From Pseudomonadales bacterium (GTDB lineage Bacteria; Pseudomonadota; Gammaproteobacteria; Pseudomonadales; Azotimanducaceae): a stretch of 64,000 bases of DNA. The notes under the pieces were generated by a model, which ran no database searches, was not told the origin of the DNA, and saw only the letters and a program-made list of their open reading frames with translations. Both the position numbers and the translations under genes were made by a program. Position 1 is the stretch's first letter, and every line of letters begins with the position of its first letter. The DNA lies in the NCBI GenBank assembly GCA_023300545.1, contig JALZVT010000079.1:1-64000 (forward strand). Direction: 5' to 3'. This document shows positions 1-64,000 of this stretch, one piece after another.

Positions 1-81
1 TTGCCTTATCTGTGTGTCGACCAAGCAATGTCGCTCAACGGGCCCCTGGCATGAGGTGAGAGGCCCTTGGTGGTGCCTGTT

Positions 82-612
82 CTACAGGCGACGACCATCC
101 AGCTTTAGCAGGTTATCGAGGGACAGTCTGCCAGGTCCGATAGCGAATACGGCCAACAGGGAGACAAACCACCAGCTTGCAGGGTTCCACCAATGATCCC
201 AGGTAGGAAACACAGCCAGTTGTATGAAGAGCGTCATGCCGATCAGGCCCAGTGCGCCTAGACGGGTAAACAGACCGATGATGAGCAAGATCGGAAACAG
301 AACTTCGGCTATTCCTGCAAAGATCGCTAGGTACTCTATAACGGTGACTGTTGCAGACCCTTCGACGTATTCGAGTGTTTCTGCATCACATAGAAGCAGG
401 GCACCGTCGCGCACGGGATCTGGGCAAAAGAATTCATAAAGGAACAGGTCGTACTTTTCTTCGTTGAACTGAAACAGTCCGCTCCATTTTGTGATGCCGG
501 ACTGGAGGAATATTTTGGCGGCTATCAAGCGCAAGGCCAGCAGCGCGATATCGCTCAGCGATCGACTAATGAATAGGGCAAAACTGTTGTAGGTTTCGAT
601 TATGCGGTTCAC
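82..612 (-). CDS. DoxX family membrane protein
   Basis: About 176 residues with four predicted membrane helices, and a Trp/Pro-rich stretch near the third loop (FPTWDHWWNPASWW) as in DoxX-type putative quinol-linked proteins. The frame can be opened further upstream, but that would run inside the preceding gene. I place the start at the GTG one base after the stop of the BufC gene, because AGAAGAGA lies just upstream of it. DoxX proteins are common companions of bufferin operons, where a redox or electron-delivery role at the inner membrane is suspected but unproven. It is the last gene of the bufA1-bufC-doxX unit. Confidence 0.8.
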   Translation of the reverse strand: MNRIIETYNSFALFISRSLSDIALLALRLIAAKIFLQSGITKWSGLFQFNEEKYDLFLYEFFCPDPVRDGALLLCDAETLEYVEGSATVTVIEYLAIFAGIAEVLFPILLIIGLFTRLGALGLIGMTLFIQLAVFPTWDHWWNPASWWFVSLLAVFAIGPGRLSLDNLLKLDGRRL

Positions 613-613
613 G

Positions 614-1417
614 TTATTCTCTTCTTTGTAGGATTCCATTAGCCAGAAAACTGGCAAGCACGTCGGCGATATTGAGCGGGCCAATATCTGCGGCGTATTG
701 TGCCGCGTCAATCAACGTCAAACCAGCTTCGATGCTAGTCACAAAGCCGATTTCTGATTCAGATAGGATCGAATAGCGCATTGCGCCTGTGGGCGCTCGG
801 AAAAGCAGCGTGTTTTGTGGGTTGTCTTCTATCGTAGGAGGCAGGGTAACTGGGCCGTCGCGTAACTGGCTCCATAGTTCTACGACCCTCTGCTTGGTGG
901 TGACCTGCGTAACGTTGTCGCTAAGGCGTAGTCGCACGTTTTCGATGCTGGCGGCGACCTCGTTGATATCACTCGGTTCGAGCGCAGTTGTCTCGGCGGC
1001 GAAGTAGGCCTTTGACCAGGCGCTGTCGAGGCGAGAGAGGTCTGATACGAAGCTCAGCGCGTTCAATGTGTGGCTTTGCTGGTCGAGAAATTCTGGGAAG
1101 CCCCGCCCATAATCGGCCATAGAGCGAGTGGTGGGTGGGTGTTCGTGTACATAAGCGCGAGCGACCTGTCGAAATAGGTTTTGAGTCAGCGCGTGAAGTA
1201 CCGAAGGGTAATGGCGTTCGAGCGTGTCTATGCTGCCGGCGACAAAGGTATTGCGATAAACGTTTAACCGATTGGGGTCATCATCACTGGCAAGGTGTGC
1301 GAGGAGTGCGGTTTTATCGCCTTCCAGCATCCATTGACCGAATGCGTCGTTGTACTTGGTTGCCTCCGTATTAGAGAGCTCAGAGAGTTTAGAGGGCTCA
1401 GAGGTATCAGATAGCAT
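614..1417 (-). CDS. bufC: BufC/HvfC-type protein (DUF2063), bufferin maturation partner
   Basis: 267 residues. The N-terminal half matches the DUF2063 'putative DNA-binding' fold of HvfC/BufC proteins (FGQWM, then RLNVYRNTFVAGSIDTLERH and YVHEHPPTTRSMADYG). In characterised bufferin systems BufC delivers the BufA peptide to the multinuclear iron oxygenase BufB, which turns Cys into thiooxazole. Here no bufB lies between bufA1 and bufC, where it normally sits. The ATG has only a weak upstream GGA. It is followed after one base by the GTG of doxX, so those two are translationally coupled. A terminator lies between it and bufA1, so its expression probably depends on read-through. Confidence 0.8.
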   Translation of the reverse strand: MLSDTSEPSKLSELSNTEATKYNDAFGQWMLEGDKTALLAHLASDDDPNRLNVYRNTFVAGSIDTLERHYPSVLHALTQNLFRQVARAYVHEHPPTTRSMADYGRGFPEFLDQQSHTLNALSFVSDLSRLDSAWSKAYFAAETTALEPSDINEVAASIENVRLRLSDNVTQVTTKQRVVELWSQLRDGPVTLPPTIEDNPQNTLLFRAPTGAMRYSILSESEIGFVTSIEAGLTLIDAAQYAADIGPLNIADVLASFLANGILQRRE

Positions 1418-1465
1418 TAGCGTGCGTTCCGCGCCAAAAATACGTCACTCGAGTCCTTCGCGTGA

Positions 1466-1501
1466 CAAAAAAATGCTCAGACACCTGGAAGGCGCCTGAG
1501 C
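1466..1501 (-). terminator. Rho-independent terminator after bufA1
   Basis: On the minus strand an 11-bp stem (GCTCAGGCGCC against GGTGTCTGAGC, two G-U pairs) with a short TTCCA-type loop is followed by ATTTTTTT. It sits between the stop of bufA1 and the start of bufC, so it should stop most bufA1 transcripts and let a fraction continue into bufC-doxX. Confidence 0.85.
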
Positions 1502-1539
1502 TTTGCGTTGCGAGCTTGCACTCAACGTTGGCCAATGAG

Positions 1540-1896
1540 TTACGAGGACAGAGGTTTTTTTGAACCTTGACCATTTGGCGTAACGATGTATTCGCAAGTC
1601 TTCTTCGGTGCAAAAGTCCATGCGTTGCCTTGGAAGTCAGTGGTAGAGGTGCCTTCGCAACTGGTACCAGCTCCTGCCTTGCAATCGTTATCGCCCGCGA
1701 GCGCAATTCCGTAGCACTTGTCTTTGCGCCCACGCAGTACTTTGCCGGCCTTCCATGCATCGATGGCAACCTGCACTTTTTCTGGGGCGTCGTCTGCAAC
1801 GCTCAGTTGGTCATTTGGTGCTGCATCTGCAACCTGTGTTGCGGCCATCGCGCAGCCCGCGAGTAGTGCGATCATTAGGGGTTGAGTAGATTTCAT
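1540..1896 (-). CDS. bufA1: BufA1-family bufferin (DUF2282 periplasmic metallophore precursor)
   Basis: 118 residues: a Sec signal peptide (about residues 1-25, ending VADA) and a small domain with the four-Cys DUF2282 pattern KCYGIA, NDC, SCEG and KKTCEYI. Bufferins are ribosomally made, exported copper-sequestering peptides in which MNIO enzymes convert particular Cys residues to thiooxazole. The ATG follows AGGAGCTAACT, a strong ribosome site. It heads a bufA1-bufC-doxX unit that lacks the usual bufB. The C-terminal tail ([11 protein letters not shown]) has no Cys. Family assignment is firm; the copper role is taken from the family. Confidence 0.85.
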
Positions 1897-2278
1897 AGTT
1901 AGCTCCTGTCTTGGGTTCTTGTAGACTAGTCTTAGTTTGTTTAGTTCGCTCTGGCCACGTCAGGGCATGAGTTTTGGCGGCTTGTCGTGGCTTAGTCGAT
2001 GACTATACCGAAGTGGCCTTCCATACAGTAGTTCGGGGTTTGGCGATCGCGAGCGCCGCCGGATTAATGGTGTCATTTAATCGACAAATCCCGTTAATGC
2101 ACGAATAGCCGTGATTCAGAAGTCGTTGAATCGGTGTTTTTTGGCTCAATCCGGCGATTTGACTGCAAAATTTGACGCTCTTTGGCAGCTTAAGGGCTTA
2201 ATCGTGTTGAATCGCACGCAGTGCGACAGGTGTAAAATGATTGTGAACGTTTCTTTCGGAAGCAGTTCCGGGCTTGGT
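1897..2278. other. Intergenic region, divergent between bufA1 and a decayed gene
   Basis: This 382-bp gap must hold the bufA1 promoter (reading leftward). I could not fix a convincing -35/-10 pair or a recognisable metal-regulator operator, and there is no RNA gene visible. The bufA1 ribosome site AGGAG lies at its left edge. Confidence 0.4.
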
Positions 2279-3136
2279 ATGAGAAGGAAATGGTTGTGCG
2301 CGCTCCTCGGTGTGTTTTTGCTCTCCCCACCCCCAAGCCGTTGCTGCGCCGTGGGACGGGATTGAGATTGCTGATCAGGAAATCGTTTCTGGCTCAAGTC
2401 AAAATTTCTCTTACATCACTGCCAGCTCTTTTGAAGTGGCTTATTTGAGTTCGCCGATCTTTGTGTCTCGCGGACACGAGCGAGGCTATGTTCTGTGTGT
2501 CAGTGCCGGAATTCATGGCGACGAGCTCAATGGTATGGAGATCGCCAAAAGGGTGTTTTCCTATACCGAGCATCAACGAGGACGGTGCCCGGTCTTGGTC
2601 CAGAAACATGATTGATAAGAGAGATCTCAATCGATCCTTTCCGGGGGCCAGCACGGGCAGTATCGCCGCTATTGTGGCTAAGGCGACAATGTCCGTGGTT
2701 CGTGGGCATTGAACATTGCTCGTTATTTTGGCGTAGGAATTATTGCGTTGGGTGAGGGACCTGAGGGAAATCTGCGGCGAGAATCAAGCAAAGCAGGCCT
2801 GCCGTCTATTATCTACGAAGTGGGCGTGTCAGGAACCTTTCAAGAAGCGGAGATCCAGCAAGGTGTCCGAGGACTGATGAGTATCCTGCGCTATCTGGAG
2901 ATGCTTCCAACCGGCGAGATCACCAGGCTACCTGAATCCAGAATATACGATACAACCCAATGGGTTCGAGTTCCCGCGGGCCGTGGCGGGTATTTCTTTC
3001 CCACCTGTTCGTTGTCTTGTTATGCGCCGGTGCACATCGGTATATCATCGCAGGCGTTAGATCGCTGAGGAGGGTCTGGTTATCTGTGGAACGCAAAGCC
3101 CAGGAGAGATTGCTATCATCAGCATTTTGAGTAGTC
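2279..3136 (+). pseudogene. Decayed succinylglutamate desuccinylase/aspartoacylase-like gene
   Basis: Three overlapping frames together spell a periplasmic AstE/AspA-type zinc hydrolase. A signal peptide starts at the 2279 ATG (MRRKWLCALLGVFLLSPP) and continues in another frame as QAVAAPWDGIEI, with the shift in a C-rich run near 2325-2335. Then come the zinc motif SAGIHGDELNGMEIA, a frame change near 2545-2560, the substrate motif KRDLNRSFPG, a further change near 2700, and GLPSIIYEVGVSGTFQEAE. At the second and third breaks residues are missing, including the stretch that should carry the DLHTGS zinc His, so deletions rather than simple read errors are likely. No intact product is expected. 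Confidence 0.8.
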
Positions 3137-4060
3137 ATGAAATCGCTCGTTAGGCTTCGCCGTCGCGTCTACAGTTTGCTCAACCCCGGGGACCGGGGCG
3201 GCAAGCTGTCTCATGCAGTCAATATTTTCATTATCTTCCTGATTCTGGTGAATGTGCTGTCAGCGTCGCTGGAGACGGTGCAGGACTTCTATCTGGCGTA
3301 CCGACCCTTTTTCGTGGCAATCGAGTATTTCTCTGTTGGCATATTTACGCTCGAGTACATTTTACGGTTCTGGAGCTCGAAGGAAGACAGTCGTTACAAG
3401 ACGCGATTTGGCTTCTTTCACAGTTTTGATTCTATCGTTGACCTGCTGGCAGTTGCGCCGTTCTATCTCGGTTTTTTCTTCGGCTTCGATTTGCGAGCGC
3501 TTATAGCGCTACGGCTGTTACGTCTTCTGAAACTGGTTCGATATTTTCAGCCCCTGGCTATATTGGGTGCGGTAATGAAGGCGGAATTTCGCGGTTTTAT
3601 GACGGCGATGTTTGTGCTCGTGATTTTAGTGTTTGTTGCGGCAACGGGCATATATGTCTTTGAGCGTGATGCTCAACCGGAAGTGTTTGGCAGTATCCCC
3701 CAATCCATGTGGTGGGCGATTGTGACCTTAACTACGCTCGGCTACGGCGATGTGATACCGGTTACCGTTCCTGGCCGTATCTTTGCTGCGATGATCACCG
3801 TTATGTCCATCGGTACGGTGGCGTTGCCAGCAGGTATGTTGGCCTCTCGCTTCTCGGAAGAGCTGAAGAAGCGGAAAGACGAAATGGATGGGCATATCGC
3901 TGCGCTGTCTGCCAGTGGAAAAGTTCCAGACAGTCAGCAGCTCGAAGCATTGAGAAACGAGCTGTGCATTAGCGAGGATGATTTGCAAAAGCTCCTCGCA
4001 CGCCAGCAGGAAAGTGCGGGTGTATGTCCTCTATGCAGGAGAAGTAGTGAGCCAGCTTAA
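3137..4060 (+). CDS. Voltage-gated K+ channel, Kv-like 6TM
   Basis: 307 residues with six membrane helices. The selectivity filter TLTTLGYGD is at residues 197-205. The S4 voltage sensor (about 120-136) has charges every third residue: R120, R126, R129, K132, R135. The cytoplasmic tail is charged and coiled (EELKKRKDEMDG) and ends in a CPLCRR pair of cysteines that may bind metal. No RCK domain is present, so gating is probably by voltage. The 3' end overlaps the next gene by 14 bases, so channel and divalent-cation transporter are probably coexpressed. Confidence 0.9.
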   Translation: MKSLVRLRRRVYSLLNPGDRGGKLSHAVNIFIIFLILVNVLSASLETVQDFYLAYRPFFVAIEYFSVGIFTLEYILRFWSSKEDSRYKTRFGFFHSFDSIVDLLAVAPFYLGFFFGFDLRALIALRLLRLLKLVRYFQPLAILGAVMKAEFRGFMTAMFVLVILVFVAATGIYVFERDAQPEVFGSIPQSMWWAIVTLTTLGYGDVIPVTVPGRIFAAMITVMSIGTVALPAGMLASRFSEELKKRKDEMDGHIAALSASGKVPDSQQLEALRNELCISEDDLQKLLARQQESAGVCPLCRRSSEPA

Positions 4061-5027
4061 CGACTACCTTATATACAGCTATGCCTTTAATACTGAGGGT
4101 CACGCAGAAAAACTGGAAGCTGCCAAGGAGCTTGATATAGGCGCAGCCAAGCAGTCGTACAGCTGGCTTCACATGCATGCGTTGCATGAAGGTACGCGAG
4201 ATTTTCTGGAGAACGATACCGATCTCGAGCCCATTATTATCGACGCCATGCTGGCAGAGGAAACGCGGCCACGGGCACTGGTAAAAGATGATGGGATGCT
4301 GGTTATTCTGCGCGCCATTAACTTTGACCAAGGTGCAGACCCGGCAGATATGATTTCCATTCGTCTGTGGATCGACAATAAGAAAGTCATTAGCACCCGA
4401 TGCCGAGATATTAGGGCCATTGGGGACATTATTGATTTTATCGAGCAAGACAAAGCGCCGCTTAGCCCCTGTGACTTTCTGATTACCATCACCGACAGGC
4501 TGTTTGAGCGGATGCAGCCGTTCTTCGCGGATCTGGAAGATCGAATTTCTAGAGCTGAGGAGCTTTTAGCGCGTAACGAGGAAGATGAAATTGCCGATGA
4601 TGCGGCATTAGTGCGCAAGCGGACCGCGATTTTTGCACGGTACGTCACGCCGCAGAAAGCCGTTCTGGAGACGCTCGTCAAGGCCAAATATGAGTGGTTT
4701 GAAGAAGAGCACAGAGAGCATTTAGTGGAAAGCCTCGACCGGGTAACTCGATATGTCGAGGAGCTTCAAGAGCTGCGCGAACGCTCCCAAATTTTGAACG
4801 ACGAACTGAACAACGCACATGGTCGACGTCTCAATGACATTACGTACATTTTTTCTGTTGCCGCAACGGTATTCCTGCCACTGAGTTTTTTGACTGGCTT
4901 AATGGGAATTAATGTGGGGGGGATGCCCGGGATAGAAAACGACCAAGCTTTCTGGGGGTTTGCCGGGTTTTGCGTTCTGATTATTGTTGCTCAGGTGGCT
5001 ATCTTCAAAAAGTTGAAATGGTTTTAA
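4047..5027 (+). CDS. CorA/ZntB family divalent cation transporter
   Basis: 326 residues from a GTG preceded by AGGAGAAGTA. The open frame extends upstream inside the channel gene, but that start has no ribosome site. A long helical cytoplasmic domain is followed by two C-terminal membrane helices. The signature loop reads GINVGG (residues 287-292) instead of the GMN of CorA or the GVN usual in ZntB. The overall sequence (SWLHMHA near the N-terminus, EELQELRERSQILNDELN before TM1, FLPLSFLTGLMG) fits the ZntB branch, which moves Zn2+, probably with protons. The transported ion cannot be told from sequence. Confidence 0.85.
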   Translation: MSQLNDYLIYSYAFNTEGHAEKLEAAKELDIGAAKQSYSWLHMHALHEGTRDFLENDTDLEPIIIDAMLAEETRPRALVKDDGMLVILRAINFDQGADPADMISIRLWIDNKKVISTRCRDIRAIGDIIDFIEQDKAPLSPCDFLITITDRLFERMQPFFADLEDRISRAEELLARNEEDEIADDAALVRKRTAIFARYVTPQKAVLETLVKAKYEWFEEEHREHLVESLDRVTRYVEELQELRERSQILNDELNNAHGRRLNDITYIFSVAATVFLPLSFLTGLMGINVGGMPGIENDQAFWGFAGFCVLIIVAQVAIFKKLKWF

Positions 5028-5223
5028 AGGCGCTGCCGCAGACTGTTTGACGATGCGGGAGAAATTTAGTTGCAGGGGTTCTTTGTCGTGTATTTTGTTG
5101 GCGAACCGTCAGCAAAGCTGAGCCTACAGTTCTTGCAAACTCGCTGACGAGTATCGGGGGCAGCATCTGTGCCGCGGCAAACACTCAGTTCTGTCACTCA
5201 TTGAATGTTAAGGGGGGGGTAGC
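5028..5223. other. Leader region before NrtS gene
   Basis: A 196-bp gap. It ends in a run of eight G just before the NrtS ATG, an unusually G-rich ribosome site. A TGGC...GC pair near 5100 has the spacing of a sigma-54 promoter but misses the TT of the -12 box, so I do not call it. No RNA gene is recognised. Confidence 0.3.
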
Positions 5224-5442
5224 ATGACAAGGCTAAGAACAGTACTTCAGGCTGCGTACCTGCGTCGCGCGTTGGCGGTTGCCGTGGTCGTTGGGACAGC
5301 CCTAAATATGATCAATCAGCCAGAAGTCATATTTGGTGACGCCAGCGTAACCTGGTGGAAAGTTCTTTTGACCTATGTGGTGCCCTTTTTTGTGTCGACC
5401 TATGGGGCGTACAGTGCATTGCCCAAGGCTGATGACGATTAG
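5224..5442 (+). CDS. nrtS: NrtS-like small nitrate/nitrite transporter
   Basis: 72 residues with two membrane helices (about 16-33 and 45-64). The segment ALNMINQPEVIFG followed by WWKVLLTYVVPFFVSTYGA is characteristic of NrtS, a small protein first linked to nitrate uptake in cyanobacteria. It presumably works as an oligomer in the inner membrane. It stands alone, with no nitrate reductase in the window, although cyanase and an FNT channel (33-36 kb) suggest this genome scavenges several nitrogen anions. The family match is good; the transported anion is inferred. Confidence 0.7.
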   Translation: MTRLRTVLQAAYLRRALAVAVVVGTALNMINQPEVIFGDASVTWWKVLLTYVVPFFVSTYGAYSALPKADDD

Positions 5443-5726
5443 CCTGGGCTAGGTTTTGGTCATTCTCTGGGCGCCGGAGATGCGAGAGGCAATCGCGTCG
5501 AAAACTGGCGTCTTAACAGCTTGCTAGATATCGAAGGCCACACCACATTTCGTAAAATAGGTACGAAGTTTCGTCGGGTGATTGGTTGGTCGTAGCTGAT
5601 GCTAGCTGGTGGCGGCTCTTCATAGCTCTTGAGTGCGCTAAAAAATGGCTCGAAAGTTGCAGTCTGTAGCTTTCAGCGACTGCTGCCCCAACCACTGCTG
5701 CCTAAACCACGAGGTCACTTTAATTC

Positions 5727-6173
5727 ATGCGTATCATTGCTCTGTTAGCCATCTTAGCGTGCTGGCTGGTCTTCCCCATAGCGGCGGCAGCTGAGAAGTC
5801 TCAACTGCCAGTTGCCATCCAGGGCTATAGCGTTGTCTCTTACTTCACACAAGGGGAGCCGCAACTGGGTTCTACCGATTTTGCTGTGGAATACGAGGGT
5901 AAGAATTACCTTTTCACCAATGAGGCGCAGCAGGCTCTCTTCGAGTCGGATCCTAAACGCTATAAACCCCGTTATGAGAGTTGCCCCTTCAGCCTGACTC
6001 TAGGCATGAAATTGCCGCTCGATCCGCTCAATTTCAAAATTGTTGGCGGTTATCTTCTCTTGTTCCACAAATCAGACAAAATGGATGGTCTGGAGGGATG
6101 GCAAAAGTCGGGACTCAGTCATGAAGAGCTTCTAGAACGCGCCGACAAGTCATTTACCTTACTTACTTTCTGA
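5727..6173 (+). CDS. Exported YHS-domain protein
   Basis: 148 residues: a signal peptide (about 1-22, ending AAAA) and then the YHS-type core VAIQGYSVVSYFTQGEPQLG, YEGKNYLFTNEAQQALFESDP and KRYKPRYE. The usual 'YGG-CA' Cys region is replaced by ESCPFSLTLGMKLPLDP. YHS proteins are small, often metal-associated periplasmic domains of uncertain function. The gene stands alone, with 284 bp upstream in which I see no other feature. Confidence 0.7.
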   Translation: MRIIALLAILACWLVFPIAAAAEKSQLPVAIQGYSVVSYFTQGEPQLGSTDFAVEYEGKNYLFTNEAQQALFESDPKRYKPRYESCPFSLTLGMKLPLDPLNFKIVGGYLLLFHKSDKMDGLEGWQKSGLSHEELLERADKSFTLLTF

Positions 6174-6308
6174 GTCGTTCTTCTGGCGCGCTTGGCCTTT
6201 GATTCGGTGCTGACCTGTCTGTCATCGAAGCGGGTATCCGGCGAATATTCCCTGAATTGTTCTATAATTTCTCAGGTCTGCATCGAATCAACGCATGAGC
6301 TTAAAGAC

Positions 6309-6986
6309 ATGGTAATACCGACAGATAAGTCAGACTCCGATAGGCTGTTATGGGTTACGGGGGTATTGGGCTTGGTGGCCGCCCTAGTCACCGGATGTGG
6401 CGAATTCTTGCTGCATTTTGACCCCCAGGCCCGGTTTACGGATGGGCTCGCCTTTTTTGCAGGCATTGAAGAGCGTCGTACTACGATTGGTCACTTTCTG
6501 GGTGTGCTGGGTGCCCCCATGTACGTGGTCGGTGCGTTCCACATCTACCTGATGCTTCGAGGCGGTCATGCCAAGTGGGCTTTGGCACTGTTTGTAGTGA
6601 TGGCGTACGGGTGTGCAATGGGTGGGGTGTGGATTGGCTCAAGAGCATCGATCAGTGCCATCGTAAATGCACCTCAGTACCCAGACCTTGGGCATTTGGT
6701 TGAGCTCTACAATCTACGTTATGAAACCTTATTGCAGGTTACCCGTTTTGCCGTGTTATTTGTCTCCATTGTCTATGTTTGGCTGGTGGCCAAGGGGGGC
6801 ACCGCATACCCGCGCTGGATGGCGATTGCTAACCCCATTGTTTTGATACTGCTCAGTTTCCTGATTTACTTGGTGGCTCCAGAACTCGGCAAATACCTGA
6901 TGCCTATTGCGCTGAATGTTGGGTTTGGCTTATTTTTCAGCTTGTCTCTCTACTTCGTCTATTCACAAAATCGAGTTGCCTCATGA
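6309..6986 (+). CDS. Multi-pass membrane protein of unknown function
   Basis: 225 residues with about seven membrane helices. The frame stays open further upstream, but that segment is Cys/Ser-rich and unlike a membrane protein N-terminus, so I prefer MVIPTDKSDSDRLLW. A conserved-looking polar stretch lies in the first third (GEFLLHFDP, then EERRTTIGHFLGVLGAPMY), followed by an HIYLML helix. I cannot name a family with certainty; it may belong to the DUF6796-type membrane proteins. It overlaps the next gene by ATGA, so the two are probably translated together and may work together. Confidence 0.6.
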   Translation: MVIPTDKSDSDRLLWVTGVLGLVAALVTGCGEFLLHFDPQARFTDGLAFFAGIEERRTTIGHFLGVLGAPMYVVGAFHIYLMLRGGHAKWALALFVVMAYGCAMGGVWIGSRASISAIVNAPQYPDLGHLVELYNLRYETLLQVTRFAVLFVSIVYVWLVAKGGTAYPRWMAIANPIVLILLSFLIYLVAPELGKYLMPIALNVGFGLFFSLSLYFVYSQNRVAS

Positions 6987-8596
6987 ACCTTGCAAAGACT
7001 GTCGGTGTTGGTGTTCTGATCACCCTGTTGCTAATAATTGTTGCCGTTGTAGTGCGTTTTCGTATCGATGCCAATATTGACTATGACGTGTCTACAGAGG
7101 GTATCGATATCCCACATTTCACCGCAGTAGATATCGACTGGGAGCAGCAGCACGACAACTCCATTACCTTACCCTTTATGGCCAGTGCCATAATCGACGT
7201 CGATGGTGACGGGGTTGAGGAAGTATTTTTAGGGGGCGGACGGAGTCAGTCAGATGTGCTGTTCGAGTTCAAGAATGGTCACTTTCAGCAACGCTCGGTG
7301 TCTGGTCTCGATAAAGCCCTCGGCGAGGCCAGCAAAGGCGCGTCAGTAGTTGATGTCGACCACGACGGAGACGCTGATCTGTTAGTGGCACGCACGGATG
7401 GTATTTGGTTGCACAAAAATACCAATGGTCAGTTTGAGGCGATAAAGCTAAAGGTGACCATGCCAGATGGCACTACAGCCTTAGGTATTGGCGTGGGAGA
7501 TATCAATCGAGACGGCCACTTTGATATGTTTGTGAGTGGCTACGTTAGTAAAGACGTTGTGGAGGGGCAAAATATTTTTAATGTTCCCAACTACGGCGGT
7601 GCCAGCCAGTTTTTCATCAACAATGGTGACAACACCTTTGTGAACGCCACGCAGTCCTCTGGATTGACCTACGTAAAGAACACGTTCTTGGGTATTTTTG
7701 TGGATGTGGATGAGGACGGCTTCGAAGATCTAGTGGTCGCCCACGATACGGGCCAGGTGCGAACCTGGCGGAACAATGGCGACCTAACCTTTACCAATAC
7801 TGCCAATCCCAACAGCGGCTTCAACAGCTACCCCATGGGAATCGCCGTCGGTGATTACAATAACGACGATCGAGTGGACTTCTTCTTCTCCAATGTGGGT
7901 ACGACTCCGCCGAATTTTCTGATTTATGGCGACACGACCGATGATCAGGTCACTAATTGGGATTGGTTGCTGTTCCGCAACGATGGTGATTTTAAGTTCA
8001 CCGATACCGCTGAGATCGCCAAAGTCGCCGACTATGAATTCAGTTGGGGAGCCATTTTTGAAGATCTTAACCTTGATGGCCGGGAAGACCTGATTGTCTC
8101 GGAAAACTATGTTGGCTTCCCACCGCACATGTTTGAGTTCCTGCGTCTGCCGGGTCGATTGCTGCTGCAAAACCAACAGGGTGAGTTCGCTGCAGTTGGC
8201 GCTGAGGCGGGCGTTGTTAATACTCGTTATTCTATAACGCCATTGACGGCTGACTTTAATGGCGACGGCAGGCCCGATTTGATACATGTGAATTTGGCGG
8301 GTCACTCTCAGGCTTTTATCAGTCAGCCAGGTACCGGCAGCGCTCTTAAGGTATCGCTGGCGAATCAGGTCGAGAGCATTGGTGCGAAGGTCACCGTGAC
8401 CTTATCGGACGGCACGAAGCAATCTAAATGGTTTATTCGTGGAGAAGGACTGTCTTCTGATAGTTCGCCGATACTTATCTTCGGATTGGGCGCCAACAGC
8501 GCACAGTCTGTGCAAGTGCACTACCTGGATGGCCATGAGGAAGAGACCCAGCAAGGTATCTCTTCCGGAATAGTCGTTTTTGCTCCTAGGCAGTAA
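6983..8596 (+). CDS. Membrane-anchored FG-GAP/VCBS repeat protein with ASPIC/UnbV C-terminus
   Basis: 537 residues. An N-terminal membrane helix (about 5-26) anchors a large periplasmic beta-propeller built from Asp-rich repeats of the DVDGDG type (IIDVDGDGVEE, VVDVDHDGDAD, GDINRDGHFD, VDVDEDGFED, GDYNNDDRVD, LNLDGREDL, DFNGDGRPD). These are Ca2+-binding FG-GAP loops. The C-terminus (IGAKVTVTLSDGTKQSKWF then VHYLDGHEEE) is the ASPIC/UnbV domain of CRTAC1-like proteins. It is coupled by ATGA to the upstream membrane protein. The ligand is unknown; surface or periplasmic binding is inferred. Confidence 0.85.
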   Translation: MNLAKTVGVGVLITLLLIIVAVVVRFRIDANIDYDVSTEGIDIPHFTAVDIDWEQQHDNSITLPFMASAIIDVDGDGVEEVFLGGGRSQSDVLFEFKNGHFQQRSVSGLDKALGEASKGASVVDVDHDGDADLLVARTDGIWLHKNTNGQFEAIKLKVTMPDGTTALGIGVGDINRDGHFDMFVSGYVSKDVVEGQNIFNVPNYGGASQFFINNGDNTFVNATQSSGLTYVKNTFLGIFVDVDEDGFEDLVVAHDTGQVRTWRNNGDLTFTNTANPNSGFNSYPMGIAVGDYNNDDRVDFFFSNVGTTPPNFLIYGDTTDDQVTNWDWLLFRNDGDFKFTDTAEIAKVADYEFSWGAIFEDLNLDGREDLIVSENYVGFPPHMFEFLRLPGRLLLQNQQGEFAAVGAEAGVVNTRYSITPLTADFNGDGRPDLIHVNLAGHSQAFISQPGTGSALKVSLANQVESIGAKVTVTLSDGTKQSKWFIRGEGLSSDSSPILIFGLGANSAQSVQVHYLDGHEEETQQGISSGIVVFAPRQ

Positions 8597-8605
8597 ACGA
8601 TATTT

Positions 8606-8627
8606 CGCAGGACCGCTGGGCCCTGCG
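8606..8627 (+). other. Hairpin after FG-GAP gene
   Basis: CGCAGG and CCTGCG form a 6-bp perfect stem shortly after the stop codon. There is no T-run, so at most it is a 3'-end stabiliser or a Rho-assisted stop. Confidence 0.3.
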
Positions 8628-8728
8628 TGGAAAATCCGTACCCGTATCTTTAGAGCGGGTCATTCAGAAAGTCATTAAGAGTGCCACTCAGAGTGTCTGG
8701 GGGAGCCTTCGAAGCGAGGGCTCTGCTG

Positions 8729-8744
8729 TGGCGCATATGTTGCA
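8729..8744 (+). promoter_or_regulatory. Sigma-54 (-24/-12) promoter for DUF3179 operon
   Basis: TGGCGC-ATATG-TTGCA: the GG and GC doublets have the exact sigma-54 spacing and only the fifth base differs from TGGCAC. Predicted start of transcription is about 12 bases on, leaving a leader of about 25 bases before the GTG at 8780. Confidence 0.7.
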
Positions 8745-8779
8745 TATCGACCACTGAAGACACCCAAAGGAATTTCTCA

Positions 8780-9739
8780 GTGAAACTGCTCATTGCTATC
8801 GCGACCGTACTACTTGTTTTTTCCACGGGTGCAAAATCAGCTGTTGTCAGCGGATTTGATGTCGGCGCACTCGGGGTGATCCAAGTGGCCGAACCTTCCT
8901 GCAAGCGGGTGAAAAGCAAAGATCCTGCGTGCGGTAATGGTGTGCTCTTTGAAATGGCCCATTCAACGGCTGCAGATACATTGTGGCGGCACGACAGTCC
9001 TGTTCTAGGGGTTGTCGTTAACGGTCAGGCGGTTGCTTATCCAGTGGCCATGCTACTTTGGCATTGGGTGATCAATGATGAGGTCGGTGGACAGCCCATT
9101 GTGGTGGCGTTTTGTCGAATATGCGGGTCGGGTGGTGTTTACCGCCGCACGGTGGGCGGCGATGTTCTCAACTTTGGTACTTCTGGGCTGATCTACGACA
9201 GAGACATGCTGTTGTACGACGAACAGAGCCTCACACTCTGGTCCTGGGGCAGTCAGTCAGCCGTTGCGGGTCCTCTTAGACACAGCACTCTTGAGCTTCT
9301 TGTCAGTAATCAGCAAACATTAGCGGACTGGCTCGAGCTGCATCCTGAGTCACTGATTGCCAGTGGGGGTGCTGCGGGCCTGAAGGCCAATAGCGGAGGC
9401 TATCAGGTGACTCCAAACGGCAACTCTGCACTCGGTGATAGCGTCTATTCCGGGCTTGAGCGTACCGTTGGGCAATTACCGTCTGCGATGCCGGTTCTGC
9501 TGGTGTCGATCAATAACGAATCTATTGCCTTTCCAGCGTCAGAAGTGCTCGCCGTGAAGCAAGTTAATATGACCGGTGAAAACGGGGCCTTCACTCTTGA
9601 ATTTGATGCAGCTACCCAGAAATTTAGCATTGAGGGTGAGTACAAGGGGGAGCGAATGAGGCTCGTCGAACTGTTCGTCCGACACCCGGAGGCCGGAGTG
9701 TTCCAAGCCGATCAAGCCGTTTTGGGAGATGCTAAATGA
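8780..9739 (+). CDS. DUF3179 domain-containing exported protein
   Basis: 319 residues from a GTG with AAGGAA upstream. The open frame reaches further back but contains the promoter. A signal peptide (about 1-20) is followed by the DUF3179 core: VAYPVAMLLWHWVINDEVGG, VAFCRICGSGGVY with a CxxC, FGTSGLIYDRDMLLYD and LTLWSWGSQSA. DUF3179 proteins are widespread in marine bacteria and uncharacterised; the CxxC suggests redox or metal chemistry. A second, longer paralogue is at 58664. It is coupled by ATGA to the glycine-zipper gene, and the operon has its own sigma-54 promoter. Confidence 0.8.
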   Translation: MKLLIAIATVLLVFSTGAKSAVVSGFDVGALGVIQVAEPSCKRVKSKDPACGNGVLFEMAHSTAADTLWRHDSPVLGVVVNGQAVAYPVAMLLWHWVINDEVGGQPIVVAFCRICGSGGVYRRTVGGDVLNFGTSGLIYDRDMLLYDEQSLTLWSWGSQSAVAGPLRHSTLELLVSNQQTLADWLELHPESLIASGGAAGLKANSGGYQVTPNGNSALGDSVYSGLERTVGQLPSAMPVLLVSINNESIAFPASEVLAVKQVNMTGENGAFTLEFDAATQKFSIEGEYKGERMRLVELFVRHPEAGVFQADQAVLGDAK

Positions 9740-10266
9740 TAGCTAAAGAATGGCTTTGTGTGACCTTATTAATCGGCTTGAGTAGTAATGCATTTGCTCA
9801 CGAGAGCAATACGCGGTCTGCTTATGAGGAGCAGTACTACATCAATGCGCGAGTAGAAGCTTACCGGCCCGCTTATGGATTTGTTGATGTTCCTTTAAGT
9901 CGCTGTGAGCGCTCAGTTGATCGCCACAGAAACCACCGCAATAAGGGCATTGGTGGGGCTGTTATCGGCGGCCTGCTCGGTGGGGTAGTCGGTAATCAGG
10001 TGGGTAGTGGTAGCGGCAAAAAAATCGCTACCGCTGGCGGCGCTATTGGTGGCGCGATCATTGGTCAGCGAATCGCGACCCGAGATCGGAGGCGCGATCA
10101 ACGAGGAGGCAGTTGTCGGCAGTATAACGGCGGATATCAAGAAGAGCAGTTGGTGGGCTACGACGTCACCTATCGCCTGCATGGCGTAGATCATGTGGTG
10201 CGCACGCGTTACGAGCCTGGCAATAGTATACGACTTCACATGAGGGTTCGCGCTGATGAACAGTAG
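9736..10266 (+). CDS. Glycine-zipper (17 kDa surface antigen-like) envelope protein
   Basis: 176 residues: a signal peptide (about 1-22, ending AFA), then a glycine-zipper 2TM segment (KGIGGAVIGGLLGGVVGNQV and TAGGAIGGAIIGQRIATR) and a basic, Cys-containing C-terminal domain (VGYDVTYRLHGVDHVVRT). This is the usual layout of SlyB/Rick_17kDa-type envelope proteins, although no lipobox is visible. It overlaps its upstream neighbour by ATGA and its downstream neighbour by about 11 bases, so the three envelope genes form one translational unit. Confidence 0.8.
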   Translation: MIAKEWLCVTLLIGLSSNAFAHESNTRSAYEEQYYINARVEAYRPAYGFVDVPLSRCERSVDRHRNHRNKGIGGAVIGGLLGGVVGNQVGSGSGKKIATAGGAIGGAIIGQRIATRDRRRDQRGGSCRQYNGGYQEEQLVGYDVTYRLHGVDHVVRTRYEPGNSIRLHMRVRADEQ

Positions 10267-10894
10267 TAAGCCGCTGAGCCTTGTATCTAGCAGTTCTAAT
10301 CAAAGTAAGTGGCTTCGCTTACTTTGCACCCTTGGCATCGCGATGACGCTATCGGCCTGTGTTAGCAAACCTGTAGACGTTCAGGCAAGCGCTCGGAGTG
10401 GGGTGGATTTTTCGAGTTATAAGAGTTTCTACATGCTGCCAGCACCGCCAGGGCGTCCGGGTCAGGTAATAAATACAACTTTCCATCGGCGAGCTGCGAT
10501 CGCGGCCGTTCGTGATGAGCTGCTTTCCCGGGGATACACGCAAACGCAAGAGAGAGAGCAGGCTGATGTCTGGTTGGCGGTGCAGTTCTCCATTCGGAAT
10601 GAGTCACGCCTGCGCAACGTGGTGGAATATGACTATGAACCGAGACGGTATGGCTATGGATACGGCTACGGATATGGCTACCGGAGCTATTACGGGTATT
10701 CTTTGAGTTCCCACAGACGCGTTGAGATTGAAGAGTTTCGGCAAGGTAATATGATTATCGATATGGTTGATCGTCGTAACCAGACGTTGATTTGGGAAGG
10801 CTATGCGCAGGCGAAAGGCGAGCAACAGTTGAATCGCGCAGAGAAAAAAATTCGTAAAGCGGTTGCCGGAATATTCGAGCAATATCCGGGGTGA
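10256..10894 (+). CDS. DUF4136 lipoprotein
   Basis: 212 residues with a lipobox (LSAC) ending a hydrophobic leader at about residue 35, and the DUF4136 fold: DFSSYKSFYML, AIAAVRDELLSRGYTQ, ADVWLAVQFSI, GNMIIDMVDRRNQTLIWEG. The middle carries a YGYGYGYGY run encoded by a short tandem TATGGC/TACGGC repeat. Predicted to sit at the outer membrane, function unknown. It is third in the sigma-54-promoted envelope operon. Confidence 0.85.
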   Translation: MNSSKPLSLVSSSSNQSKWLRLLCTLGIAMTLSACVSKPVDVQASARSGVDFSSYKSFYMLPAPPGRPGQVINTTFHRRAAIAAVRDELLSRGYTQTQEREQADVWLAVQFSIRNESRLRNVVEYDYEPRRYGYGYGYGYGYRSYYGYSLSSHRRVEIEEFRQGNMIIDMVDRRNQTLIWEGYAQAKGEQQLNRAEKKIRKAVAGIFEQYPG

Positions 10895-10970
10895 TAGAGT
10901 GCAGCCAAAAGGCTCCACTTCATTCCACCCAACCCAACCGCGTAAGCAAGACTTGATACAAGGACCAAGA

Positions 10971-11534
10971 ATGAATCTAAAACTAAAGCTAACTGCCTTG
11001 TGCGGTTCACTCCTTCTTTCTGGCTGTGTGTCTACGCCGGGCAAGTACCTAGATGCGAAAACGTTGTTTCAGAACGCCTCAGCATCGAGCCCTTATTTTG
11101 AGACGTCCTATGCGTACGCTCTGTACCCAAATATTGGCAAAGGCGGTGTCGTTCTGGGTGGCGCTCGTGGTGCCGGCGGGGTATTTAAAGATGGGCAGAT
11201 TGCAGGGGAGTCTACGGTGACTCAAATTACGGCGGGTCTGCAGTTTGGTGGTCAGGCCTACAGTCAGATCATCTTCCTTGAAGATGAGCGGGCCTACGAA
11301 GAATTTTGTAATGGTAGCTTCGAATTTGGCGCCAATGCCTCGGCGATAGTGATTACAGCTTCTGCGTCGGCTTCTGCGTCCTCATCGGGCGCCTCCGCGA
11401 CCGCTAGTACAAGCAGCTCCGATGCGGATGTTTATGGGGGCTACCATAAAGGAATGGCCGTCTTTACGATTGCCAAAGGTGGCGCCATGTATGAGGCCTC
11501 TTTGGGTGGTCAAAAATTTAACAGCAACTGCTAA
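10971..11534 (+). CDS. SYLF (YSC84-like) domain lipoprotein
   Basis: 187 residues from the ATG after AAGGACCAAGA. Lipobox LLLSGC, then YALYPNIGKGGVVLGGARG, VTQITAGLQFGGQAYSQII and AYEEFCNGSFEFGA, all hallmarks of the SYLF lipid-binding domain. The second half has a low-complexity Ala/Ser stretch (about residues 130-155). A second SYLF lipoprotein is at 26535. It is the last gene of the DUF3179 operon and ends three bases before the convergent histidine kinase, with no obvious hairpin between. Confidence 0.8.
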   Translation: MNLKLKLTALCGSLLLSGCVSTPGKYLDAKTLFQNASASSPYFETSYAYALYPNIGKGGVVLGGARGAGGVFKDGQIAGESTVTQITAGLQFGGQAYSQIIFLEDERAYEEFCNGSFEFGANASAIVITASASASASSSGASATASTSSSDADVYGGYHKGMAVFTIAKGGAMYEASLGGQKFNSNC

Positions 11535-11537
11535 AGA

Positions 11538-13418
11538 TTAGCGAGGCAGGCGGACTATAAATACTGTCCCATTAGGGTCATTAGGCCGATAGTCTATTGA
11601 CCCGCCTAGCTTTTCCACCATCGTGGCGGTTAGAGCCAAGCCAACTCCTGATCCTTCATTTTTACTATTTGTTTGCTGAAAAAGTTTGAAGATATCAAGG
11701 TTCGCCGAGTTAATGCCGACGCCATTGTCTTCTACATGAATATCTAAAAAATCGTCGTTCTGTACGCTTCTTATCCGAATCACTCCTTGCCTGGCCGGAT
11801 CCAGATATTTAATCGCGTTATCGATTAGGTTGATCATAATGTGCTCTAGAAAAAAGCTATCCGTAGATAGTCGAGTATCCAGATCGTTATGCACCTCAAT
11901 ATTTTTTAGTTTATAGCTAAAGAGTGACAGTACTCGATCAACAGCGGCGTGAGTGTTTAGATCTTCAACTTCCAACGTTCGAAACAGTATTCTCGAGTTA
12001 TCTAGAATAGCGTTCATCAGTAAGGTTGTTTTGGCGATGGATATTTCTATGAACCCAAAGGCTTCAGGCGTCTGCTCTGACATCTGCTCTTTGACGTAAG
12101 AACGCAGCGTGCCATCTGTTACGTCGATGTCGTCTGCGTGCTTCACCAGACCATCAAACTGCTCTCGCAGACTTGTCGTATGTCCCCTGATGTTTATAAG
12201 TGGCGCTTTCAGGTCGTGGGTAATGATGTGGGTGTATTCCTGCAACTCGGCGTTGGCCACTACCAACTCTTTTGTGCTCTGTGCAAGTCGCTTGTTCATC
12301 AGAGAGAATCGAGTCGCTAAATGCAAAACCTCGGCCGGTCCTTCTGTCGGTATCGCCACCGTGCTTTGCGGGTTACCAGCCATTTCATCGCTGGCGAGAG
12401 CAAGCGTTTCTAATGGGTTCGCTGCCCAATGGGCGCTTGATTGGGCTAGGTAGTAAGCGAATACAGCGAGTCCGATCGCGAGGGACAGGTTTAGTAGGCC
12501 AGATATCTGTGCAAACCCTTCGGTGTCCATGACGCTATTCATCAGCGTTTTGTACTGAGTTTGTTGCAAGTCCAGTAGCTGGCTCTGAATGTCACTAGCA
12601 AGCGGCTCTGTCTGCGTGGTTAGCATCTGCTGGGCTCGATTCCAGTTGTCTGATTTTCGTAGCTCGATGGTTTTATCTGCATAGGCGATATAGATCTTGT
12701 ATTCCCTTAGCAGCCATTCGAGCAAGCGGCTCTCATCGGAGTCTTGGGTTACCTTTTCTGATAGTTCGTCCAGGGAGGGTTGTAGGCGACTGCTGCTGTC
12801 GCGGAAGTCTTGAATAGCGGCCACGGATCCGGAGCGAACACATTCGCTCAAGCCTCGGAGTACTTCACCCAACTGCTGGTGGGCAAGCGAGGCAAGCAGG
12901 CGCACGTCTCTGGAGTTGGAAAACTCATTGTTTGCAAGCCCGTTGAGTGCGCTATCAATACGTTGATAGGTTGCAAGTACGTCTTGCTCATACAGTTGGC
13001 GTGCGGGGAAGTTGCCAATTGTTCCTGCTAATTCCTGTACCCACCATTGAGATTCTTCTAGCGAGCGTAATTTCTTTTCCAGTAGGAGATAGGCTTCGTC
13101 GCTGAGTGCGCCCAGCTTTGCCAGTTCGGCGATTTGAGAGGAAGCCTGTCTAGAAAACTGAGTGTCAATCTGTGGAGTGCTATTCGCGCCTGACAACACG
13201 GTGGCGCGTACTTGGGAGATCGAGTTGTCGATGGCAGACACGGCCTGAGCCGAGGCGATTGCGGTGGGTAATCTAACTTCTGTGATGACAGCTGTGCTCT
13301 GCTGTATCTTTACAATGAGAATGAAGCAGATCACCAAAAACAGAGTCGCTAAGGCTGCAATGCGCAAGTGTGACGCGATCAGCCGTTTGTAGAGTGATTG
13401 GGTGTTTTTTTTAGGCAT
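11538..13418 (-). CDS. Transmembrane sensor histidine kinase
   Basis: 626 residues. TM1 (about 18-38) and TM2 (about 305-326) bracket a long helical periplasmic domain of about 265 residues. A HAMP-like linker, a coiled segment (LVVANAELQEYTH) and the phospho-accepting HDLKAPLINIRGH box follow near residue 400. The dimerisation domain is longer than usual by about 30 residues. The ATPase domain shows the N box (HIMINLIDNAIKYLD), G1 (DIHVEDNGVGI) and G2 (GSGVGLALT). It shares an operon with a periplasmic repeat protein and a sigma-54 response regulator, so it very likely phosphorylates that regulator. The stimulus is unknown. Confidence 0.9.
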   Translation of the reverse strand: MPKKNTQSLYKRLIASHLRIAALATLFLVICFILIVKIQQSTAVITEVRLPTAIASAQAVSAIDNSISQVRATVLSGANSTPQIDTQFSRQASSQIAELAKLGALSDEAYLLLEKKLRSLEESQWWVQELAGTIGNFPARQLYEQDVLATYQRIDSALNGLANNEFSNSRDVRLLASLAHQQLGEVLRGLSECVRSGSVAAIQDFRDSSSRLQPSLDELSEKVTQDSDESRLLEWLLREYKIYIAYADKTIELRKSDNWNRAQQMLTTQTEPLASDIQSQLLDLQQTQYKTLMNSVMDTEGFAQISGLLNLSLAIGLAVFAYYLAQSSAHWAANPLETLALASDEMAGNPQSTVAIPTEGPAEVLHLATRFSLMNKRLAQSTKELVVANAELQEYTHIITHDLKAPLINIRGHTTSLREQFDGLVKHADDIDVTDGTLRSYVKEQMSEQTPEAFGFIEISIAKTTLLMNAILDNSRILFRTLEVEDLNTHAAVDRVLSLFSYKLKNIEVHNDLDTRLSTDSFFLEHIMINLIDNAIKYLDPARQGVIRIRSVQNDDFLDIHVEDNGVGINSANLDIFKLFQQTNSKNEGSGVGLALTATMVEKLGGSIDYRPNDPNGTVFIVRLPR

Positions 13419-14347
13419 TACTTGACCCAGTTAGGGCTAAGTTGCGTGTGCTTGAGCAGTAGATCAACTTGGCTTTCCAATCGACCTGCGCGCTGGAAGG
13501 CGTGAGAAGGTAGCCGGTTTCCCGGATAGTAGTCTTTCCTTAGAGGAGCTGCATCTGGCCGGTTGTTGTACAGGTATCGAAGCTGTGCGATTACCAGTAG
13601 CGTCAAGTCATAGACGTCACCGGGAATCACGTCTGTCCGCTGCAATTCAAAATCTGCGATGGTCAGGCATTCTCCGCCTGCCTGGTCAACAACCTGGCGG
13701 ATGGTTTGATGAATGTTGATGAGCCGTTTATAGACATCTGCTGGCACTTTGCGTCGTTCATAATCTGGTTCAACGCCAAGCCTAGGTTCGATATTAAAAG
13801 AACCCAGTACGGCCGACATGATGCCAACACCATAGGTGACCTGCTGATAAACGTCCGCTGGCGTAAAGCGTTGTTGCAGCAGCCGACTTAGCGTGCGGTT
13901 TTGATCGACGATTAACTTAAACACGTCGGTTGGCGTTTTTTCAGCCTGGGCCAGGTCGGGTATCGATACCTCTGGAATAGATAGGTGCTTTTTGACTCTT
14001 AGAATCATGGCATGGCTTTGCTGCACAAGATTCAACACGTGTGCTGGGGTGATTTCTCCTGTAGAGGCTTCGGGTTCTGGTTGGCGTTCACGTGCCTGCT
14101 CAAAGAGAAGTCGGTTAGATTTTCTAAACAGCGTTAGTGCTTGAAAATAGACTTCGCGTGGCTGTGCGTTAGTTATCTCAATGCTTTTACTGGGCAAGCG
14201 TATAGCGCCCATCTCGGTGTGCAGTAGCGCAAGGTCTCCGGCCAGATGTTGTACCTGGTGGTAGACATCGATGGCTTCTACTTCGGCAGTTGCCTCATGA
14301 GCGCCTGTAACGATAACTAGTGCAAGAAGAAGGTGTTTTATTCTCAT
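13418..14347 (-). CDS. Periplasmic protein with eight ~38-residue P-x-D-V-Y repeats
   Basis: 309 residues: a signal peptide (about 1-21, ending ATA) and then eight copies of a unit beginning P-x-(D/E/H)-V-(Y/F). The final residue of this motif falls at 29, 67, 105, 143, 167, 206, 246 and 284, so spacing is 38-40 except one short unit of 24. Each motif is followed by an amphipathic helix (for example YKRLINIHQTIRQVV). It looks like a periplasmic alpha-helical repeat domain. I recognise no family. Its stop overlaps the start of the histidine kinase, and it lies directly downstream of the response regulator. A role as accessory sensor subunit for the kinase is inferred. Confidence 0.8.
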   Translation of the reverse strand: MRIKHLLLALVIVTGAHEATAEVEAIDVYHQVQHLAGDLALLHTEMGAIRLPSKSIEITNAQPREVYFQALTLFRKSNRLLFEQARERQPEPEASTGEITPAHVLNLVQQSHAMILRVKKHLSIPEVSIPDLAQAEKTPTDVFKLIVDQNRTLSRLLQQRFTPADVYQQVTYGVGIMSAVLGSFNIEPRLGVEPDYERRKVPADVYKRLINIHQTIRQVVDQAGGECLTIADFELQRTDVIPGDVYDLTLLVIAQLRYLYNNRPDAAPLRKDYYPGNRLPSHAFQRAGRLESQVDLLLKHTQLSPNWVK

Positions 14348-14358
14348 AGCGTTAGTGT

Positions 14359-15816
14359 TTACTCAAACTTTGGAGTGGGCTTTTCGATGCGTAACTTTTG
14401 CATTCGTGAGCGCAGCGTATTGGGGTGCAAATCTAAGATTCTAGCGGCGCCGGTTTCGCCACTGATGACACCCTTCGTGTGTCGTAAAACCTGCAAAATA
14501 TACTGTCTTTCGACGTCATCGAGAGGTTGCCAGGTATCGGCCTCACTCTGGTTTGAGATCGGCGTTGCGGCTGCGGGAGTGGGGGTAGGGGGCGGGGTCG
14601 AGCGATCTTCAGTAACAGCTTCGATAGGGTGTGCGAAGGGGCCCCATTGCTGGGTGATGATGCCCCGCTCGACGTAGTTGCTGAGTTCTCGAACATTGCC
14701 GGGCCATTTGTACTGGTTTACGCGCTCGATGATCTCAGCGTTAGCATCCGGAGCGACCAAGCTATGGGCTTCTGAGTACTTTCTGACAAAGTGCATGAAG
14801 AGCAGTTCGATGTCTCTGGGTCGCTCATGCAGGGGCGGTATGTGTATCGGAATGACATTGAGGCGATAGTAGAGGTCTTCACGAAATCTGTGGTTGCTTA
14901 CTTCCTGGGGCAGATTGTCGTTGGTTGCGGCTATTACACGTACATCTACATGTTGAGTATCGTTGCTGCCCAGGCGCTGGAAGGTTGATTCTTGTAGAAC
15001 TCGAAGTAGCTTGGGTTGCAAATCGAGAGGCATTTCACCAATTTCGTCTAGGAAGATCGTGCCCCCATCTGCGGCCTCGAATCGACCGATTTGGTTTTTT
15101 GTTGCCCCCGTAAAGGCGCCCTTGGTGTGCCCAAACAGTTCGCTCTCAACCAATTGTGCAGGTAGGGCTGCGCAGTTAATCGTGATAAAGGGCTCGTTGT
15201 GTCGAGGGCTTAAACGATGAATCAGCTGGGCGATCATCTCTTTGCCGGTACCTGTTTCTCCCGTAATCAACACGGTGGCGTTGGTTGGCGCAACCTGCTG
15301 GACAAAGGCTGTGATTCGATTGAATGCCGGGTCTTGGCCTATCAGCCCGCTCTTGACGTTCGACTGATTTAGGGAGGCCGCGAGGTATCGATTGCTGGCC
15401 TCTAGTCGGCCCTGGGCCTGCTCCGACGCTTTGAGGGCGTCCGCGACCGATTTTTCCTTGGCTACTCGGTTGATAACAACCGGCAGTAGCTCGAGATAGT
15501 TACTTTCAAGGTCTTTGACAATGTAATCCTTGGCGCCCAGCTTTAGAGCTGCAACCGCCAGATCTTCACTGCCTTGGCCGGTAAGCATGATGCACGCTTG
15601 ATCAGGCTCCCTATGCATGACGCTGGCCATAAAGTTTAGGCCTTCTCCGTCTGGCAGGTTGTGATCACAAATGATCAAATCGAAAGACCTGTCAGCCGCG
15701 ATAGTGTTGGCGTCAGAAATCGTCGAAACCGTGTGGATGCTGTGCCCGATGCTTTCGATGCGGCGGCTTAGTAAGGCCGCCAGACCAGGATCATCTTCTA
15801 AATAGAGAATTTGCAG
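14359..15816 (-). CDS. Sigma-54-dependent response regulator (NtrC/AtoC type), probable CTG start
   Basis: 485 residues. The receiver domain (acidic pocket E7-D8-D9, phospho-acceptor D51 in IICDHNLPDG, K in DYIVKD) is followed by an AAA+ domain with GETGTGKE, the sigma-54 contact GAFTGA and Walker B FLDEIGE, then a Fis-type helix-turn-helix (TGAARILDLHPNTLRSRMQK). No ATG, GTG or TTG precedes the acidic pocket before the in-frame stop. A clean GGAGG lies 8 bases before a CTG at 15816 (an ATT is two codons on), so I start there. Starting at the TTG at 15678 would delete the first 46 residues. It should activate -24/-12 promoters such as those seen in this window. Confidence 0.85.
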   Translation of the reverse strand: MQILYLEDDPGLAALLSRRIESIGHSIHTVSTISDANTIAADRSFDLIICDHNLPDGEGLNFMASVMHREPDQACIMLTGQGSEDLAVAALKLGAKDYIVKDLESNYLELLPVVINRVAKEKSVADALKASEQAQGRLEASNRYLAASLNQSNVKSGLIGQDPAFNRITAFVQQVAPTNATVLITGETGTGKEMIAQLIHRLSPRHNEPFITINCAALPAQLVESELFGHTKGAFTGATKNQIGRFEAADGGTIFLDEIGEMPLDLQPKLLRVLQESTFQRLGSNDTQHVDVRVIAATNDNLPQEVSNHRFREDLYYRLNVIPIHIPPLHERPRDIELLFMHFVRKYSEAHSLVAPDANAEIIERVNQYKWPGNVRELSNYVERGIITQQWGPFAHPIEAVTEDRSTPPPTPTPAAATPISNQSEADTWQPLDDVERQYILQVLRHTKGVISGETGAARILDLHPNTLRSRMQKLRIEKPTPKFE

Positions 15817-16111
15817 GGGGCAGGCCTCCGTAAGTACAGCTTGAAACTAAAAGGAATCAATTTCCATGCCAAAACGAGGCGCCATAGAAGCATAGCTGCT
15901 GTCGTCGAGTTCGCAAGGTTTGCCTGACTAATCACTATATATCGTGCATGAACGATTTATAGCAAAATGACCTCGTATGGCGTGGACCTGACGGTTTCTT
16001 CTCGGGAGAGTCAGGGTGGGGCGATCATTAACGTAAGCTCACTGGCGGCATGGCTATTGCATTGTCTGTGGTATCGGCTTTTTGCAGGGCCAGTCATAGT
16101 AGAAGGTCTCT
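15817..16111. other. Divergent intergenic region between response regulator and NDH-2
   Basis: 295 bp. On the minus strand TGGCATGGAAATTGAT (15856-15871) resembles a -24/-12 element but has GA for the essential GC, so I do not call it. On the plus strand residues GGAIINVSSLAA are readable at about 16015-16050, like the NxSS strand of a short-chain dehydrogenase, possibly a gene remnant. AAGG precedes the NDH-2 ATG. Confidence 0.3.
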
Positions 16112-17731
16112 ATGGGTTCAAAGCGTATCGTTATTATTGGAGCTGGGTTCGCAGGGGCATTTGCTGCCAAGAATCTACGGCGGCGCTTGGGGGCGAATGT
16201 TGAGATCGAGTTGATCAACGCCACCAACTACTTTGTCTTCCAGCCGCTTTTGCCGGAGGTCGCTGCGGGAATAATTAATTCTGGCGACGCAGTAACGCCA
16301 CTACGAGTGATGGTCCCAGAAGTGAAATTTCGAATGTCGGAAGTGACCGGTATCGATTTTGACACTCGCGAGGTCAGCTTAGTGCAAGGCAGCCGTCGTG
16401 TGCCAATAAAGCTGAGCTACGATCATCTGGTTTTTGCGGTGGGGCAACGCGGCCATCTCGATGCACTTCCGGGCTTCGCGGATCACAGCCTAACGATTAA
16501 AAACCTGTCTGATGCACATCGGCTGCGTAATCACGTTATCCAATGCCTTGAGCATGCAGACATTACGGTAGACCCCGAGCTGAAAAGCCGACTCTTGACG
16601 TTTGTTATTGCCGGCGGTGGTTTTTCAGGCATCGAGACCGCCGGAGAGCTGGCTGAGATGATTCGCAGAACGCTGCGCTACTATCCCAGCATTGATCAGT
16701 CAGAGATTCGCTTGGTCGTTGTTCAGCGAGATGCACGTATCCTCAAAGAGCTGCCAGAAGAACTTGCCACCTACGCCCATCGCAAGCTCGAGAATCGCGG
16801 TGTCGAGATCTTAACGGGCACTGGGCTCAAGGCTGCCAGCAGTACCAGTGTGTTCCTGGCTGATGACACTGTCATTCAAACTAAAACGCTGGTTGCAACG
16901 ATCGGTAATGGTCCGACCCAACTGGTTCAGCAACTGCCGCTGCCGCTTGAGCGTGGGAAAATCGTCACAGATCGATGCTTCCGCGTCACGGAGTATGAGT
17001 CGGTTTGGGCGCTTGGTGATTGTGCGGCTGTGCCACTTGATGAGGGAGGTACCGAATTCGCGCCTCCAACAGCGCAGTTTGCGACAGCTGCCGCTGATCA
17101 ACTGGCTGACAACATTGTTCGTGCGGAAAAGGGCGAAGAGTGCCGACCTTTCGAATTCAGTGCCAAAGGGTCGTTGGCGTCTATCGGTCATTACTCTGCG
17201 GTTGCGCAACTGTTTGGAGTGAAGTTCTCAGGACTGTTTGCCTGGTTCATGTGGCGGGGCTTTTACATCATGCGAATACCTGGCTTGTCGACAAAGTTGC
17301 GGGTTACGTTGAACTGGTTTTTCGACTACCTGTTGCCAAGAAGTCTTGTGCAAGTTCGCGGTGAGGAGCCTATGGCTACACGCTATGCAACCTACAGCAA
17401 GGGTGACCTGGTCTTTCGCGAAAACCAGATTCCAGATGGGTTGTATACGGTAGAGAGCGGCTTGCTGGAGTCTCGTATTGAGAATTCTGAGACGAATGAA
17501 GTGCACGTCCGTCGGCTGGGCCCCGGCGAACATTGGGGGGAGCGGTCGCTGTCCAGAGATTGGTTGACCAAGGGCACGCTGACTGCAATAGAAGACTCCC
17601 GTGTTTTGGTTTTTCAGCGCGAAGACTTTAAGCGCCTTCGCGAAACGTTGCCGATTGTCGATGCGTACTTCAAGGGGTTAGCCGAAGAGCGCTATGCGCC
17701 AAGCCTACGATCTGATCGCACCGATCGCTAA
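16112..17731 (+). CDS. Type II NADH dehydrogenase fused to a cyclic-nucleotide-binding-like domain
   Basis: 539 residues. The first about 400 are an NDH-2: FAD site IIGAGFAGAFAA (8-19), NAD site IAGGGFSGIETAGEL (about 170), and the quinone-side FQPLLPEVAAG and ALGDCAAVP. It oxidises NADH and reduces quinone at the inner membrane without pumping protons. The last about 120 residues (YSKGDLVFRENQIPDGLYTV, GPGEHWGERSL, TLTAIEDSRVLVFQREDF) have the shape of a Crp-type cNMP-binding beta-barrel. The expected phosphate-binding PGE..GE..L cassette is present as PGEHWGERSL, but the following conserved Arg position is altered. Such a fusion suggests allosteric control. Confidence 0.85.
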   Translation: MGSKRIVIIGAGFAGAFAAKNLRRRLGANVEIELINATNYFVFQPLLPEVAAGIINSGDAVTPLRVMVPEVKFRMSEVTGIDFDTREVSLVQGSRRVPIKLSYDHLVFAVGQRGHLDALPGFADHSLTIKNLSDAHRLRNHVIQCLEHADITVDPELKSRLLTFVIAGGGFSGIETAGELAEMIRRTLRYYPSIDQSEIRLVVVQRDARILKELPEELATYAHRKLENRGVEILTGTGLKAASSTSVFLADDTVIQTKTLVATIGNGPTQLVQQLPLPLERGKIVTDRCFRVTEYESVWALGDCAAVPLDEGGTEFAPPTAQFATAAADQLADNIVRAEKGEECRPFEFSAKGSLASIGHYSAVAQLFGVKFSGLFAWFMWRGFYIMRIPGLSTKLRVTLNWFFDYLLPRSLVQVRGEEPMATRYATYSKGDLVFRENQIPDGLYTVESGLLESRIENSETNEVHVRRLGPGEHWGERSLSRDWLTKGTLTAIEDSRVLVFQREDFKRLRETLPIVDAYFKGLAEERYAPSLRSDRTDR

Positions 17732-17736
17732 CGTAC

Positions 17737-17752
17737 TGGCACACATATTGCT
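17737..17752 (+). promoter_or_regulatory. Sigma-54 (-24/-12) promoter for malic enzyme
   Basis: TGGCAC-ACATA-TTGCT matches the sigma-54 consensus at every scored base of both boxes with exact spacing. It lies six bases after the NDH-2 stop and about 100 bases before the malic enzyme start. Confidence 0.8.
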
Positions 17753-17837
17753 GTTTCTATGTCTAAAGAAAATGCTGGCAGGGCTTTCTAAGCAGAACCA
17801 ATAACTCGAGATGAGTGCGCAAACGGAAAAGTAAGAG

Positions 17838-19472
17838 GTGACGGGTACAGTGGTCGAAGACGATAAGTTAAGTGGTGTAACGATGTTGCACGATGCGCGG
17901 TTCAACAAAGGAACTGCGTTTACCGACGCAGAGCGAGATCGTTTTGGTCTACATGGGTTACTGCCGGTTGCGGTGTGTTCACAAGATGATCAACTCACTC
18001 GGGCATTGAACAGCCTACGTAGAAAGGCCTACGACATAGAGCGGTTTATCTTTTTGCAGGCCTTATTGGCTCGTAATGAACGACTGTTCTATCGATTGGT
18101 TGTCGATAACGTGAAAGAAGTATTGCCGTTGATCTACACACCAACAGTAGGGCAGGCGTGTCAAGAATTCGCACACATTTTTCGTCAGCCCAAAGGCCTC
18201 TACGTTTCTGCCCGAAACGCAGGATCAGTACGGGACGTGATTGCGAACTGGCCAGAGCAAGAGGTCAAAGTTGTTGTGGTTACGGACGGTGAGCGAATTC
18301 TTGGACTTGGGGATCTTGGTGCTAATGGTATGGGTATTCCAATTGGTAAGCTGTCTTTGTATACGGCACTTGCTGGTATTCCGCCGAGCCAAACCTTGCC
18401 GATCATGCTCGACGTAGGAACTAACAACAAAGAGCTCAGGGCCGATCCTTTGTATTTGGGACTTAAGCAGGAGCGCGTGCGAGGGGCGGAGTACGATGCC
18501 TTGGTTGACGAGCTGATGACCTCGCTGGTTGAAGCCTATCCCGGATGCCTTATTCAGTTTGAAGATTTTGCGACACCTAATGCGTATGCGTTGCTTAATC
18601 GCTACAAAGATTCACACCTGTGTTTTAACGATGACATACAGGGTACGGCCGCTGTGTCGCTCGCCGGTATCTATGCGGCTACGCGTGTTACGAGGCAGTC
18701 ATTCGCGGATATGACCATCATGTTTCTGGGGGCTGGTTCCGCGGCCACGGGCATTGGTGACCTGCTGGTAGATGCGTTGGTGCAAGAAGGTTTGTCACTG
18801 GAAGAGGCGCGGCAACGTCTGTGGTTTGTCGATACGGAAGGATTGGTGGTTGAGTCGCGCAAAGATGAACTGTTGCCACACAATTTGCCCTATGCCCATG
18901 CCCGCGAGCAGTTAGGCTTTGTGGAGTCGATTCTTGAGCTGCGTCCGAACGTGCTGATCGGGGCAACAGGCGCTCCAGGGACGTTTAGCGAGGACGTGAT
19001 CAAAGCTATGGCGAGTTATCAGGAGCGTCCCGTAGTGTTCGCCCTGTCTAACCCAACTAGCCGAGCAGAGTGCACGGCAGAGCAGGCCTACAACTGGAGT
19101 GAGGGGCGAGTCATTTTTTCCAGTGGCAGTCCCTTTGAGCCCGTCTCATTGGGCGGCAAGATGTTCAAGCCTGGGCAAGGTAATAATGCCTATGTGTTTC
19201 CTGGCCTTGGACTGGGCGCAATCGGAGCGGCAGCATCACATATGCCCGCTGAATTGTTTCTCGTGGCTGCGCGAGCGCTGGCTGATGAAGTCTCACAGGA
19301 GTCGCTTGATGAAGGCGGCCTCTATCCGGCACTAAATAGCATTCGTGATGTCTCGCTGAAAATCGCGATAGCTGTTGCGGAGCGAGTGTTTGCGCTGGGT
19401 ATTGCGCAGCGGGAGAGACCCGCTCAGCTCGAGCAAGAAATAGCGGATTCCATGTTCGATCCGCACTACTGA
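17838..19472 (+). CDS. maeA: NAD-dependent malic enzyme (oxaloacetate-decarboxylating)
   Basis: 544 residues, the length of the large MaeA/SfcA type. Landmarks in order: LIYTPTVGQACQEF with the catalytic Tyr, the nucleotide strand RILGLGDLGANGMGIPIGKL with the catalytic Lys, the metal-binding FEDFATPNAY and CFNDDIQGTAAV, and the NAD fold FLGAGSAATGIGDLL. It converts malate to pyruvate, CO2 and NADH. The start is GTG, either at 17838 or four codons on at 17850 (which has AGAGG upstream). Preceded by a sigma-54 promoter and followed by a PoxB-like gene, with NDH-2 upstream. Confidence 0.92.
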   Translation: MTGTVVEDDKLSGVTMLHDARFNKGTAFTDAERDRFGLHGLLPVAVCSQDDQLTRALNSLRRKAYDIERFIFLQALLARNERLFYRLVVDNVKEVLPLIYTPTVGQACQEFAHIFRQPKGLYVSARNAGSVRDVIANWPEQEVKVVVVTDGERILGLGDLGANGMGIPIGKLSLYTALAGIPPSQTLPIMLDVGTNNKELRADPLYLGLKQERVRGAEYDALVDELMTSLVEAYPGCLIQFEDFATPNAYALLNRYKDSHLCFNDDIQGTAAVSLAGIYAATRVTRQSFADMTIMFLGAGSAATGIGDLLVDALVQEGLSLEEARQRLWFVDTEGLVVESRKDELLPHNLPYAHAREQLGFVESILELRPNVLIGATGAPGTFSEDVIKAMASYQERPVVFALSNPTSRAECTAEQAYNWSEGRVIFSSGSPFEPVSLGGKMFKPGQGNNAYVFPGLGLGAIGAAASHMPAELFLVAARALADEVSQESLDEGGLYPALNSIRDVSLKIAIAVAERVFALGIAQRERPAQLEQEIADSMFDPHY

Positions 19473-19529
19473 TAAAACCAAAATTGTGATCACTATTCTA
19501 TTAGCTACACTCCTAGGGGAGGCTCGTTT

Positions 19530-21242
19530 ATGACTACCGTTTGTGAAAAGCTGCTTGAAATTCTTGCAGAAGCTGGCGTTGAGGAAATTTTCGGTATTAC
19601 CGGTGATGCACTCAACTCGTTAGTAGATGCGATTCGTCAAGACGACAAATTTCGTTGGGTTAGCGTTAAGCATGAAGAGAGTGGCGCCTTTGCCGCCGCT
19701 GCGCAGGCAAAGTTTACCGGTAAGTTGGCGGTGTGCGCCGGAACCGTTGGTCCGGGTGCGCTGCACCTATTGAATGGCCTCTATGACGCCAAGCGCGATC
19801 GCGCGCCAGTACTGGCTATTACTGGTCAGGTGCCGGAATCAGAGTATGGTGCCGGCTTTTTTCAGGAAGTGGATCTCGAACGAGTGTTCGGCGATGTTGC
19901 AGTTTTCAATCAGACTGTACGTTCTACAGAGCAGTTTGAGCGCCTTGCCCGAGCCGCGGTGCAAACAGCGATAGAGCAGGGTGGTGTTGCGCACCTATCT
20001 ATTCCCGTTGATCTCATTTCTCAACGTCTGCCAAAAACTAACCTGCAGGGGACGCTAGTGCCGGTTCGTGGACCCATCTCGCCAACTCAAGTTTCTGTTG
20101 AGCGAGCTTTGGTCGCTATTAGTAAAGCCGAAAGACCAGTTGTATTGGCCGGCGATGGTGCCAGAGGTGCCTCCAGCGAATTGCTCGAGTTTGCGGAAAA
20201 GATCCAAGCCCCCATCGTTCATTCGCTAAAAGGTTCTGATGTGGTGGCCTATGACCATCCGCTTTGGGTTGGCGGAATTGGCCACTTGGGTACACCACAG
20301 GGACTTGCTGCATTAGACGGCTGTGATTTGTTGGTAATGGCTGGTTCAGACTTTCCGTACCGGGCATTTCTTCCAAGTGGGATAAATATCATTCAAATTG
20401 ATGAGACGGCATCTCACATTGGTCGACGTTGTGCTGTGACACATCCAATTGTTGGCAGCGTTCAACCGACTCTGGCTCTACTCAACGAGAAGGTGAGTGC
20501 CGCCAAACCTTCTACGTGGCTCGCAACTATTCAGACCAGGCGAGAGCGTTGGGATCGGCGCATGGACAAAAAAGCAGATCTTGGCCGTAGCGCCGATATT
20601 CTCCATCCTCAGGCCGTTGTGCGCTCGATATCTGATACCGCGCCTGACGATGCGGTCTATGTTGTCGACGTAGGTACGGCAACCGTTTGGGCTGGTCGGC
20701 ATTTGCGTTTTCGCGCACAGCAACGAATGTTTGGTTCCTTTACTCATGGTTCTCTGGGTGTTGGTTTGCCCGGCGCTATTGGCATTGCTTCCGCGGCTCC
20801 AGGCCGACAGGTTATCGCGATCTGTGGTGATGGCGCGTTCGCTCAGCTCATGGCCGATTTCATAACGGCTGTGCACTACAAATTGCCAATAATCGTGGTG
20901 GTTTTAAACAACCGAAAATTTGGCTTTGTGGAATTGGAGATGCAAGCACACGGGTATGTGCGCTATGGCACTGAAATTGCCAATCCAGACTTTTTGATGT
21001 TTGCAGAATCCTGTGGAGGGGTTGGTATTTCGGTGACGAAACCGGACCAACTTTTACCGGCGCTTGAGCAGGCGTACGCCGAATCAAAGCCCGTTTTGAT
21101 TGATGCTCATGTCAATCCTGACGAACTCTTTGCACCGGCGAAGATTGAAGTATCTGCAGCCTGGGGCTACGCGCTGGGCAAGGCCAAAGAGCTATTGATT
21201 GCTGGTGATGAAGTGTTGGATGAAGCGCTCGATCGTGACTGA
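19530..21242 (+). CDS. poxB: Thiamine-diphosphate enzyme, PoxB-like pyruvate:quinone oxidoreductase
   Basis: 570 residues with the three-domain ThDP fold: N-terminal Pyr domain (FGITGDALNSLVDAI, catalytic Glu in VKHEESGAFAAAA), central FAD-type domain, and C-terminal PP domain with the ThDP/Mg motif CGDGAFAQLMADF to VVLNN. The segment GFFQEVDLERVFGDVAVFN is typical of PoxB. It would decarboxylate pyruvate to acetate and pass electrons to ubiquinone at the membrane. GGGGAGG-like sequence precedes the ATG. It follows the NAD-malic enzyme, so a malate-pyruvate-acetate route is suggested. A different 2-oxo acid substrate cannot be excluded. Confidence 0.82.
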   Translation: MTTVCEKLLEILAEAGVEEIFGITGDALNSLVDAIRQDDKFRWVSVKHEESGAFAAAAQAKFTGKLAVCAGTVGPGALHLLNGLYDAKRDRAPVLAITGQVPESEYGAGFFQEVDLERVFGDVAVFNQTVRSTEQFERLARAAVQTAIEQGGVAHLSIPVDLISQRLPKTNLQGTLVPVRGPISPTQVSVERALVAISKAERPVVLAGDGARGASSELLEFAEKIQAPIVHSLKGSDVVAYDHPLWVGGIGHLGTPQGLAALDGCDLLVMAGSDFPYRAFLPSGINIIQIDETASHIGRRCAVTHPIVGSVQPTLALLNEKVSAAKPSTWLATIQTRRERWDRRMDKKADLGRSADILHPQAVVRSISDTAPDDAVYVVDVGTATVWAGRHLRFRAQQRMFGSFTHGSLGVGLPGAIGIASAAPGRQVIAICGDGAFAQLMADFITAVHYKLPIIVVVLNNRKFGFVELEMQAHGYVRYGTEIANPDFLMFAESCGGVGISVTKPDQLLPALEQAYAESKPVLIDAHVNPDELFAPAKIEVSAAWGYALGKAKELLIAGDEVLDEALDRD

Positions 21243-21365
21243 AGTTGGCAAGATCCAACGCAATAGTTAGTGTCCCTCGCTCTTGCTATATTGGCTATTG
21301 TAAAAATGCACTATTAATTCAGAGGCTCGGCGAGATTGTGTGCGCCCTCTGAGAGGAATTTGTCT

Positions 21366-22763
21366 ATGAATCAATTGACTGTTCGAAGCCCTTACACTGG
21401 TGAGGTTGTTGATACTTTGCCAATGGATGACCTTGTCTCTTTAGAAGCGAAGCTTGTGATTGGGTACGATATTGCCCGAAGCCAGCAGCAACGAATGTCT
21501 ATTCCTGAGCGGGTTGAGGTGTTGGAGCGGGTTGCTCAACTCATGGGCAATCGTCGTTCTGAGTTAGGGCTCCTTATTGCCAAAGAAGGCGGCAAGCCGC
21601 TGACCGATGCGTTGGTTGAGGTGGATCGAGCGGCTGATGGCGTGCGTCTTTGTGTCGAACACATCAAAGTCGATGTGGGTTCGCGGATTCCAATCGCATC
21701 GAATCGAATGAGTGCCGGGCGTCTGGCCTTTACCGAAAAGGCGCCTATCGGTTTGGTAGCTGCGGTGAGTGCGTTCAATCACCCACTAAATCTCATTGTG
21801 CATCAGGTTGCTCCGGCCATCGCCAGTGGGTGTCCGGTGATTATCAAGCCTGCACCGGATACGGCGCTCAGCTGTGCCATGTTTATGAATATGCTCCACG
21901 AGGCGGGTTTGCCTGAAGGTCGCGGCCAGATATTGGTTACTGAGGCTATTGATGTCGCTGAAGCGCTTGTAACGGATTCGAGACTGGCGTTTTTCAGTTT
22001 CATCGGTAGTGCCAACGTCGGCTGGATGCTGAAAAACAAGCTGGCGCCTGGTGTACGTTGTGCACTTGAGCACGGCGGGGCGGCGCCTGTCATCGTTTGT
22101 GACGATGCCAACTACGATAAAGCGATTCCGGCTTTGGTGAAGGGTGGTTTCTACCACGCAGGACAGGTCTGTGTGTCTGTACAGCGCGTTTTTGTGCCGG
22201 TAAAGCAGTTGGATGATTTTGTTGAGCGGTTTGTTGCCTCGGTGCGAACACTCAAGGTAGGCGATCCCACGCTTGAATCGACAGATGTTGGGCCACTGAT
22301 ACGGGTCAACGAGGTGGCGCGAGTGAAAGAGTGGGTTGAACTGGCAGTTGCGGGTGGTGCGCACTGTGCACTGGGCGGCCAGGCGATTAGTGAGCGTGTT
22401 TTTGAGCCGACTGTATTGGTTAATCCAGCATTGGATGCCTTGGTGTCACTGAAGGAAATATTTGGTCCAGTCGTTTGTGTGTATAGCTACGACCAGGTGG
22501 ACGATGCCGTCGCAATAGCCAACAGTTTACCAGTTGCGTTTCAGGCTGCTGTGTTCACCGAGAGTATTGATACCGGTTTGGCGCTGTCTCGGGCGCTCGA
22601 TGCGTCAGCAGTAATGATTAATGATCACACGGCGTTTCGGGACGATGTTATGCCGTTTGCCGGGCTGCGACAGTCAGGGCTCGGCGTGGGAGGCATTCCA
22701 CATACGATTGAAGACATGCAAATCGAAAAGATGACGGTGATCAAGTCGGCAAGTCTGCCCTAG
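21366..22763 (+). CDS. NAD(P)-dependent aldehyde dehydrogenase family protein
   Basis: 465 residues from the ATG after GAGAGGAA. Landmarks: APIGLVAAVSAFNHPLN, nucleotide site GSANVGWML, general base Glu in ALEHGGAAPVIV (EHGG in place of the usual ELGG), and catalytic Cys in GGFYHAGQVCVSVQRV. KEIFGPVV and PFAGLRQSGLG are also typical. It would oxidise an aldehyde to its acid. The substrate is unknown; the QVCVSVQR and PFGG-like loops recall the lactaldehyde/non-phosphorylating glyceraldehyde-3-P branch. It sits after the PoxB-like gene and may belong to the same carbon-overflow module. Confidence 0.87.
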   Translation: MNQLTVRSPYTGEVVDTLPMDDLVSLEAKLVIGYDIARSQQQRMSIPERVEVLERVAQLMGNRRSELGLLIAKEGGKPLTDALVEVDRAADGVRLCVEHIKVDVGSRIPIASNRMSAGRLAFTEKAPIGLVAAVSAFNHPLNLIVHQVAPAIASGCPVIIKPAPDTALSCAMFMNMLHEAGLPEGRGQILVTEAIDVAEALVTDSRLAFFSFIGSANVGWMLKNKLAPGVRCALEHGGAAPVIVCDDANYDKAIPALVKGGFYHAGQVCVSVQRVFVPVKQLDDFVERFVASVRTLKVGDPTLESTDVGPLIRVNEVARVKEWVELAVAGGAHCALGGQAISERVFEPTVLVNPALDALVSLKEIFGPVVCVYSYDQVDDAVAIANSLPVAFQAAVFTESIDTGLALSRALDASAVMINDHTAFRDDVMPFAGLRQSGLGVGGIPHTIEDMQIEKMTVIKSASLP

Positions 22764-22821
22764 CTCGTTCCCGATGGAGCGATGTTTCTATTTCTGTTAT
22801 CTCTCGATGGAGCCCTAAAAA

Positions 22822-24090
22822 ATGAGTCTTGCCCTTATCACTGTAGTTGGTGGGTTGTTTCTGTTTTTTGCGGCGATACAAGGGCGATTGCACGGATCTG
22901 TTTTAACAGCGCCGTTGCTGTTCTCTGTGTTTGGCGTGGCTATCTATTTCTCGGGATTGGCCCACGGTCACTTTGAGCTTGAGTGGCTGCATATTGTCGC
23001 TGAGATTACCTTGGTGCTCGTGTTGTTTGCGGATGCCGCAAGAATTGATCTCAATGCCATGCGCAACTACCACAACCTGTCCCTGCGCATGCTATTGCTC
23101 GGGATGCCGTTGATTATGATCGCAGGAACCGTGGTGGCCTATTTGGTTTTCCCAGGTCTTTCGTGGTGGGAGCTCGCCTTGATTGCCGCCATTCTGGCGC
23201 CAACTGACGCTGCGTTGGGGCAGGCAGTGATTCTTGATAAAGGCATTCCCGGCAGAATTCGCCAAACGCTGAATGTGGAAAGCGGATTAAACGATGGCAT
23301 GGCCCTGCCCGCAGTATTGCTGTTTGCAACCTTAGCCTCTGACGTGACTCATACGGATCGCAGCTGGGTTGAATTTATCGCTTTGCAATTGGTGCTGGGT
23401 CCGATCGTAGGTGGTTTGGTTGGCTGGATTGGGGCGAAGACAATCACGTGGGCCGTCGAAAAAGGCGGGCTCGTAGAGTCTGGTGAGGGAATTGCTGTGC
23501 TTGCACTCGCGCTGCTGTCCTATGCGGGTGCTGAGACTGTGGGTGGTAATGGGTTTATTTCGGCATTTGTTGCTGGTGCGGTGTTCCGCCACAATTTGAA
23601 AACCGACTGTGCGTTTCTGTTTGGATTTATGGAAACAGAAGGTGAATTTTTCATGCTCGCCACGTTCTTCGGTGTAGGTCTAATTCTGATTCCTCAATAC
23701 TTGCCGTTTATAGATGGGATGGTGATTCTCTATGCCGTACTGAGCCTTACTGTGGTTCGTATGATTCCCATTAGTATTTCTTTGTTAGGGACTGGTTTGC
23801 TGCCACCGACGCACCTTTTTCTGGGTTGGTTTGGCCCAAGAGGACTTGCGTCTGTTGTGTTCTCACTACTGGTGTTGGACGAATTCGAGATCGCATCGAT
23901 GGATTTGATCATGGCGGTTGTTGTAACGGCCGTTAGTTTGAGCATTGTTGCGCATGGTTTGTCTGCGGTGCCCTTTGCCCGCGCTTACGGGAAAATGGTC
24001 GCAGCAATGCCTGATTGTGAAGAAAAGAACGCAGTACCTTCCGTGTCACTGCGCAGCGGACCTGTGACGGATGCTGAGGTTACAAACTAG
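22822..24090 (+). CDS. Cation:proton antiporter (CPA1/NhaP type)
   Basis: 422 residues with about 12 membrane helices. The ion-binding core shows LAPTDAALGQAVI and NVESGLNDGMALPAVL, the pair of acidic motifs of CPA1 sodium or potassium/proton exchangers, and WFGPRGLASVVFSLL near the end. It lies in the inner membrane for Na+/K+ and pH homeostasis. The short tail is not a TrkA-C domain. The 3' end overlaps the convergent MNIO gene by 11 bases. A 12-base direct repeat, TC(C/T)CGATGGAGC, lies just before the gene. Confidence 0.9.
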   Translation: MSLALITVVGGLFLFFAAIQGRLHGSVLTAPLLFSVFGVAIYFSGLAHGHFELEWLHIVAEITLVLVLFADAARIDLNAMRNYHNLSLRMLLLGMPLIMIAGTVVAYLVFPGLSWWELALIAAILAPTDAALGQAVILDKGIPGRIRQTLNVESGLNDGMALPAVLLFATLASDVTHTDRSWVEFIALQLVLGPIVGGLVGWIGAKTITWAVEKGGLVESGEGIAVLALALLSYAGAETVGGNGFISAFVAGAVFRHNLKTDCAFLFGFMETEGEFFMLATFFGVGLILIPQYLPFIDGMVILYAVLSLTVVRMIPISISLLGTGLLPPTHLFLGWFGPRGLASVVFSLLVLDEFEIASMDLIMAVVVTAVSLSIVAHGLSAVPFARAYGKMVAAMPDCEEKNAVPSVSLRSGPVTDAEVTN

Positions 24091-24910
24091 TAAGCTTGCC
24101 TGAGGCGATTGCTCGTTCTTGCAGCAAAACGTCGAATGTGGGCAGGTTTGCATCCCTTTCAACCAAAACGGGTTTTGGGCCGGCGCGTTGCAAAACCTCG
24201 TCCAGCAGCGCCCAAACTTCAACAGACACGGGTTGATCGTGAGAATCAATAAGCAAATCGGCGTGTGCTGGATCAGGACGATGGCCAGCTACATGAATTT
24301 CGCCTACTTGATCCAAGCGGATGGTGCTTAGATACGCTTCTGGATTGAGGCCGATGTTTATTTTACTGACATAGAGGTTGTTTAGATCGAGCAGCCAACC
24401 GCAGCCTGACTGATCCACGATCTCTTGAAGAAACTCGGGCTCTTCATAGTCGTGTTGAAACTTTAGGTAATGAGCCGGGTTCTCGATGAGAAGTTGCGTT
24501 CCTAGTGCACACTGGATCTGATCAATGCTCTCTAGAACTGCGGCACGAACCTCAGCGGTTCGTGGTGCGGGTAGTAGGTTGACTAGGTAATGACTGTGCC
24601 AGCTTGACCAGGCGAAATGCTCCGAGACGCTCCCAGGTTGCAAGTCTTGATATAAGGTTTTCAATTTTCTGAGGTGTTCTGCTGGGATTCGTTCGGGACC
24701 GGCCAGGGACGCCGCTACGCCATGCAAGCTCAGTGGGTATTTTTCTGCGATGGCTCTGAGCTGATTGATTCGAGGCCCACCTGCGACAAAGTAGTTCTCT
24801 GGATGAACTTCGAACCAGAGATTAGTTACGTCAGAGTCGCCTGCAACATCGAAGTGCTCGGGCTTCAAGCTGACCCCTGCATCAAGGGGTAAGGCTGGGT
24901 GTTTAGACAA
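24080..24910 (-). CDS. bufB: MNIO-family (DUF692) multinuclear iron oxygenase, BufB/HvfB-like, standing alone
   Basis: 276 residues from a TTG with TGAGG seven bases upstream. TIM-barrel DUF692 motifs in order: AGVSLKPEHF, LWFEVHPENYF, LSLHGVAASL, SEHFAWS, LLIENPAHYL, GCGWLLDLNNLYVS, GEIHVAGH, LIDSHDQPVS and PVLVERDANLP. These supply the His, Glu, Asp and Asn ligands for the iron centre. BufB enzymes oxidise Cys residues of bufferins to thiooxazole. No bufferin or bufC lies beside it; the only candidates in the window are about 22 kb away at 614-1896. It is the likely modifier of that BufA1, unless another system exists elsewhere. Confidence 0.88.
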   Translation of the reverse strand: MSKHPALPLDAGVSLKPEHFDVAGDSDVTNLWFEVHPENYFVAGGPRINQLRAIAEKYPLSLHGVAASLAGPERIPAEHLRKLKTLYQDLQPGSVSEHFAWSSWHSHYLVNLLPAPRTAEVRAAVLESIDQIQCALGTQLLIENPAHYLKFQHDYEEPEFLQEIVDQSGCGWLLDLNNLYVSKINIGLNPEAYLSTIRLDQVGEIHVAGHRPDPAHADLLIDSHDQPVSVEVWALLDEVLQRAGPKPVLVERDANLPTFDVLLQERAIASGKLTSL

Positions 24911-25206
24911 GTCAGAACCTCAGGTGCAGTGAAGTTTATGGGACCGCAATAGTGAGGGGCATAATGGGCTAGCAGTTCGCTTGCGTAAACCGTAGCCCCG
25001 GAGTTGGTGCGGTGATTCGGCTAGAAAAATGCCCGATATCTCGTTGCATGTTCGATATATCGGCCCGCGCGCTGAATTATTTAATCGATGCTAAACAGGC
25101 TCCTACATATTTCTGGAGCGAGTCGGAGTATCCGTTGCTACACTTAGGACTAGGTCGCGCCGCATAATATTTTGGCGCATAGGCGTTTGTTAAGGAGGCC
25201 GTCATC

Positions 25207-26478
25207 ATGGCCCTTCAGCTATTTTCTTCCGTACCCGTGGTGAACACAAAGAGCAGGCGTTCTCACTGGTTCCCAGCCTCTTTGATTTGTATGTTCATTC
25301 TGGCGAGTGGTTGCGCGACTCTCCCTCGCAACGCGGCGCCCAACGATCCGGGCTCGAATCCCTCAGTTGTGGGTATGCCAGCTGACATTCGCTCTGTCGG
25401 GCTCGATCGAAGTGAAGCTTTGCAGAACGATTTTGCCGAGGCGTTGGTCGCGGGCGGTGTTGATGCTCAATGTGATTCTAATGCTGGCCAGCCGGTACTG
25501 TGCGTGTTGGTACTGTCAGGCGGTGGCGGACTGGGCGCCTATGGCGCAGGGGTTTTAAACGGTTGGTCGAAATCCGGTCAACGCCCTAAATTTAAGATCG
25601 TTACCGGCGTTAGTACCGGCGCACTGCTCGCACCGTTCGCCTTCTTAGGCTCCGAGTGGGATCCACAACTGGCCGCTGCATTTCTATCTATCGAATCCGA
25701 TGCTGACATTTTGCGCAAGCGCGGGTTGTTTGGAATTCTGCGCAATGACGCCGCCGCTGATACGACGCCGCTTTCTGAACATATCGCCAAGTTTATCAAC
25801 GCTGATGTTATTGAGGCCATTGCGGTTGAATTCAATAAAGGCCGTCGGCTGTATATCGGTACGACAAACATGGATACGCAGACGTTTACCGTTTGGAATT
25901 TAGGACGTATTGCGACAACAGGTGGTCCTGAGGCGCTGAAACTCATTCGACAATTGCTACTGGCGTCGGCATCAGTTCCGATTGCGATGCCTCCGGTGAT
26001 GTTGTCGGTTGAGATGGATGGCAAGCGTTATGATGAAATGCACGCTGACGGCGGCATTCAGGCTCAATTTTTTGTGCCTCTTGTAGCCATCGACCTACCG
26101 AAGGCGATTATGCAAGCGAATAAATCGGGTTTTCCATACAAACCTACGCCCCGAATGTTCATCATTCGAAATTCCAAGTTTCAGCCCCAAAGGGAAAGCG
26201 TTGACAGGAATTTGGTGAAGATTGCTACGCGGGCAGTTGAATCAATGGTGCAGTCGATGGGGCGCTCGGATCTAAATCAGATCTATGCCATAAGCCGGGC
26301 TCGCGGAACCGACTTCCACTATACGGAAGTGCCAGAAGATTTTACTTGGGAGTCACCGTCCAAGTTTGATGGCGCCGAAATGCAGCGACTGTATGACGTT
26401 GGTTATGAGCGCGCTTTAACGCCACAGTGCTGGTCATCAGAGCCGCCTGGGTTGTTCGCGAGAAACATCGAGAAGTGA
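25207..26478 (+). CDS. Patatin-like phospholipase lipoprotein
   Basis: 423 residues. A long basic leader and hydrophobic stretch end in a lipobox (ASGC, about residue 36). The patatin core follows: oxyanion loop SGGGGLGAYGAGVL, nucleophile elbow GVSTGAL, and the catalytic Asp in DGGIQAQFF. It would hydrolyse lipid acyl chains as a Ser-Asp dyad enzyme, anchored at the outer or inner membrane. TAAGGAGG precedes the ATG. It is followed by a SYLF lipoprotein and a small beta-barrel, suggesting an envelope-lipid cluster. The 296-bp gap upstream holds no other gene that I can see. Confidence 0.88.
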   Translation: MALQLFSSVPVVNTKSRRSHWFPASLICMFILASGCATLPRNAAPNDPGSNPSVVGMPADIRSVGLDRSEALQNDFAEALVAGGVDAQCDSNAGQPVLCVLVLSGGGGLGAYGAGVLNGWSKSGQRPKFKIVTGVSTGALLAPFAFLGSEWDPQLAAAFLSIESDADILRKRGLFGILRNDAAADTTPLSEHIAKFINADVIEAIAVEFNKGRRLYIGTTNMDTQTFTVWNLGRIATTGGPEALKLIRQLLLASASVPIAMPPVMLSVEMDGKRYDEMHADGGIQAQFFVPLVAIDLPKAIMQANKSGFPYKPTPRMFIIRNSKFQPQRESVDRNLVKIATRAVESMVQSMGRSDLNQIYAISRARGTDFHYTEVPEDFTWESPSKFDGAEMQRLYDVGYERALTPQCWSSEPPGLFARNIEK

Positions 26479-26534
26479 TTTGTCGGTGGGGTTTAGTTGC
26501 TAACGGCTTTTATTTTTTGAAGGAGTGATAGAGC

Positions 26535-27113
26535 ATGTTTCGGAGTAGTTTGGGTGTGGTAATGGGTGTGGTTACTCTGCTTAGCCTTTCTGGTTGCGCC
26601 GGTCAGCCAGGTAGTGCAGCGCGTGAAAGCAGTGTGGCTAATCTGGAGGCGCACGCTCGAACCTCATTTGCGGAGCTCATTGAGTCTAATGATGGCGCTA
26701 AGCTCCTTGCAGAAGACGCGGTCGGTGTTTTGGTTTTCCCTAAAATCTTGAAGGCAGGGCTCACATTTGGCGGCCAGTACGGCGAAGGCGTCTTGCTAAA
26801 AAATGATGAGGTTGCGGGTTACTTCAACAGCGTTTCTGCGTCTTTCGGTTTGCAGGCCGGCGTGCAAACCTTTGGTTATGCGCTGATTCTGACAAACGAC
26901 AAAGCGCTCACCTACATTCAAGAGGCATCGGGATGGGAAATAGGCCTTGGGCCAAGTCTCGTTATTGCCGATCGTGGCATTGGCAAGAGCCTCACTAGCA
27001 CAACTGTTCGTTCGGATATTTACGCATTCGTTTTTGATCAGAAGGGCCTTATGGCAGGCAGCGGGCTTCATGGCACTAAAGTGACGCCTATCTTTCGAGA
27101 CGAAGTTAAGTAG
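26535..27113 (+). CDS. SYLF (YSC84-like) domain lipoprotein
   Basis: 192 residues: lipobox LSLSGC at about residue 21, then AVGVLVFPKILKAGLTFGGQ, GEGVLLKNDEVAGYFNSVSA and a C-terminal YAFVFDQKGLMAGSGLHGTK. This is the complete SYLF lipid-binding fold, clearer than in the paralogue at 10971. GAAGGAG precedes the ATG. It lies between the patatin and a beta-barrel gene, so a role in envelope lipids is likely but inferred. Confidence 0.87.
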   Translation: MFRSSLGVVMGVVTLLSLSGCAGQPGSAARESSVANLEAHARTSFAELIESNDGAKLLAEDAVGVLVFPKILKAGLTFGGQYGEGVLLKNDEVAGYFNSVSASFGLQAGVQTFGYALILTNDKALTYIQEASGWEIGLGPSLVIADRGIGKSLTSTTVRSDIYAFVFDQKGLMAGSGLHGTKVTPIFRDEVK

Positions 27114-27150
27114 CGACCTTTCAGGCGGCTTTGGTAAGAAGTAAAAAATT

Positions 27151-27654
27151 ATGCGAATTGAGAATAGTTCAGCGCTGATAGCCACCATGTTGGTGCTGCT
27201 TGTCTCCTTGGCCACCACAACGGCGAATGCGGAAGAGCGCCATCATGAGGGGGCGTTCAATCCCGAGCATAGACATCATCTCTCGGTGTTTCTCGGTGAT
27301 ACCCGTTTGCTGGTCGATGGTGAAAGCGATGAAGATGCGTTTACGGTCGGTCTCGATTACGAATACCGGCTGTCCAAGCTTTTAGGCGTCGGGTTTGTCG
27401 CAGAATATGCCGTAGATCCATTGGAGGCGACTTCGTTTCTCGGTGCGCTCGATGTGCACGTTTACAAGGGTTTTGTGGTTCAGCTAGGTCTTGGTGTCGA
27501 GTTCATAGAGAACACCACTAACGAGCTTGGGCGCGTGGGTATGCTGTATGAGTTTGAATTCGAAGAGTTCACGCTATCTCCCCAGCTGCACTATGACGTG
27601 ACGAGTGCTGAGGATTCAGTAGTGTTTGGAATTGCCATCGGTAAAAATTTCTAG
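27151..27654 (+). CDS. Small outer-membrane beta-barrel protein, unknown
   Basis: 167 residues with a signal peptide (about 1-27, ending ANA) and a His-rich start (ERHHEG, EHRHH). Alternating strands follow, ending in the C-terminal Phe typical of barrel proteins (VVFGIAIGKNF). Length suggests about eight strands. The His cluster may bind metal. It has no named family that I recognise. It is third in the patatin-SYLF run. Confidence 0.65.
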   Translation: MRIENSSALIATMLVLLVSLATTTANAEERHHEGAFNPEHRHHLSVFLGDTRLLVDGESDEDAFTVGLDYEYRLSKLLGVGFVAEYAVDPLEATSFLGALDVHVYKGFVVQLGLGVEFIENTTNELGRVGMLYEFEFEEFTLSPQLHYDVTSAEDSVVFGIAIGKNF

Positions 27655-27676
27655 GCGGGGTTATACCCAGAAGGCG

Positions 27677-27692
27677 TGGCACTAAAATTGCA
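27677..27692 (+). promoter_or_regulatory. Sigma-54 (-24/-12) promoter for ECF sigma gene
   Basis: TGGCAC-TAAAA-TTGCA: both boxes match the sigma-54 consensus with exact spacing. Predicted start of transcription is near 27704, leaving a leader of about 86 bases before the sigma-factor ATG. Confidence 0.8.
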
Positions 27693-27789
27693 ACGTACTG
27701 GGTGTGTCGGAGTGGTTAGCCCTGCTTTGGCTTGCCGCTACTGCGTCATTTAGACGAGGAATGTGCGGTTTGATGGACAGGATCAAGCC

Positions 27790-28344
27790 ATGAGTAACCC
27801 AGCCCACACATTGGAGTTAGAGAACGAGGAACTCTCAATTGAGGAACTCTCACTAGAGGGGCTCTACCTCAGCTACCGAGTTCGTTTGCTCTCAGTGATT
27901 GGTCGTTACATTCGTTGTCCCAACGAGCGTGAAGATGTTTTACATGACATGTTCTTGCGGCTGCATCGAACACTGCCTGATTTTAGGGGCGACGCAGCGC
28001 TTTACACGTGGCTGTATCGGATTGCTGTTAACACTTCGCTGAACCACATTCGCAAGCCCAGCTATCGTGGGGTGTTGTTGAATGACAGTCAGTCAGAAAA
28101 ATCTCCTGATGTGCTCTGCAACAACGGACCAGAAAGTCTGGCGATTGCCGAAGAATCCGCCGAGCAGTTGGTGGAAGTCATGTCCGGTTTAGAGTGGAGT
28201 AATAAAGACGCCTTTCTACTTTACAGTCAGTCAGGCCTGTCTTATGAAAGCATCGCCATGCTGTTGCATTGTCCAGTGGGAACCGTGCGATCACGAATCG
28301 CTCGCACTCGTAAGAACCTGCGGCGTTGTGTAGAAAATTCGTGA
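27790..28344 (+). CDS. ECF-type sigma-70 family RNA polymerase sigma factor
   Basis: 184 residues from MSNPAHTLELENEE. Region 2 (LLSVIGRYIRCPNEREDVLHD, FRGDAALYTWLYRIAVN) and region 4 (FLLYSQSGLSYESIAML and CPVGTVRSRIARTRKNL) are both present. The N-terminus has a Glu-rich repeat (ELENEELSIEELSLEGL). No anti-sigma gene follows; the next gene is convergent. A sigma-54 promoter lies upstream, so this alternative sigma factor may be under control of an enhancer-binding protein. Confidence 0.88.
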   Translation: MSNPAHTLELENEELSIEELSLEGLYLSYRVRLLSVIGRYIRCPNEREDVLHDMFLRLHRTLPDFRGDAALYTWLYRIAVNTSLNHIRKPSYRGVLLNDSQSEKSPDVLCNNGPESLAIAEESAEQLVEVMSGLEWSNKDAFLLYSQSGLSYESIAMLLHCPVGTVRSRIARTRKNLRRCVENS

Positions 28345-28392
28345 GTTTTACGAGTGCCCGGGCCGCTGCGTTGAGGCTAGATTCGTGCTGCC

Positions 28393-29622
28393 CTAGCTGG
28401 TCGCGCGTTCAGTGATGACATCCATCAATGGCCACATGATGGGGTCTAGTGCCGCTGAAGCGGGTTGTTTGCTCGAACCAAATCTTGCCACGACCAATTT
28501 ATTTGTTGGGTCGATATATAGCACTTGGCCATGTGCGCCACGGGCAACGGCGCAGATGCGTTCATCGACGTGACGAAACCACCACTGCGAACGATAAGAC
28601 CAGTCCTTTAGCTGAGTGAGTCCGGCACGCGCAAATTTGTCCTGATCGCCGCCCGCTAAAATTGTGCTGGCTACACCAGGAGGGAGTATCTGCTTGCCTT
28701 CTAGTTTGCCGCCGAGTCGCACCAGCTCCCCAAACCTGAGTAAATCGCGCAGTGTGGTACTGCAGGTTGTTTCGCTACCGGCACTATCGACCATATAGTA
28801 AGCGTCTCGTTGCGCGCCGATGTGTTGCCAGATTAATTCAGATAGCAGGGTGCTGAGAGCTTTGTTACTGGCACGTCGCACGAGCCAGCCAAGGACAAAG
28901 ATGTTTGGCTCTCTATAGGCGAATGCAACTCCGTGAGGCCCTGCTGCTTTGATGCGTGGCAGCACGTCGGAAATTGCTTCGGGAGTGACGCCGGGTGGTG
29001 GTGGCGCCATTCCCATGGCGCGGACAAAAGACCAGATTTCAGAGTTCGGGTCTGAGTAATCTTCGTGAAACTCCATGCTGATTTGCATGTCCATAACCTG
29101 ACGAACAGTGGCATCGGCCCAGGCGGAGTCGGCTAGTTCGGGTATCCAATCAGTGACTGGTGCGTCTTGCTGCAAAACTCCTTCGCTAATAAGGCACTCA
29201 GCGACAGTTCCGACCAGTGATTTATTCGCCGATTGCAACAGGTGCGGTTTGTCTGCGCTGCTGGCTCCGAAGTAAGACTCGTGAATCAGTCCGCCGTCGT
29301 ACATCACTGCTAGTCCGTCGGTATGTGAGTCAGCGAGAACCGCATCCCAAGTGTCTGTTACGCCGTCAGTGCTGCGAATCGTGGCACCTGCGATATCTAG
29401 AGGTTGCCCCCAATTTAGGGGTTGTGCGCCTCCGGGGCCGCGCCACACTGACTTGGTGGGAACTAGTTGCTCTATGTTTGAGAAGCTCCAGCGTAGCTGC
29501 GGCCAACCGTAGTAGGAGCCGTCGCTAAATCGAACGATGTCACCGGGAGCTGGTGGAAACCCGCGCATCCACTGGTTGGGGTCTTCACTCGTCTTATGGG
29601 TTATCGGGTTATTGTCGTCCAT
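28393..29622 (-). CDS. Beta-lactamase-fold serine hydrolase (class C/esterase type)
   Basis: 409 residues from MDDNNPITHK, with GGAG upstream. SxxK motif in LQSANKSLVGT near residue 135, a Tyr motif FAYREPN where YxN is expected, and a final GAHGQ. No signal peptide, so it is probably cytoplasmic, like the 6-aminohexanoate-dimer hydrolase/EstB group rather than a penicillin-binding protein. The substrate is unknown. It is divergent from the M28-like/SDR pair with only 60 bases between, so the two units may share control. Confidence 0.82.
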   Translation of the reverse strand: MDDNNPITHKTSEDPNQWMRGFPPAPGDIVRFSDGSYYGWPQLRWSFSNIEQLVPTKSVWRGPGGAQPLNWGQPLDIAGATIRSTDGVTDTWDAVLADSHTDGLAVMYDGGLIHESYFGASSADKPHLLQSANKSLVGTVAECLISEGVLQQDAPVTDWIPELADSAWADATVRQVMDMQISMEFHEDYSDPNSEIWSFVRAMGMAPPPPGVTPEAISDVLPRIKAAGPHGVAFAYREPNIFVLGWLVRRASNKALSTLLSELIWQHIGAQRDAYYMVDSAGSETTCSTTLRDLLRFGELVRLGGKLEGKQILPPGVASTILAGGDQDKFARAGLTQLKDWSYRSQWWFRHVDERICAVARGAHGQVLYIDPTNKLVVARFGSSKQPASAALDPIMWPLMDVITERATS

Positions 29623-29682
29623 GCTTTCGGCGAAACTCCTTTCGGTTAGACTTGATTGTTGCAAACACTCAGAGAACAAGTG

Positions 29683-31095
29683 ATGTCGAAACAACCGTCG
29701 TTTAAGCGTGCACGCCCTTCTGCTGTTGGTCAATCAACCCTGTTTGGATGGGTTAAAGAGCTTGTTGAACTCACTGAAACCTTCCCTGAATTTCGCAGGC
29801 TAGGGACAGCTGGTGACGCAGCGGGTCGGCAGTGGATCCTGAAAACGCTTGCAGGCCTGGGTATAGAAGACGTTACCGAGCAAACCTATCCAGTCACCGT
29901 TCGACATTATCGCGAATGGCAATTAACGGTTGGCGATGCCGAGGTTGAGTGCTTCTTTATGAATGGGGCTGAGTTTACTGGGGTTGAGGGTGTTGAGGGT
30001 GAGCTGGTTTATGTGGGCAGCAAGATCGATCCTAGCCTAGATTTGACCGGCAAGATTGTGCTGTTTGACTTGAAAAGCGGCCCTGCCATGAAAGGAGCAG
30101 CATTCGAAAGCGTTGCCGAATACGTCCATGACCCAGATGGGGTGCTGGTCAATTCCACGGTTGGCGGCACAGGCGGACCAGCACCATCAAACTTTCCTGC
30201 ACCTTATTATGAGGCTGCGCGCTTAGGTGCTGTGGGCTTTGTCGCTGTGTTCGCTGGGCGTCCAGCCGACGTTGATTCCTTTTTTGCTGATCCCACCGGT
30301 ATGGTGCAAACAAAAATCCCCGGCTTGTTTTTGAAGGGTTCGGTGGGTGCTGCGCTGCTTGAAAAACTGAAATCAGGTGCAAACGCGCTGCGCGGGCGCA
30401 TTCGGTTGCTTGGCGAGGCGCTGGAGTCGACTAGTGGCAACATCGTGGCCCGCATACCTGGCCAAAAGCCAGATGCCATGCTTGTGAATACCCACCACGA
30501 TGCGGGGTGGTCGGGAGCAGTACAGGACGCCTCGGGCGTCGCGGTTGTAATGGGGTTGGCCGCTTTCTACAGTCGATTTCCTTCTAACTACATCCAGAAA
30601 GATCTGTATTTTGTGTTTAATGGCTGTCACTACACTTGGAACTACCCCTTTGGAGCCAATAAATTTGCTGAAATGAACCCAGAGGTAATGGAGCGTCTGG
30701 TACTTTGTTTTGGGGTAGAGCATATCGGTAAGCGCTTCATCGGCGTTGATGGCGAGATGGTTGATACAGGAGAAGTGGAGCCACGATTTTTGTGGGCACC
30801 GCGCAATCGAATGCTGTTTGATGCAGCTGTTGGCGCGTTGCAAAAAAATGACCTGCGCTCTACGGCGATTACCAAAGCGGGAGCGATACCACTCTACGGC
30901 GAGACCCAAAGTTACTTTCTACAGGGCATTCCGTGCTTTTCGATAATGTCTATGCCCGAATATCTGTTTTTTGCTGAAGACACTCTGGACAAAGTTGCTG
31001 AAGATCAATTGGAGCCGGTTATGAGCACCGTGCTAGATATTATGGATGCGGCCATGTATATGCCAAAGACATGGATTACGCAGATTGACAAATAA
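29683..31095 (+). CDS. M28-like peptidase-fold protein with degenerate zinc site
   Basis: 470 residues from MSKQPSFKRAR. The fold of M28 aminopeptidases is clear, with a PA-like insert (about 95-250). The first metal residues are present (NTHHDAGWSG and QDASGVAVVMGLA). The catalytic EE position reads FNGCHYTWNYPFG, and the last zinc His, usually in yHt..Dt, reads LFFAEDTLDKV. So at least two canonical catalytic or metal residues are lost. It could be a non-peptidase hydrolase or a binding protein. It precedes an SDR by seven bases, suggesting a joint pathway. Confidence 0.75.
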   Translation: MSKQPSFKRARPSAVGQSTLFGWVKELVELTETFPEFRRLGTAGDAAGRQWILKTLAGLGIEDVTEQTYPVTVRHYREWQLTVGDAEVECFFMNGAEFTGVEGVEGELVYVGSKIDPSLDLTGKIVLFDLKSGPAMKGAAFESVAEYVHDPDGVLVNSTVGGTGGPAPSNFPAPYYEAARLGAVGFVAVFAGRPADVDSFFADPTGMVQTKIPGLFLKGSVGAALLEKLKSGANALRGRIRLLGEALESTSGNIVARIPGQKPDAMLVNTHHDAGWSGAVQDASGVAVVMGLAAFYSRFPSNYIQKDLYFVFNGCHYTWNYPFGANKFAEMNPEVMERLVLCFGVEHIGKRFIGVDGEMVDTGEVEPRFLWAPRNRMLFDAAVGALQKNDLRSTAITKAGAIPLYGETQSYFLQGIPCFSIMSMPEYLFFAEDTLDKVAEDQLEPVMSTVLDIMDAAMYMPKTWITQIDK

Positions 31096-31102
31096 AGGAA
31101 AC

Positions 31103-32110
31103 ATGACAATGACCACTGACGAATTACGTTATGACGGACAGGTTGCCCTGATTACTGGTGCAGGGCGCGGCCTTGGTCGGGAGCATGCTTTATTGCTTGC
31201 TTCTCGCGGTTGCAAAATTATCGTCAATGACCCTGGCAGTGCCTATGATGGTTCTGGCAATGCCCAGCATCATGTGGCTGACGAGGTGGTTGAAGAGATC
31301 AGGCAGGCTGGTGGGGAAGCTCATGCGAATTATGACTCCGTTGAAGACGGCGAGTCGGTTGTTCAAGCGGGCATAGATGCTTATGGCCGGATTGATATTG
31401 TTATCAACAACGCCGGCATTATTACGCCTGAAACCTGGAGCGAGCTAACGCTTGAGTCCTGGCGAAAAACCATCGACGTTAATCTAACCGGGGTCTTTTC
31501 GGTGATGAAAGCGGCTTGGCCGATCTTGGTTGAACAACGCTATGGTCGCTGCGTTGTTACCGCATCACCGGCTATCTATGGAGCAGGAGTGGCGGCCTAC
31601 GCAGCCAGCAAGGCGGGTGTGATTGGGCTTGCCAACTCACTGCAGTTCGAAGCCAGAAAGCTGAAGCTCGATATCAAGTGCAATGTGATTGTGCCCCAGG
31701 CCAATACGCGCATGGTGCAAGAGCTGAATTCCAACATCTCAGCGAGCCGCGTCGCAAAAGGCAAGTCTGAGCTGAAGAGCGCACCTGCAGAGATACTTGA
31801 AAGAATGGGGCCGGAAAAAGTGTCTGCGATGGTGGCGTGGTTGGTTCACTCCCAGTGTCAGGCTGAGGCAAAAGTGTTTGAGGCAGGTGCTGGGTATTTT
31901 GCGCAGATCAATTGGGCACGGTCAGCGCCGCTTTTCGCAACGGAAAAAGACGGCGTGGTTGGCGCTCCGCTGCCGGAACACATCCGCGATGGGCAAGATA
32001 CGCTGCATGATTATGCGAGTGGCGATATGCCGAGGTCAGGCGATGGTGCTATGGGCTCGCCCAATGCGCTAGAGCGAGTTTTTGGCCACCTGAAGCAGGA
32101 CCAGGGTTAA
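31103..32110 (+). CDS. Short-chain dehydrogenase/reductase (MFE-2-like)
   Basis: 335 residues from the ATG after AAAGGAAAC. NAD(P) site ITGAGRGLGREHALLLA, NNAG in VINNAGII, and the catalytic Ser-Tyr-Lys in VTASPAIYGAGVAAYAASKAG. The insert NDPGSAYDGSGN after beta-2 and the extra C-terminal about 80 residues resemble the hydroxyacyl-CoA dehydrogenase part of peroxisomal multifunctional enzyme 2. A 3-hydroxyacyl-CoA or similar substrate is thus possible. It follows the M28-like gene and overlaps the convergent DUF3127 gene by four bases. Confidence 0.88.
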   Translation: MTMTTDELRYDGQVALITGAGRGLGREHALLLASRGCKIIVNDPGSAYDGSGNAQHHVADEVVEEIRQAGGEAHANYDSVEDGESVVQAGIDAYGRIDIVINNAGIITPETWSELTLESWRKTIDVNLTGVFSVMKAAWPILVEQRYGRCVVTASPAIYGAGVAAYAASKAGVIGLANSLQFEARKLKLDIKCNVIVPQANTRMVQELNSNISASRVAKGKSELKSAPAEILERMGPEKVSAMVAWLVHSQCQAEAKVFEAGAGYFAQINWARSAPLFATEKDGVVGAPLPEHIRDGQDTLHDYASGDMPRSGDGAMGSPNALERVFGHLKQDQG

Positions 32111-32478
32111 AAAGGAATATCGTCGTCAAAGTCATCGAGGGCGGCGACGGGCGCGCTAACGGGAGCAGCGGCTTCAGCTGCCGCTCTTTCTTGGGTATCG
32201 CCGGATTGGGCATCAGCGCGTCCGATGCGCCAGGCATTTAGATTGGTGAAGTATTTGTCGTTCCACTCTCGACCACGCAGATCAAAATCAACGCTGATCT
32301 GGTCGCCTTCTGCATAGTCGTCCACCAGCGCACACTTGTCTTGGGTGAGCTGAAATTTAACCATTTGGGGGAATTTCTCGTCCGCTACTTCTATTACAAA
32401 ATCGCGTACTGAAAAAGAGGCTGACTTCTGTTCGGTGTCAAATATTTTGTGCAGTCGACCGGTTGCTTTGTATGCCAT
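32107..32478 (-). CDS. DUF3127 protein with SSB-type acidic C-terminal tip
   Basis: 123 residues from MAYKATGRLHK. A DUF3127 (OB-fold, SSB-like) domain (KSASFSVRDFVIEV, FQLTQDKCALVDDYAEGDQI, FDLRGREWNDKYFTNLNAWRI) is followed by an Ala-rich linker and ends in DDFDDDIPF. That tail is the same as the protein-docking tip of bacterial SSB. DUF3127 proteins are mostly seen in Bacteroidetes; their function is unknown. It suggests a single-stranded DNA protein that recruits SSB partners. The upstream gap to 32699 contains nothing else that I recognise. Confidence 0.8.
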   Translation of the reverse strand: MAYKATGRLHKIFDTEQKSASFSVRDFVIEVADEKFPQMVKFQLTQDKCALVDDYAEGDQISVDFDLRGREWNDKYFTNLNAWRIGRADAQSGDTQERAAAEAAAPVSAPVAALDDFDDDIPF

Positions 32479-32698
32479 TGCTTTCCCAAGGATGTGATGG
32501 AGTGAATGAGTTACTCGCGCGCACATTACTGTAGTCGGGCCGCCTTGCAAAGGTCACTTGGGGTGTGACGAGTACCTATGCGCGAACTTCGGCCCTTCAT
32601 GAGATGATGCTTTGGTCCTTGACCTGTGCCTTGTCCCCGTAGGGGTCTATTCAGACACTGGTAAAGGAGTATCTATTAGTAAAGTTGGAATCGTGGTT

Positions 32699-33103
32699 AT
32701 GAGAATCAGTAGAAGAAGAGTAGCTAAAGCGTTGAGTATGCTTGTATTGGTAAGTGAGGGTGCACAGGCTGTCGCGGTAGACAACGATTGCGAACGGCCC
32801 TTTACCCTAGACGAGGCGGTGACCATCTCCCAGTCTTTCCAGGGTCCGACAGACCTTGTGCAGTGTAAACGCGATCTCGGTGGCAGAGTAACGGACAACA
32901 CGGAGCTTGCGGCCGCTGAGATTATGGGCATGTTGGGCATCTACACGGTGTCCTGTGGTCGACCGGCTGGCGCGACCAACGTTACCCAGGTAATAGAACA
33001 CATTGTTTCCGAGGCCGTTGCTGACGGTGGCGATCGAACCAAGACCAGTTTGCGAGAAGTGATTGCCGTTAGGGTCTATGAATGTGTCGCTGAAGACCGT
33101 TAA
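32699..33103 (+). CDS. Small exported protein of unknown function
   Basis: 134 residues from MRISRRRVAKAL. Likely signal peptide (about 1-26, ending AQAVA). The mature part has four Cys (NDCERPF, VQCKRDLGG, VSCGRPAG, YECVAEDR), enough for two periplasmic disulfides. No family recognised. It lies between the DUF3127 gene and cyanase with no shared promoter evident. Confidence 0.5.
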   Translation: MRISRRRVAKALSMLVLVSEGAQAVAVDNDCERPFTLDEAVTISQSFQGPTDLVQCKRDLGGRVTDNTELAAAEIMGMLGIYTVSCGRPAGATNVTQVIEHIVSEAVADGGDRTKTSLREVIAVRVYECVAEDR

Positions 33104-33249
33104 GCGTTTTGGCCATCAGTGAGCCGTTGTGGCGCGTAGATCTTCCGCAGCAGGATGCGTCGCACTAAACTTGCCCAGATCTTTCCCAGATCTTGCCATG
33201 GCGTTCCCCACGTACGGCTGCAGCCCAGTTCTATTGGTGCTGTTAGCGC

Positions 33250-33265
33250 TGGCACATCACTTGCA
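33250..33265 (+). promoter_or_regulatory. Sigma-54 (-24/-12) promoter for cyanase
   Basis: TGGCAC-ATCAC-TTGCA matches both sigma-54 boxes with exact spacing. Predicted start is near 33277, about 66 bases before the cynS ATG. Nitrogen-scavenging genes are classic NtrC/sigma-54 targets. Confidence 0.85.
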
Positions 33266-33342
33266 TTGTTCCTGTCACACCGTCTTCGGGCCGACAGACA
33301 ACATTGCGGTTGCTCTGCGGCTCCATTAAGGAGCAATTCAAG

Positions 33343-33783
33343 ATGACTAAAGAAGAATCCATTGAAGCGATAGTGCTGGCAAAAAGAGCCAAGAATCTGA
33401 CCTGGAGCGAGATCGCAGAAGTGTTGGATAAAGGAACCGTGTGGGTGACCTCAGCGTGCCTGGGTATGAACAGCATGCCGCAACCAATCGCAGAAAAGCT
33501 GTGCACCTTGCTTGAACTCCCGTCATCAGCCATTGCGGCACTGGCTGAGTTCCCGACAAAAAGTTGGGAGGCGAGTGTGCCGCAAGATCCACTGATCTAT
33601 CGCCTTTATGAAATTGTCGGGGTTTATGGGGAGACTCTAAAAGAAGTTATTCAAGAGGAGTTTGGTGACGGCATCATGAGCGCCATCGATTTTAGTATGG
33701 ATGTGGCTAGAGAGGAAAATCCGAAGGGAGATCGGGTAAAGGTAACCATGAGCGGAAAGTTCCTACCTTACTCAACCTGGTAG
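33343..33783 (+). CDS. cynS: Cyanate hydratase (cyanase)
   Basis: 146 residues from MTKEESIEAIV with AAGGAG upstream. N-terminal helix-turn-helix-like domain (LTWSEIAEVL) and C-terminal catalytic domain with R87, E90 and S113, at the same 3- and 23-residue spacing as R96/E99/S122 of the E. coli enzyme. It decomposes cyanate with bicarbonate to ammonia and CO2 as a decamer in the cytoplasm. No carbonic anhydrase or cyanate transporter is adjacent. It is convergent with the PP2C-kinase/FNT operon, and both have sigma-54 promoters. Confidence 0.93.
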   Translation: MTKEESIEAIVLAKRAKNLTWSEIAEVLDKGTVWVTSACLGMNSMPQPIAEKLCTLLELPSSAIAALAEFPTKSWEASVPQDPLIYRLYEIVGVYGETLKEVIQEEFGDGIMSAIDFSMDVAREENPKGDRVKVTMSGKFLPYSTW

Positions 33784-33795
33784 GACCTATCAGCG

Positions 33796-33832
33796 AGCCA
33801 GTAGTATTGGTCTTAGATTAGTGCTGCTGGCT
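33796..33832. other. Inverted repeat between cyanase and kinase genes
   Basis: AGCCAGTAG pairs with CTGCTGGCT over 9 bp (one G-T) across a 19-base loop at the convergent 3' ends. There is no T-run, so a two-way terminator is only possible. Confidence 0.35.
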
Positions 33833-35548
33833 GCAATGCACAACAAGCGTAAGAAGACTCAAGATCGACAAGACCTTCCAGAACATTACGGGGTGTCGCT
33901 CTAGTAGCGGTGGTTTTTCTTTCTTGAGATAGTCTGCGCTGGGTTTGTTGAATTCATACACAAACTCCGAAATCTCAGAGTAGCGCTTAAGCGGATCTAT
34001 CTGAGTGGCTTTTTGTAGTGCGTAATCTATCCAACCAGGAACGTCACTGCCGTGCTTGCTTAGTGTCTGGTAGGTTAATCGAGCCTGATCACGCGAATTT
34101 CGCGTTCTCGAGATGGTGTTTCCATAAGGCAGGTCGCCAGATAGCATTTTGTAAGTTATGGCTCCGAGCGAGAAAATATCTGCTTGGTTATTGCCCGAAT
34201 ACCCCAGATAGTATTCCGGGGCGGTGAACTGGGCGGTTCCCATTACGCCGTGATTACGTTCTGCCTGTTCTGAAATGCCGGCAACCTTGGTAGCCCCAAA
34301 GTCTATGATTTTCACTGTACCTGAGGCGTCAATCATGATGTTTTTGGGGCGCAGGTCTTGGTGCACCATCTCTCGTCGATGAAACGCCTGTAACCCTTTA
34401 GCGATCTGCACCAGAATATCCCGGACGGTGGGTATGTCGGGTTTGGGGTTATCGATCATCCATTGCTCAAGGGTTTGTCCTTCGATGTACTCCAACACGA
34501 GATATAGATAGTTGCGTTTGCGTTTTGGTTCAACAGCCTTTAGTACATTTGGGTTGTCGATTCTTCTCGCAATCCACTCCTCCATCAAGAGCGACTCCAG
34601 ATACTCAGGGTTGTTGCGCATCTCGGCTGACGGTGCTTTTAGTATTACCTGTTCGTTGCTATCGATATCTCGCGCGAGGAATACATGACTGCGACTGCTG
34701 ATATAGATATCACGAATAATTTCGAAACCATCAAAGCGCATACGCGCCGTTAATGGCGGCGGTAGAGCCGTTGAATCGACTTGGGCTCGCAGTTCGGAGA
34801 GGTGGCGGGGAGGTAGTCGATCGATTCGCACAATCTGTAAGGTGAGGTTGTCGGTGCTGCCATTTTCTAGTGCTGCGAGTACAAGATTTTTGGCAACGAG
34901 GTTGAGATCTTCGTTGTTACTCTTCGCTGTGTTTATCGCACGAGTCAGGTCCGCTGAATCAAGAAACTCATAGACGCCATCGGTAGCGAGTACAAAGGTA
35001 TCGCCTTGGCTAACGGCGCTCAGTTGATAGTCGAGTTCCAACCGGTCGTGAAACCCCAGTGCCCGTGTTAAATAACTGGTGTCCGCAGAGACCGTTTTCC
35101 GGTGATCAGTGGTTAACTGTTCCAAGGTCTGGCCGGCACATTTGTAAACTCGGGTATCTCCGCTATGGAACAGATGGGCCGAGTTGGACTTTAAGACCAG
35201 TGCACTAAACGTGCAGACGTAGCCCCAGTCACGATTGAAGCGATGTTCACTGCGCTGGGTTTGGGCGTAGAGCCAGGAGTTTATTGCTTCCAGCACTCGT
35301 TGTGCTGAGGTTTTTACCGACCAGGAGTCGGGAGTGCTGTAGTAGTCTTGAATGAAACTGGCGATAGCGGATTCGCTAGCGATCTGGCTGACATTGCTGC
35401 TGCTGATTCCATCTGCCAGTGCGATGGTGATGCCTTTGGTTGTTAACTGGGATCCTGTAGGCACAAAGGCACCATGGAAATCCTGGTTCACCGGCTTTCT
35501 CCCCGCATGGGTGTACTGGCCAATGGTTACTTCGAGCATTTGGTTCAT
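33818..35548 (-). CDS. PP2C phosphatase/Ser-Thr kinase fusion, membrane anchored
   Basis: 576 residues. The N-terminal PP2C-like phosphatase (about 1-240) has NQDFHG, LADGISSSNVSQIA, HSGDTRVYK and LATDGVYEF. The kinase (about 265-540) has the catalytic loop HQDLRPKNIMID and metal motif KIIDFGATKV, plus a C-terminal membrane helix (MFWKVLSILSLLTLVV). The same fusion sits next to nitrate/nitrite assimilation genes in other gammaproteobacteria, for example beside nirB and nasA in Pseudomonas. Here it follows an FNT channel by 64 bases, so it probably tunes nitrite or related anion uptake by phosphorylation. Confidence 0.9.
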   Translation of the reverse strand: MNQMLEVTIGQYTHAGRKPVNQDFHGAFVPTGSQLTTKGITIALADGISSSNVSQIASESAIASFIQDYYSTPDSWSVKTSAQRVLEAINSWLYAQTQRSEHRFNRDWGYVCTFSALVLKSNSAHLFHSGDTRVYKCAGQTLEQLTTDHRKTVSADTSYLTRALGFHDRLELDYQLSAVSQGDTFVLATDGVYEFLDSADLTRAINTAKSNNEDLNLVAKNLVLAALENGSTDNLTLQIVRIDRLPPRHLSELRAQVDSTALPPPLTARMRFDGFEIIRDIYISSRSHVFLARDIDSNEQVILKAPSAEMRNNPEYLESLLMEEWIARRIDNPNVLKAVEPKRKRNYLYLVLEYIEGQTLEQWMIDNPKPDIPTVRDILVQIAKGLQAFHRREMVHQDLRPKNIMIDASGTVKIIDFGATKVAGISEQAERNHGVMGTAQFTAPEYYLGYSGNNQADIFSLGAITYKMLSGDLPYGNTISRTRNSRDQARLTYQTLSKHGSDVPGWIDYALQKATQIDPLKRYSEISEFVYEFNKPSADYLKKEKPPLLERHPVMFWKVLSILSLLTLVVHCSQQH

Positions 35549-35612
35549 TGTTGCTGATCTGAAGATCGAATGGGAGGCTGCCAATGCGCCTCCCTTCCAA
35601 AAGAGCGCGTCA

Positions 35613-36446
35613 CTAGGCGGTTTGGGTCGTTCCTACTTTTAGCTTCCGTTCTGGATTGGTTCTGACGTGAGTCCAATAGAGCGGTAGACCAACCAGCATT
35701 AAGCCGCCAAAGAGGTTACCTAATACGGTTGGGATTTCGTTCCAAACGAAGTAATCGAGTATGGTGAATTCGCCACCCATGATCATGGAAAACGGAAACA
35801 GGAACATGTTAACAATGGAATGCTCAAAGCCCATGAAAAAGAACAGCATGACTGGCATCCACATGGCCAACATCTTTGATGACGCTGAGGTGGAAATCAT
35901 TGCACCCACCACGCCCATAGAAACCATCCAGTTACAGAGCATGCCGCGGATAAAAATCGTGAACCACCCGGAAGTACCGTGCGCTTGGTAGCCCAGTGTT
36001 CTTGACTCTCCAATCGTGCTGACCTTTGCGGCTAAAGCGCCACCGTCGGTGTTATAGCCGTAGGTCAAGATGAACGATGCAAAAAATGCAACGGTAAGCG
36101 CTCCAGCAAAATTTCCGAGAAACACTAGACCCCAATTTCGCAGCATTTGATCTATTGTGCAGCCCGCGCGTTTATCAATAACCGCGAGTGGCACCAGAGT
36201 GAACACACCGGTCAGCAGGTCGAACTTCATCAAGTAAAGCATGATGAAGCCAATAGGAAATAGTAATGCGCCAATCAGCGGATTGCCGGTGGCGACAATG
36301 ACGCTAATTGCAAAAAATGCGGCCAAGCCAAGAATGGCGCCAGCCATAAACGCCCTGACCAGGGTGTCCTTAGTAGACATGAAAATCTTTTGTTCGCCTG
36401 CGTCCACCATTTTTGCGGCGAACTCACTGGGTTCTAAGTACGACAT
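35613..36446 (-). CDS. Formate/nitrite transporter family (FNT) channel
   Basis: 277 residues from MSYLEPSEFAAKM with AGAGG upstream. Six-helix FNT fold; motifs FDLLTGVFTLVPL and GNFAGALTVAF, and CNWMVSMGVVGAMIS followed by GFEHSIVNMFLFP with the central His. FNT pores pass small anions such as nitrite or formate. The neighbouring kinase-phosphatase and cyanase favour a nitrogen anion. It is the first gene of the operon under the sigma-54 promoter at 36483-36498. Confidence 0.9.
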   Translation of the reverse strand: MSYLEPSEFAAKMVDAGEQKIFMSTKDTLVRAFMAGAILGLAAFFAISVIVATGNPLIGALLFPIGFIMLYLMKFDLLTGVFTLVPLAVIDKRAGCTIDQMLRNWGLVFLGNFAGALTVAFFASFILTYGYNTDGGALAAKVSTIGESRTLGYQAHGTSGWFTIFIRGMLCNWMVSMGVVGAMISTSASSKMLAMWMPVMLFFFMGFEHSIVNMFLFPFSMIMGGEFTILDYFVWNEIPTVLGNLFGGLMLVGLPLYWTHVRTNPERKLKVGTTQTA

Positions 36447-36482
36447 CGATACCTCTGTGTGTTTGATTGTTAACACAGACTA

Positions 36483-36498
36483 AGCAGGATGCGTGCCA
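36483..36498 (-). promoter_or_regulatory. Sigma-54 (-24/-12) promoter for FNT-kinase operon
   Basis: On the minus strand TGGCACG-CATC-CTGCT: -24 box perfect, -12 box with one change (C for T before TGC), spacing exact. Predicted start is near 36471, 25 bases before the FNT ATG. Confidence 0.75.
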
Positions 36499-36712
36499 AC
36501 GCTCCAAGGGCACTGGGGCGACGGTTTGATCAGCTATGTGTGCGTGAACACCACAGCGTAGGCGTCCTTTGGTGCTAGTACGCACTGATCATGATCGCTG
36601 ACGCCAGTTATTGGTGCGCGACTGTCAGGCGGCAATGTTACTCATTAAGCGTTAGTCTTCGATCCCAGCTCAGCAGCCCTGTGCTGGTGCACTTACAGGG
36701 AGAAGGGAATAG

Positions 36713-37720
36713 ATGACACTGTTGGTTACTTTGGTTGTTGGCTTTTGTGTTGTAAGTTGCGTGGTGCTGTTTACGACCTACGCGTTTTTCCTGCATAACC
36801 TGAACCGATCCCCGCGGGCACTGATAACCGGTTTTCTGCTGTTGGCAGGCCTGGCATTTTTGCAATTGGGCCATCTGAGTTATCTGGATTCGGGTGCGGA
36901 CCCACTCGAAGCGCTGAGTTATCGGTTTTGGCTGTTCCTCACGCCATCCATGTTCTATCTCTTCAGTGGCTCGATTCTGTTCGACGACACTCGAGTGACG
37001 CCCTTGACCCTGCTTCACGTGGCGCCCGTGTTGCTGATCTTTCTCCCGCAGCAGGCAATCGCGATCTCCCTTCTGTTTTGCATAGGGACGGGTTACAGCC
37101 TCTGGTTAACCCAGTTGGTCTATAAGCTGCGGGGTGCCCGCAAGCGCTCAAGGTTTGAGCTGTTCTTTCTGTTTCTGTTCACCGTGATGGCCATTGGGGT
37201 GTTGATTCTGGGCTTCTCCCTGCCGTATATGCACGTTGGCACCTTCTATACCGTTTATGCATTGGGTATCGGTCTAGCGCTCATACTGGTGGTGGCGACC
37301 TTACTGAGCTTCCCTGCGCTATTGAGCGAACTGGCAGAGGTGGCGAAGCTCAGTTACGCCTCATCAACGTTGAACGAGATCAACATTCCGGAGACAAAAC
37401 AACAACTGGAGCGGTTGATGGGTGTAGAACGGTTGTTTCAAAACGAACAGCTGAGCCTTGCTACAACGGCTGAAGCGCTGCAGATCAGCACTCATCAACT
37501 GTCTGAACTGATTAACACGCAATTCAGTGTGAGTTTCTCGCGCTACGTGCGCGAGTACCGGATTAAGGCGGCACAGACGCTCTTAAAGGATGAACCTGAT
37601 GCGTCCATTTTGTCGATTTCCATGGAGGTGGGCTTTAAATCGCAGTCTAACTTTTACGCCGCCTTTAAGGAGATCACAGGGGAGTCTCCAGGCAGCTACC
37701 GCAAGGGTTCGGATTCATGA
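36713..37720 (+). CDS. AraC-family regulator with N-terminal membrane domain
   Basis: 335 residues. The first about 205 form seven membrane helices (starting LLVTLVVGFCVVSCVVLF). A short linker leads to an AraC-type double helix-turn-helix (SLATTAEALQISTHQLSELI, SRYVREYRIKAAQTLL, SMEVGFKSQSNFYAAFKEIT). It is a membrane-bound regulator, so the DNA site is contacted from the membrane. AGGGAGAAGGG precedes the ATG. Its targets may be the operon beginning at 37888, which follows after a long AT-rich gap with an inverted repeat. Confidence 0.85.
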   Translation: MTLLVTLVVGFCVVSCVVLFTTYAFFLHNLNRSPRALITGFLLLAGLAFLQLGHLSYLDSGADPLEALSYRFWLFLTPSMFYLFSGSILFDDTRVTPLTLLHVAPVLLIFLPQQAIAISLLFCIGTGYSLWLTQLVYKLRGARKRSRFELFFLFLFTVMAIGVLILGFSLPYMHVGTFYTVYALGIGLALILVVATLLSFPALLSELAEVAKLSYASSTLNEINIPETKQQLERLMGVERLFQNEQLSLATTAEALQISTHQLSELINTQFSVSFSRYVREYRIKAAQTLLKDEPDASILSISMEVGFKSQSNFYAAFKEITGESPGSYRKGSDS

Positions 37721-37747
37721 CTGATCATGCAGGATGTTTTTAAGTTG

Positions 37748-37791
37748 CTGATAAATAACAATATATAGTAATTTTGTTCAAAATTTATCAG
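37748..37791. repeat. Perfect 9-bp inverted repeat in AT-rich gap
   Basis: CTGATAAAT and ATTTATCAG are separated by 26 AT-rich bases, between the AraC-type gene and the downstream five-gene operon. It could be an operator for the regulator or the end of its transcript. Confidence 0.4.
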
Positions 37792-37887
37792 TTAGGAAGA
37801 TTGCCAAGTCAGCGCTCGCTTTAATTCGTCTCAGATCCACGGTGCACATTGGCTGCGTGGCAAAACACAACAAATCTGAGGTGATTC

Positions 37888-38919
37888 ATGAGCGATTTAG
37901 CGGCACAAAAACACATCCTTATCGGCGGCGGCAGCGGTTTTATCGGCAGTGCATTGGCTGGCGTTCTGCGGGCGAGAGGCGATCGAGTTACTCTGATCTC
38001 TCGCGAGGCAGGTGTCGGTCGAATAACCTGGGGCGAGGTAAAGGCCAAGGGTATTCCAGACTGCGACGCGGTGATAAACCTTGCCGGTAAACACATTCTT
38101 GATATGCGCAAACGCTGGACGACGGCCTATCGGGATGAGGTGATTCGATCTCGAATCGACACTACCCAAGCGTTGGTGGGCGCTATCAACAACAAGGCGG
38201 TTCCGCCGAGTGTATTCATCTCAACCGCCGGTAAATGCTTCTATGGGTCCCAGGCCTATCAGCGCCCTGAAGAATATTTTGACTTAGACGAGCGCTCGAA
38301 GCCTGTCGGCATCGACTTTCCTGCTGAACTGGTCAGTCGCTGGGAAGCTGCCGCTGACGGCATCGATCTCGACAAAGTGCGTCATGTAAAGCTGCGCCTG
38401 GGTATTGTCTTGGCTGGCAAATTGGCGAAGAACCAGGAGGGTGCGACAGTTGACGAACCCGCATCACGCGTAGGTTCGCGTGGCATCTTCCCAATGCTGC
38501 ACTCTGCGTTCAAGCATGGCCTTTGTGTGGGCATGGGTTCTGGCGTGCAGCCGTTCCCCTGGGTGCATCTCAACGATGTGATAGGCATTTTCTTGCGCGC
38601 GCTGGACCACACCGATATGCATGGGGTATTCAATGCTGTATCCCCAGGAATCGTCTCGAATCGGGCTTTCACTGGGCAGTTAGCCAGCAAGCTTGGACGG
38701 TCGATGCTTGGCTGCATTCCAGCCTGGTTAATCAAAAGCGTTGTGGGAGCCGAACGTTCAACCATTCTGTTGCTGGGTCAAAGGGTGCGACCCTATCGAA
38801 CACTAGAGCACGGCTATCAATTCCAATTTTCAGAGCTCTCGGCGTGCCTGGATAACCTGTTGGATGCCGAGCCTGCCCAGAACGCTGGACAGAATGTAGT
38901 GTGGAGTGTCCCGTCATGA
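37888..38919 (+). CDS. TIGR01777-type NAD(P)-binding epimerase family protein (SDR39U1/YfcH-like)
   Basis: 343 residues. N-terminal Rossmann motif LIGGGSGFIGSAL, then VINLAGKHILDMRKRWT, VFISTAGKCFYG and a C-terminal VSPGIVSNRAFTGQLA region. This matches the atypical SDR39U1/YfcH family, whose reaction is not established. Its stop overlaps the ATG of the methyltransferase, which in turn overlaps the DCC gene. So this is the first gene of a tight operon (epimerase, methyltransferase, DCC, nitroreductase, unknown). Confidence 0.82.
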   Translation: MSDLAAQKHILIGGGSGFIGSALAGVLRARGDRVTLISREAGVGRITWGEVKAKGIPDCDAVINLAGKHILDMRKRWTTAYRDEVIRSRIDTTQALVGAINNKAVPPSVFISTAGKCFYGSQAYQRPEEYFDLDERSKPVGIDFPAELVSRWEAAADGIDLDKVRHVKLRLGIVLAGKLAKNQEGATVDEPASRVGSRGIFPMLHSAFKHGLCVGMGSGVQPFPWVHLNDVIGIFLRALDHTDMHGVFNAVSPGIVSNRAFTGQLASKLGRSMLGCIPAWLIKSVVGAERSTILLLGQRVRPYRTLEHGYQFQFSELSACLDNLLDAEPAQNAGQNVVWSVPS

Positions 38920-39611
38920 GTGACTACGTATCAAGCGAAATTAAAACCTCCTCAGTAACGCAGCCGCCGTCTACTTGGCTGGGTCAGCTGTACTTTTCGA
39001 CGATGAGCCATCACCTATATGATCTGGGTCTCTACCGACTTGTATCACCGTTTATTTGGCGTTGCCCGACTCAACAGCTGATGGACAACTACGTCGAGAA
39101 CATTTCGCCCAATCATCTGGAGATTGGCGTTGGCAGCGGCTACTTTCTAACGCAGACATTGTGTGAGGATTTTCTGAGGCGACTGGTGCTGCTGGATTTG
39201 AATAGCCGCTGCTTGGAAAAATCAGTGAAGCGACTCCGTGAGTTTGCGCCCTGCAAGCTGCAGCAGAATATTCTGATGCCATTCGATCAAGCCCAGGTCA
39301 AGCATTCGTCAGTAGGGATGAACTATGTGCTGCATTGTATACCTGGCTCATTTAGAACCAACCAGCGGATCTTTGCCCACGTTCATTCGGTGTTAGAAGA
39401 CGGCGGGGTGTTCTTTGGTGCGACCCTCCTACCACATCCGGTGCGAGACAACTTTGTATCCTGGCTATTTATGAAGCTGCTGAACGCCGTTGGCATTTTT
39501 CGTAACGCAGAGCATTGCCTGGCGGATTTACAGCACACCCTGGAATCGACCTTTAGAGACGTTGAGCTGTCGGTTGTTGGCTCTGCGGCGATTTTTCGGG
39601 CGGTCAAATGA
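38916..39611 (+). CDS. Class I SAM-dependent methyltransferase
   Basis: 231 residues from MSDYVSSEIKT. Motif I NHLEIGVGSGYFLTQTL (about 70-86), acidic end of strand 2 in LLDLNSRCLEKS, and a strand-4 region SSVGMNYVLHCIPG. The long N-terminal segment (LYFSTMSHHLYDLGLYRLV) is like small-molecule methyltransferases. The substrate is unknown. It is coupled by ATGA at both ends within its operon. Confidence 0.82.
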   Translation: MSDYVSSEIKTSSVTQPPSTWLGQLYFSTMSHHLYDLGLYRLVSPFIWRCPTQQLMDNYVENISPNHLEIGVGSGYFLTQTLCEDFLRRLVLLDLNSRCLEKSVKRLREFAPCKLQQNILMPFDQAQVKHSSVGMNYVLHCIPGSFRTNQRIFAHVHSVLEDGGVFFGATLLPHPVRDNFVSWLFMKLLNAVGIFRNAEHCLADLQHTLESTFRDVELSVVGSAAIFRAVK

Positions 39612-40039
39612 TCGCACGAACGGAAGTCGAAGAGATGAGTGGCACTACTCGAATCGTTTATGACAAACAATGTCCGGCCTGCAGTGCTTATTGCGAGTTG
39701 GCAAAGGCCAATGCGCCGCACGCTGAGATTGAATTGATCGACGCTCGTGCTGCGTCTGATCTGATGGTTGAGATTACGCGTCGTGGCATGGACATTGATG
39801 AGGGCATGGTGGTTGCGATTGACGGACAGCTGTACTTCGGCGCTGATGGAATACACCGGTTAGCAACAGCAGCAGACACAACCAATCTTTTCAATCGATT
39901 CAGCCGGCTGCTGTTCGGGAATAGATTCATGGCGAATCTACTGTATCCGTGGCTAAAGTCAGCAAGGAATGTATTGTTGAAGCTTAAGGGCGTCCGCAAA
40001 ATCAACAATCTCAAGCGGCCCGGTAGTGATAGATTCTAG
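39608..40039 (+). CDS. DCC-family thiol-disulfide oxidoreductase-like protein (DUF393)
   Basis: 143 residues. The family motif VYDKQCPACSAYCELAK has the CxxC near residue 20, followed by IDARAASDLM and GMVVAIDGQLYFGADGIHRL. DUF393 proteins are thioredoxin-like and small, with undefined partners. An internal ATG (MSGTTRIVYD) is an alternative start, but the upstream ATG overlaps the previous stop. It is in the epimerase operon. Confidence 0.82.
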   Translation: MIARTEVEEMSGTTRIVYDKQCPACSAYCELAKANAPHAEIELIDARAASDLMVEITRRGMDIDEGMVVAIDGQLYFGADGIHRLATAADTTNLFNRFSRLLFGNRFMANLLYPWLKSARNVLLKLKGVRKINNLKRPGSDRF

Positions 40040-40080
40040 CTCGATAGCTACTCAACAACTGACTAAAAAGGAAGAACCAA

Positions 40081-40728
40081 ATGTCTGCAACCGGCAGCGT
40101 GACCGCTGAGAGTCTCGGTATCGATCTGGCCAGTGTGGATGAGGTGCTTGGTACGGCGCGTTCAGTGCGGCGTAAGTTGGATTTTGACCGGCCGATTCCG
40201 CAGGATGTGCTGTACGACTGTATCAATCTGGCCACCCAGGCGCCCATTGGCCTCGGTGGTGAAAACTGGCGATTTCTGGTTATTGATGACCCTGCACAGA
40301 AGTTGGCTATCGCAACGATTTATCGCGCGGTGCTTGAGGATCTGCAGCAGCAGCGGGGTTTAACCCTCAAACCCACCCAGCACGCGTTGGCTGATCGACT
40401 GCATGAGATGCCGGCAATGGTGCTGGTGTGTGTCGGTGGCAAACCAGAACCCGAGTTGGCGGGGCAGGTGGCGTTTTACGGATCAATTCTGCCTGCGGCC
40501 TGGTCATTGATGTTGGCCTTGCGGGCACGGGGGATCGGCTGCACATGGACCTCGTTGTTGTCCTCACAACAAGAAGCGGTTGCAAAGGTCTTGCAGATTC
40601 CCGAAGGCGTGACACAAACGGTTATGCTACCCATTGGCTACTGCAAAGGTGCCAAGCTACGCAAGGCAGCACGATTACCGGCCCAGCAGGTAACGTTTTG
40701 GAATCGATGGGGCGGGAGCTCGGAGTAA
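40081..40728 (+). CDS. Nitroreductase family protein
   Basis: 215 residues. FMN-site features: ARSVRRKLDFDRPIP, NLATQAPIGLGGENWRFLVI and the C-terminal LPIGYCKGAKLRKA. It would use FMN and NAD(P)H to reduce nitro, quinone or similar groups in the cytoplasm. AAGGAAG precedes the ATG. It is fourth in the epimerase operon. Confidence 0.87.
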   Translation: MSATGSVTAESLGIDLASVDEVLGTARSVRRKLDFDRPIPQDVLYDCINLATQAPIGLGGENWRFLVIDDPAQKLAIATIYRAVLEDLQQQRGLTLKPTQHALADRLHEMPAMVLVCVGGKPEPELAGQVAFYGSILPAAWSLMLALRARGIGCTWTSLLSSQQEAVAKVLQIPEGVTQTVMLPIGYCKGAKLRKAARLPAQQVTFWNRWGGSSE

Positions 40729-40733
40729 TTAGT

Positions 40734-41789
40734 ATGGAATATCTGATAATCGCAGTTGCGGCAGTGGTTGCTGCCTGGTTGTTTCGTAACGTTCTTAAGG
40801 ACGTGTTTGACGTGCTGAAAATCTTCAGACGGTTTGGGGTTTATCTGTGGCGGCTGGTGACTCCGGGGCGGGTGGCCCAGTTGGGTACAAAGAACCGATC
40901 GGCCAGGGTGCAGCAGATCATTCAGACTGCGGCTGATAACGACGTACCCGGTTTCCAAAAGCTAGTGGATGAGGCAAACGCTGACGAGTTTGCTGAGTAT
41001 CTGCATGTTGGCGTTGGCGCGATAGCCGAAACCAATGCCGAGCAGCACCCGGCCAGTGTGCGAGCGCAGATACTGCTCGGTGCCTATCTGGTTAACACGG
41101 CCAACGAGGTGAGAGGCTCAGCGATAGCTGAGAAAACCAGCCGCGCTGATCTACAGGGCTTTTCTAACCTCAATGAAAAGGCGTTGTCATTACTCGGCGA
41201 TCTTCTGACAAAAGTAGAGTCTGATCCAGAGTTATCGAGTCTTCGCCTGGCTATTTATCAGTTGCAACTGTCGGCTCATCGCGGCGCCGGGGACAAGGTG
41301 GCGGCTTACACAACCCATGACGGCGCCCTGGCTCTAGGCGCTGAACGTCTTGACGTGCAGGTTGTTATGTTGAATCTGATCTCCCAGCGTTGGCTGGGCG
41401 CAGAAGGTGAAACCCTTAGCCTCGCGAATGAAATTCAAGCCATCAATGGTCACAACCCAGGAATATTACCGGCTGCGCATATAGAGCATTGGATGGACCT
41501 GGAAGGCAGTGCCTCAGAGGCCTATTTTGAACAACCGGCACTCGTTGCCCAGTTGGAAGCGGCCTATGAGCAACTGCCGCAACGAGTAGAACCTGACCAG
41601 TGGGTCGCACGTCACCAACAGGCCTTAGCGCTTAATGCCTTTGCGCTGTGTTTCTCTCTGGCAGAGCGAAAGGCGCTGGCCCGCAAGGTGTTCGCTCGCA
41701 TTGGTGATCAATACACGTCTTTTCCCTGGCGATACCTAGGTACCGAGCCACAGAAAATGTTTCTGAAAATTCACGACTCCAATCTATAA
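40734..41789 (+). CDS. Membrane-anchored helical-repeat protein, unknown
   Basis: 351 residues from MEYLIIAVAAVVAAW, with GGAG upstream. The frame continues upstream inside the nitroreductase gene, but that is not a plausible protein start. One N-terminal membrane helix (about 3-20) is followed by an all-helical domain with TPR-like pairs (FSNLNEKALSLLGDLLTKV, LRLAIYQLQLSAHRGAGD). No family recognised. The TAATG overlap with the next gene links it to the CoA-transferase. Confidence 0.6.
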   Translation: MEYLIIAVAAVVAAWLFRNVLKDVFDVLKIFRRFGVYLWRLVTPGRVAQLGTKNRSARVQQIIQTAADNDVPGFQKLVDEANADEFAEYLHVGVGAIAETNAEQHPASVRAQILLGAYLVNTANEVRGSAIAEKTSRADLQGFSNLNEKALSLLGDLLTKVESDPELSSLRLAIYQLQLSAHRGAGDKVAAYTTHDGALALGAERLDVQVVMLNLISQRWLGAEGETLSLANEIQAINGHNPGILPAAHIEHWMDLEGSASEAYFEQPALVAQLEAAYEQLPQRVEPDQWVARHQQALALNAFALCFSLAERKALARKVFARIGDQYTSFPWRYLGTEPQKMFLKIHDSNL

Positions 41790-43000
41790 TGCCGCGCAGG
41801 GGTCCACTTCAAGACCTTACAGTCATCGATTGTACGAGAGCTCTTGCTGGTCCCTTTGGTGCGGGGTTGCTAGCCGATCTTGGTGCCCGGGTAATCAAGG
41901 TGGAACCGCCCATGGGGGATGGTTACCGCAACACCCCGCCGTTTCTTCCGGACCATGCGGCGCCCTATGAAGAGCGCAGCGCAGGCACAGACTTTGGCGC
42001 GCCCTTTGCTGCGGTAAATCGCAACAAGCGCAGCGTCTGTCTCGATCTGAAAGACGATGCCCAAAAAGATATATTCCTACAGCTTTGCGATCAAGCCGAT
42101 GCTGTCGTGGAAAATATGCGGGCGGGCGTTATGGATCGCTTGGGGTTGAGCTACGAGGTCATCGCGGCGCGTAATTCGAAAATTGTTTATGCCTGTGTTC
42201 GAGGGTTTGGCGACCCGCGAACGGGCGAGAGTCCTTATGCCGATTGGCCGAGTCTTGATGCGGCTGCCCAGAGCTTTGGTGGCTTGGTGCACGCGAACGA
42301 TGGTCTGGTTACTCCAGCGATAGCAGACATGTTTCCCGGGACGCTGATGGCGCTTGGGGTGGTCTCAGCACTCCATCACGCGCAACGAACGGGCGAAGGA
42401 CAGTTTCTTGATGTGGCTATGTACGACGCGATGCTGGCGTTTCAAAAAAGTGCAGTGGCCCAATATGGTTTCACCGGCAAAGTGAACCCACCGGGTTTGC
42501 AGCGCGCTATGACGCTATATCCCTTTGATTTGTTCCCGGCCAAAGATGGGCGCATCTCACTCGCCGTAGCGCAACCGCGGCACTGGGATCTGCTGTGCGC
42601 GGCTATGGAGCGGGCTGACATGATGACGGACGAGCGCAGCGCCACCAATGCTGCGCGTTTGCAGAACGTAGATTGGGTTGAGACGCAAATCCGCGCCTGG
42701 ACCAGACAGCTCACCCGCGCTGAAATTCTTGCAAAGCTTGACGGCAATATTCCTGTGGGCCCGGTGCAAAATATGGCTGACATATTTGTTGATCCGCATG
42801 TGGCGGCGCGCCAAATGTTAGAAACCTGTTCGCCAGGTGGGGACAATCCTGACATCACGTTAGCGGCTAATCCGATCAAGTTCAGTGCAACGCCAACCAG
42901 TCTCTATCAGGTCCCGCCGACACTGGGTGAACACAATGCTGAGGTATTGGCTGAGTTTGGTATTGAGATGCCTGCCGAGCCAGACAACCTTCGCTCTTAA
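41789..43000 (+). CDS. CaiB/BaiF-family CoA-transferase
   Basis: 403 residues, typical for class III CoA-transferases. N-terminal DLTVIDCTRALAGPFGAGLL, ARVIKVEPPMGDGYRN, VNRNKRSVCLDLK, and the catalytic Asp in FLDVAMYDAMLAF. These enzymes move CoA between carboxylic acids. Residues 70-75 carry FGAPFAA, a variation on the usual loop. Start codon overlaps the preceding stop (TAATG). It is followed after 14 bases by an acyl-CoA dehydrogenase-like gene, suggesting activation and oxidation of an unknown acid. Confidence 0.9.
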   Translation: MPRRGPLQDLTVIDCTRALAGPFGAGLLADLGARVIKVEPPMGDGYRNTPPFLPDHAAPYEERSAGTDFGAPFAAVNRNKRSVCLDLKDDAQKDIFLQLCDQADAVVENMRAGVMDRLGLSYEVIAARNSKIVYACVRGFGDPRTGESPYADWPSLDAAAQSFGGLVHANDGLVTPAIADMFPGTLMALGVVSALHHAQRTGEGQFLDVAMYDAMLAFQKSAVAQYGFTGKVNPPGLQRAMTLYPFDLFPAKDGRISLAVAQPRHWDLLCAAMERADMMTDERSATNAARLQNVDWVETQIRAWTRQLTRAEILAKLDGNIPVGPVQNMADIFVDPHVAARQMLETCSPGGDNPDITLAANPIKFSATPTSLYQVPPTLGEHNAEVLAEFGIEMPAEPDNLRS

Positions 43001-43014
43001 GAACGGGAAAAACC

Positions 43015-43953
43015 ATGCACATTCAAGCGCTACTCGCCCTGCTAACTGAAAAGAAGACGGACGAGCACATCGTCGAGACGCAGACCTTCATCGAATATCT
43101 GCGTTCCAGCGCCATCACGGCTTTGGATGATCCGTTCGAGCGTTTGGTACGCGCATCTGTTCGTGCGGGGAGCCAGTCCAACGCGGGTATAGCGGGCCAT
43201 CAGTCCGCGGTGAGGCGCCTGTTTCCGCGTATAGCTGCAGATGCCATCACGTCTTTCTGTGTGAGCGAGAAACGGGGGCCGCATCCGCGCTACATAGAGA
43301 CTCAGCTGGAATCGCTTAATGGCCAATGGCAAATCAACGGCGAAAAAATGTGGGGCACAATGGCGCCGCCGGCTACCGTGATTTTTGTGGCTGCAAGTAC
43401 TGGCGTTGTTGATGGTCAGAATAAGCTCAAGATGGTGGGTATTGACGGTGCTGCAGCGGGTATGACGCAGTTGCCACTGCCGCCCGAGCGCCAGGCGGGC
43501 GACGTGCCGATTTGTGATCTGCGCTTTGAGGCAACGCCAGTGCTGGAGGAGCACATTTATGACGAAGATGCCTATGAAACCTACATTAAGCCGTTTCGCC
43601 TTGTGGAGGACGTGTTTAGCACAGTTGCGACTCAGATTGCTTTGCTAAGTCTGGGCCCTGAGGCCGGCCTCACGCATGAGCAGCGTGAAGATCTGCTGGG
43701 CTTGATCGTTCAAGGGCATGCAGTAGCAGAGTCGACTATGTCGGCCCCGAGCGATGTTCTGTTGCTGACGAGTTATCTGCGTTCTTCACAGATATTCTGG
43801 TCGACGCTAGAGGCTGGGTTTGCAGCCGCTACGGATGACGTTAGGGGGCGCTGGAATGTGGGCCGGCCAATCCTGACGGTGGCGGCCCGCGCGCGAGAAC
43901 AGCGTCGCCACAACGCATGGCTTGCGTTGGGCGATGAGCTGGCAGCTAGCTAG
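43015..43953 (+). CDS. Short acyl-CoA dehydrogenase-like protein
   Basis: 312 residues. It has the acyl-CoA dehydrogenase middle beta-domain (ITSFCVSEKRGPHP, LNGQWQINGEKMWGTMAP, KMVGIDGAAAGMTQL) with short, divergent N- and C-terminal helical parts. The family is usually about 380 residues, and I cannot find the usual catalytic Glu or the FAD-binding RxFGG helix. It may be an inactive or unusual member, perhaps a partner of another dehydrogenase. It follows the CoA-transferase gene by 14 bases and overlaps the TonB receptor gene end by four. Confidence 0.65.
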   Translation: MHIQALLALLTEKKTDEHIVETQTFIEYLRSSAITALDDPFERLVRASVRAGSQSNAGIAGHQSAVRRLFPRIAADAITSFCVSEKRGPHPRYIETQLESLNGQWQINGEKMWGTMAPPATVIFVAASTGVVDGQNKLKMVGIDGAAAGMTQLPLPPERQAGDVPICDLRFEATPVLEEHIYDEDAYETYIKPFRLVEDVFSTVATQIALLSLGPEAGLTHEQREDLLGLIVQGHAVAESTMSAPSDVLLLTSYLRSSQIFWSTLEAGFAAATDDVRGRWNVGRPILTVAARAREQRRHNAWLALGDELAAS

Positions 43954-46538
43954 AAGTTGTAGGAAAGCTCAACACCTGCTCGACGACGTGTTCCAGGTGT
44001 GTTGAACGCGCCGCCAAATTCTGGAGCGGGAATGACTTCTTCCAAATAACTTTCATTGGTCAGATTATTCACAAAGCCGATAACGGACCAGTTTTCGCCC
44101 CGTAAACCTACGCGGGCATCAACGGTTTCGAACGAGTCACGTTGGGTGTTGGCGTAATCTGCAAACCCGAGGCCGCCACTGCCTGCACCAAACACCGAGA
44201 TCTCGAATAATGGTGAGAATATTGTGGGCCGCTCACCACCCTGTACGGTGTGGAATGAGGTGTCGCCGGTAGACTGGGCGTCAACTCTGGCAAACAGATT
44301 GATGCCATCGGTGATCGGTAGATCCAGCGTGATGCCAATGTTGGCGGTGTAGTCAGGGGTGTAAGGGGCATCGTTGCCAACGGTATCAGGACGGGAGCTG
44401 TTCTTTTCGATTTCGGTTTCGATAAGGTTGTAGCCGCCGTAGATACTGAGATAGTCGGTCAGTTTCGCTTCTGCTGCTATTTCAAAGCCGTAAATTTCAA
44501 CATCATCTATGTTGGATACCACGCGCAGTAGTCCAAAAGAGCCAACGAAGAACTCAAAGAACTGACTGTCCTGAACGTCAACGCGGTAAGCTGCGCCCTC
44601 TACTTTTACGCGTCCGCCTAACAGCTTTGCCTTGAAGCCCACCTCAAATGCGTCTGAGGTCTCTTTCTCAAAGGAGTCTTGAATGATGGGTAGTGTGCTG
44701 CCTAACTGGTCTGCAAAGCCGCCGGAGTTGATGAAGCCGTTGATGAAGATGTCGACGCTTGCTGCGCTGCCTTGGTTATTGAAGCCGCCAGCTTTGAAGC
44801 CTCGTCCCCAGTTGCCGTACACGCTCAGGTTTTCGCTGGCGTCCCAACGCAGGGATATTTTGGGCTGTACTTCTCTGAACGTTGCGCTTTGATCCGGGAT
44901 GGTTCCGGTGGGGTTTATCAGGTTGCTGAGTCCGGGGTTCAATGGGTCGTTGAAGAAGCCGTCGAAGTTCAGATCAATCACGTTGGATGTGAGATCGGTG
45001 GGCACGAGGTTAGAGACGTCGCGTTCTTCTCGGTCGTAGCGCAGCGCTATGTCCAGCTCTAGGGTGTCGGTTAGGTCGTATTGAATTTGGCCAAAGATCG
45101 CAAACACCTGGCTATCAAAGTCATCGAATGCCAATGCTTCTGTGCGGTTTGGTCCGTCGACTTGCAGCAATCCACGAATGGGCGCTTCGCCACTGTCTCT
45201 GTTCAGTGACACGCCGACTTGGCGATCAATGTCCAGGAAGTAGATGCCGCCATTCCAGCGTAACGCTTGATCTTCGGGAGAGGCTACTCGCAATTCGAAA
45301 CTCAGGTCTTTCTGATCTCGCAGTTGTTCTTGTATGCCATCACAGGTTGTTGGGGTGTAGGGGCCAAAGAAGGAACCCGAAAAATCGGGAGTAAACAGGA
45401 TGCCAACGGGTGTGGTGCCCAAAATCTGGGGCGCGGGCAGGGTGACACCGGCGGCGTTTAGGTTGGTTGTAGACGCCTGGCAGGCCGAATCGTTGTTGAA
45501 GAAACCGAACGCTGCCGAGGTGCCGTCGGCAATGAAGTTGTTTTCGATGTCGCTGTACAGTGCCCAGCCGGTGACTGTGCCCCACTCTGCGAGATAATCG
45601 AACTTGGTAGAAAGCTCGAAAGCTTCCTGATCATTGTCGGAGATGATGTTCGGTTGAAAGACAAAGTCGTGGTCGTTGACGTCCTCGTTGGCAAGGGGGG
45701 CCGCGGCGGCGGCTGCAAAATTGGGTAAGTGGAAGGTCGCATTAAAGGCGAGTGCTGAGGCATCAACTTCCGCGTAGCGGGTTTTGACATCGATCGACAG
45801 GTTGTCCGTTGGCTCCCAGATCAGCCTGCCAGTCAGTGCATAGTCTTCGAAGCTGTCGACGACAGAGTCGTTGTCTTGGAATGAGTTGTTGTAAAAGCCA
45901 TCAGACTCTCGCCGGCTAGCTGACACGTGAAACAGCAACTCATCATCAATGATGGCACCGCCGATAGAGCCTTGTAGCAAGGAGGTATCGTCTTCTGCAA
46001 AGCTTGCTTTGACCTGCCCTGCAATTTCGTTTTCAGGTCTTTTGGTGGTGACAATAATGGCGCCTGCGGCCGCGTTGCGCCCGTAGATCGCTCCCTGGGG
46101 GCCTTTGAACACTTCGATTTGTTGCAGGTTGGGGTATTCCCGGTTGAAAGCGGCACTGTTGGTGAACAACACGCCGTCGACGATGTAGGCAAAACTGCTC
46201 TCAGCGTCACGAGTGCCGTTGATGCCACGAATATTCACTTGGGTATCGCCAATTTCGGCACTGTCTACCAGAGTGACGCCGGGCGTCAGGTTGATGAAGT
46301 CGGCGACGCGCTCGATGCCAGCGTCTTCGATGGTGGCTGCAGATATGGCCGTGACGCTGCCCGGGACATCTTGCAAGCTCTCGGAGCGGCGGCGAGCGGT
46401 GACCACTATTTCTTCAACCACCAGCCCCTCATCCTCGGCGACTGCGGATGCTGGAATCAGTGTCAGCGATGTGCCTAATATTGAGTAGCAAAGGCTTGCA
46501 GCCGATAGTTTGGCCGTTGTGCTCGCGTACTTCCTCAT
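43950..46538 (-). CDS. TonB-dependent outer-membrane receptor
   Basis: 862 residues: a signal peptide (about 1-35, ending AVAE), a TonB-box-like EEIVVTARRRSESLQDVP, a plug domain (VNIRGINGTRDAES, QIEVFKGPQGAIYGRNAAAG), and a 22-strand barrel ending in GVELSYNF. It imports a large or scarce ligand using the proton-motive force. The neighbours (isochorismatase-type hydrolase, GntR regulator, CoA-transferases) make an organic compound more likely than iron, but this is inferred. A TATAC-type palindrome lies 68 bases upstream. Confidence 0.92.
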   Translation of the reverse strand: MRKYASTTAKLSAASLCYSILGTSLTLIPASAVAEDEGLVVEEIVVTARRRSESLQDVPGSVTAISAATIEDAGIERVADFINLTPGVTLVDSAEIGDTQVNIRGINGTRDAESSFAYIVDGVLFTNSAAFNREYPNLQQIEVFKGPQGAIYGRNAAAGAIIVTTKRPENEIAGQVKASFAEDDTSLLQGSIGGAIIDDELLFHVSASRRESDGFYNNSFQDNDSVVDSFEDYALTGRLIWEPTDNLSIDVKTRYAEVDASALAFNATFHLPNFAAAAAAPLANEDVNDHDFVFQPNIISDNDQEAFELSTKFDYLAEWGTVTGWALYSDIENNFIADGTSAAFGFFNNDSACQASTTNLNAAGVTLPAPQILGTTPVGILFTPDFSGSFFGPYTPTTCDGIQEQLRDQKDLSFELRVASPEDQALRWNGGIYFLDIDRQVGVSLNRDSGEAPIRGLLQVDGPNRTEALAFDDFDSQVFAIFGQIQYDLTDTLELDIALRYDREERDVSNLVPTDLTSNVIDLNFDGFFNDPLNPGLSNLINPTGTIPDQSATFREVQPKISLRWDASENLSVYGNWGRGFKAGGFNNQGSAASVDIFINGFINSGGFADQLGSTLPIIQDSFEKETSDAFEVGFKAKLLGGRVKVEGAAYRVDVQDSQFFEFFVGSFGLLRVVSNIDDVEIYGFEIAAEAKLTDYLSIYGGYNLIETEIEKNSSRPDTVGNDAPYTPDYTANIGITLDLPITDGINLFARVDAQSTGDTSFHTVQGGERPTIFSPLFEISVFGAGSGGLGFADYANTQRDSFETVDARVGLRGENWSVIGFVNNLTNESYLEEVIPAPEFGGAFNTPGTRRRAGVELSYNF

Positions 46539-46606
46539 AACTCATATCCCTTAAGTAGTGACCGGCGGGTGCCGTGGCTCGCGGGAGTGTAGCCAACGAG
46601 TTCGAC

Positions 46607-46618
46607 ATTGTATACATT
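46607..46618. promoter_or_regulatory. Putative GntR operator (TonB receptor / hydrolase divergent region)
   Basis: ATTGTATACATT, a near-palindrome of the T-G-T-n-n-A-C-A type used by FadR/FCD-class GntR regulators. It lies between the divergent TonB receptor and the isochorismatase-type gene and is almost identical to the site at 48028. Confidence 0.6.
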
Positions 46619-46704
46619 CTGTCGCGGATGGCTTTCTATGCCATTGTTGCGCGATGCTTGGTCGCTGAAACCGACAAAATACCTAACGGAGTGCTCCGCC
46701 AGCC

Positions 46705-47328
46705 ATGAGAGATTCACGAGTAGCCCTAACTAAAACGCAGTTGTCACTGGGGCAGAAGCCGGCGCTAGTGGTGGTGGATGCCTGCGTTGCGTTTACCGAT
46801 CCTGACTGCCCGCTGGGCGCTGATGTCGCTGCAGAGCTTGAAGTAATCAAGGGGCTGATTAAACTCGCGCGCGTGCACGGTTGGCCCGTACATTTTTCCA
46901 CGGTGGCCTATTCAAACCCGCAGCAAGCGGTGGTGTTTCGAGAGAAAGTACCCGCGTTAAACTTGTTGGTGGAAGGTAGCGCATTGGTTGCGATTCACCC
47001 AGATCTGCAGCGCACAGCTGCAGATGAGTTATTGGTTAAAACCCACGCGTCTTGCTTTCACGGTACGACCTTTGATCACACGCTGCGCAACCAAGGCGTC
47101 GATTCGCTGGTTGTCTGTGGCTTTACAACCAGCGGTTGTGTTCGCGCGACTGCAGTTGATGGGTTGCAGTATGACTATCCAACCGTAGTCGTATCTGATG
47201 CGTCTGCGGATCGCGATGCGCAGGCACATAAGTCCAGCCTCTACGATCTGCAAGCCAAGTACACTGAGGTCTGGAGCTCTAGCCAATTGAAAGAAATGGT
47301 TAAGACTAAGCAAAACGCTAGTGGCTAG
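46705..47328 (+). CDS. Isochorismatase-family cysteine hydrolase
   Basis: 207 residues. Catalytic triad residues: Asp in ALVVVDACVAFTDP, Lys in VKTHASCFHGT, and Cys in FTTSGCVRATAVDG. This combination matches N-carbamoylsarcosine amidase/nicotinamidase-type amidohydrolases. It would hydrolyse an amide or carbamoyl bond in the cytoplasm. Its last bases overlap the GTG of the GntR gene. With the TonB receptor and two CoA-transferases it suggests uptake and breakdown of an amide-containing organic compound. Confidence 0.87.
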   Translation: MRDSRVALTKTQLSLGQKPALVVVDACVAFTDPDCPLGADVAAELEVIKGLIKLARVHGWPVHFSTVAYSNPQQAVVFREKVPALNLLVEGSALVAIHPDLQRTAADELLVKTHASCFHGTTFDHTLRNQGVDSLVVCGFTTSGCVRATAVDGLQYDYPTVVVSDASADRDAQAHKSSLYDLQAKYTEVWSSSQLKEMVKTKQNASG

Positions 47329-47974
47329 CGCTGCACAACAGGCCTATTCGAAGATTCGCCAAGGCATTCTCGAGGGCGATTTTGATCAGGGCGCGCGGCT
47401 GCGTGAGTCTGAGTTGGTTGATTACTGTGGCGTCAGTCGAACGCCGATACGGGCGGCTTTGCAGCGTTTGATTGCAGAAGATCTAGTGGTGGCGGTCCCT
47501 AATCAGGGCGTTCGTGTCAGAACCTGGTCGGAGCATGAAATCGAAGAGCTGTACGCTCTGCGCAGTATGCTAGAGGGTTATGCGGCGTCGTGTTCGGCCA
47601 GCAACATAACTCCCGTTGAGTTGGCCGAGCTTTCTGCGCTGGTCGAAGAGACAGATGTGCTGCTCAACAAAAGTAAGATCTCAGCAGATGAACAATCCCG
47701 CGAATTTTTACGCCTTAACGCCAAGATTCACAAACTGATCTGGCTCAGTAGCCGAAGTGAACGGCTGATTGGCATACTGTCTTTGTTAGTTGACCAGTCG
47801 CTACAGATGCGCACAGCGCGCATCTACTCCTCGAGTGGTCAGCTACGCTCGCACCATCACCATCAGGATCTATTGGCGGCGCTTACGGCGGGTGATGGGG
47901 CTTGGGCTGAGCGTACGATGTTCAGTCACATCAGGGCTGCCAGGCACGCGCTATCTGCCGATTCAGCAGACTGA
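47321..47974 (+). CDS. GntR-family (FadR/FCD) transcriptional regulator
   Basis: 217 residues from a GTG overlapping the upstream stop. Winged helix (RQGILEGDFDQGARLRESEL, GVSRTPIRAALQRL) and an all-helical FCD domain with metal-site His/Asp (AKIHKLIWLSS, LRSHHHHQDLLAAL). The HHHHQ run at the C-terminal metal site is unusual. It probably binds the TTGTATACAA-type palindromes at 46607 and 48028 and so controls the receptor, the hydrolase, itself and the following CoA-transferase. Confidence 0.9.
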   Translation: MASAAQQAYSKIRQGILEGDFDQGARLRESELVDYCGVSRTPIRAALQRLIAEDLVVAVPNQGVRVRTWSEHEIEELYALRSMLEGYAASCSASNITPVELAELSALVEETDVLLNKSKISADEQSREFLRLNAKIHKLIWLSSRSERLIGILSLLVDQSLQMRTARIYSSSGQLRSHHHHQDLLAALTAGDGAWAERTMFSHIRAARHALSADSAD

Positions 47975-48027
47975 TTGCGAGTGGCATTGTCGGCTCGGGA
48001 TGGGCTGCGCCTACTCTTTTTTGGTAA

Positions 48028-48039
48028 ATTGTATACAAT
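48028..48039. promoter_or_regulatory. Putative GntR operator before CoA-transferase
   Basis: ATTGTATACAAT, a perfect 12-base palindrome, 36 bases before the CoA-transferase ATG and 54 after the GntR stop. It has the same core as the site at 46607. Confidence 0.65.
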
Positions 48040-48074
48040 GCGCGCCACCCCACCGCTAGAAAGGCGTCAGCGAT

Positions 48075-49325
48075 ATGGCTACAACATCGGCAGAGACGGC
48101 AGAAGCCAACCCCCCCTTAAAAGGCATTCGTCTGCTGGATCTGACCCACATGCTGTCGGGGCCCTACGCGGGAATGATTTTGGCCGACCTGGGCTGCGAG
48201 ACCGTAAAGGTAGAGCCGCCGGGTAAAGGCGAGGGCACACGCCGGCTGCTTGAGAACGACCCAGAGAATTCAATAAACGGCATGGGCGCGTACTACTTCA
48301 CGCTGAACCGCAACAAGCGCAGTGTGGCTATCGATCTAAAGTCAGACGCAGGGCGGGCGTATTTTTACTCGCTGGCCGAGCACGCAGACGTTGTGCTCGA
48401 CAACTTTTCTGCCGGGGTCACCAAGCGTTTGAAGATTGACCACGAGCGTTTGGCGGCCATTAATCCCAGAATAGTGACCTGCACGGTTTCTGGGTTTGGT
48501 GAAGATGGCCCCAATTTCCAACGCCCGGCGTTTGATCAGATCGTGCAGGGCTTGGGTGGTGGTATGTCGATTACCGGTGCAGCCGAAGGTGATGCCATTC
48601 GCGCGGGTATTCCCATTGGCGATCTGGGTGGCGGCATGTTCGCCGTAATGGGTATTCAATCTGCGTTGCTTGCTCGTGAGCGCACAGGGGTTGGCCAGCA
48701 CGTCGATATTTCAATGCTGGATGTGCAGATCAGTCTGCTCAACTACATGGCCACGATGTACAGCCTGTCGGGAAAAATTCCAACCGCGATAGGCAACAGC
48801 CATTTTGTGCATACGCCCTACAACACCTTCGCCACCGCAGACGACACCATTATCATTGCTGTCATTGGTGATACCTTTTGGCCGCCTCTGTGCGAACTGT
48901 TGAATATTGAGGCACTGAATACGCCTGACTACGCCACTGCGGAGCAACGTTTACTCGCAAAGTCGACAATCGAAGGGCTTATTGAAGCGAAGTTACGCAC
49001 GGCTAGCGCCAATCTCTGGCTAGAGAAGCTGGAAGCGGCCCGAATTCCCTGTGCTCGAGTGAACAACATGGCGCAGGCTCTAGATGATGAGCAGGTTCGG
49101 CATAGAAACATGGTTATCGACCTGCCTCATCCTCTAGGCGGTAGTGCGGAAGTGCCGGGTAATCCAATCAAACTATCTGCAAACCCAGCAGAAACCTTTA
49201 CCCCACCCCCGTTGCTCGGTGCCGACACCATCGATGTGTTGTCTTCTTGGGCTGGTATGTCGAAAGAAGAGATTCAGGCGGGCATCGACCAAGGCGTGCT
49301 TGGTGTTTTGCCTAAATCACCCTAG
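48075..49325 (+). CDS. CaiB/BaiF-family CoA-transferase
   Basis: 416 residues: IRLLDLTHMLSGPYAGMIL, CETVKVEPPGKGEGTR, NRNKRSVAIDLKSD, and the catalytic Asp in HVDISMLDVQISLL. It is a second class III CoA-transferase in the window, only distantly like that at 41789. It is under the palindrome at 48028 and follows the GntR regulator, so it is likely the pathway's acid-activating enzyme. Donor and acceptor are unknown. Confidence 0.9.
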   Translation: MATTSAETAEANPPLKGIRLLDLTHMLSGPYAGMILADLGCETVKVEPPGKGEGTRRLLENDPENSINGMGAYYFTLNRNKRSVAIDLKSDAGRAYFYSLAEHADVVLDNFSAGVTKRLKIDHERLAAINPRIVTCTVSGFGEDGPNFQRPAFDQIVQGLGGGMSITGAAEGDAIRAGIPIGDLGGGMFAVMGIQSALLARERTGVGQHVDISMLDVQISLLNYMATMYSLSGKIPTAIGNSHFVHTPYNTFATADDTIIIAVIGDTFWPPLCELLNIEALNTPDYATAEQRLLAKSTIEGLIEAKLRTASANLWLEKLEAARIPCARVNNMAQALDDEQVRHRNMVIDLPHPLGGSAEVPGNPIKLSANPAETFTPPPLLGADTIDVLSSWAGMSKEEIQAGIDQGVLGVLPKSP

Positions 49326-49442
49326 GTCTGCTGGTATCTGCGATGAGCTAATTGCTAGCATGTGCTGACTTTTGCCCCATTTAGAAAGAACTTTGCTAGT
49401 GTCGCGGTGAAGTATTTCTAAGCAACACAGGCAGAGCCATTT

Positions 49443-49763
49443 ATGCTGATTAGCAATATCGAACTGATACCAGGTCGCAAAATTCTACGGCATCTCGGCA
49501 TGGTTCAGGGCAACACTGTGCGAGCCAAACACGTGGGTCGTGACATTCTTGCCGGTTTTAAGAATATCTTCGGCGGCGAACTTACCGCCTATACAGAACT
49601 GCTCACTGAGGCGCGCGAAGAGGCCGTCGAACGCATGGTCGCCCAGGCGGAGCATCTGGGTGCCAATGCAGTGGTTAACGTACGCTTCTCAACCTCTTCA
49701 GTTACGGCCGGTGCAGCGGAGCTGTTTGCCTATGGAACTGCTGTGGTGCTAGAGGACGGGTAA
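49443..49763 (+). CDS. YbjQ family protein (DUF74)
   Basis: 106 residues, full length for the family. Motifs ISNIELIPGRKI, GMVQGNTVRAKHVGRDI, LTAYTELLTEAREEAVERM and GANAVVNVRFST. YbjQ forms pentamers of uncertain function, once called heavy-metal-binding. It is six bases before a second, membrane-linked copy. Confidence 0.85.
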   Translation: MLISNIELIPGRKILRHLGMVQGNTVRAKHVGRDILAGFKNIFGGELTAYTELLTEAREEAVERMVAQAEHLGANAVVNVRFSTSSVTAGAAELFAYGTAVVLEDG

Positions 49764-49768
49764 CGACT

Positions 49769-50209
49769 ATGGTTGAACTCATCATCATTGCCACTCTTAC
49801 GGCGCTGGGTTATGTGTTTGGTCGCGCGGCCGAACGCAAACACTTTGCCTCTATTCTTCGTCGTGAAGAACAACTCAAAGAAATTCTGGTTTTCAACGAG
49901 CGCCAGCTGCCGCCAGGAGACTGGCAACAAGGCCCACTCGTCAATGGCAACGTGGTGATTTCGCTAGACTATTTCAAGCGTTTGGTTTCTACCCTGAAAT
50001 CGCTGGTTGGCGGCCGACTCACAGCTTATGAGTCGTTGCTAGAGCGCGCCCGCCGTGAAGCATTGCTGCGCATGAAAGAGCAAGCCCAGGCCCAAGGTGC
50101 ACAGATGGTGATCAATGTACGGCTTGAAACCGCCAGTATCTCTAAAGGTAAAGGCGATCAAGTGGGCAGTGTCGAAGTTTATGCCTATGGCACTGCGCTG
50201 ATTAGCTAA
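49769..50209 (+). CDS. Membrane-anchored YbjQ-like protein
   Basis: 146 residues. A hydrophobic N-terminal helix (about 2-18, LIIIATLTALGYVFG) precedes a YbjQ domain (YFKRLVSTLKSLVGGRLTAY, GAQMVINVRLETASI). It is a diverged duplicate of its upstream neighbour, with about 45 extra N-terminal residues. Followed by the M48 protease gene after 14 bases, so YbjQ pair and protease form one operon. Confidence 0.8.
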   Translation: MVELIIIATLTALGYVFGRAAERKHFASILRREEQLKEILVFNERQLPPGDWQQGPLVNGNVVISLDYFKRLVSTLKSLVGGRLTAYESLLERARREALLRMKEQAQAQGAQMVINVRLETASISKGKGDQVGSVEVYAYGTALIS

Positions 50210-50223
50210 AATGGCTCAATGCA

Positions 50224-51066
50224 GTGACTTATGAAAACCCCAAGCAAGCTGAAGGCATTAACGTTAGCGATGAGAGCCCGCTAAAAGAACTGTTTGTATT
50301 ACTGGCCGCCGTTACTCTCATCAGTTTTATTGGTGTGATGCTGCTGGCTTGGTTTGCCCAACGGTTAGCCGGCTACATTCCATTTGAAGCCGAGCAAAGA
50401 ATTGTTCAGGTGTTGCCTGCCGATTGGCAGGTGGGCGAGCCCGGCGAGCAAGACGCTAGCGACCGCGAAGTCGACCTGCGCGCACTTGGGCAACGGCTCA
50501 GCGCCGCAATGGGTGTGTCGGAGCCAATGACCCTCACTATTCGCTATAGCAACACGCCTACGGTCAACGCGTTTGCGACCCTCGGTGGTCAGATTGTTAT
50601 TCATGCCGGGCTTGCCAACAAACTGACCACCGAAAACGCAGTGGCGATGGTGCTGGCCCACGAAATTGCGCATGTGAAGCTGCGGCATCCCATTGTTGCC
50701 ATGAGTCGCGGGGTGACAGTATCGCTCGCCCTGGGAACCATTTTTGGGCTCACTGACAACGACGCGGCGGCGGAGCTGGTGCAATGGCTGGGTGTGACTA
50801 CAACGCTGTCATTTAGCCGCGCGCAAGAATACGCGGCGGATGCGCTGGCGGCACAGGCGCTCATCGATGTTTATGGTCATTTGGAGGGCGCTGATGAGCT
50901 GTACAGAGTTCTTGAGCTAGAGAGCGTTGACTCTAAGCGTGGCGTGTTAGCCGGTTCGCCAGAATTTTTGAATACGCACCCCGATCTGGTACAGCGCATA
51001 CAAAGACTGGATGAGATACGGCAGGAGCTTGGGGTAACAGGAAATGTTACCCCGCTTAGCTGGTAG
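50224..51066 (+). CDS. M48-family membrane metallopeptidase
   Basis: 280 residues from a GTG. One N-terminal membrane helix (about 21-41), then the zinc motif LAHEIAHVKLRHP (HExxH, residues about 144-148) and the third ligand Glu in SRAQEYAADALAAQ. Related to HtpX/BepA/LoiP-type proteases that clear damaged envelope proteins. The mature domain is probably periplasmic. It ends six bases before the convergent monooxygenase gene. Confidence 0.85.
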   Translation: MTYENPKQAEGINVSDESPLKELFVLLAAVTLISFIGVMLLAWFAQRLAGYIPFEAEQRIVQVLPADWQVGEPGEQDASDREVDLRALGQRLSAAMGVSEPMTLTIRYSNTPTVNAFATLGGQIVIHAGLANKLTTENAVAMVLAHEIAHVKLRHPIVAMSRGVTVSLALGTIFGLTDNDAAAELVQWLGVTTTLSFSRAQEYAADALAAQALIDVYGHLEGADELYRVLELESVDSKRGVLAGSPEFLNTHPDLVQRIQRLDEIRQELGVTGNVTPLSW

Positions 51067-51072
51067 TGATTC

Positions 51073-52926
51073 TTAGGTTTGAGCTGTTGTTAGCTCCAAT
51101 CCATCAAGCTCACCCGCCATACGCCAGCCATCCAGCACTTTTCGGTAAGCGCCAAGTCCACGGCCGTAGGATTCCATTCGCACATCGCGATAGCGCTGAG
51201 CCGTACCTTCCTGGTTGTAGTAACCCGGCGTACAGCTTTCTGGGGAACCCCCGAGAACAAGCTGTGCCTGTGACGATTCATGACTGACTTGGTCATCCAC
51301 CCATTGTTGTTCGGCCTCGGCTGAGGGTTGCGCCACCTGAACGTTGCGCTTTTTTAGTTCGCTCATGGTGTAGGCCACGTGCTTGGCCTGTACATCAACC
51401 CCGTAGCAGTAGTTGGCACCAAGCTGGAACACAAACAGGCCACCACAATGAAACATGTTTGGAAAACCGCGGGCCATGAGCCCGTGCATGGTGCGCATGC
51501 CACCGTCCCAGTGGTCGTAGATAGACTCTCCATCGACGCCGTAGACAGGGAAGCCGATCCGTCGCTGATAGCTACTGGTGATTTCGAAGCCGCTGGCGTA
51601 AACGATGCAGTCCACTTCGTATTCGTGGCCGTTGGCCACAAAGCCGCGTTCAGTAATGCGTTCGACACCCTTGGTTTCGCTGACGTCAACCAGCTCGACG
51701 TTGGGGCGATTGAAGGTTTCAAGATAGTCGTCGTTAAAGGTTGGACGTTTGCAGAACTGGTTGTAAAACGCTTTTAGTTTGTCAGCAACTTTAGGGTCGG
51801 TCACCGTGTCGTCGACGCGGGATCTGATCTGCTCCATGGTTTTGAAGTCAGCGAGCTGTGGGAGAGCTTTGAGTTGTTCTGGCGGAACGTCGCCAGCCTG
51901 CTGCATCAACGCTCGCGCATTGCGCGCCATGCGCGTCCAGCCCTCATCCTCAAATTCAGGGTCTATAGTGCCGCCTAGCAATGCCTCGCCGAAACGCTTT
52001 TGGCGTGCCGCCTGCCAGCCAGGCTCGAGACTTGCCGCCCAATCTGGGTCGGTCTCTGAGTTGTTACGCAGATCGACGGAGGAGGGCGTGCGCTGAATAA
52101 CATACAGCTGCTCGGCGCTAGCACCCAATGCAGGTACACATTGAACGGCTGTCGCTCCGGTGCCTATGATTGCCACTTTTTTGTTCGCGAGTTTTTCCAG
52201 ATCGCCATTTGGAGTGCCGCCGGTGTAGTCGTAGTCCCACCGACAGGTGTGAAACGAATGCCCTTTGAAGGTTTCTACGCCGGGAATACCTGGCATTCTT
52301 GGTCGGTTGGCTGGACCCGTACCAAGGCAGATGTAGCGCGCTTTCATCTCGTCGCCGCGGTTGGTTGAAACGACCCACAGGGCTTCGTCTGCGTTCCAGC
52401 GAACTTCTGTTACCGAGGTTTGGAATACGGCATCTTTGTAGAGGTCGAAGTGCTTGCCGATGCGCTGGGCGTGCTCGAATATTTCGGGGGCGTAGGAGTA
52501 GCGTAATTTGGGAACATAGCCAGTTTCTTCGAGCAGCGGCAGGTAGCTGTAGGATTCGATGTCACACTGCGCACCGGGATAACGGTTCCAATACCAGGTG
52601 CCGCCGAAGTCCGCGCCGCTTTCCACAATGCGCACATCAGTGACGCCGGACTGAATCAATCGGGTGGCGGTCATCATGCCAACCCAGCCACCACCGACGA
52701 CAATGACGTCGCGAACGTCTGTTATGGGGTCACGTTCCTCGAGTTTGCTGTAGGTATCGTTTGCCAGATAGGCGTTGGCAAATGGCGAGTCGTTGCTGAC
52801 CTCAACAAACTGCGACTCGGCATCCTCGCGTAGCCGTTTGCTTCGTTCCGCGCTATAGCGCTCGGCGAGTTGTTCTGGGTCGAAGCCGAGGGCGGCTGAT
52901 GAGAATGCTTGGTCTGTTTTGGTCAT
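51073..52926 (-). CDS. Flavin-containing Baeyer-Villiger-type monooxygenase
   Basis: 617 residues from the ATG following AAGGAACAACGGG. FAD site VVGGGWVGMMTATRL, NADP site IGTGATAVQCVPAL, and the BVMO fingerprint F-K-G-x3-H-x3-W-D (FKGHSFHTCRWDYDY). The usual W-P is replaced by W-D, as in the group near cyclohexanone/acetone monooxygenases. It inserts oxygen next to a ketone to give an ester or lactone. It is divergent from the APH-like gene of an operon containing a molybdopterin enzyme and hydrolases. Confidence 0.9.
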   Translation of the reverse strand: MTKTDQAFSSAALGFDPEQLAERYSAERSKRLREDAESQFVEVSNDSPFANAYLANDTYSKLEERDPITDVRDVIVVGGGWVGMMTATRLIQSGVTDVRIVESGADFGGTWYWNRYPGAQCDIESYSYLPLLEETGYVPKLRYSYAPEIFEHAQRIGKHFDLYKDAVFQTSVTEVRWNADEALWVVSTNRGDEMKARYICLGTGPANRPRMPGIPGVETFKGHSFHTCRWDYDYTGGTPNGDLEKLANKKVAIIGTGATAVQCVPALGASAEQLYVIQRTPSSVDLRNNSETDPDWAASLEPGWQAARQKRFGEALLGGTIDPEFEDEGWTRMARNARALMQQAGDVPPEQLKALPQLADFKTMEQIRSRVDDTVTDPKVADKLKAFYNQFCKRPTFNDDYLETFNRPNVELVDVSETKGVERITERGFVANGHEYEVDCIVYASGFEITSSYQRRIGFPVYGVDGESIYDHWDGGMRTMHGLMARGFPNMFHCGGLFVFQLGANYCYGVDVQAKHVAYTMSELKKRNVQVAQPSAEAEQQWVDDQVSHESSQAQLVLGGSPESCTPGYYNQEGTAQRYRDVRMESYGRGLGAYRKVLDGWRMAGELDGLELTTAQT

Positions 52927-53076
52927 AACCCGTTGTTCCTTATGACGATGACGGCTGTATCGTGATTCTGTATCGCTAGAGTGCATCAAATTGGTCGAGT
53001 ACTGACAAGTCAGCTGAATCGGCCCAGCGAAAAGACTATCCTCCCAAGAACATAACAATCAGGTTGAAGTAGCGCC

Positions 53077-54180
53077 ATGGTCGAATTGACGGTAGATCCA
53101 TTTCGCGACGTTCCACTTCCGGAAGTGCAGGCGGTTCGCGCTGGTGAAGCACTGGATTGGTCGGGTATTGAGGGTTATCTGCGCAAACACCTGCCAGCTG
53201 ATATTGATCTGGGCGGTGAGTTTGAGGTGCTGCAGTTTCCAAACGGCTCAGCTAATCTCACTTATATGCTGCGCTTCGGCGCCACTGAGCTGGTGTTTCG
53301 ACGCCCGCCGTTTGGCACGCTCGCCCCGGGCGCTCACGATATGCAGCGCGAATACCGGGTGTTGTCTCGCCTCTGGCAATCCTTCGAGCGAGCACCGCGT
53401 GCCTATCATTTCTGCGATGACCCTGAGGTAGCAGGGGCGGATTTTTTTGTGATGGAGCGCCGCCGGGGGGAGGTGATTCGCGGAGTTATTCCCGAGTCGA
53501 TGCGGCACCACGATGACGTGGGGCGGCGCATTGGTTTTGCCTTGATAGACGCGATGGCTGAGTTCCATCTGGTGGATACGCAAGCCAATGGCTTAGATCA
53601 GTTGGGTAAGCCAGAGGGCTTTGTTGACCGCCAATTGGCGGGCTGGAAGAAGCGTTGGGATTTGGTGGCGGATGCCCAGCACGATGCCCAGATGCAGTCA
53701 CTGCACAAGCGCTTGCTTGCCCAGCAACCTAGCTCGCAACGGGTGTCTTTGGTACACAACGATCTGAAGCTAGACAATTGTATGTTTGACCCTGCGGACC
53801 CAGATCACGTCATCGCGTTCTTTGATTGGGACATGACTACCCTCGGTGATCCACTGATTGACCTTGGTACCCTGTTGAACTATTGGCCAGACCCAAAGGA
53901 CAGTGCAGAGCAGCTTCGCGGGCACGACGGTATGCAGCTTATGGGCTTGCCGACTCGCGAGGAAGTGATCGAGCGCTATGGGCAACGTACGGGGCTTGAT
54001 GTCAGCAAGGCAAACTGGTTTGAGGCGTTTGGGCTGTGGAAAACGGCGACGGTAGTGCAGCAGTTGCACAACCGTTGGAAGGTCGGCGAATCAACCGACG
54101 AGCGCATGGGGGCCAAAAACGAGGCGATACCTAGGCTGCTAGCCAGTGCAGATGAGGCGTTGCTGAGCATCTCCGGTTAA
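53077..54180 (+). CDS. APH-fold phosphotransferase (ACAD10/11 kinase-like)
   Basis: 367 residues. Nucleotide loop FPNGSANLTYMLRFG, catalytic loop LVHNDLKLDNCMF and metal motif FFDWDMTTLGDPLIDLG. The surroundings match the kinase-like domain found with acyl-CoA dehydrogenases (ACAD10/11), which phosphorylates 4-hydroxyacyl substrates. It heads a run of plus-strand genes with a molybdopterin oxidoreductase. Confidence 0.85.
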   Translation: MVELTVDPFRDVPLPEVQAVRAGEALDWSGIEGYLRKHLPADIDLGGEFEVLQFPNGSANLTYMLRFGATELVFRRPPFGTLAPGAHDMQREYRVLSRLWQSFERAPRAYHFCDDPEVAGADFFVMERRRGEVIRGVIPESMRHHDDVGRRIGFALIDAMAEFHLVDTQANGLDQLGKPEGFVDRQLAGWKKRWDLVADAQHDAQMQSLHKRLLAQQPSSQRVSLVHNDLKLDNCMFDPADPDHVIAFFDWDMTTLGDPLIDLGTLLNYWPDPKDSAEQLRGHDGMQLMGLPTREEVIERYGQRTGLDVSKANWFEAFGLWKTATVVQQLHNRWKVGESTDERMGAKNEAIPRLLASADEALLSISG

Positions 54181-54205
54181 ACTCGGCCAAAACGAGGTTT
54201 AGAAG

Positions 54206-56410
54206 ATGGCTCACAGCAACAAAACCAAGTATTCCGTTTGTACGATCTGCGATATTGGTTGCCAGCTGCGCACTGAAACCGAAGAGGGCAAACTCAGCCG
54301 CGTACTCGCCCACGATAATCCGATGCTTGCGGCCAACATCTGCTACAAGGGCGTTGCCGCCCCAGACATCCATAACCATGCTGATCGTATTCGGAAACCG
54401 CTCAAGCGCATTGGCGAACGTGGTGCAGATCGCTGGGAAGAAATTTCTTACGAACAGGCGATGGACGAGATTTCTGAGCGACTTAAGACCGTAGTGAGTG
54501 AACATGGTCCGGAAGCGTTAGCTGTTTCCACTTCGGGTTGGAATACCCAAACCACTCACAGCACCGATCGCCGCTTCATGAACCTGCTGGGCTCACCAAA
54601 CTGGATCAGCGGCGTTGCGCTCTGTGCGGGTAACACAGCGGCGGTCAATCGACTGACCTATGGTTGGTTTCCACAGCCAGACTGGGCTAAGACCGAGTGC
54701 ATTGTTTTGTTTGGGCATAACCCGCGCAAACATTCATGGACCCCCATTTTTAACGCGATCAAAGCCGCTCGCGCGCGAGGAGCCAAAGTTATTGTGCTCG
54801 ACCCGCGGATTTCCGACCAGGCCGAAACGGCAGATTTGCACCTCAGAGTGCGTGCAGGCACCGATGCGGCTATGTGCCTTGGCTGGCTAAAGGTCATTTT
54901 TGATGAAGAACTCTATGACAAGGAATTTGTTGCGCAGTGGTGCACCGGCTTTGATGAGCTCAAGGCGCGAGTTGATGAATACCCGCTAGAGCGGGTCGAG
55001 GAGATCACTGGTGTTGATCGGGCATTGATTGCTGAGGCCGCTCGTATGTATGCCAATGCTAAGGGTGCGGTGATACCTTGGACACCCATCACCGACCAAC
55101 AAATTTCCTCAACGTCAGCGATTCGCCTACATTCTATTCTGCGCGCGGTGACGGGTAATCTGGATGCACAGGGCGGGGAAACGCTTGGCGGGTTTAACCA
55201 AAGTTACATCCCCGAGTCAGAAATTGGGTTGCACGATCTGTTGCCTGACGAACAGAAAGCAAAGCAATTGGGTTTTGACGATCACCCAGTGTTTACCTAC
55301 CGCGTGGCTGAAATGCTGAAAGAGCCAACCGAAAAGGTTTGGGGCTTCCCTTATGCCGATATTGTTATGGGGTGCCAAATGGCAAACCCAACCAATGTGT
55401 TTCGCGCCATGGCTCATGGCGACCCTTACCCCATAAAGGCCTTCATCGCACTGGGTAACAACGCGCTGTTGAGCTATCCGAACCAGCATCAAATTCATGC
55501 CGGGATGATGAATCAGGATTTGATTGTCGCGCATGAAATATTTATGACGCCCACTGCGATGCTGGCTGACTATGTGCTGCCGGGAGACGTATTCACTGAG
55601 CGTAACCATGTCGCCGATAGCTGGAGTTGGGGAAATCGACTGACTCTGTCGCAAAAAGTGGTTGAGCCGCCTGCCGAGGCGTCGAGTACTTTCCAATTTT
55701 GGACAGACCTCGCGAAGCGATTTGACTTTGCTGAGCACTTTCCTTGGGAAACTCTGGAAGACATGCTTGACCATCGACTTTCTCGCTCCAATCGGACCTT
55801 TGCGGAGTTCGAGAGTGAGACCTTTATGGAGGTGCCAACACCCGAATTTCACAAATACCGTGAAACGGGCTTTGCCACGCCAACAGGCAAGGTCGAGCTG
55901 TTCTCGAGCGTGTTAGCAGACCTTGGCTTCGACCCATTGCCGTACTATCGAGAAGGTCCTGCCCTTAGCGAAGAATACCCTTACGCAGTGTTTACGGGTG
56001 TTCGTGAAGATGCATTTTTCCAAACCGGTCAGCGCAACATTGCTGTGCTGCGTGAGCGCTCGCCGTCGCCAAAGCTATTCCTACACCCAACCGATGCGAA
56101 CAAAGAAGGTTTGGTTGATGGCGACTGGGTGAAATTGACAACGGTAACGGGCGAAGTGCAGGCGAAAATATTGGTCCAAGAGTCGATGAAACAGGGCCAC
56201 ATTCGTGTGCCCCACGGTTGGTGGTACCCAGAATTGAGAGGGGCAGAACCTTTGGCGGGTGCTTTCCTGTCAAGCGATGCGGTGTTGTGCGCGGATGCTG
56301 ATGAATTTCTGGACTACGAACAGGGCATTCCACATTTCAAAGGTTTCCCGGGGCGCCTGACCAAGATCGCTGCGCCGCAGAACATGTCGGCGATGGTGCT
56401 CGATGGTTGA
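54206..56410 (+). CDS. Molybdopterin-dependent oxidoreductase with 4Fe-4S site
   Basis: 734 residues of the DMSO-reductase/formate-dehydrogenase-like superfamily. N-terminal Cys cluster CTICDIGCQL with a fourth Cys in ANICYKG. The molybdenum-ligand region around VALCAGNTAAV offers a Cys as ligand. LDPRISDQAETADLHLRVR and the C-terminal HPTDANKEGLVDGDWV (MoCo dinucleotide domain) complete it. No twin-Arg signal is visible, so it is probably cytoplasmic. The electron partner and substrate are unknown. It overlaps the next frame by three bases. Confidence 0.87.
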   Translation: MAHSNKTKYSVCTICDIGCQLRTETEEGKLSRVLAHDNPMLAANICYKGVAAPDIHNHADRIRKPLKRIGERGADRWEEISYEQAMDEISERLKTVVSEHGPEALAVSTSGWNTQTTHSTDRRFMNLLGSPNWISGVALCAGNTAAVNRLTYGWFPQPDWAKTECIVLFGHNPRKHSWTPIFNAIKAARARGAKVIVLDPRISDQAETADLHLRVRAGTDAAMCLGWLKVIFDEELYDKEFVAQWCTGFDELKARVDEYPLERVEEITGVDRALIAEAARMYANAKGAVIPWTPITDQQISSTSAIRLHSILRAVTGNLDAQGGETLGGFNQSYIPESEIGLHDLLPDEQKAKQLGFDDHPVFTYRVAEMLKEPTEKVWGFPYADIVMGCQMANPTNVFRAMAHGDPYPIKAFIALGNNALLSYPNQHQIHAGMMNQDLIVAHEIFMTPTAMLADYVLPGDVFTERNHVADSWSWGNRLTLSQKVVEPPAEASSTFQFWTDLAKRFDFAEHFPWETLEDMLDHRLSRSNRTFAEFESETFMEVPTPEFHKYRETGFATPTGKVELFSSVLADLGFDPLPYYREGPALSEEYPYAVFTGVREDAFFQTGQRNIAVLRERSPSPKLFLHPTDANKEGLVDGDWVKLTTVTGEVQAKILVQESMKQGHIRVPHGWWYPELRGAEPLAGAFLSSDAVLCADADEFLDYEQGIPHFKGFPGRLTKIAAPQNMSAMVLDG

Positions 56411-56916
56411 TCGCCCGTTTTAATCCACCACTTTTATTGTTGCAACGCCTCAAAGTTGGCCCGGCCACCTTTTACGGCATGTCCTCGGGCTCACGCTCAA
56501 ATATGATTCTTGCAGAACGCTATCCAGAACAGGTTGCAGCATTGGTCATCTCTCCGTTGACGGGTGGTTCAATTGCGGCACAGCGACTGTCAGAAGAGTA
56601 TTATCTGGGCTACCTTAGCAATGAAAACCAGACATCGATGGAAGAGGTCGCCAAAACACCGCTGTGGGCGTCTTTTTATGCCAAAACAACACTGGGCATG
56701 ACGAATGGGCAGCTCGCCGCACTTGAAGTGCCAGCGACTCTCATTCTTCATCACGGCGCTGAGCGAGATTTTTTGCACCCCATTGTTAACTCACGTGCGG
56801 CTACTACTCTGCTGCGTAATTCAAAATTTGAGATAGCGCCGACGCTTGAGCCGATACTGGAGGTGTTACTGCCTTTTGTGAAGCAGCACACGCCGGTAAT
56901 GGATGTTGAAAGATGA
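56407..56916 (+). pseudogene. N-terminally truncated alpha/beta hydrolase remnant
   Basis: 169 residues from a TTG overlapping the previous stop. The text starts directly in the helix before the nucleophile elbow (GPATFYGMSSGSRSNMIL), which lies at residue 26 instead of about 100, so the first four strands and the oxyanion loop are missing. The Asp region (LILHHGAERDFLHP) is present. The final His is missing, because the expected GH strand reads SKFEIAPTLEPILEV. It is still coupled by overlaps on both sides. Non-functional is likely; an accessory peptide is possible. Confidence 0.6.
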
Positions 56917-58043
56917 TTGCGTTTGACTACGGCAAAGCCCCATATCCCATCCGCCCAGATATTCCCGCTGCCTATCAGGCATTTTGGCAGCGTTTGGCAC
57001 GGCCGGGAAGTTGGTGGACGGGAGAGCAACGTGTTGCAATTGCTGCGGAGACTCGTGCAGCTCTGGATTGCAATTGGTGTGCAAGCCGTAAAGCCGCTTT
57101 AAGTCCCTATGGTCAGGAAGGCGAACATACCCAGTATGCGCAGGCAACGGGAGTGCTATCTGATTTGGCAGTGGACGCCGTACACCGAGTCATTACTGAC
57201 CAAAGCCGGATTACCCAACACTATGTGAATGACAACGCTGAGCGAGGTCTTAGCAAGGGCGCTTACGTTGAGCTGGTTGGTCTTGTGGTTGCTGTGTTTA
57301 GCATCGATGAGTTTCATCGCGCGCTGGGGCTTGGGCTTGAAGATTTGCCCCAGCCGATTGCAGGTGCGGTATCTGAGTACAGGCCGCAGCATCTTAGTGA
57401 AGATGTCGGATTTGTACCGACTATTCCGCTTGAGGGTGCCGTTGGTCCGGAAGCCGATCTGTGGCCGAGTGGTCGTACGGCTAATGTGATGCGCGCTCTA
57501 ACACTGGTGCCCGATGCCTTGCGCGACTGGGCACACATTGGTAGCGCTCAGTATTTGTCGTTCCAACAGATGCAAAATATGGGTCAAGAAGACGGTCGTG
57601 CTCTGAACCGGATGCAGATCGAGATGATTGCGGGGCGTGTTTCTGCAATTAACGAGTGTTTTTACTGAACCAGTGCACACGCATCGATGCTCCGTGCGAG
57701 CGCCAAGACCAACCAGACCGAAATAGATTTGCAAAGCATTCGTGGTAGTGCAAATAGTGCGACCAAAGGCATTGAGTTTGGCTCGCTGTTGCTGAGGTTT
57801 GCTGAGAGTGTTGCACGACGTGACACTGTGACGATAGCGGCTAGCCGTAATGCGTTGCTGGAGTCTGCTGGCCCCTTGGTGGTAGTTGATGCGGCTGGTG
57901 TGGCTGCAAATTTCCAACGCATGGTGCGCATAGCCGACTCTATCGGCATTCCGGTCGACGATATGAACACCGAACTCGGCCAGCAGGTGCGAGCTGAGTT
58001 GAAGCTTGAAGAGTTTGCCAGCGCGCAGAACACGCTGTCGTAA
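56913..58043 (+). CDS. Two-domain AhpD/CMD-like protein with in-frame TGA (selenocysteine candidate)
   Basis: A frame of 376 codons interrupted only by TGA at 57666-57668. Domain 1 has a redox-type motif DCNWCASRKAAL near residue 53. Domain 2 has NECFY, then TGA, then TSAHASMLRASAKT, so TGA stands where the second Cys of a CxxC belongs. The second part ends in VDAAGVAANFQRMVRIADSI with no other break. AhpD-type proteins use CxxC in peroxide defence, and Sec-containing AhpD-like proteins are known. A short hairpin GCTC-CGTGC-GAGC begins 20 bases after TGA, with the loop 24 bases away and G as its second base. If TGA is not read as Sec, the product is 251 residues and this is a truncated gene. 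Confidence 0.7.
57689..57701 (+). promoter_or_regulatory. Candidate bacterial SECIS-like hairpin
   Basis: Four-bp stem GCTC/GAGC with loop CGTGC, 20-33 bases after the TGA. Loop distance and the G at loop position 2 fit the bacterial SECIS pattern, but the stem is short and its lower part pairs poorly. Confidence 0.3.
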
Positions 58044-58146
58044 AATATTGGCTAGGTAAGTGCTTGCGAATCTGCCATGGAACCTTCCCTCGGAAATCGA
58101 ATCTTAACTACCACGCCGTAGAGCACATATTGTCTTGGAAAATGCT

Positions 58147-58533
58147 ATGGAATGCCTAAACCGTTGTGGGTCGATGCTCGAAGTCTTCTATAACGACGTT
58201 GAAATTGACGTGTGCCCGGTGTGTATCGGGGTTTGGCTTGATGACACTGAGTTGGCCGAGATCGTTCGGTCACCCGAGCGCAGCTGGCCGCCCGGCGTGG
58301 TGGAGCACGTACTTGAAGTGACTGGAAAAATGGGGATTCCAAGTGCCGAATTTGACCGCGAGCTCGACTGCCCGCAATGCAGCAAAATCCTTGACCCCGT
58401 GAACTACCAAGCTAATTCAGGGATTATCACGAACACCTGTCAGAACGGACACGGGGTTTGGCTGGATCACGGCGAGCTCGCCAAGGTGCAGATCTATATG
58501 GAGCATTGGCGAAAGATCACTCGGGGCGCTTAG
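58147..58533 (+). CDS. TFIIB-type zinc-ribbon protein, two ribbons
   Basis: 128 residues from MECLNRCGSMLEV, with GGA upstream. Two zf-TFIIB repeats: C-x3-C...DVCPVCIGVWLDDTEL (residues 3-40) and DCPQCSKIL...TCQNGHGVWLDHGEL (about 77-115). Such proteins are small, cytoplasmic and of unknown function. It stands between the CMD gene and the DUF3179 gene, each separated by about 100 bases. Confidence 0.8.
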   Translation: MECLNRCGSMLEVFYNDVEIDVCPVCIGVWLDDTELAEIVRSPERSWPPGVVEHVLEVTGKMGIPSAEFDRELDCPQCSKILDPVNYQANSGIITNTCQNGHGVWLDHGELAKVQIYMEHWRKITRGA

Positions 58534-58620
58534 AACGCTGTCTGACAATATCTTTCCTTCTCCGGTTGTCGATTGATCCGCAGGAACCATCTTCCAAACC
58601 TTGTGGTCGTAATCCATTCA

Positions 58621-58640
58621 CAGGACGCCAAGCTGTCCTG
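58621..58640. repeat. Perfect 6-bp inverted repeat before DUF3179 gene
   Basis: CAGGAC-N8-GTCCTG, 24 bases before the start of the second DUF3179 gene. No T-run follows. It may be an operator or leader hairpin. Confidence 0.35.
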
Positions 58641-58663
58641 CACTAGTTACAGGGTGTTGTTCT

Positions 58664-60064
58664 ATGTTCAAAATCAGTCCGCGTTATTTCTTTATGGGAA
58701 TGCTCACCGGGTTACTTTTTGCTGCATTGCTACCGGCACAGGCGGCTGATCAGCGTTCAGCAACCACCGCCGTTGCCCGGTCGGCCTTGCCTCGTGGCGA
58801 AGTTAGAGACTTTGGCAAGGCACCAAGCGTCACGACCGCACCCTGGTCGGAAAAAACCCGGCGCGCGGTTGAAACCGTGTTTGGCGACGTTGGCAGTGGT
58901 CTGTGGGCTGATGATCAAGCCCAAGCGCTAAAAGCCATTGGTCAGTCCGGTGATGCACGATTGGTCTGGCTAATCCTTGATCTAATGCGCTTTTCGGAGA
59001 GTTATCAGCTCAGCAACGATCTGACAAAAGAAGCAAATACCCTGATTGGCACTCAGCTCGAAGGCATCAACGCCTGGCATGAGTTGGCGGAGCGCATGAT
59101 CGCCTGGGATATTCCTGCGCCGCCAGATTATTTGACGTTCAAACGCTCGATTTTTGTGGGCGTGTTGCCCCAGTGGGGGCCCCTTTTGGGTGAAGGGGAT
59201 ATTGACTGGCGCCATGTGGCCTGGGGTGGCGTGCGCATTGACGACCGCAAGTTTGATGAGACCGACGCCCGGTGCAATTGCATTCCTGCTGCAGATAATC
59301 CGGAAGTCACTGACGCTAATAACGCGGCTTGGCTTGCAGATGAGGCTGTTGTCTTTGGTATAGAAATTAATGGTGAGTTTCGCGCCTACCCACGCCAAAT
59401 TATGGAAGTTCGCGAAATGGTGAATGACACTCTGGGTGGTCGGGATCTAGGGATTCCCTATTGCACGCTGTGCGGTGCTGCGCAGGCTTGGTTTACCGAT
59501 GGTTTGCCGGAAGGCGTTGAGCGTCCGGTCTTGCGAACGTCAGGGCTGTTGATTCGATCGAACAAGGTGATGTTTGATCTCAATACAAACTCTGTTTTTG
59601 ATACGTTCAAGGGGCATGCGGTGACCGGTCCCTTAGCCAAGCGTGGCATTAAGCTCAAGCAGGCGGGTGTCGTGACAACAACCTGGGGTGATTGGAAGCG
59701 TGCCCATCCCCAGACGACCGTTTTGGCCGAATCACTGGCTCTGGGGCGCGACTTTGATTTCCGCAATACCCGGGATGCCAACGGTCCGATTTTCCCCATC
59801 GGCGATGCTGATCCGCGGCTTGCGGTGCAAGAAGATGTGCTTGGTATTGTCGCGGAGTCTGGAGTTCCAATCGCCTTTCATGTCCCTAGCCTCATCAAAG
59901 CGCTTGATGCAGGCGAAACCGTGGCGTTTGAAAATGTCCGGATCGTATTAGATGCGCGAGGAGTGCGCGCGGTAGGCCCCAAGGGGGAGGCGTTGGGCAC
60001 ACATCAGGCCTTTTGGTTTGCCTGGTCGCAGTTTTATCCAGACACGAGGTTGTGGCCAGAGTAA
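58664..60064 (+). CDS. Exported DUF3179 domain-containing protein (long form)
   Basis: 466 residues with a signal peptide (about 1-28, ending AQAA). A helical N-terminal region (about 60-200, FGDVGSGLWADDQAQAL) precedes the DUF3179 core: AYPRQIMEVREMVNDTLGG, IPYCTLCGAAQAWF (CxxC), TSGLLIRSNKVMFDLNTNS. It is more canonical than the paralogue at 8780 and lacks its sigma-54 promoter. Extra helical N-terminus may be a repeat domain. Function unknown. It is followed by a TetR regulator. Confidence 0.85.
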   Translation: MFKISPRYFFMGMLTGLLFAALLPAQAADQRSATTAVARSALPRGEVRDFGKAPSVTTAPWSEKTRRAVETVFGDVGSGLWADDQAQALKAIGQSGDARLVWLILDLMRFSESYQLSNDLTKEANTLIGTQLEGINAWHELAERMIAWDIPAPPDYLTFKRSIFVGVLPQWGPLLGEGDIDWRHVAWGGVRIDDRKFDETDARCNCIPAADNPEVTDANNAAWLADEAVVFGIEINGEFRAYPRQIMEVREMVNDTLGGRDLGIPYCTLCGAAQAWFTDGLPEGVERPVLRTSGLLIRSNKVMFDLNTNSVFDTFKGHAVTGPLAKRGIKLKQAGVVTTTWGDWKRAHPQTTVLAESLALGRDFDFRNTRDANGPIFPIGDADPRLAVQEDVLGIVAESGVPIAFHVPSLIKALDAGETVAFENVRIVLDARGVRAVGPKGEALGTHQAFWFAWSQFYPDTRLWPE

Positions 60065-60073
60065 CATCCCTCT

Positions 60074-60652
60074 ATGACAAAGCGCTTACGCCTATCGCCG
60101 CATGATCGGCGGATGCAACTTCTTGACTGTGCGGGGCAGATATTGCTGGATCATGGGCTATCGAAGTTCACGATCGATGCGCTGGCGAAGGAAGCAAGCG
60201 TTAGCCCTCCTTTGATCTATAAATACTTTGATACTCGCATTGCCATTCTGCAGGCCTTGCTCATTCGGGAGAGTGACCAATTTGCTGCCAAGTTAAAAGA
60301 TCGACTGGACCAATCGATCCACTACCAAGACTTTATTCGGCTGTTTGTTTCTATCGAATTCGACAGCGCAAGAACCAGCAGTTTGCTCGGTGTTCTGTAT
60401 AGCCAGCCGGATATCAGGAGCGGCTTGAGCTCAAAGAAATTTGCCTGGGTCAGTCAGATTCTTGTTAAAAGAACGGTAGAGGAGTTTGGTCTTAAGGCTG
60501 CGCAAGCGAAGCAGGCTATCCCAATGGCGTCGGCAGCGTCGAGGGCTGCAGCCGAGCAGTTTAGTCGCACCGATGGCAACCGTGAACAAGCCATTGATGA
60601 CACGGTGACTTTCATTCTTGGCGCTTTTCGCGCCCTGAGTTCTGAGGCTTAA
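60074..60652 (+). CDS. TetR-family transcriptional regulator
   Basis: 192 residues. N-terminal helix-turn-helix (LLDCAGQILLDHGLSKFTID, ALAKEASVSPPLIYKYFDTR) and an all-helical ligand domain. It is only 9 bases after the DUF3179 gene. Possible targets are the neighbouring hydrolase operon or DUF3179 gene. It converges on the amidohydrolase remnant with a 4-base overlap. Confidence 0.9.
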   Translation: MTKRLRLSPHDRRMQLLDCAGQILLDHGLSKFTIDALAKEASVSPPLIYKYFDTRIAILQALLIRESDQFAAKLKDRLDQSIHYQDFIRLFVSIEFDSARTSSLLGVLYSQPDIRSGLSSKKFAWVSQILVKRTVEEFGLKAAQAKQAIPMASAASRAAAEQFSRTDGNREQAIDDTVTFILGAFRALSSEA

Positions 60653-61086
60653 AACTCTAGATAGTCGGTGTTGAACATCAGGATATCTTTGCCAACGTTT
60701 TGCAATATCCAGCCCGTGTTTTCTGTGTGTAGTAGGGCGACCCGCACCTGGCGCTGAAAGTACTCGGACGGTGAGAGAGTTAACTTCTTTAAGTTCTGAT
60801 CAAACTTGCCGAGCAGAGAAACACCCACATCAAGGTTCATCAAAGACGCCGGCACCCGGTTGGCGCCCAGCTCAACAATGCCAACTTTTAGCTTTGGAAG
60901 CCGCTTAAGAACACCATCGTAGATCACGCAAGTCAGCCAACGCTCTATGGTGTGTTGAATAACGGGCAAGTCTTTCGGCTTGGTGGTTTCTATGATGCCT
61001 AGTTCAAGCGCCAGCTTCAGTGACGTCTGAGCGCGTTCAGGATCTTTCAGTGGGCATGCTATCCAGCGATAGGTAATCTGCGCCAC
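60649..61086 (-). pseudogene. Truncated amidohydrolase (metal-dependent hydrolase) remnant
   Basis: 145 residues starting at a GTG right after the epoxide-hydrolase stop. The body (VLKRLPKLKVGIVELGANRV, NLKKLTLSPSEYFQRQVRVA, LLHTENTGWILQNVGKDILM) is the C-terminal half of an amidohydrolase_2-type enzyme of about 380 residues. The N-terminal fragment (ACPLKDPERAQTSLKLALEL) joins directly to IIETTKP, so a large internal part is missing. The end stops at FNTDYLEF, where the metal Asp is normally followed by more helices. Most likely non-functional. Confidence 0.7.
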
Positions 61087-61962
61087 CTAGGTTTCGAAAA
61101 ACTCGCGTAGGAGTTGGGTCACTAACACGGGGTCTTCCAGCATCGGCGAGTGACCAAGACCTGGCAAACGAGACACCTGTAAGTTCTCGACGTAACGCGG
61201 GAGGTCATCGATAAAGGACGCAACAAAGGTATCGTCTAGCTCCCCCCAAATCAGTAAGCCTGGGACGGTTGTGCTTGCTGTTCTTGAGGGCCAGAAATGC
61301 GCGTCACTGATCTCATCGAGCGGTGGGATATTGGCGCGATACCAGTTGATGCCACCATCTACTGCGCCCGGCTGTGCTAGCCCCTGGCGGAATACCTCAT
61401 CGTGTTCCGGGGTGAAGTGGGGAAGTTCTCGAAGTTTTGAGTAGGCATTTTTCCAAAGCAGATTGGCACCATTCTCAGTAATCTGCTGATGGACTTTACC
61501 GCCGCGCATACTGAACATATAGGCAGAACGCTTTTGTTGCTCAGGGTTGTTCTCGAGCAGTTCCAGTAACTGATTTGTTGGGGGCGCATTAATACCCACA
61601 ACCTTGTGCAGTCGCTGTGGGTAGTGCTGGGCAAAAGACCAGGCGAGTGCGCCACCCCAGTCGTGCCCAACGAGATAGAAACTCTCGTCGCCAACTAGAT
61701 GTCTGGCAAGCCCATCCAGTAACTTGGCGAGATTCGATAGCCTATATAGCGATAGGTCTTCCGGCTTAGAGGACAGGTTGACGCCGAGACCGTCTACTGC
61801 GACAACTCTGTACTGATTTTTCAATGCGTCCATCTGGTGATGAAACGAGAACCAGAACAGGGGAAAGCCGTGATAGAAAATGATGAGTGGGCCTGAGCCG
61901 GCCTCAACATAGTGAAGCTTCACGCCATCAATCTCTAGATAACGATCCTTAAAATCAGCCAT
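61087..61962 (-). CDS. Alpha/beta hydrolase, epoxide hydrolase/dehalogenase-like
   Basis: 291 residues. Oxyanion motif FYHGFPLFW, nucleophile elbow GHDWGGALAW (Asp nucleophile), catalytic Asp in WGELDDTFV and His in GLGHSPMLEDP. An Asp nucleophile in HDWGG is typical of soluble epoxide hydrolases and their relatives. Substrate unknown. It is upstream of the amidohydrolase remnant on the same strand. Confidence 0.87.
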   Translation of the reverse strand: MADFKDRYLEIDGVKLHYVEAGSGPLIIFYHGFPLFWFSFHHQMDALKNQYRVVAVDGLGVNLSSKPEDLSLYRLSNLAKLLDGLARHLVGDESFYLVGHDWGGALAWSFAQHYPQRLHKVVGINAPPTNQLLELLENNPEQQKRSAYMFSMRGGKVHQQITENGANLLWKNAYSKLRELPHFTPEHDEVFRQGLAQPGAVDGGINWYRANIPPLDEISDAHFWPSRTASTTVPGLLIWGELDDTFVASFIDDLPRYVENLQVSRLPGLGHSPMLEDPVLVTQLLREFFET

Positions 61963-62032
61963 GTCGTATCCTCTTCGTAAGCAGTAGCTCGACCTTTACT
62001 AGATTACCATTGTGGTTCTGCGCGCCGACAGA

Positions 62033-62572
62033 CTATTTGTAGCTGCATACTGGTACAGGGCGAGTGGGATCGATCCAAGGTTTCAGCGGGACAGCTGATA
62101 CAGAATTCTTTGGCGAGCCTTCGATTACCTTTTCGCTATAGGCCAGATAAACCAGCGCATTGTTGGTGGTGTCGCAAAAACGGACGACTTTCAGTGCTTT
62201 AAATATCAGCGAGCGACGCTCTCGAAAGACAGCCTCGCCCTTCTCGAATGTGTCTTCAAAACTGATCGGTCCGGTTTGGCGGCAATCAATAGATGCATCC
62301 GACGTGTCTTCGGCAAGGCCCAGAGCGCCACTGAAGCCGCCTTTCTGAGCACTGCTTAAATAGCAGGTCACGCCGCTAACGGCTGAATCCCTAAATGAGG
62401 CGACCTGAATAGAATCGTCGGGGCTTAGCAGATTGAACTTGGTGTCGACGCTGCCAATGTCTTCAGCGTTAGTGGCCATGCTCGACGTGAGCATGATGCT
62501 GGTTAGAGCGATCAGCAGGCGTTGTGCGGTAGCTGGTTTGGCCGCTGAGTGTTGCTTTGGTGGTAGTCGCAT
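62033..62572 (-). CDS. creA: CreA family exported protein
   Basis: 179 residues with a signal peptide (about 1-36, ending NAEDIG). The full CreA signature follows: IGSVDTKFNLLSPDDSIQVA, SGVTCYLSSAQKGGFSGALG, AEDTSDASIDCRQTGPISF and FKALKVVRFCD. CreA is a widespread periplasmic protein of unknown function. It is divided from the MscS gene by 38 bases, and both read leftward. Confidence 0.92.
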   Translation of the reverse strand: MRLPPKQHSAAKPATAQRLLIALTSIMLTSSMATNAEDIGSVDTKFNLLSPDDSIQVASFRDSAVSGVTCYLSSAQKGGFSGALGLAEDTSDASIDCRQTGPISFEDTFEKGEAVFRERRSLIFKALKVVRFCDTTNNALVYLAYSEKVIEGSPKNSVSAVPLKPWIDPTRPVPVCSYK

Positions 62573-62610
62573 ATTGTGCTCCTTCGAGCGGTGTCGTTGA
62601 ATCGGGCTAA

Positions 62611-63444
62611 CTAGGTTTGCGAGATGATACGAACATCGCTTTGAGGGTAAGGAAAGCTGATTGAGTTCGCGTCAAAGCTCAGCTTCACTGACTCGGTTAA
62701 CGCGTACCGCACCGACGATAGATTTGCAGATGCAACCCATACCCTTACGCTTAGGTTGACTGAGCTGTCGCCGAGCTCCGAAACAACAACCAAGGGTTCA
62801 GGATCACTGTGAATACGATCGTCTTGCGCGATTAACTCTTGGATCAGGACTTTTGCCTGTTTGATGTCGTCGTCGTAGCCAATGCCAAAAATGAAATCTG
62901 CCCGGCGCGTGCTTGCTCGGGAGTAGTTTGTGATGACTTCGTTTGACAGCGCGCCGTTCGGCACAATGATGACCTTGTTGTCTGGTGTGTGAATGAGGGT
63001 GCTGAAGATTTGAATCTCTTTTACGGTGCCGCTGATTCCCTGAGCTTCGATGTAATCACCTACCCGGTAGGGTTTGAATAACAGTATGAGCACGCCGCCG
63101 GCGAAGTTCGCCAGGCTACCTTGCAGGGCCAGACCTATTGCCAAGCCCGCAGCGCCAAGCACGGCAACAAATGAGGTGGTCGCGATTCCTACCATTGACG
63201 CTACGCTGATTAGCAACAGAACTTTCAAGACCGCTGAAGCGAGGCTGTGGAGGAAGCGTGCCAATGACGTATCGGTGCTCGCTGTGTTCATGGCGAGGTC
63301 CATGATTTTCAGCATTCGCGCGATGACCCACATACCGACCAGTAGTACGACCAGAGCCAGCAGTAGCTTTGGCACATAGATCATTGTCATATCGATTGCT
63401 GTGTTCCAGTACGCTTGCAGCTGATCCTGGCTAAATTCAGGCAT
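62611..63444 (-). CDS. mscS: Small-conductance mechanosensitive channel (MscS family)
   Basis: 277 residues, typical MscS length. Three N-terminal membrane helices with the pore helix (VAVLGAAGLAIGLALQGSLA NFAGG region), then the cytoplasmic beta domain (YRVGDYIEAQGISGTVKEI, IHTPDNKVIIVPNGALSNEV) and a C-terminal tail ending YPQSDVRIISQT. It opens on hypo-osmotic shock. It precedes creA in a leftward operon. Confidence 0.93.
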   Translation of the reverse strand: MPEFSQDQLQAYWNTAIDMTMIYVPKLLLALVVLLVGMWVIARMLKIMDLAMNTASTDTSLARFLHSLASAVLKVLLLISVASMVGIATTSFVAVLGAAGLAIGLALQGSLANFAGGVLILLFKPYRVGDYIEAQGISGTVKEIQIFSTLIHTPDNKVIIVPNGALSNEVITNYSRASTRRADFIFGIGYDDDIKQAKVLIQELIAQDDRIHSDPEPLVVVSELGDSSVNLSVRVWVASANLSSVRYALTESVKLSFDANSISFPYPQSDVRIISQT

Positions 63445-63755
63445 GGGTAGTCCTCAATGGTCTGGTGGGGTGATTATTCCTCGTTGCGGCCGGGATTGTG
63501 GGGCGCAACGATAGGCACTTCAATACCCGGAGTGAGCCCAAAAGCGGCTTGAGTGGACCTAATTGTTCTACAGATGACGGGCTTCTGGACCTGTTCACGG
63601 CCGCTGTTGCTGACATGGGTTAAAGTGCGATCACACGCGATCTGGCTTGAGGTTTTGGGTTGTCCGGTTATGCAAGGGGAGTAAAGCCGTGGACTCGACA
63701 ACAAATACAATAGGGTCCACTGAGTCAGGTTTGATGGCAGGTCTGAGGTGCTTTT

Positions 63756-64000
63756 TTGAAGGGTTTTAACCGCTTGCGGGTGTTATTGGCTCTTGCGTGC
63801 GCGGTGCTTGCGCAAACCGCCGTTGCGGATCAAGTGTCTGTAAAGGTCGCCGGCGTTGACGGTGAACTGCGGACTAATATCGAGGCTTTCCTAAGTATCC
63901 GTACGAAGACCAAGGTAAGCGAGGCCGGACTGCTTGAGCGGTTGAAAAAAGGCAAAGAGGCGCCATCACCAGCCGCTCCGCCATCGAGTCGCGAGATCAA
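63756..64000 (+). CDS. tamA: TamA-like outer-membrane assembly protein, 5' part
   Basis: The frame opens at a TTG with TGAGG seven bases upstream and runs off the end of the window. A signal peptide (LLALACAVLAQTAVA) is followed by VSVKVAGVDGELRTNIEAFL, which resembles POTRA 1 of TamA (Omp85 family). TamA with TamB inserts outer-membrane proteins or lipids. Only about 80 residues are visible. Another Omp85 protein is possible. Confidence 0.6.
   Translation, partial: MKGFNRLRVLLALACAVLAQTAVADQVSVKVAGVDGELRTNIEAFLSIRTKTKVSEAGLLERLKKGKEAPSPAAPPSSREI

Follow-up and report, generated by a model that had tools for sequence, protein, structure and literature searches.

A selenoprotein family with no assigned function has been known since 2005, when the Sargasso Sea selenoproteome listed a 'hypothetical protein 1' of unknown function that had a CXXU motif and a SECIS-like hairpin (PMC1088965). 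A 2026 review equates this protein with NF041238 (PMC13188914), which NCBIfam names AhpD_rel_CFYUT, 'alkylhydroperoxidase-related (seleno)protein'. The AhpD proton relay is formed by Glu118, Cys130, His132, Cys133 and His137 in M. tuberculosis AhpD and by Glu36, Cys48, Tyr50, Cys51 and His55 in PA0269 (PMC3141380). Sestrins have two AhpD-like domains per chain, with an active site located in the N-terminal domain and containing one Cys (PMC4674687), and bacterial fused-AhpD dimers and their likeness to sestrins have already been discussed (PMC11429811). In the literature searched, we found no link between the NF041238 selenoprotein family and sestrin architecture.

The window, i.e., the whole 64,000-nucleotide stretch analysed here, carries on its forward strand (56913-58043) a frame made of 251 open codons, a single in-frame TGA (codon 252, 57666-57668, within ...AINECFY-TGA-TSAHASMLRA...), 124 sense codons and a TAA at 58041-58043, and therefore encodes 376 residues when the TGA is read as selenocysteine. 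The earlier note had described the same frame as open for 125 codons past the TGA: the open frame is there, the count is 124. The read-through protein matches NF041238 over the entire profile (positions 1-357 of 357) with 442.7 bits for a cut-off of 175, the CFYUT motif with its in-frame TGA is present as CFY-TGA-T at 57657-57671, and Pfam places a CMD domain at residues 220-268. With a match so far above the cut-off and the prior listing, the family is already known and the gene is a further member of it: the full-length profile, the CFYUT and CxxU motifs and the downstream SECIS-like hairpin are common to both, with no substantive difference. Standard annotation would end the gene at residue 251 or label it a pseudogene, which the selenocysteine reading corrects. 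The length of the open frame is not decisive on its own, as a longer one follows 2 of the 67 stops in the window that come after more than 150 open codons; read-through is decided by homology, codon conservation and the sel genes. Long TGA read-throughs elsewhere in the window, at 47972 (+) and about 10605 (-), were set aside as ordinary stop and noise.

Homologues 33–68% identical to the window protein were aligned at the TGA codon. All 46 full-length proteins read TGA at codon 252, with exactly one TGA per gene. A contig search returned 38 loci (nearly all from MAGs and single-cell genomes of gammaproteobacteria or unspecified proteobacteria, two being labelled Rubrivivax), each with a gene copy reading TGA at the aligned codon; the same TGA is carried by dozens of independent assemblies. 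Within the relatives of the window's genome, a single internal stop, always a TGA, interrupts every qualifying match (identity of at least 32%, E-value <1e-20, TGA site covered). The homologues examined included no Cys form of the full-length family, and the short ordinary AhpD-like proteins of two relatives (L086 and L087) carry TGC at the aligned position. When 274 genomes of the class were drawn evenly, the window's own genome was the sole one above the family cut-off, showing that the family is narrow; no homologue was found on plasmids. Several genomes carry more than one copy of the gene: locus L023 has two (1948-3060 and 4429-5529), both with TGA, in the same orientation and ∼1.4 kb apart, and relatives G004, G008, G016 and G029 also have more than one. 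Two of the 38 loci, L051 (near 3733) and L052 (near 3570), have frameshifted family copies, reflecting either assembly errors or decaying copies.

The genome of the window (G000; 4.78 Mb, 99% complete) was searched for selA, selB, selC and selD, and all four are present, each over its own cut-off, so that the selenoprotein reading survives this check. The selA and selB genes lie side by side on contig C22, where the tRNA-Sec gene (selC) adjoins selB, and selD lies on contig C176 within a 734-residue open frame. Across 58 relatives, selB is over its cut-off in 23 of the 25 that have the family versus 13 of the 33 that do not (Fisher p 3.6e-5, kinship being ignored in this test). The two family-bearing exceptions, G016 and G018, have partial selA matches only, and G016 has tRNA-Sec; the missing selB is therefore likely to result from assembly gaps. 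As a separate observation, the position of selD (C176, 18673-19587; L055) within the 734-residue frame fits an oxidoreductase-SelD fusion, with 186 bits against the fusion model (selD part only), below the cut-off of 700. Such fusions have been reported from marine bacteria.

A SECIS-like hairpin is located at 57689-57701 (+), 23 to 35 bases downstream of the TGA when its T is numbered 0, and consists of GCTC (57689-57692), the loop CGTGC (57693-57697) and GAGC (57698-57701). In most homologues the DNA reads GCTC-CGTGY-GAGC (GCUC-CGUGY-GAGC as RNA), and in the rest a close variant is found. To separate constraint on the RNA from constraint on the protein, the codons chosen at each site were set against the usage pooled over the same genes. 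Codons 260-263 (CTC-CGT-GYG-AGC, 24 to 35 bases past the TGA) are the four most codon-restricted of the 301 sites: Leu is CTC in 42/42 cases, Arg is CGT in 36/41, Val is GTG in 21/21, and Ser is AGC or AGT in 42/42. The nine-codon stretch around them averages 1.24 bits, compared to a median of 0.14. This restriction of synonymous codons provides strong evidence pointing to an RNA element, although it does not by itself prove the pairing. Three pairs of the stem never change and the fourth varies solely from G-C to G-U, with one break; as the stem hardly varies, RNAalifold and pair counts detected no covariation within it. Taken by themselves, the full 57 bases of the window RNA favour another helix and the hairpin is not the minimum-energy structure; it becomes dominant, with a pair probability of 0.77–0.99, only if folding begins at base 15-18, as could be the case if a ribosome covered the bases upstream. 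The hairpin with a weak stem described in the earlier note is retained as to its existence and position, whereas 'weak' sits badly with a codon constraint that is stronger there than anywhere else in the gene. An Rfam scan of 57500-58100 gave no match, and in the regions inspected out of 78 pattern matches in the genome, no further gene was found in which this hairpin follows an open-frame TGA.

Selenocysteine insertion at codon 252 is strongly supported by these data, and two other readings of the TGA have to be weighed against it. The TGA might have arisen from a Cys codon by a fresh nonsense mutation, an alternative that the earlier note had raised, or by sequencing error, leaving a pseudogene like its upstream neighbour: the open frame at 56407-56916 does look like a truncated hydrolase, a sign of decay nearby, and long open frames past a stop are not rare in the window. 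However, the homologues share the TGA, being the same sole TGA in every one of the 46 full-length proteins despite identities down to 33%, and the 124 downstream codons are conserved as protein; this refutes the pseudogene, to which we give practically no chance. The TGA might instead be a programmed stop, the product ending at residue 251 and a separate product starting from the ATG at 57687, where a 118-residue open reading frame indeed begins. The shortened product would stop immediately ahead of the second active-site position, though, and the C-terminal piece would be devoid of the motif; moreover, the C249-x-x-TGA-x-x-x-H256 spacing is exactly that of AhpD, residues 253-256, which lie between the TGA and the ATG, are conserved, and the genome has the complete sel machinery. 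We consider a programmed stop very improbable, if slightly less so than the pseudogene.

Read through the TGA, the chain has two CxxC-like motifs. As the earlier note recognized, the TGA falls on the second Cys position of a CxxC, since DCNWCAS of domain 1 aligns with ECFY(TGA)TS of domain 2; both Cys/TGA positions of each motif show no variation across the alignment (n=46). In domain 2, the AhpD proton-relay set is complete and invariant in all 46 proteins: E237 (57621-57623, +), at the general-base position 12 residues before C249; C249, Y251 and U252 of the C249-F-Y-U252 motif (57657-57668, +); and H256 (57678-57680, +), 4 residues past U252. PA0269 and M. tuberculosis AhpD have the same spacing, the gap from Glu to Cys being 12 residues in all, and U252 corresponds to Cys133 of the latter as H256 does to its His137, both histidines standing at +4. 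In domain 1, the dithiol C53-N-W-C56 (57069-57080, +) has both cysteines invariant (n=46), but the relay positions (E, Y/H and H in AhpD) are mostly V/I, L/F and K, so that domain 1 does not form a peroxidase site of the AhpD type. Alongside C53 and C56, H72 and H91 show no variation either, and these four residues could form a metal site or a second dithiol centre.

An AlphaFold2 model built from 26 natural sequences (pLDDT 90.7, pTM 0.92) found its best full-length structural matches in Sestrin2 structures (Z 17.0, 243 residues, 3.4 Å, 10% identity, model residues 1-347), and nothing but sestrins matched over the full length. Single AhpD-like proteins matching domain 2 came next, with Z up to 13.8, and the debrominase Bmp8 also gave a structural match (Z 13.2, 173 aligned residues, 2.5 Å); Foldseek against the PDB gave no match at E <0.001. 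Domain 1 predicted alone (pLDDT 83) matched AhpD-like structures with Z 6.0–8.8, the first unrelated row scoring 2.6. The predicted structures reveal a likeness of the two halves, in contrast to sequence comparison, which detected no duplication between them outside the motif (BLASTP E 0.12; hhalign probability 0.5%). Given the full-length match to Sestrin2 and the AhpD matches both to domain 2 and to domain 1 alone, the chain is most likely a fused AhpD pseudo-dimer. It shares with sestrins the two AhpD-like domains per chain and resembles them in predicted architecture; however, the active Cys of sestrins is N-terminal, whereas the relay is here C-terminal and includes Sec, and no match to a sestrin was obtained with the Pfam sestrin profile among the 46 members at E 1 or among PDB sequences at E 10, so we do not file the protein as a sestrin. 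The fold of domain 2, its relay residues and their spacing are common to the AhpD/PA0269/TIGR01926 group, which differs in having Cys in place of Sec and lacks the additional AhpD-like domain fused in front; the score against TIGR01926 was 44.8 bits, below the cut-off of 81.8. A family known since 2005 without an assigned function may thus now be read as a fusion of two AhpD-like domains, one of them with a complete relay site.

We propose that SelB with Sec-tRNA would recognise the downstream hairpin and insert selenocysteine, yielding C249-F-Y-U252 within a chain that, judging from the predicted fold and the invariant residues, would comprise two AhpD-like domains. Domain 2 would be the working site: H256 and E237 would help to activate the selenolate of U252, which would attack a hydroperoxide or a disulfide; C249 would then resolve U252 as a selenenylsulfide, to be reduced by a cellular thiol donor. 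Domain 1, with its CxxC and no relay, would complete the pseudo-dimer and may act as a second dithiol. The account as a whole (Sec insertion through SelB and the hairpin, a fused AhpD pair, and a peroxide-reducing site in domain 2) is one we hold with high confidence. Within it, peroxidase chemistry is less certain than selenocysteine insertion: a selenium-dependent peroxidase or thiol oxidoreductase is the most likely identity of the protein, and our best guess for the substrate is a hydrophobic organic hydroperoxide. What speaks against a peroxidase is that PA0269, which has the same residue set in its Cys form, was only weakly active on H2O2 (PMC3141380).

The protein could also be the selenoprotein described above and yet act as a disulfide or thiol reductase, or remove a group from an organic substrate by reduction. 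This proposal differs from ours only in the reaction and so overlaps with it. The presence of Bmp8 among the structural matches speaks for such chemistry, as does the often catabolic nature of nearby genes, in the window and in other genomes, which encode a BVMO-like enzyme, CoA transferase, acyl-CoA dehydrogenase, enoyl-CoA hydratase and luciferase-like monooxygenase; but none of the neighbours is kept throughout the family, and a peroxidase is favoured by the residue set as well as by the best sequence matches, which are to the peroxidase-related AhpD group. We regard non-peroxidase chemistry as a possibility to be kept in mind, albeit clearly the less probable reaction. A further reading, which we deem rather unlikely, is that of a sestrin-like fused AhpD dimer armed with selenium, where the CxxC of domain 1 would be an internal electron relay, or a metal site with H72 and H91, serving the CxxU site of domain 2. 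If true, one chain would do the job that AhpD shares with a separate partner.

In the window, the neighbours of the gene encode a molybdopterin oxidoreductase, a truncated hydrolase remnant, a zinc-ribbon protein and a DUF3179 protein. None of them recurs at the homologues; the search for a conserved operon found none, shared neighbours being mostly confined to close relatives, and no conserved neighbour indicating the substrate or the donor was found at the homologues. Between the molybdopterin oxidoreductase and selenoprotein genes, the frame at 56407-56916 (+) is an apparent N-terminally truncated remnant of an alpha/beta hydrolase: it starts shortly before the nucleophile elbow G-M-S-S-G and has no match in Pfam, in agreement with the decayed hydrolase reported by the earlier note. 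Its stop overlaps the selenoprotein start in the ATGA at 56913-56916. The molybdopterin oxidoreductase (54206-56410, +) has its best match to formate dehydrogenase alpha, with 307.6 bits, well below every NCBIfam cut-off shown.
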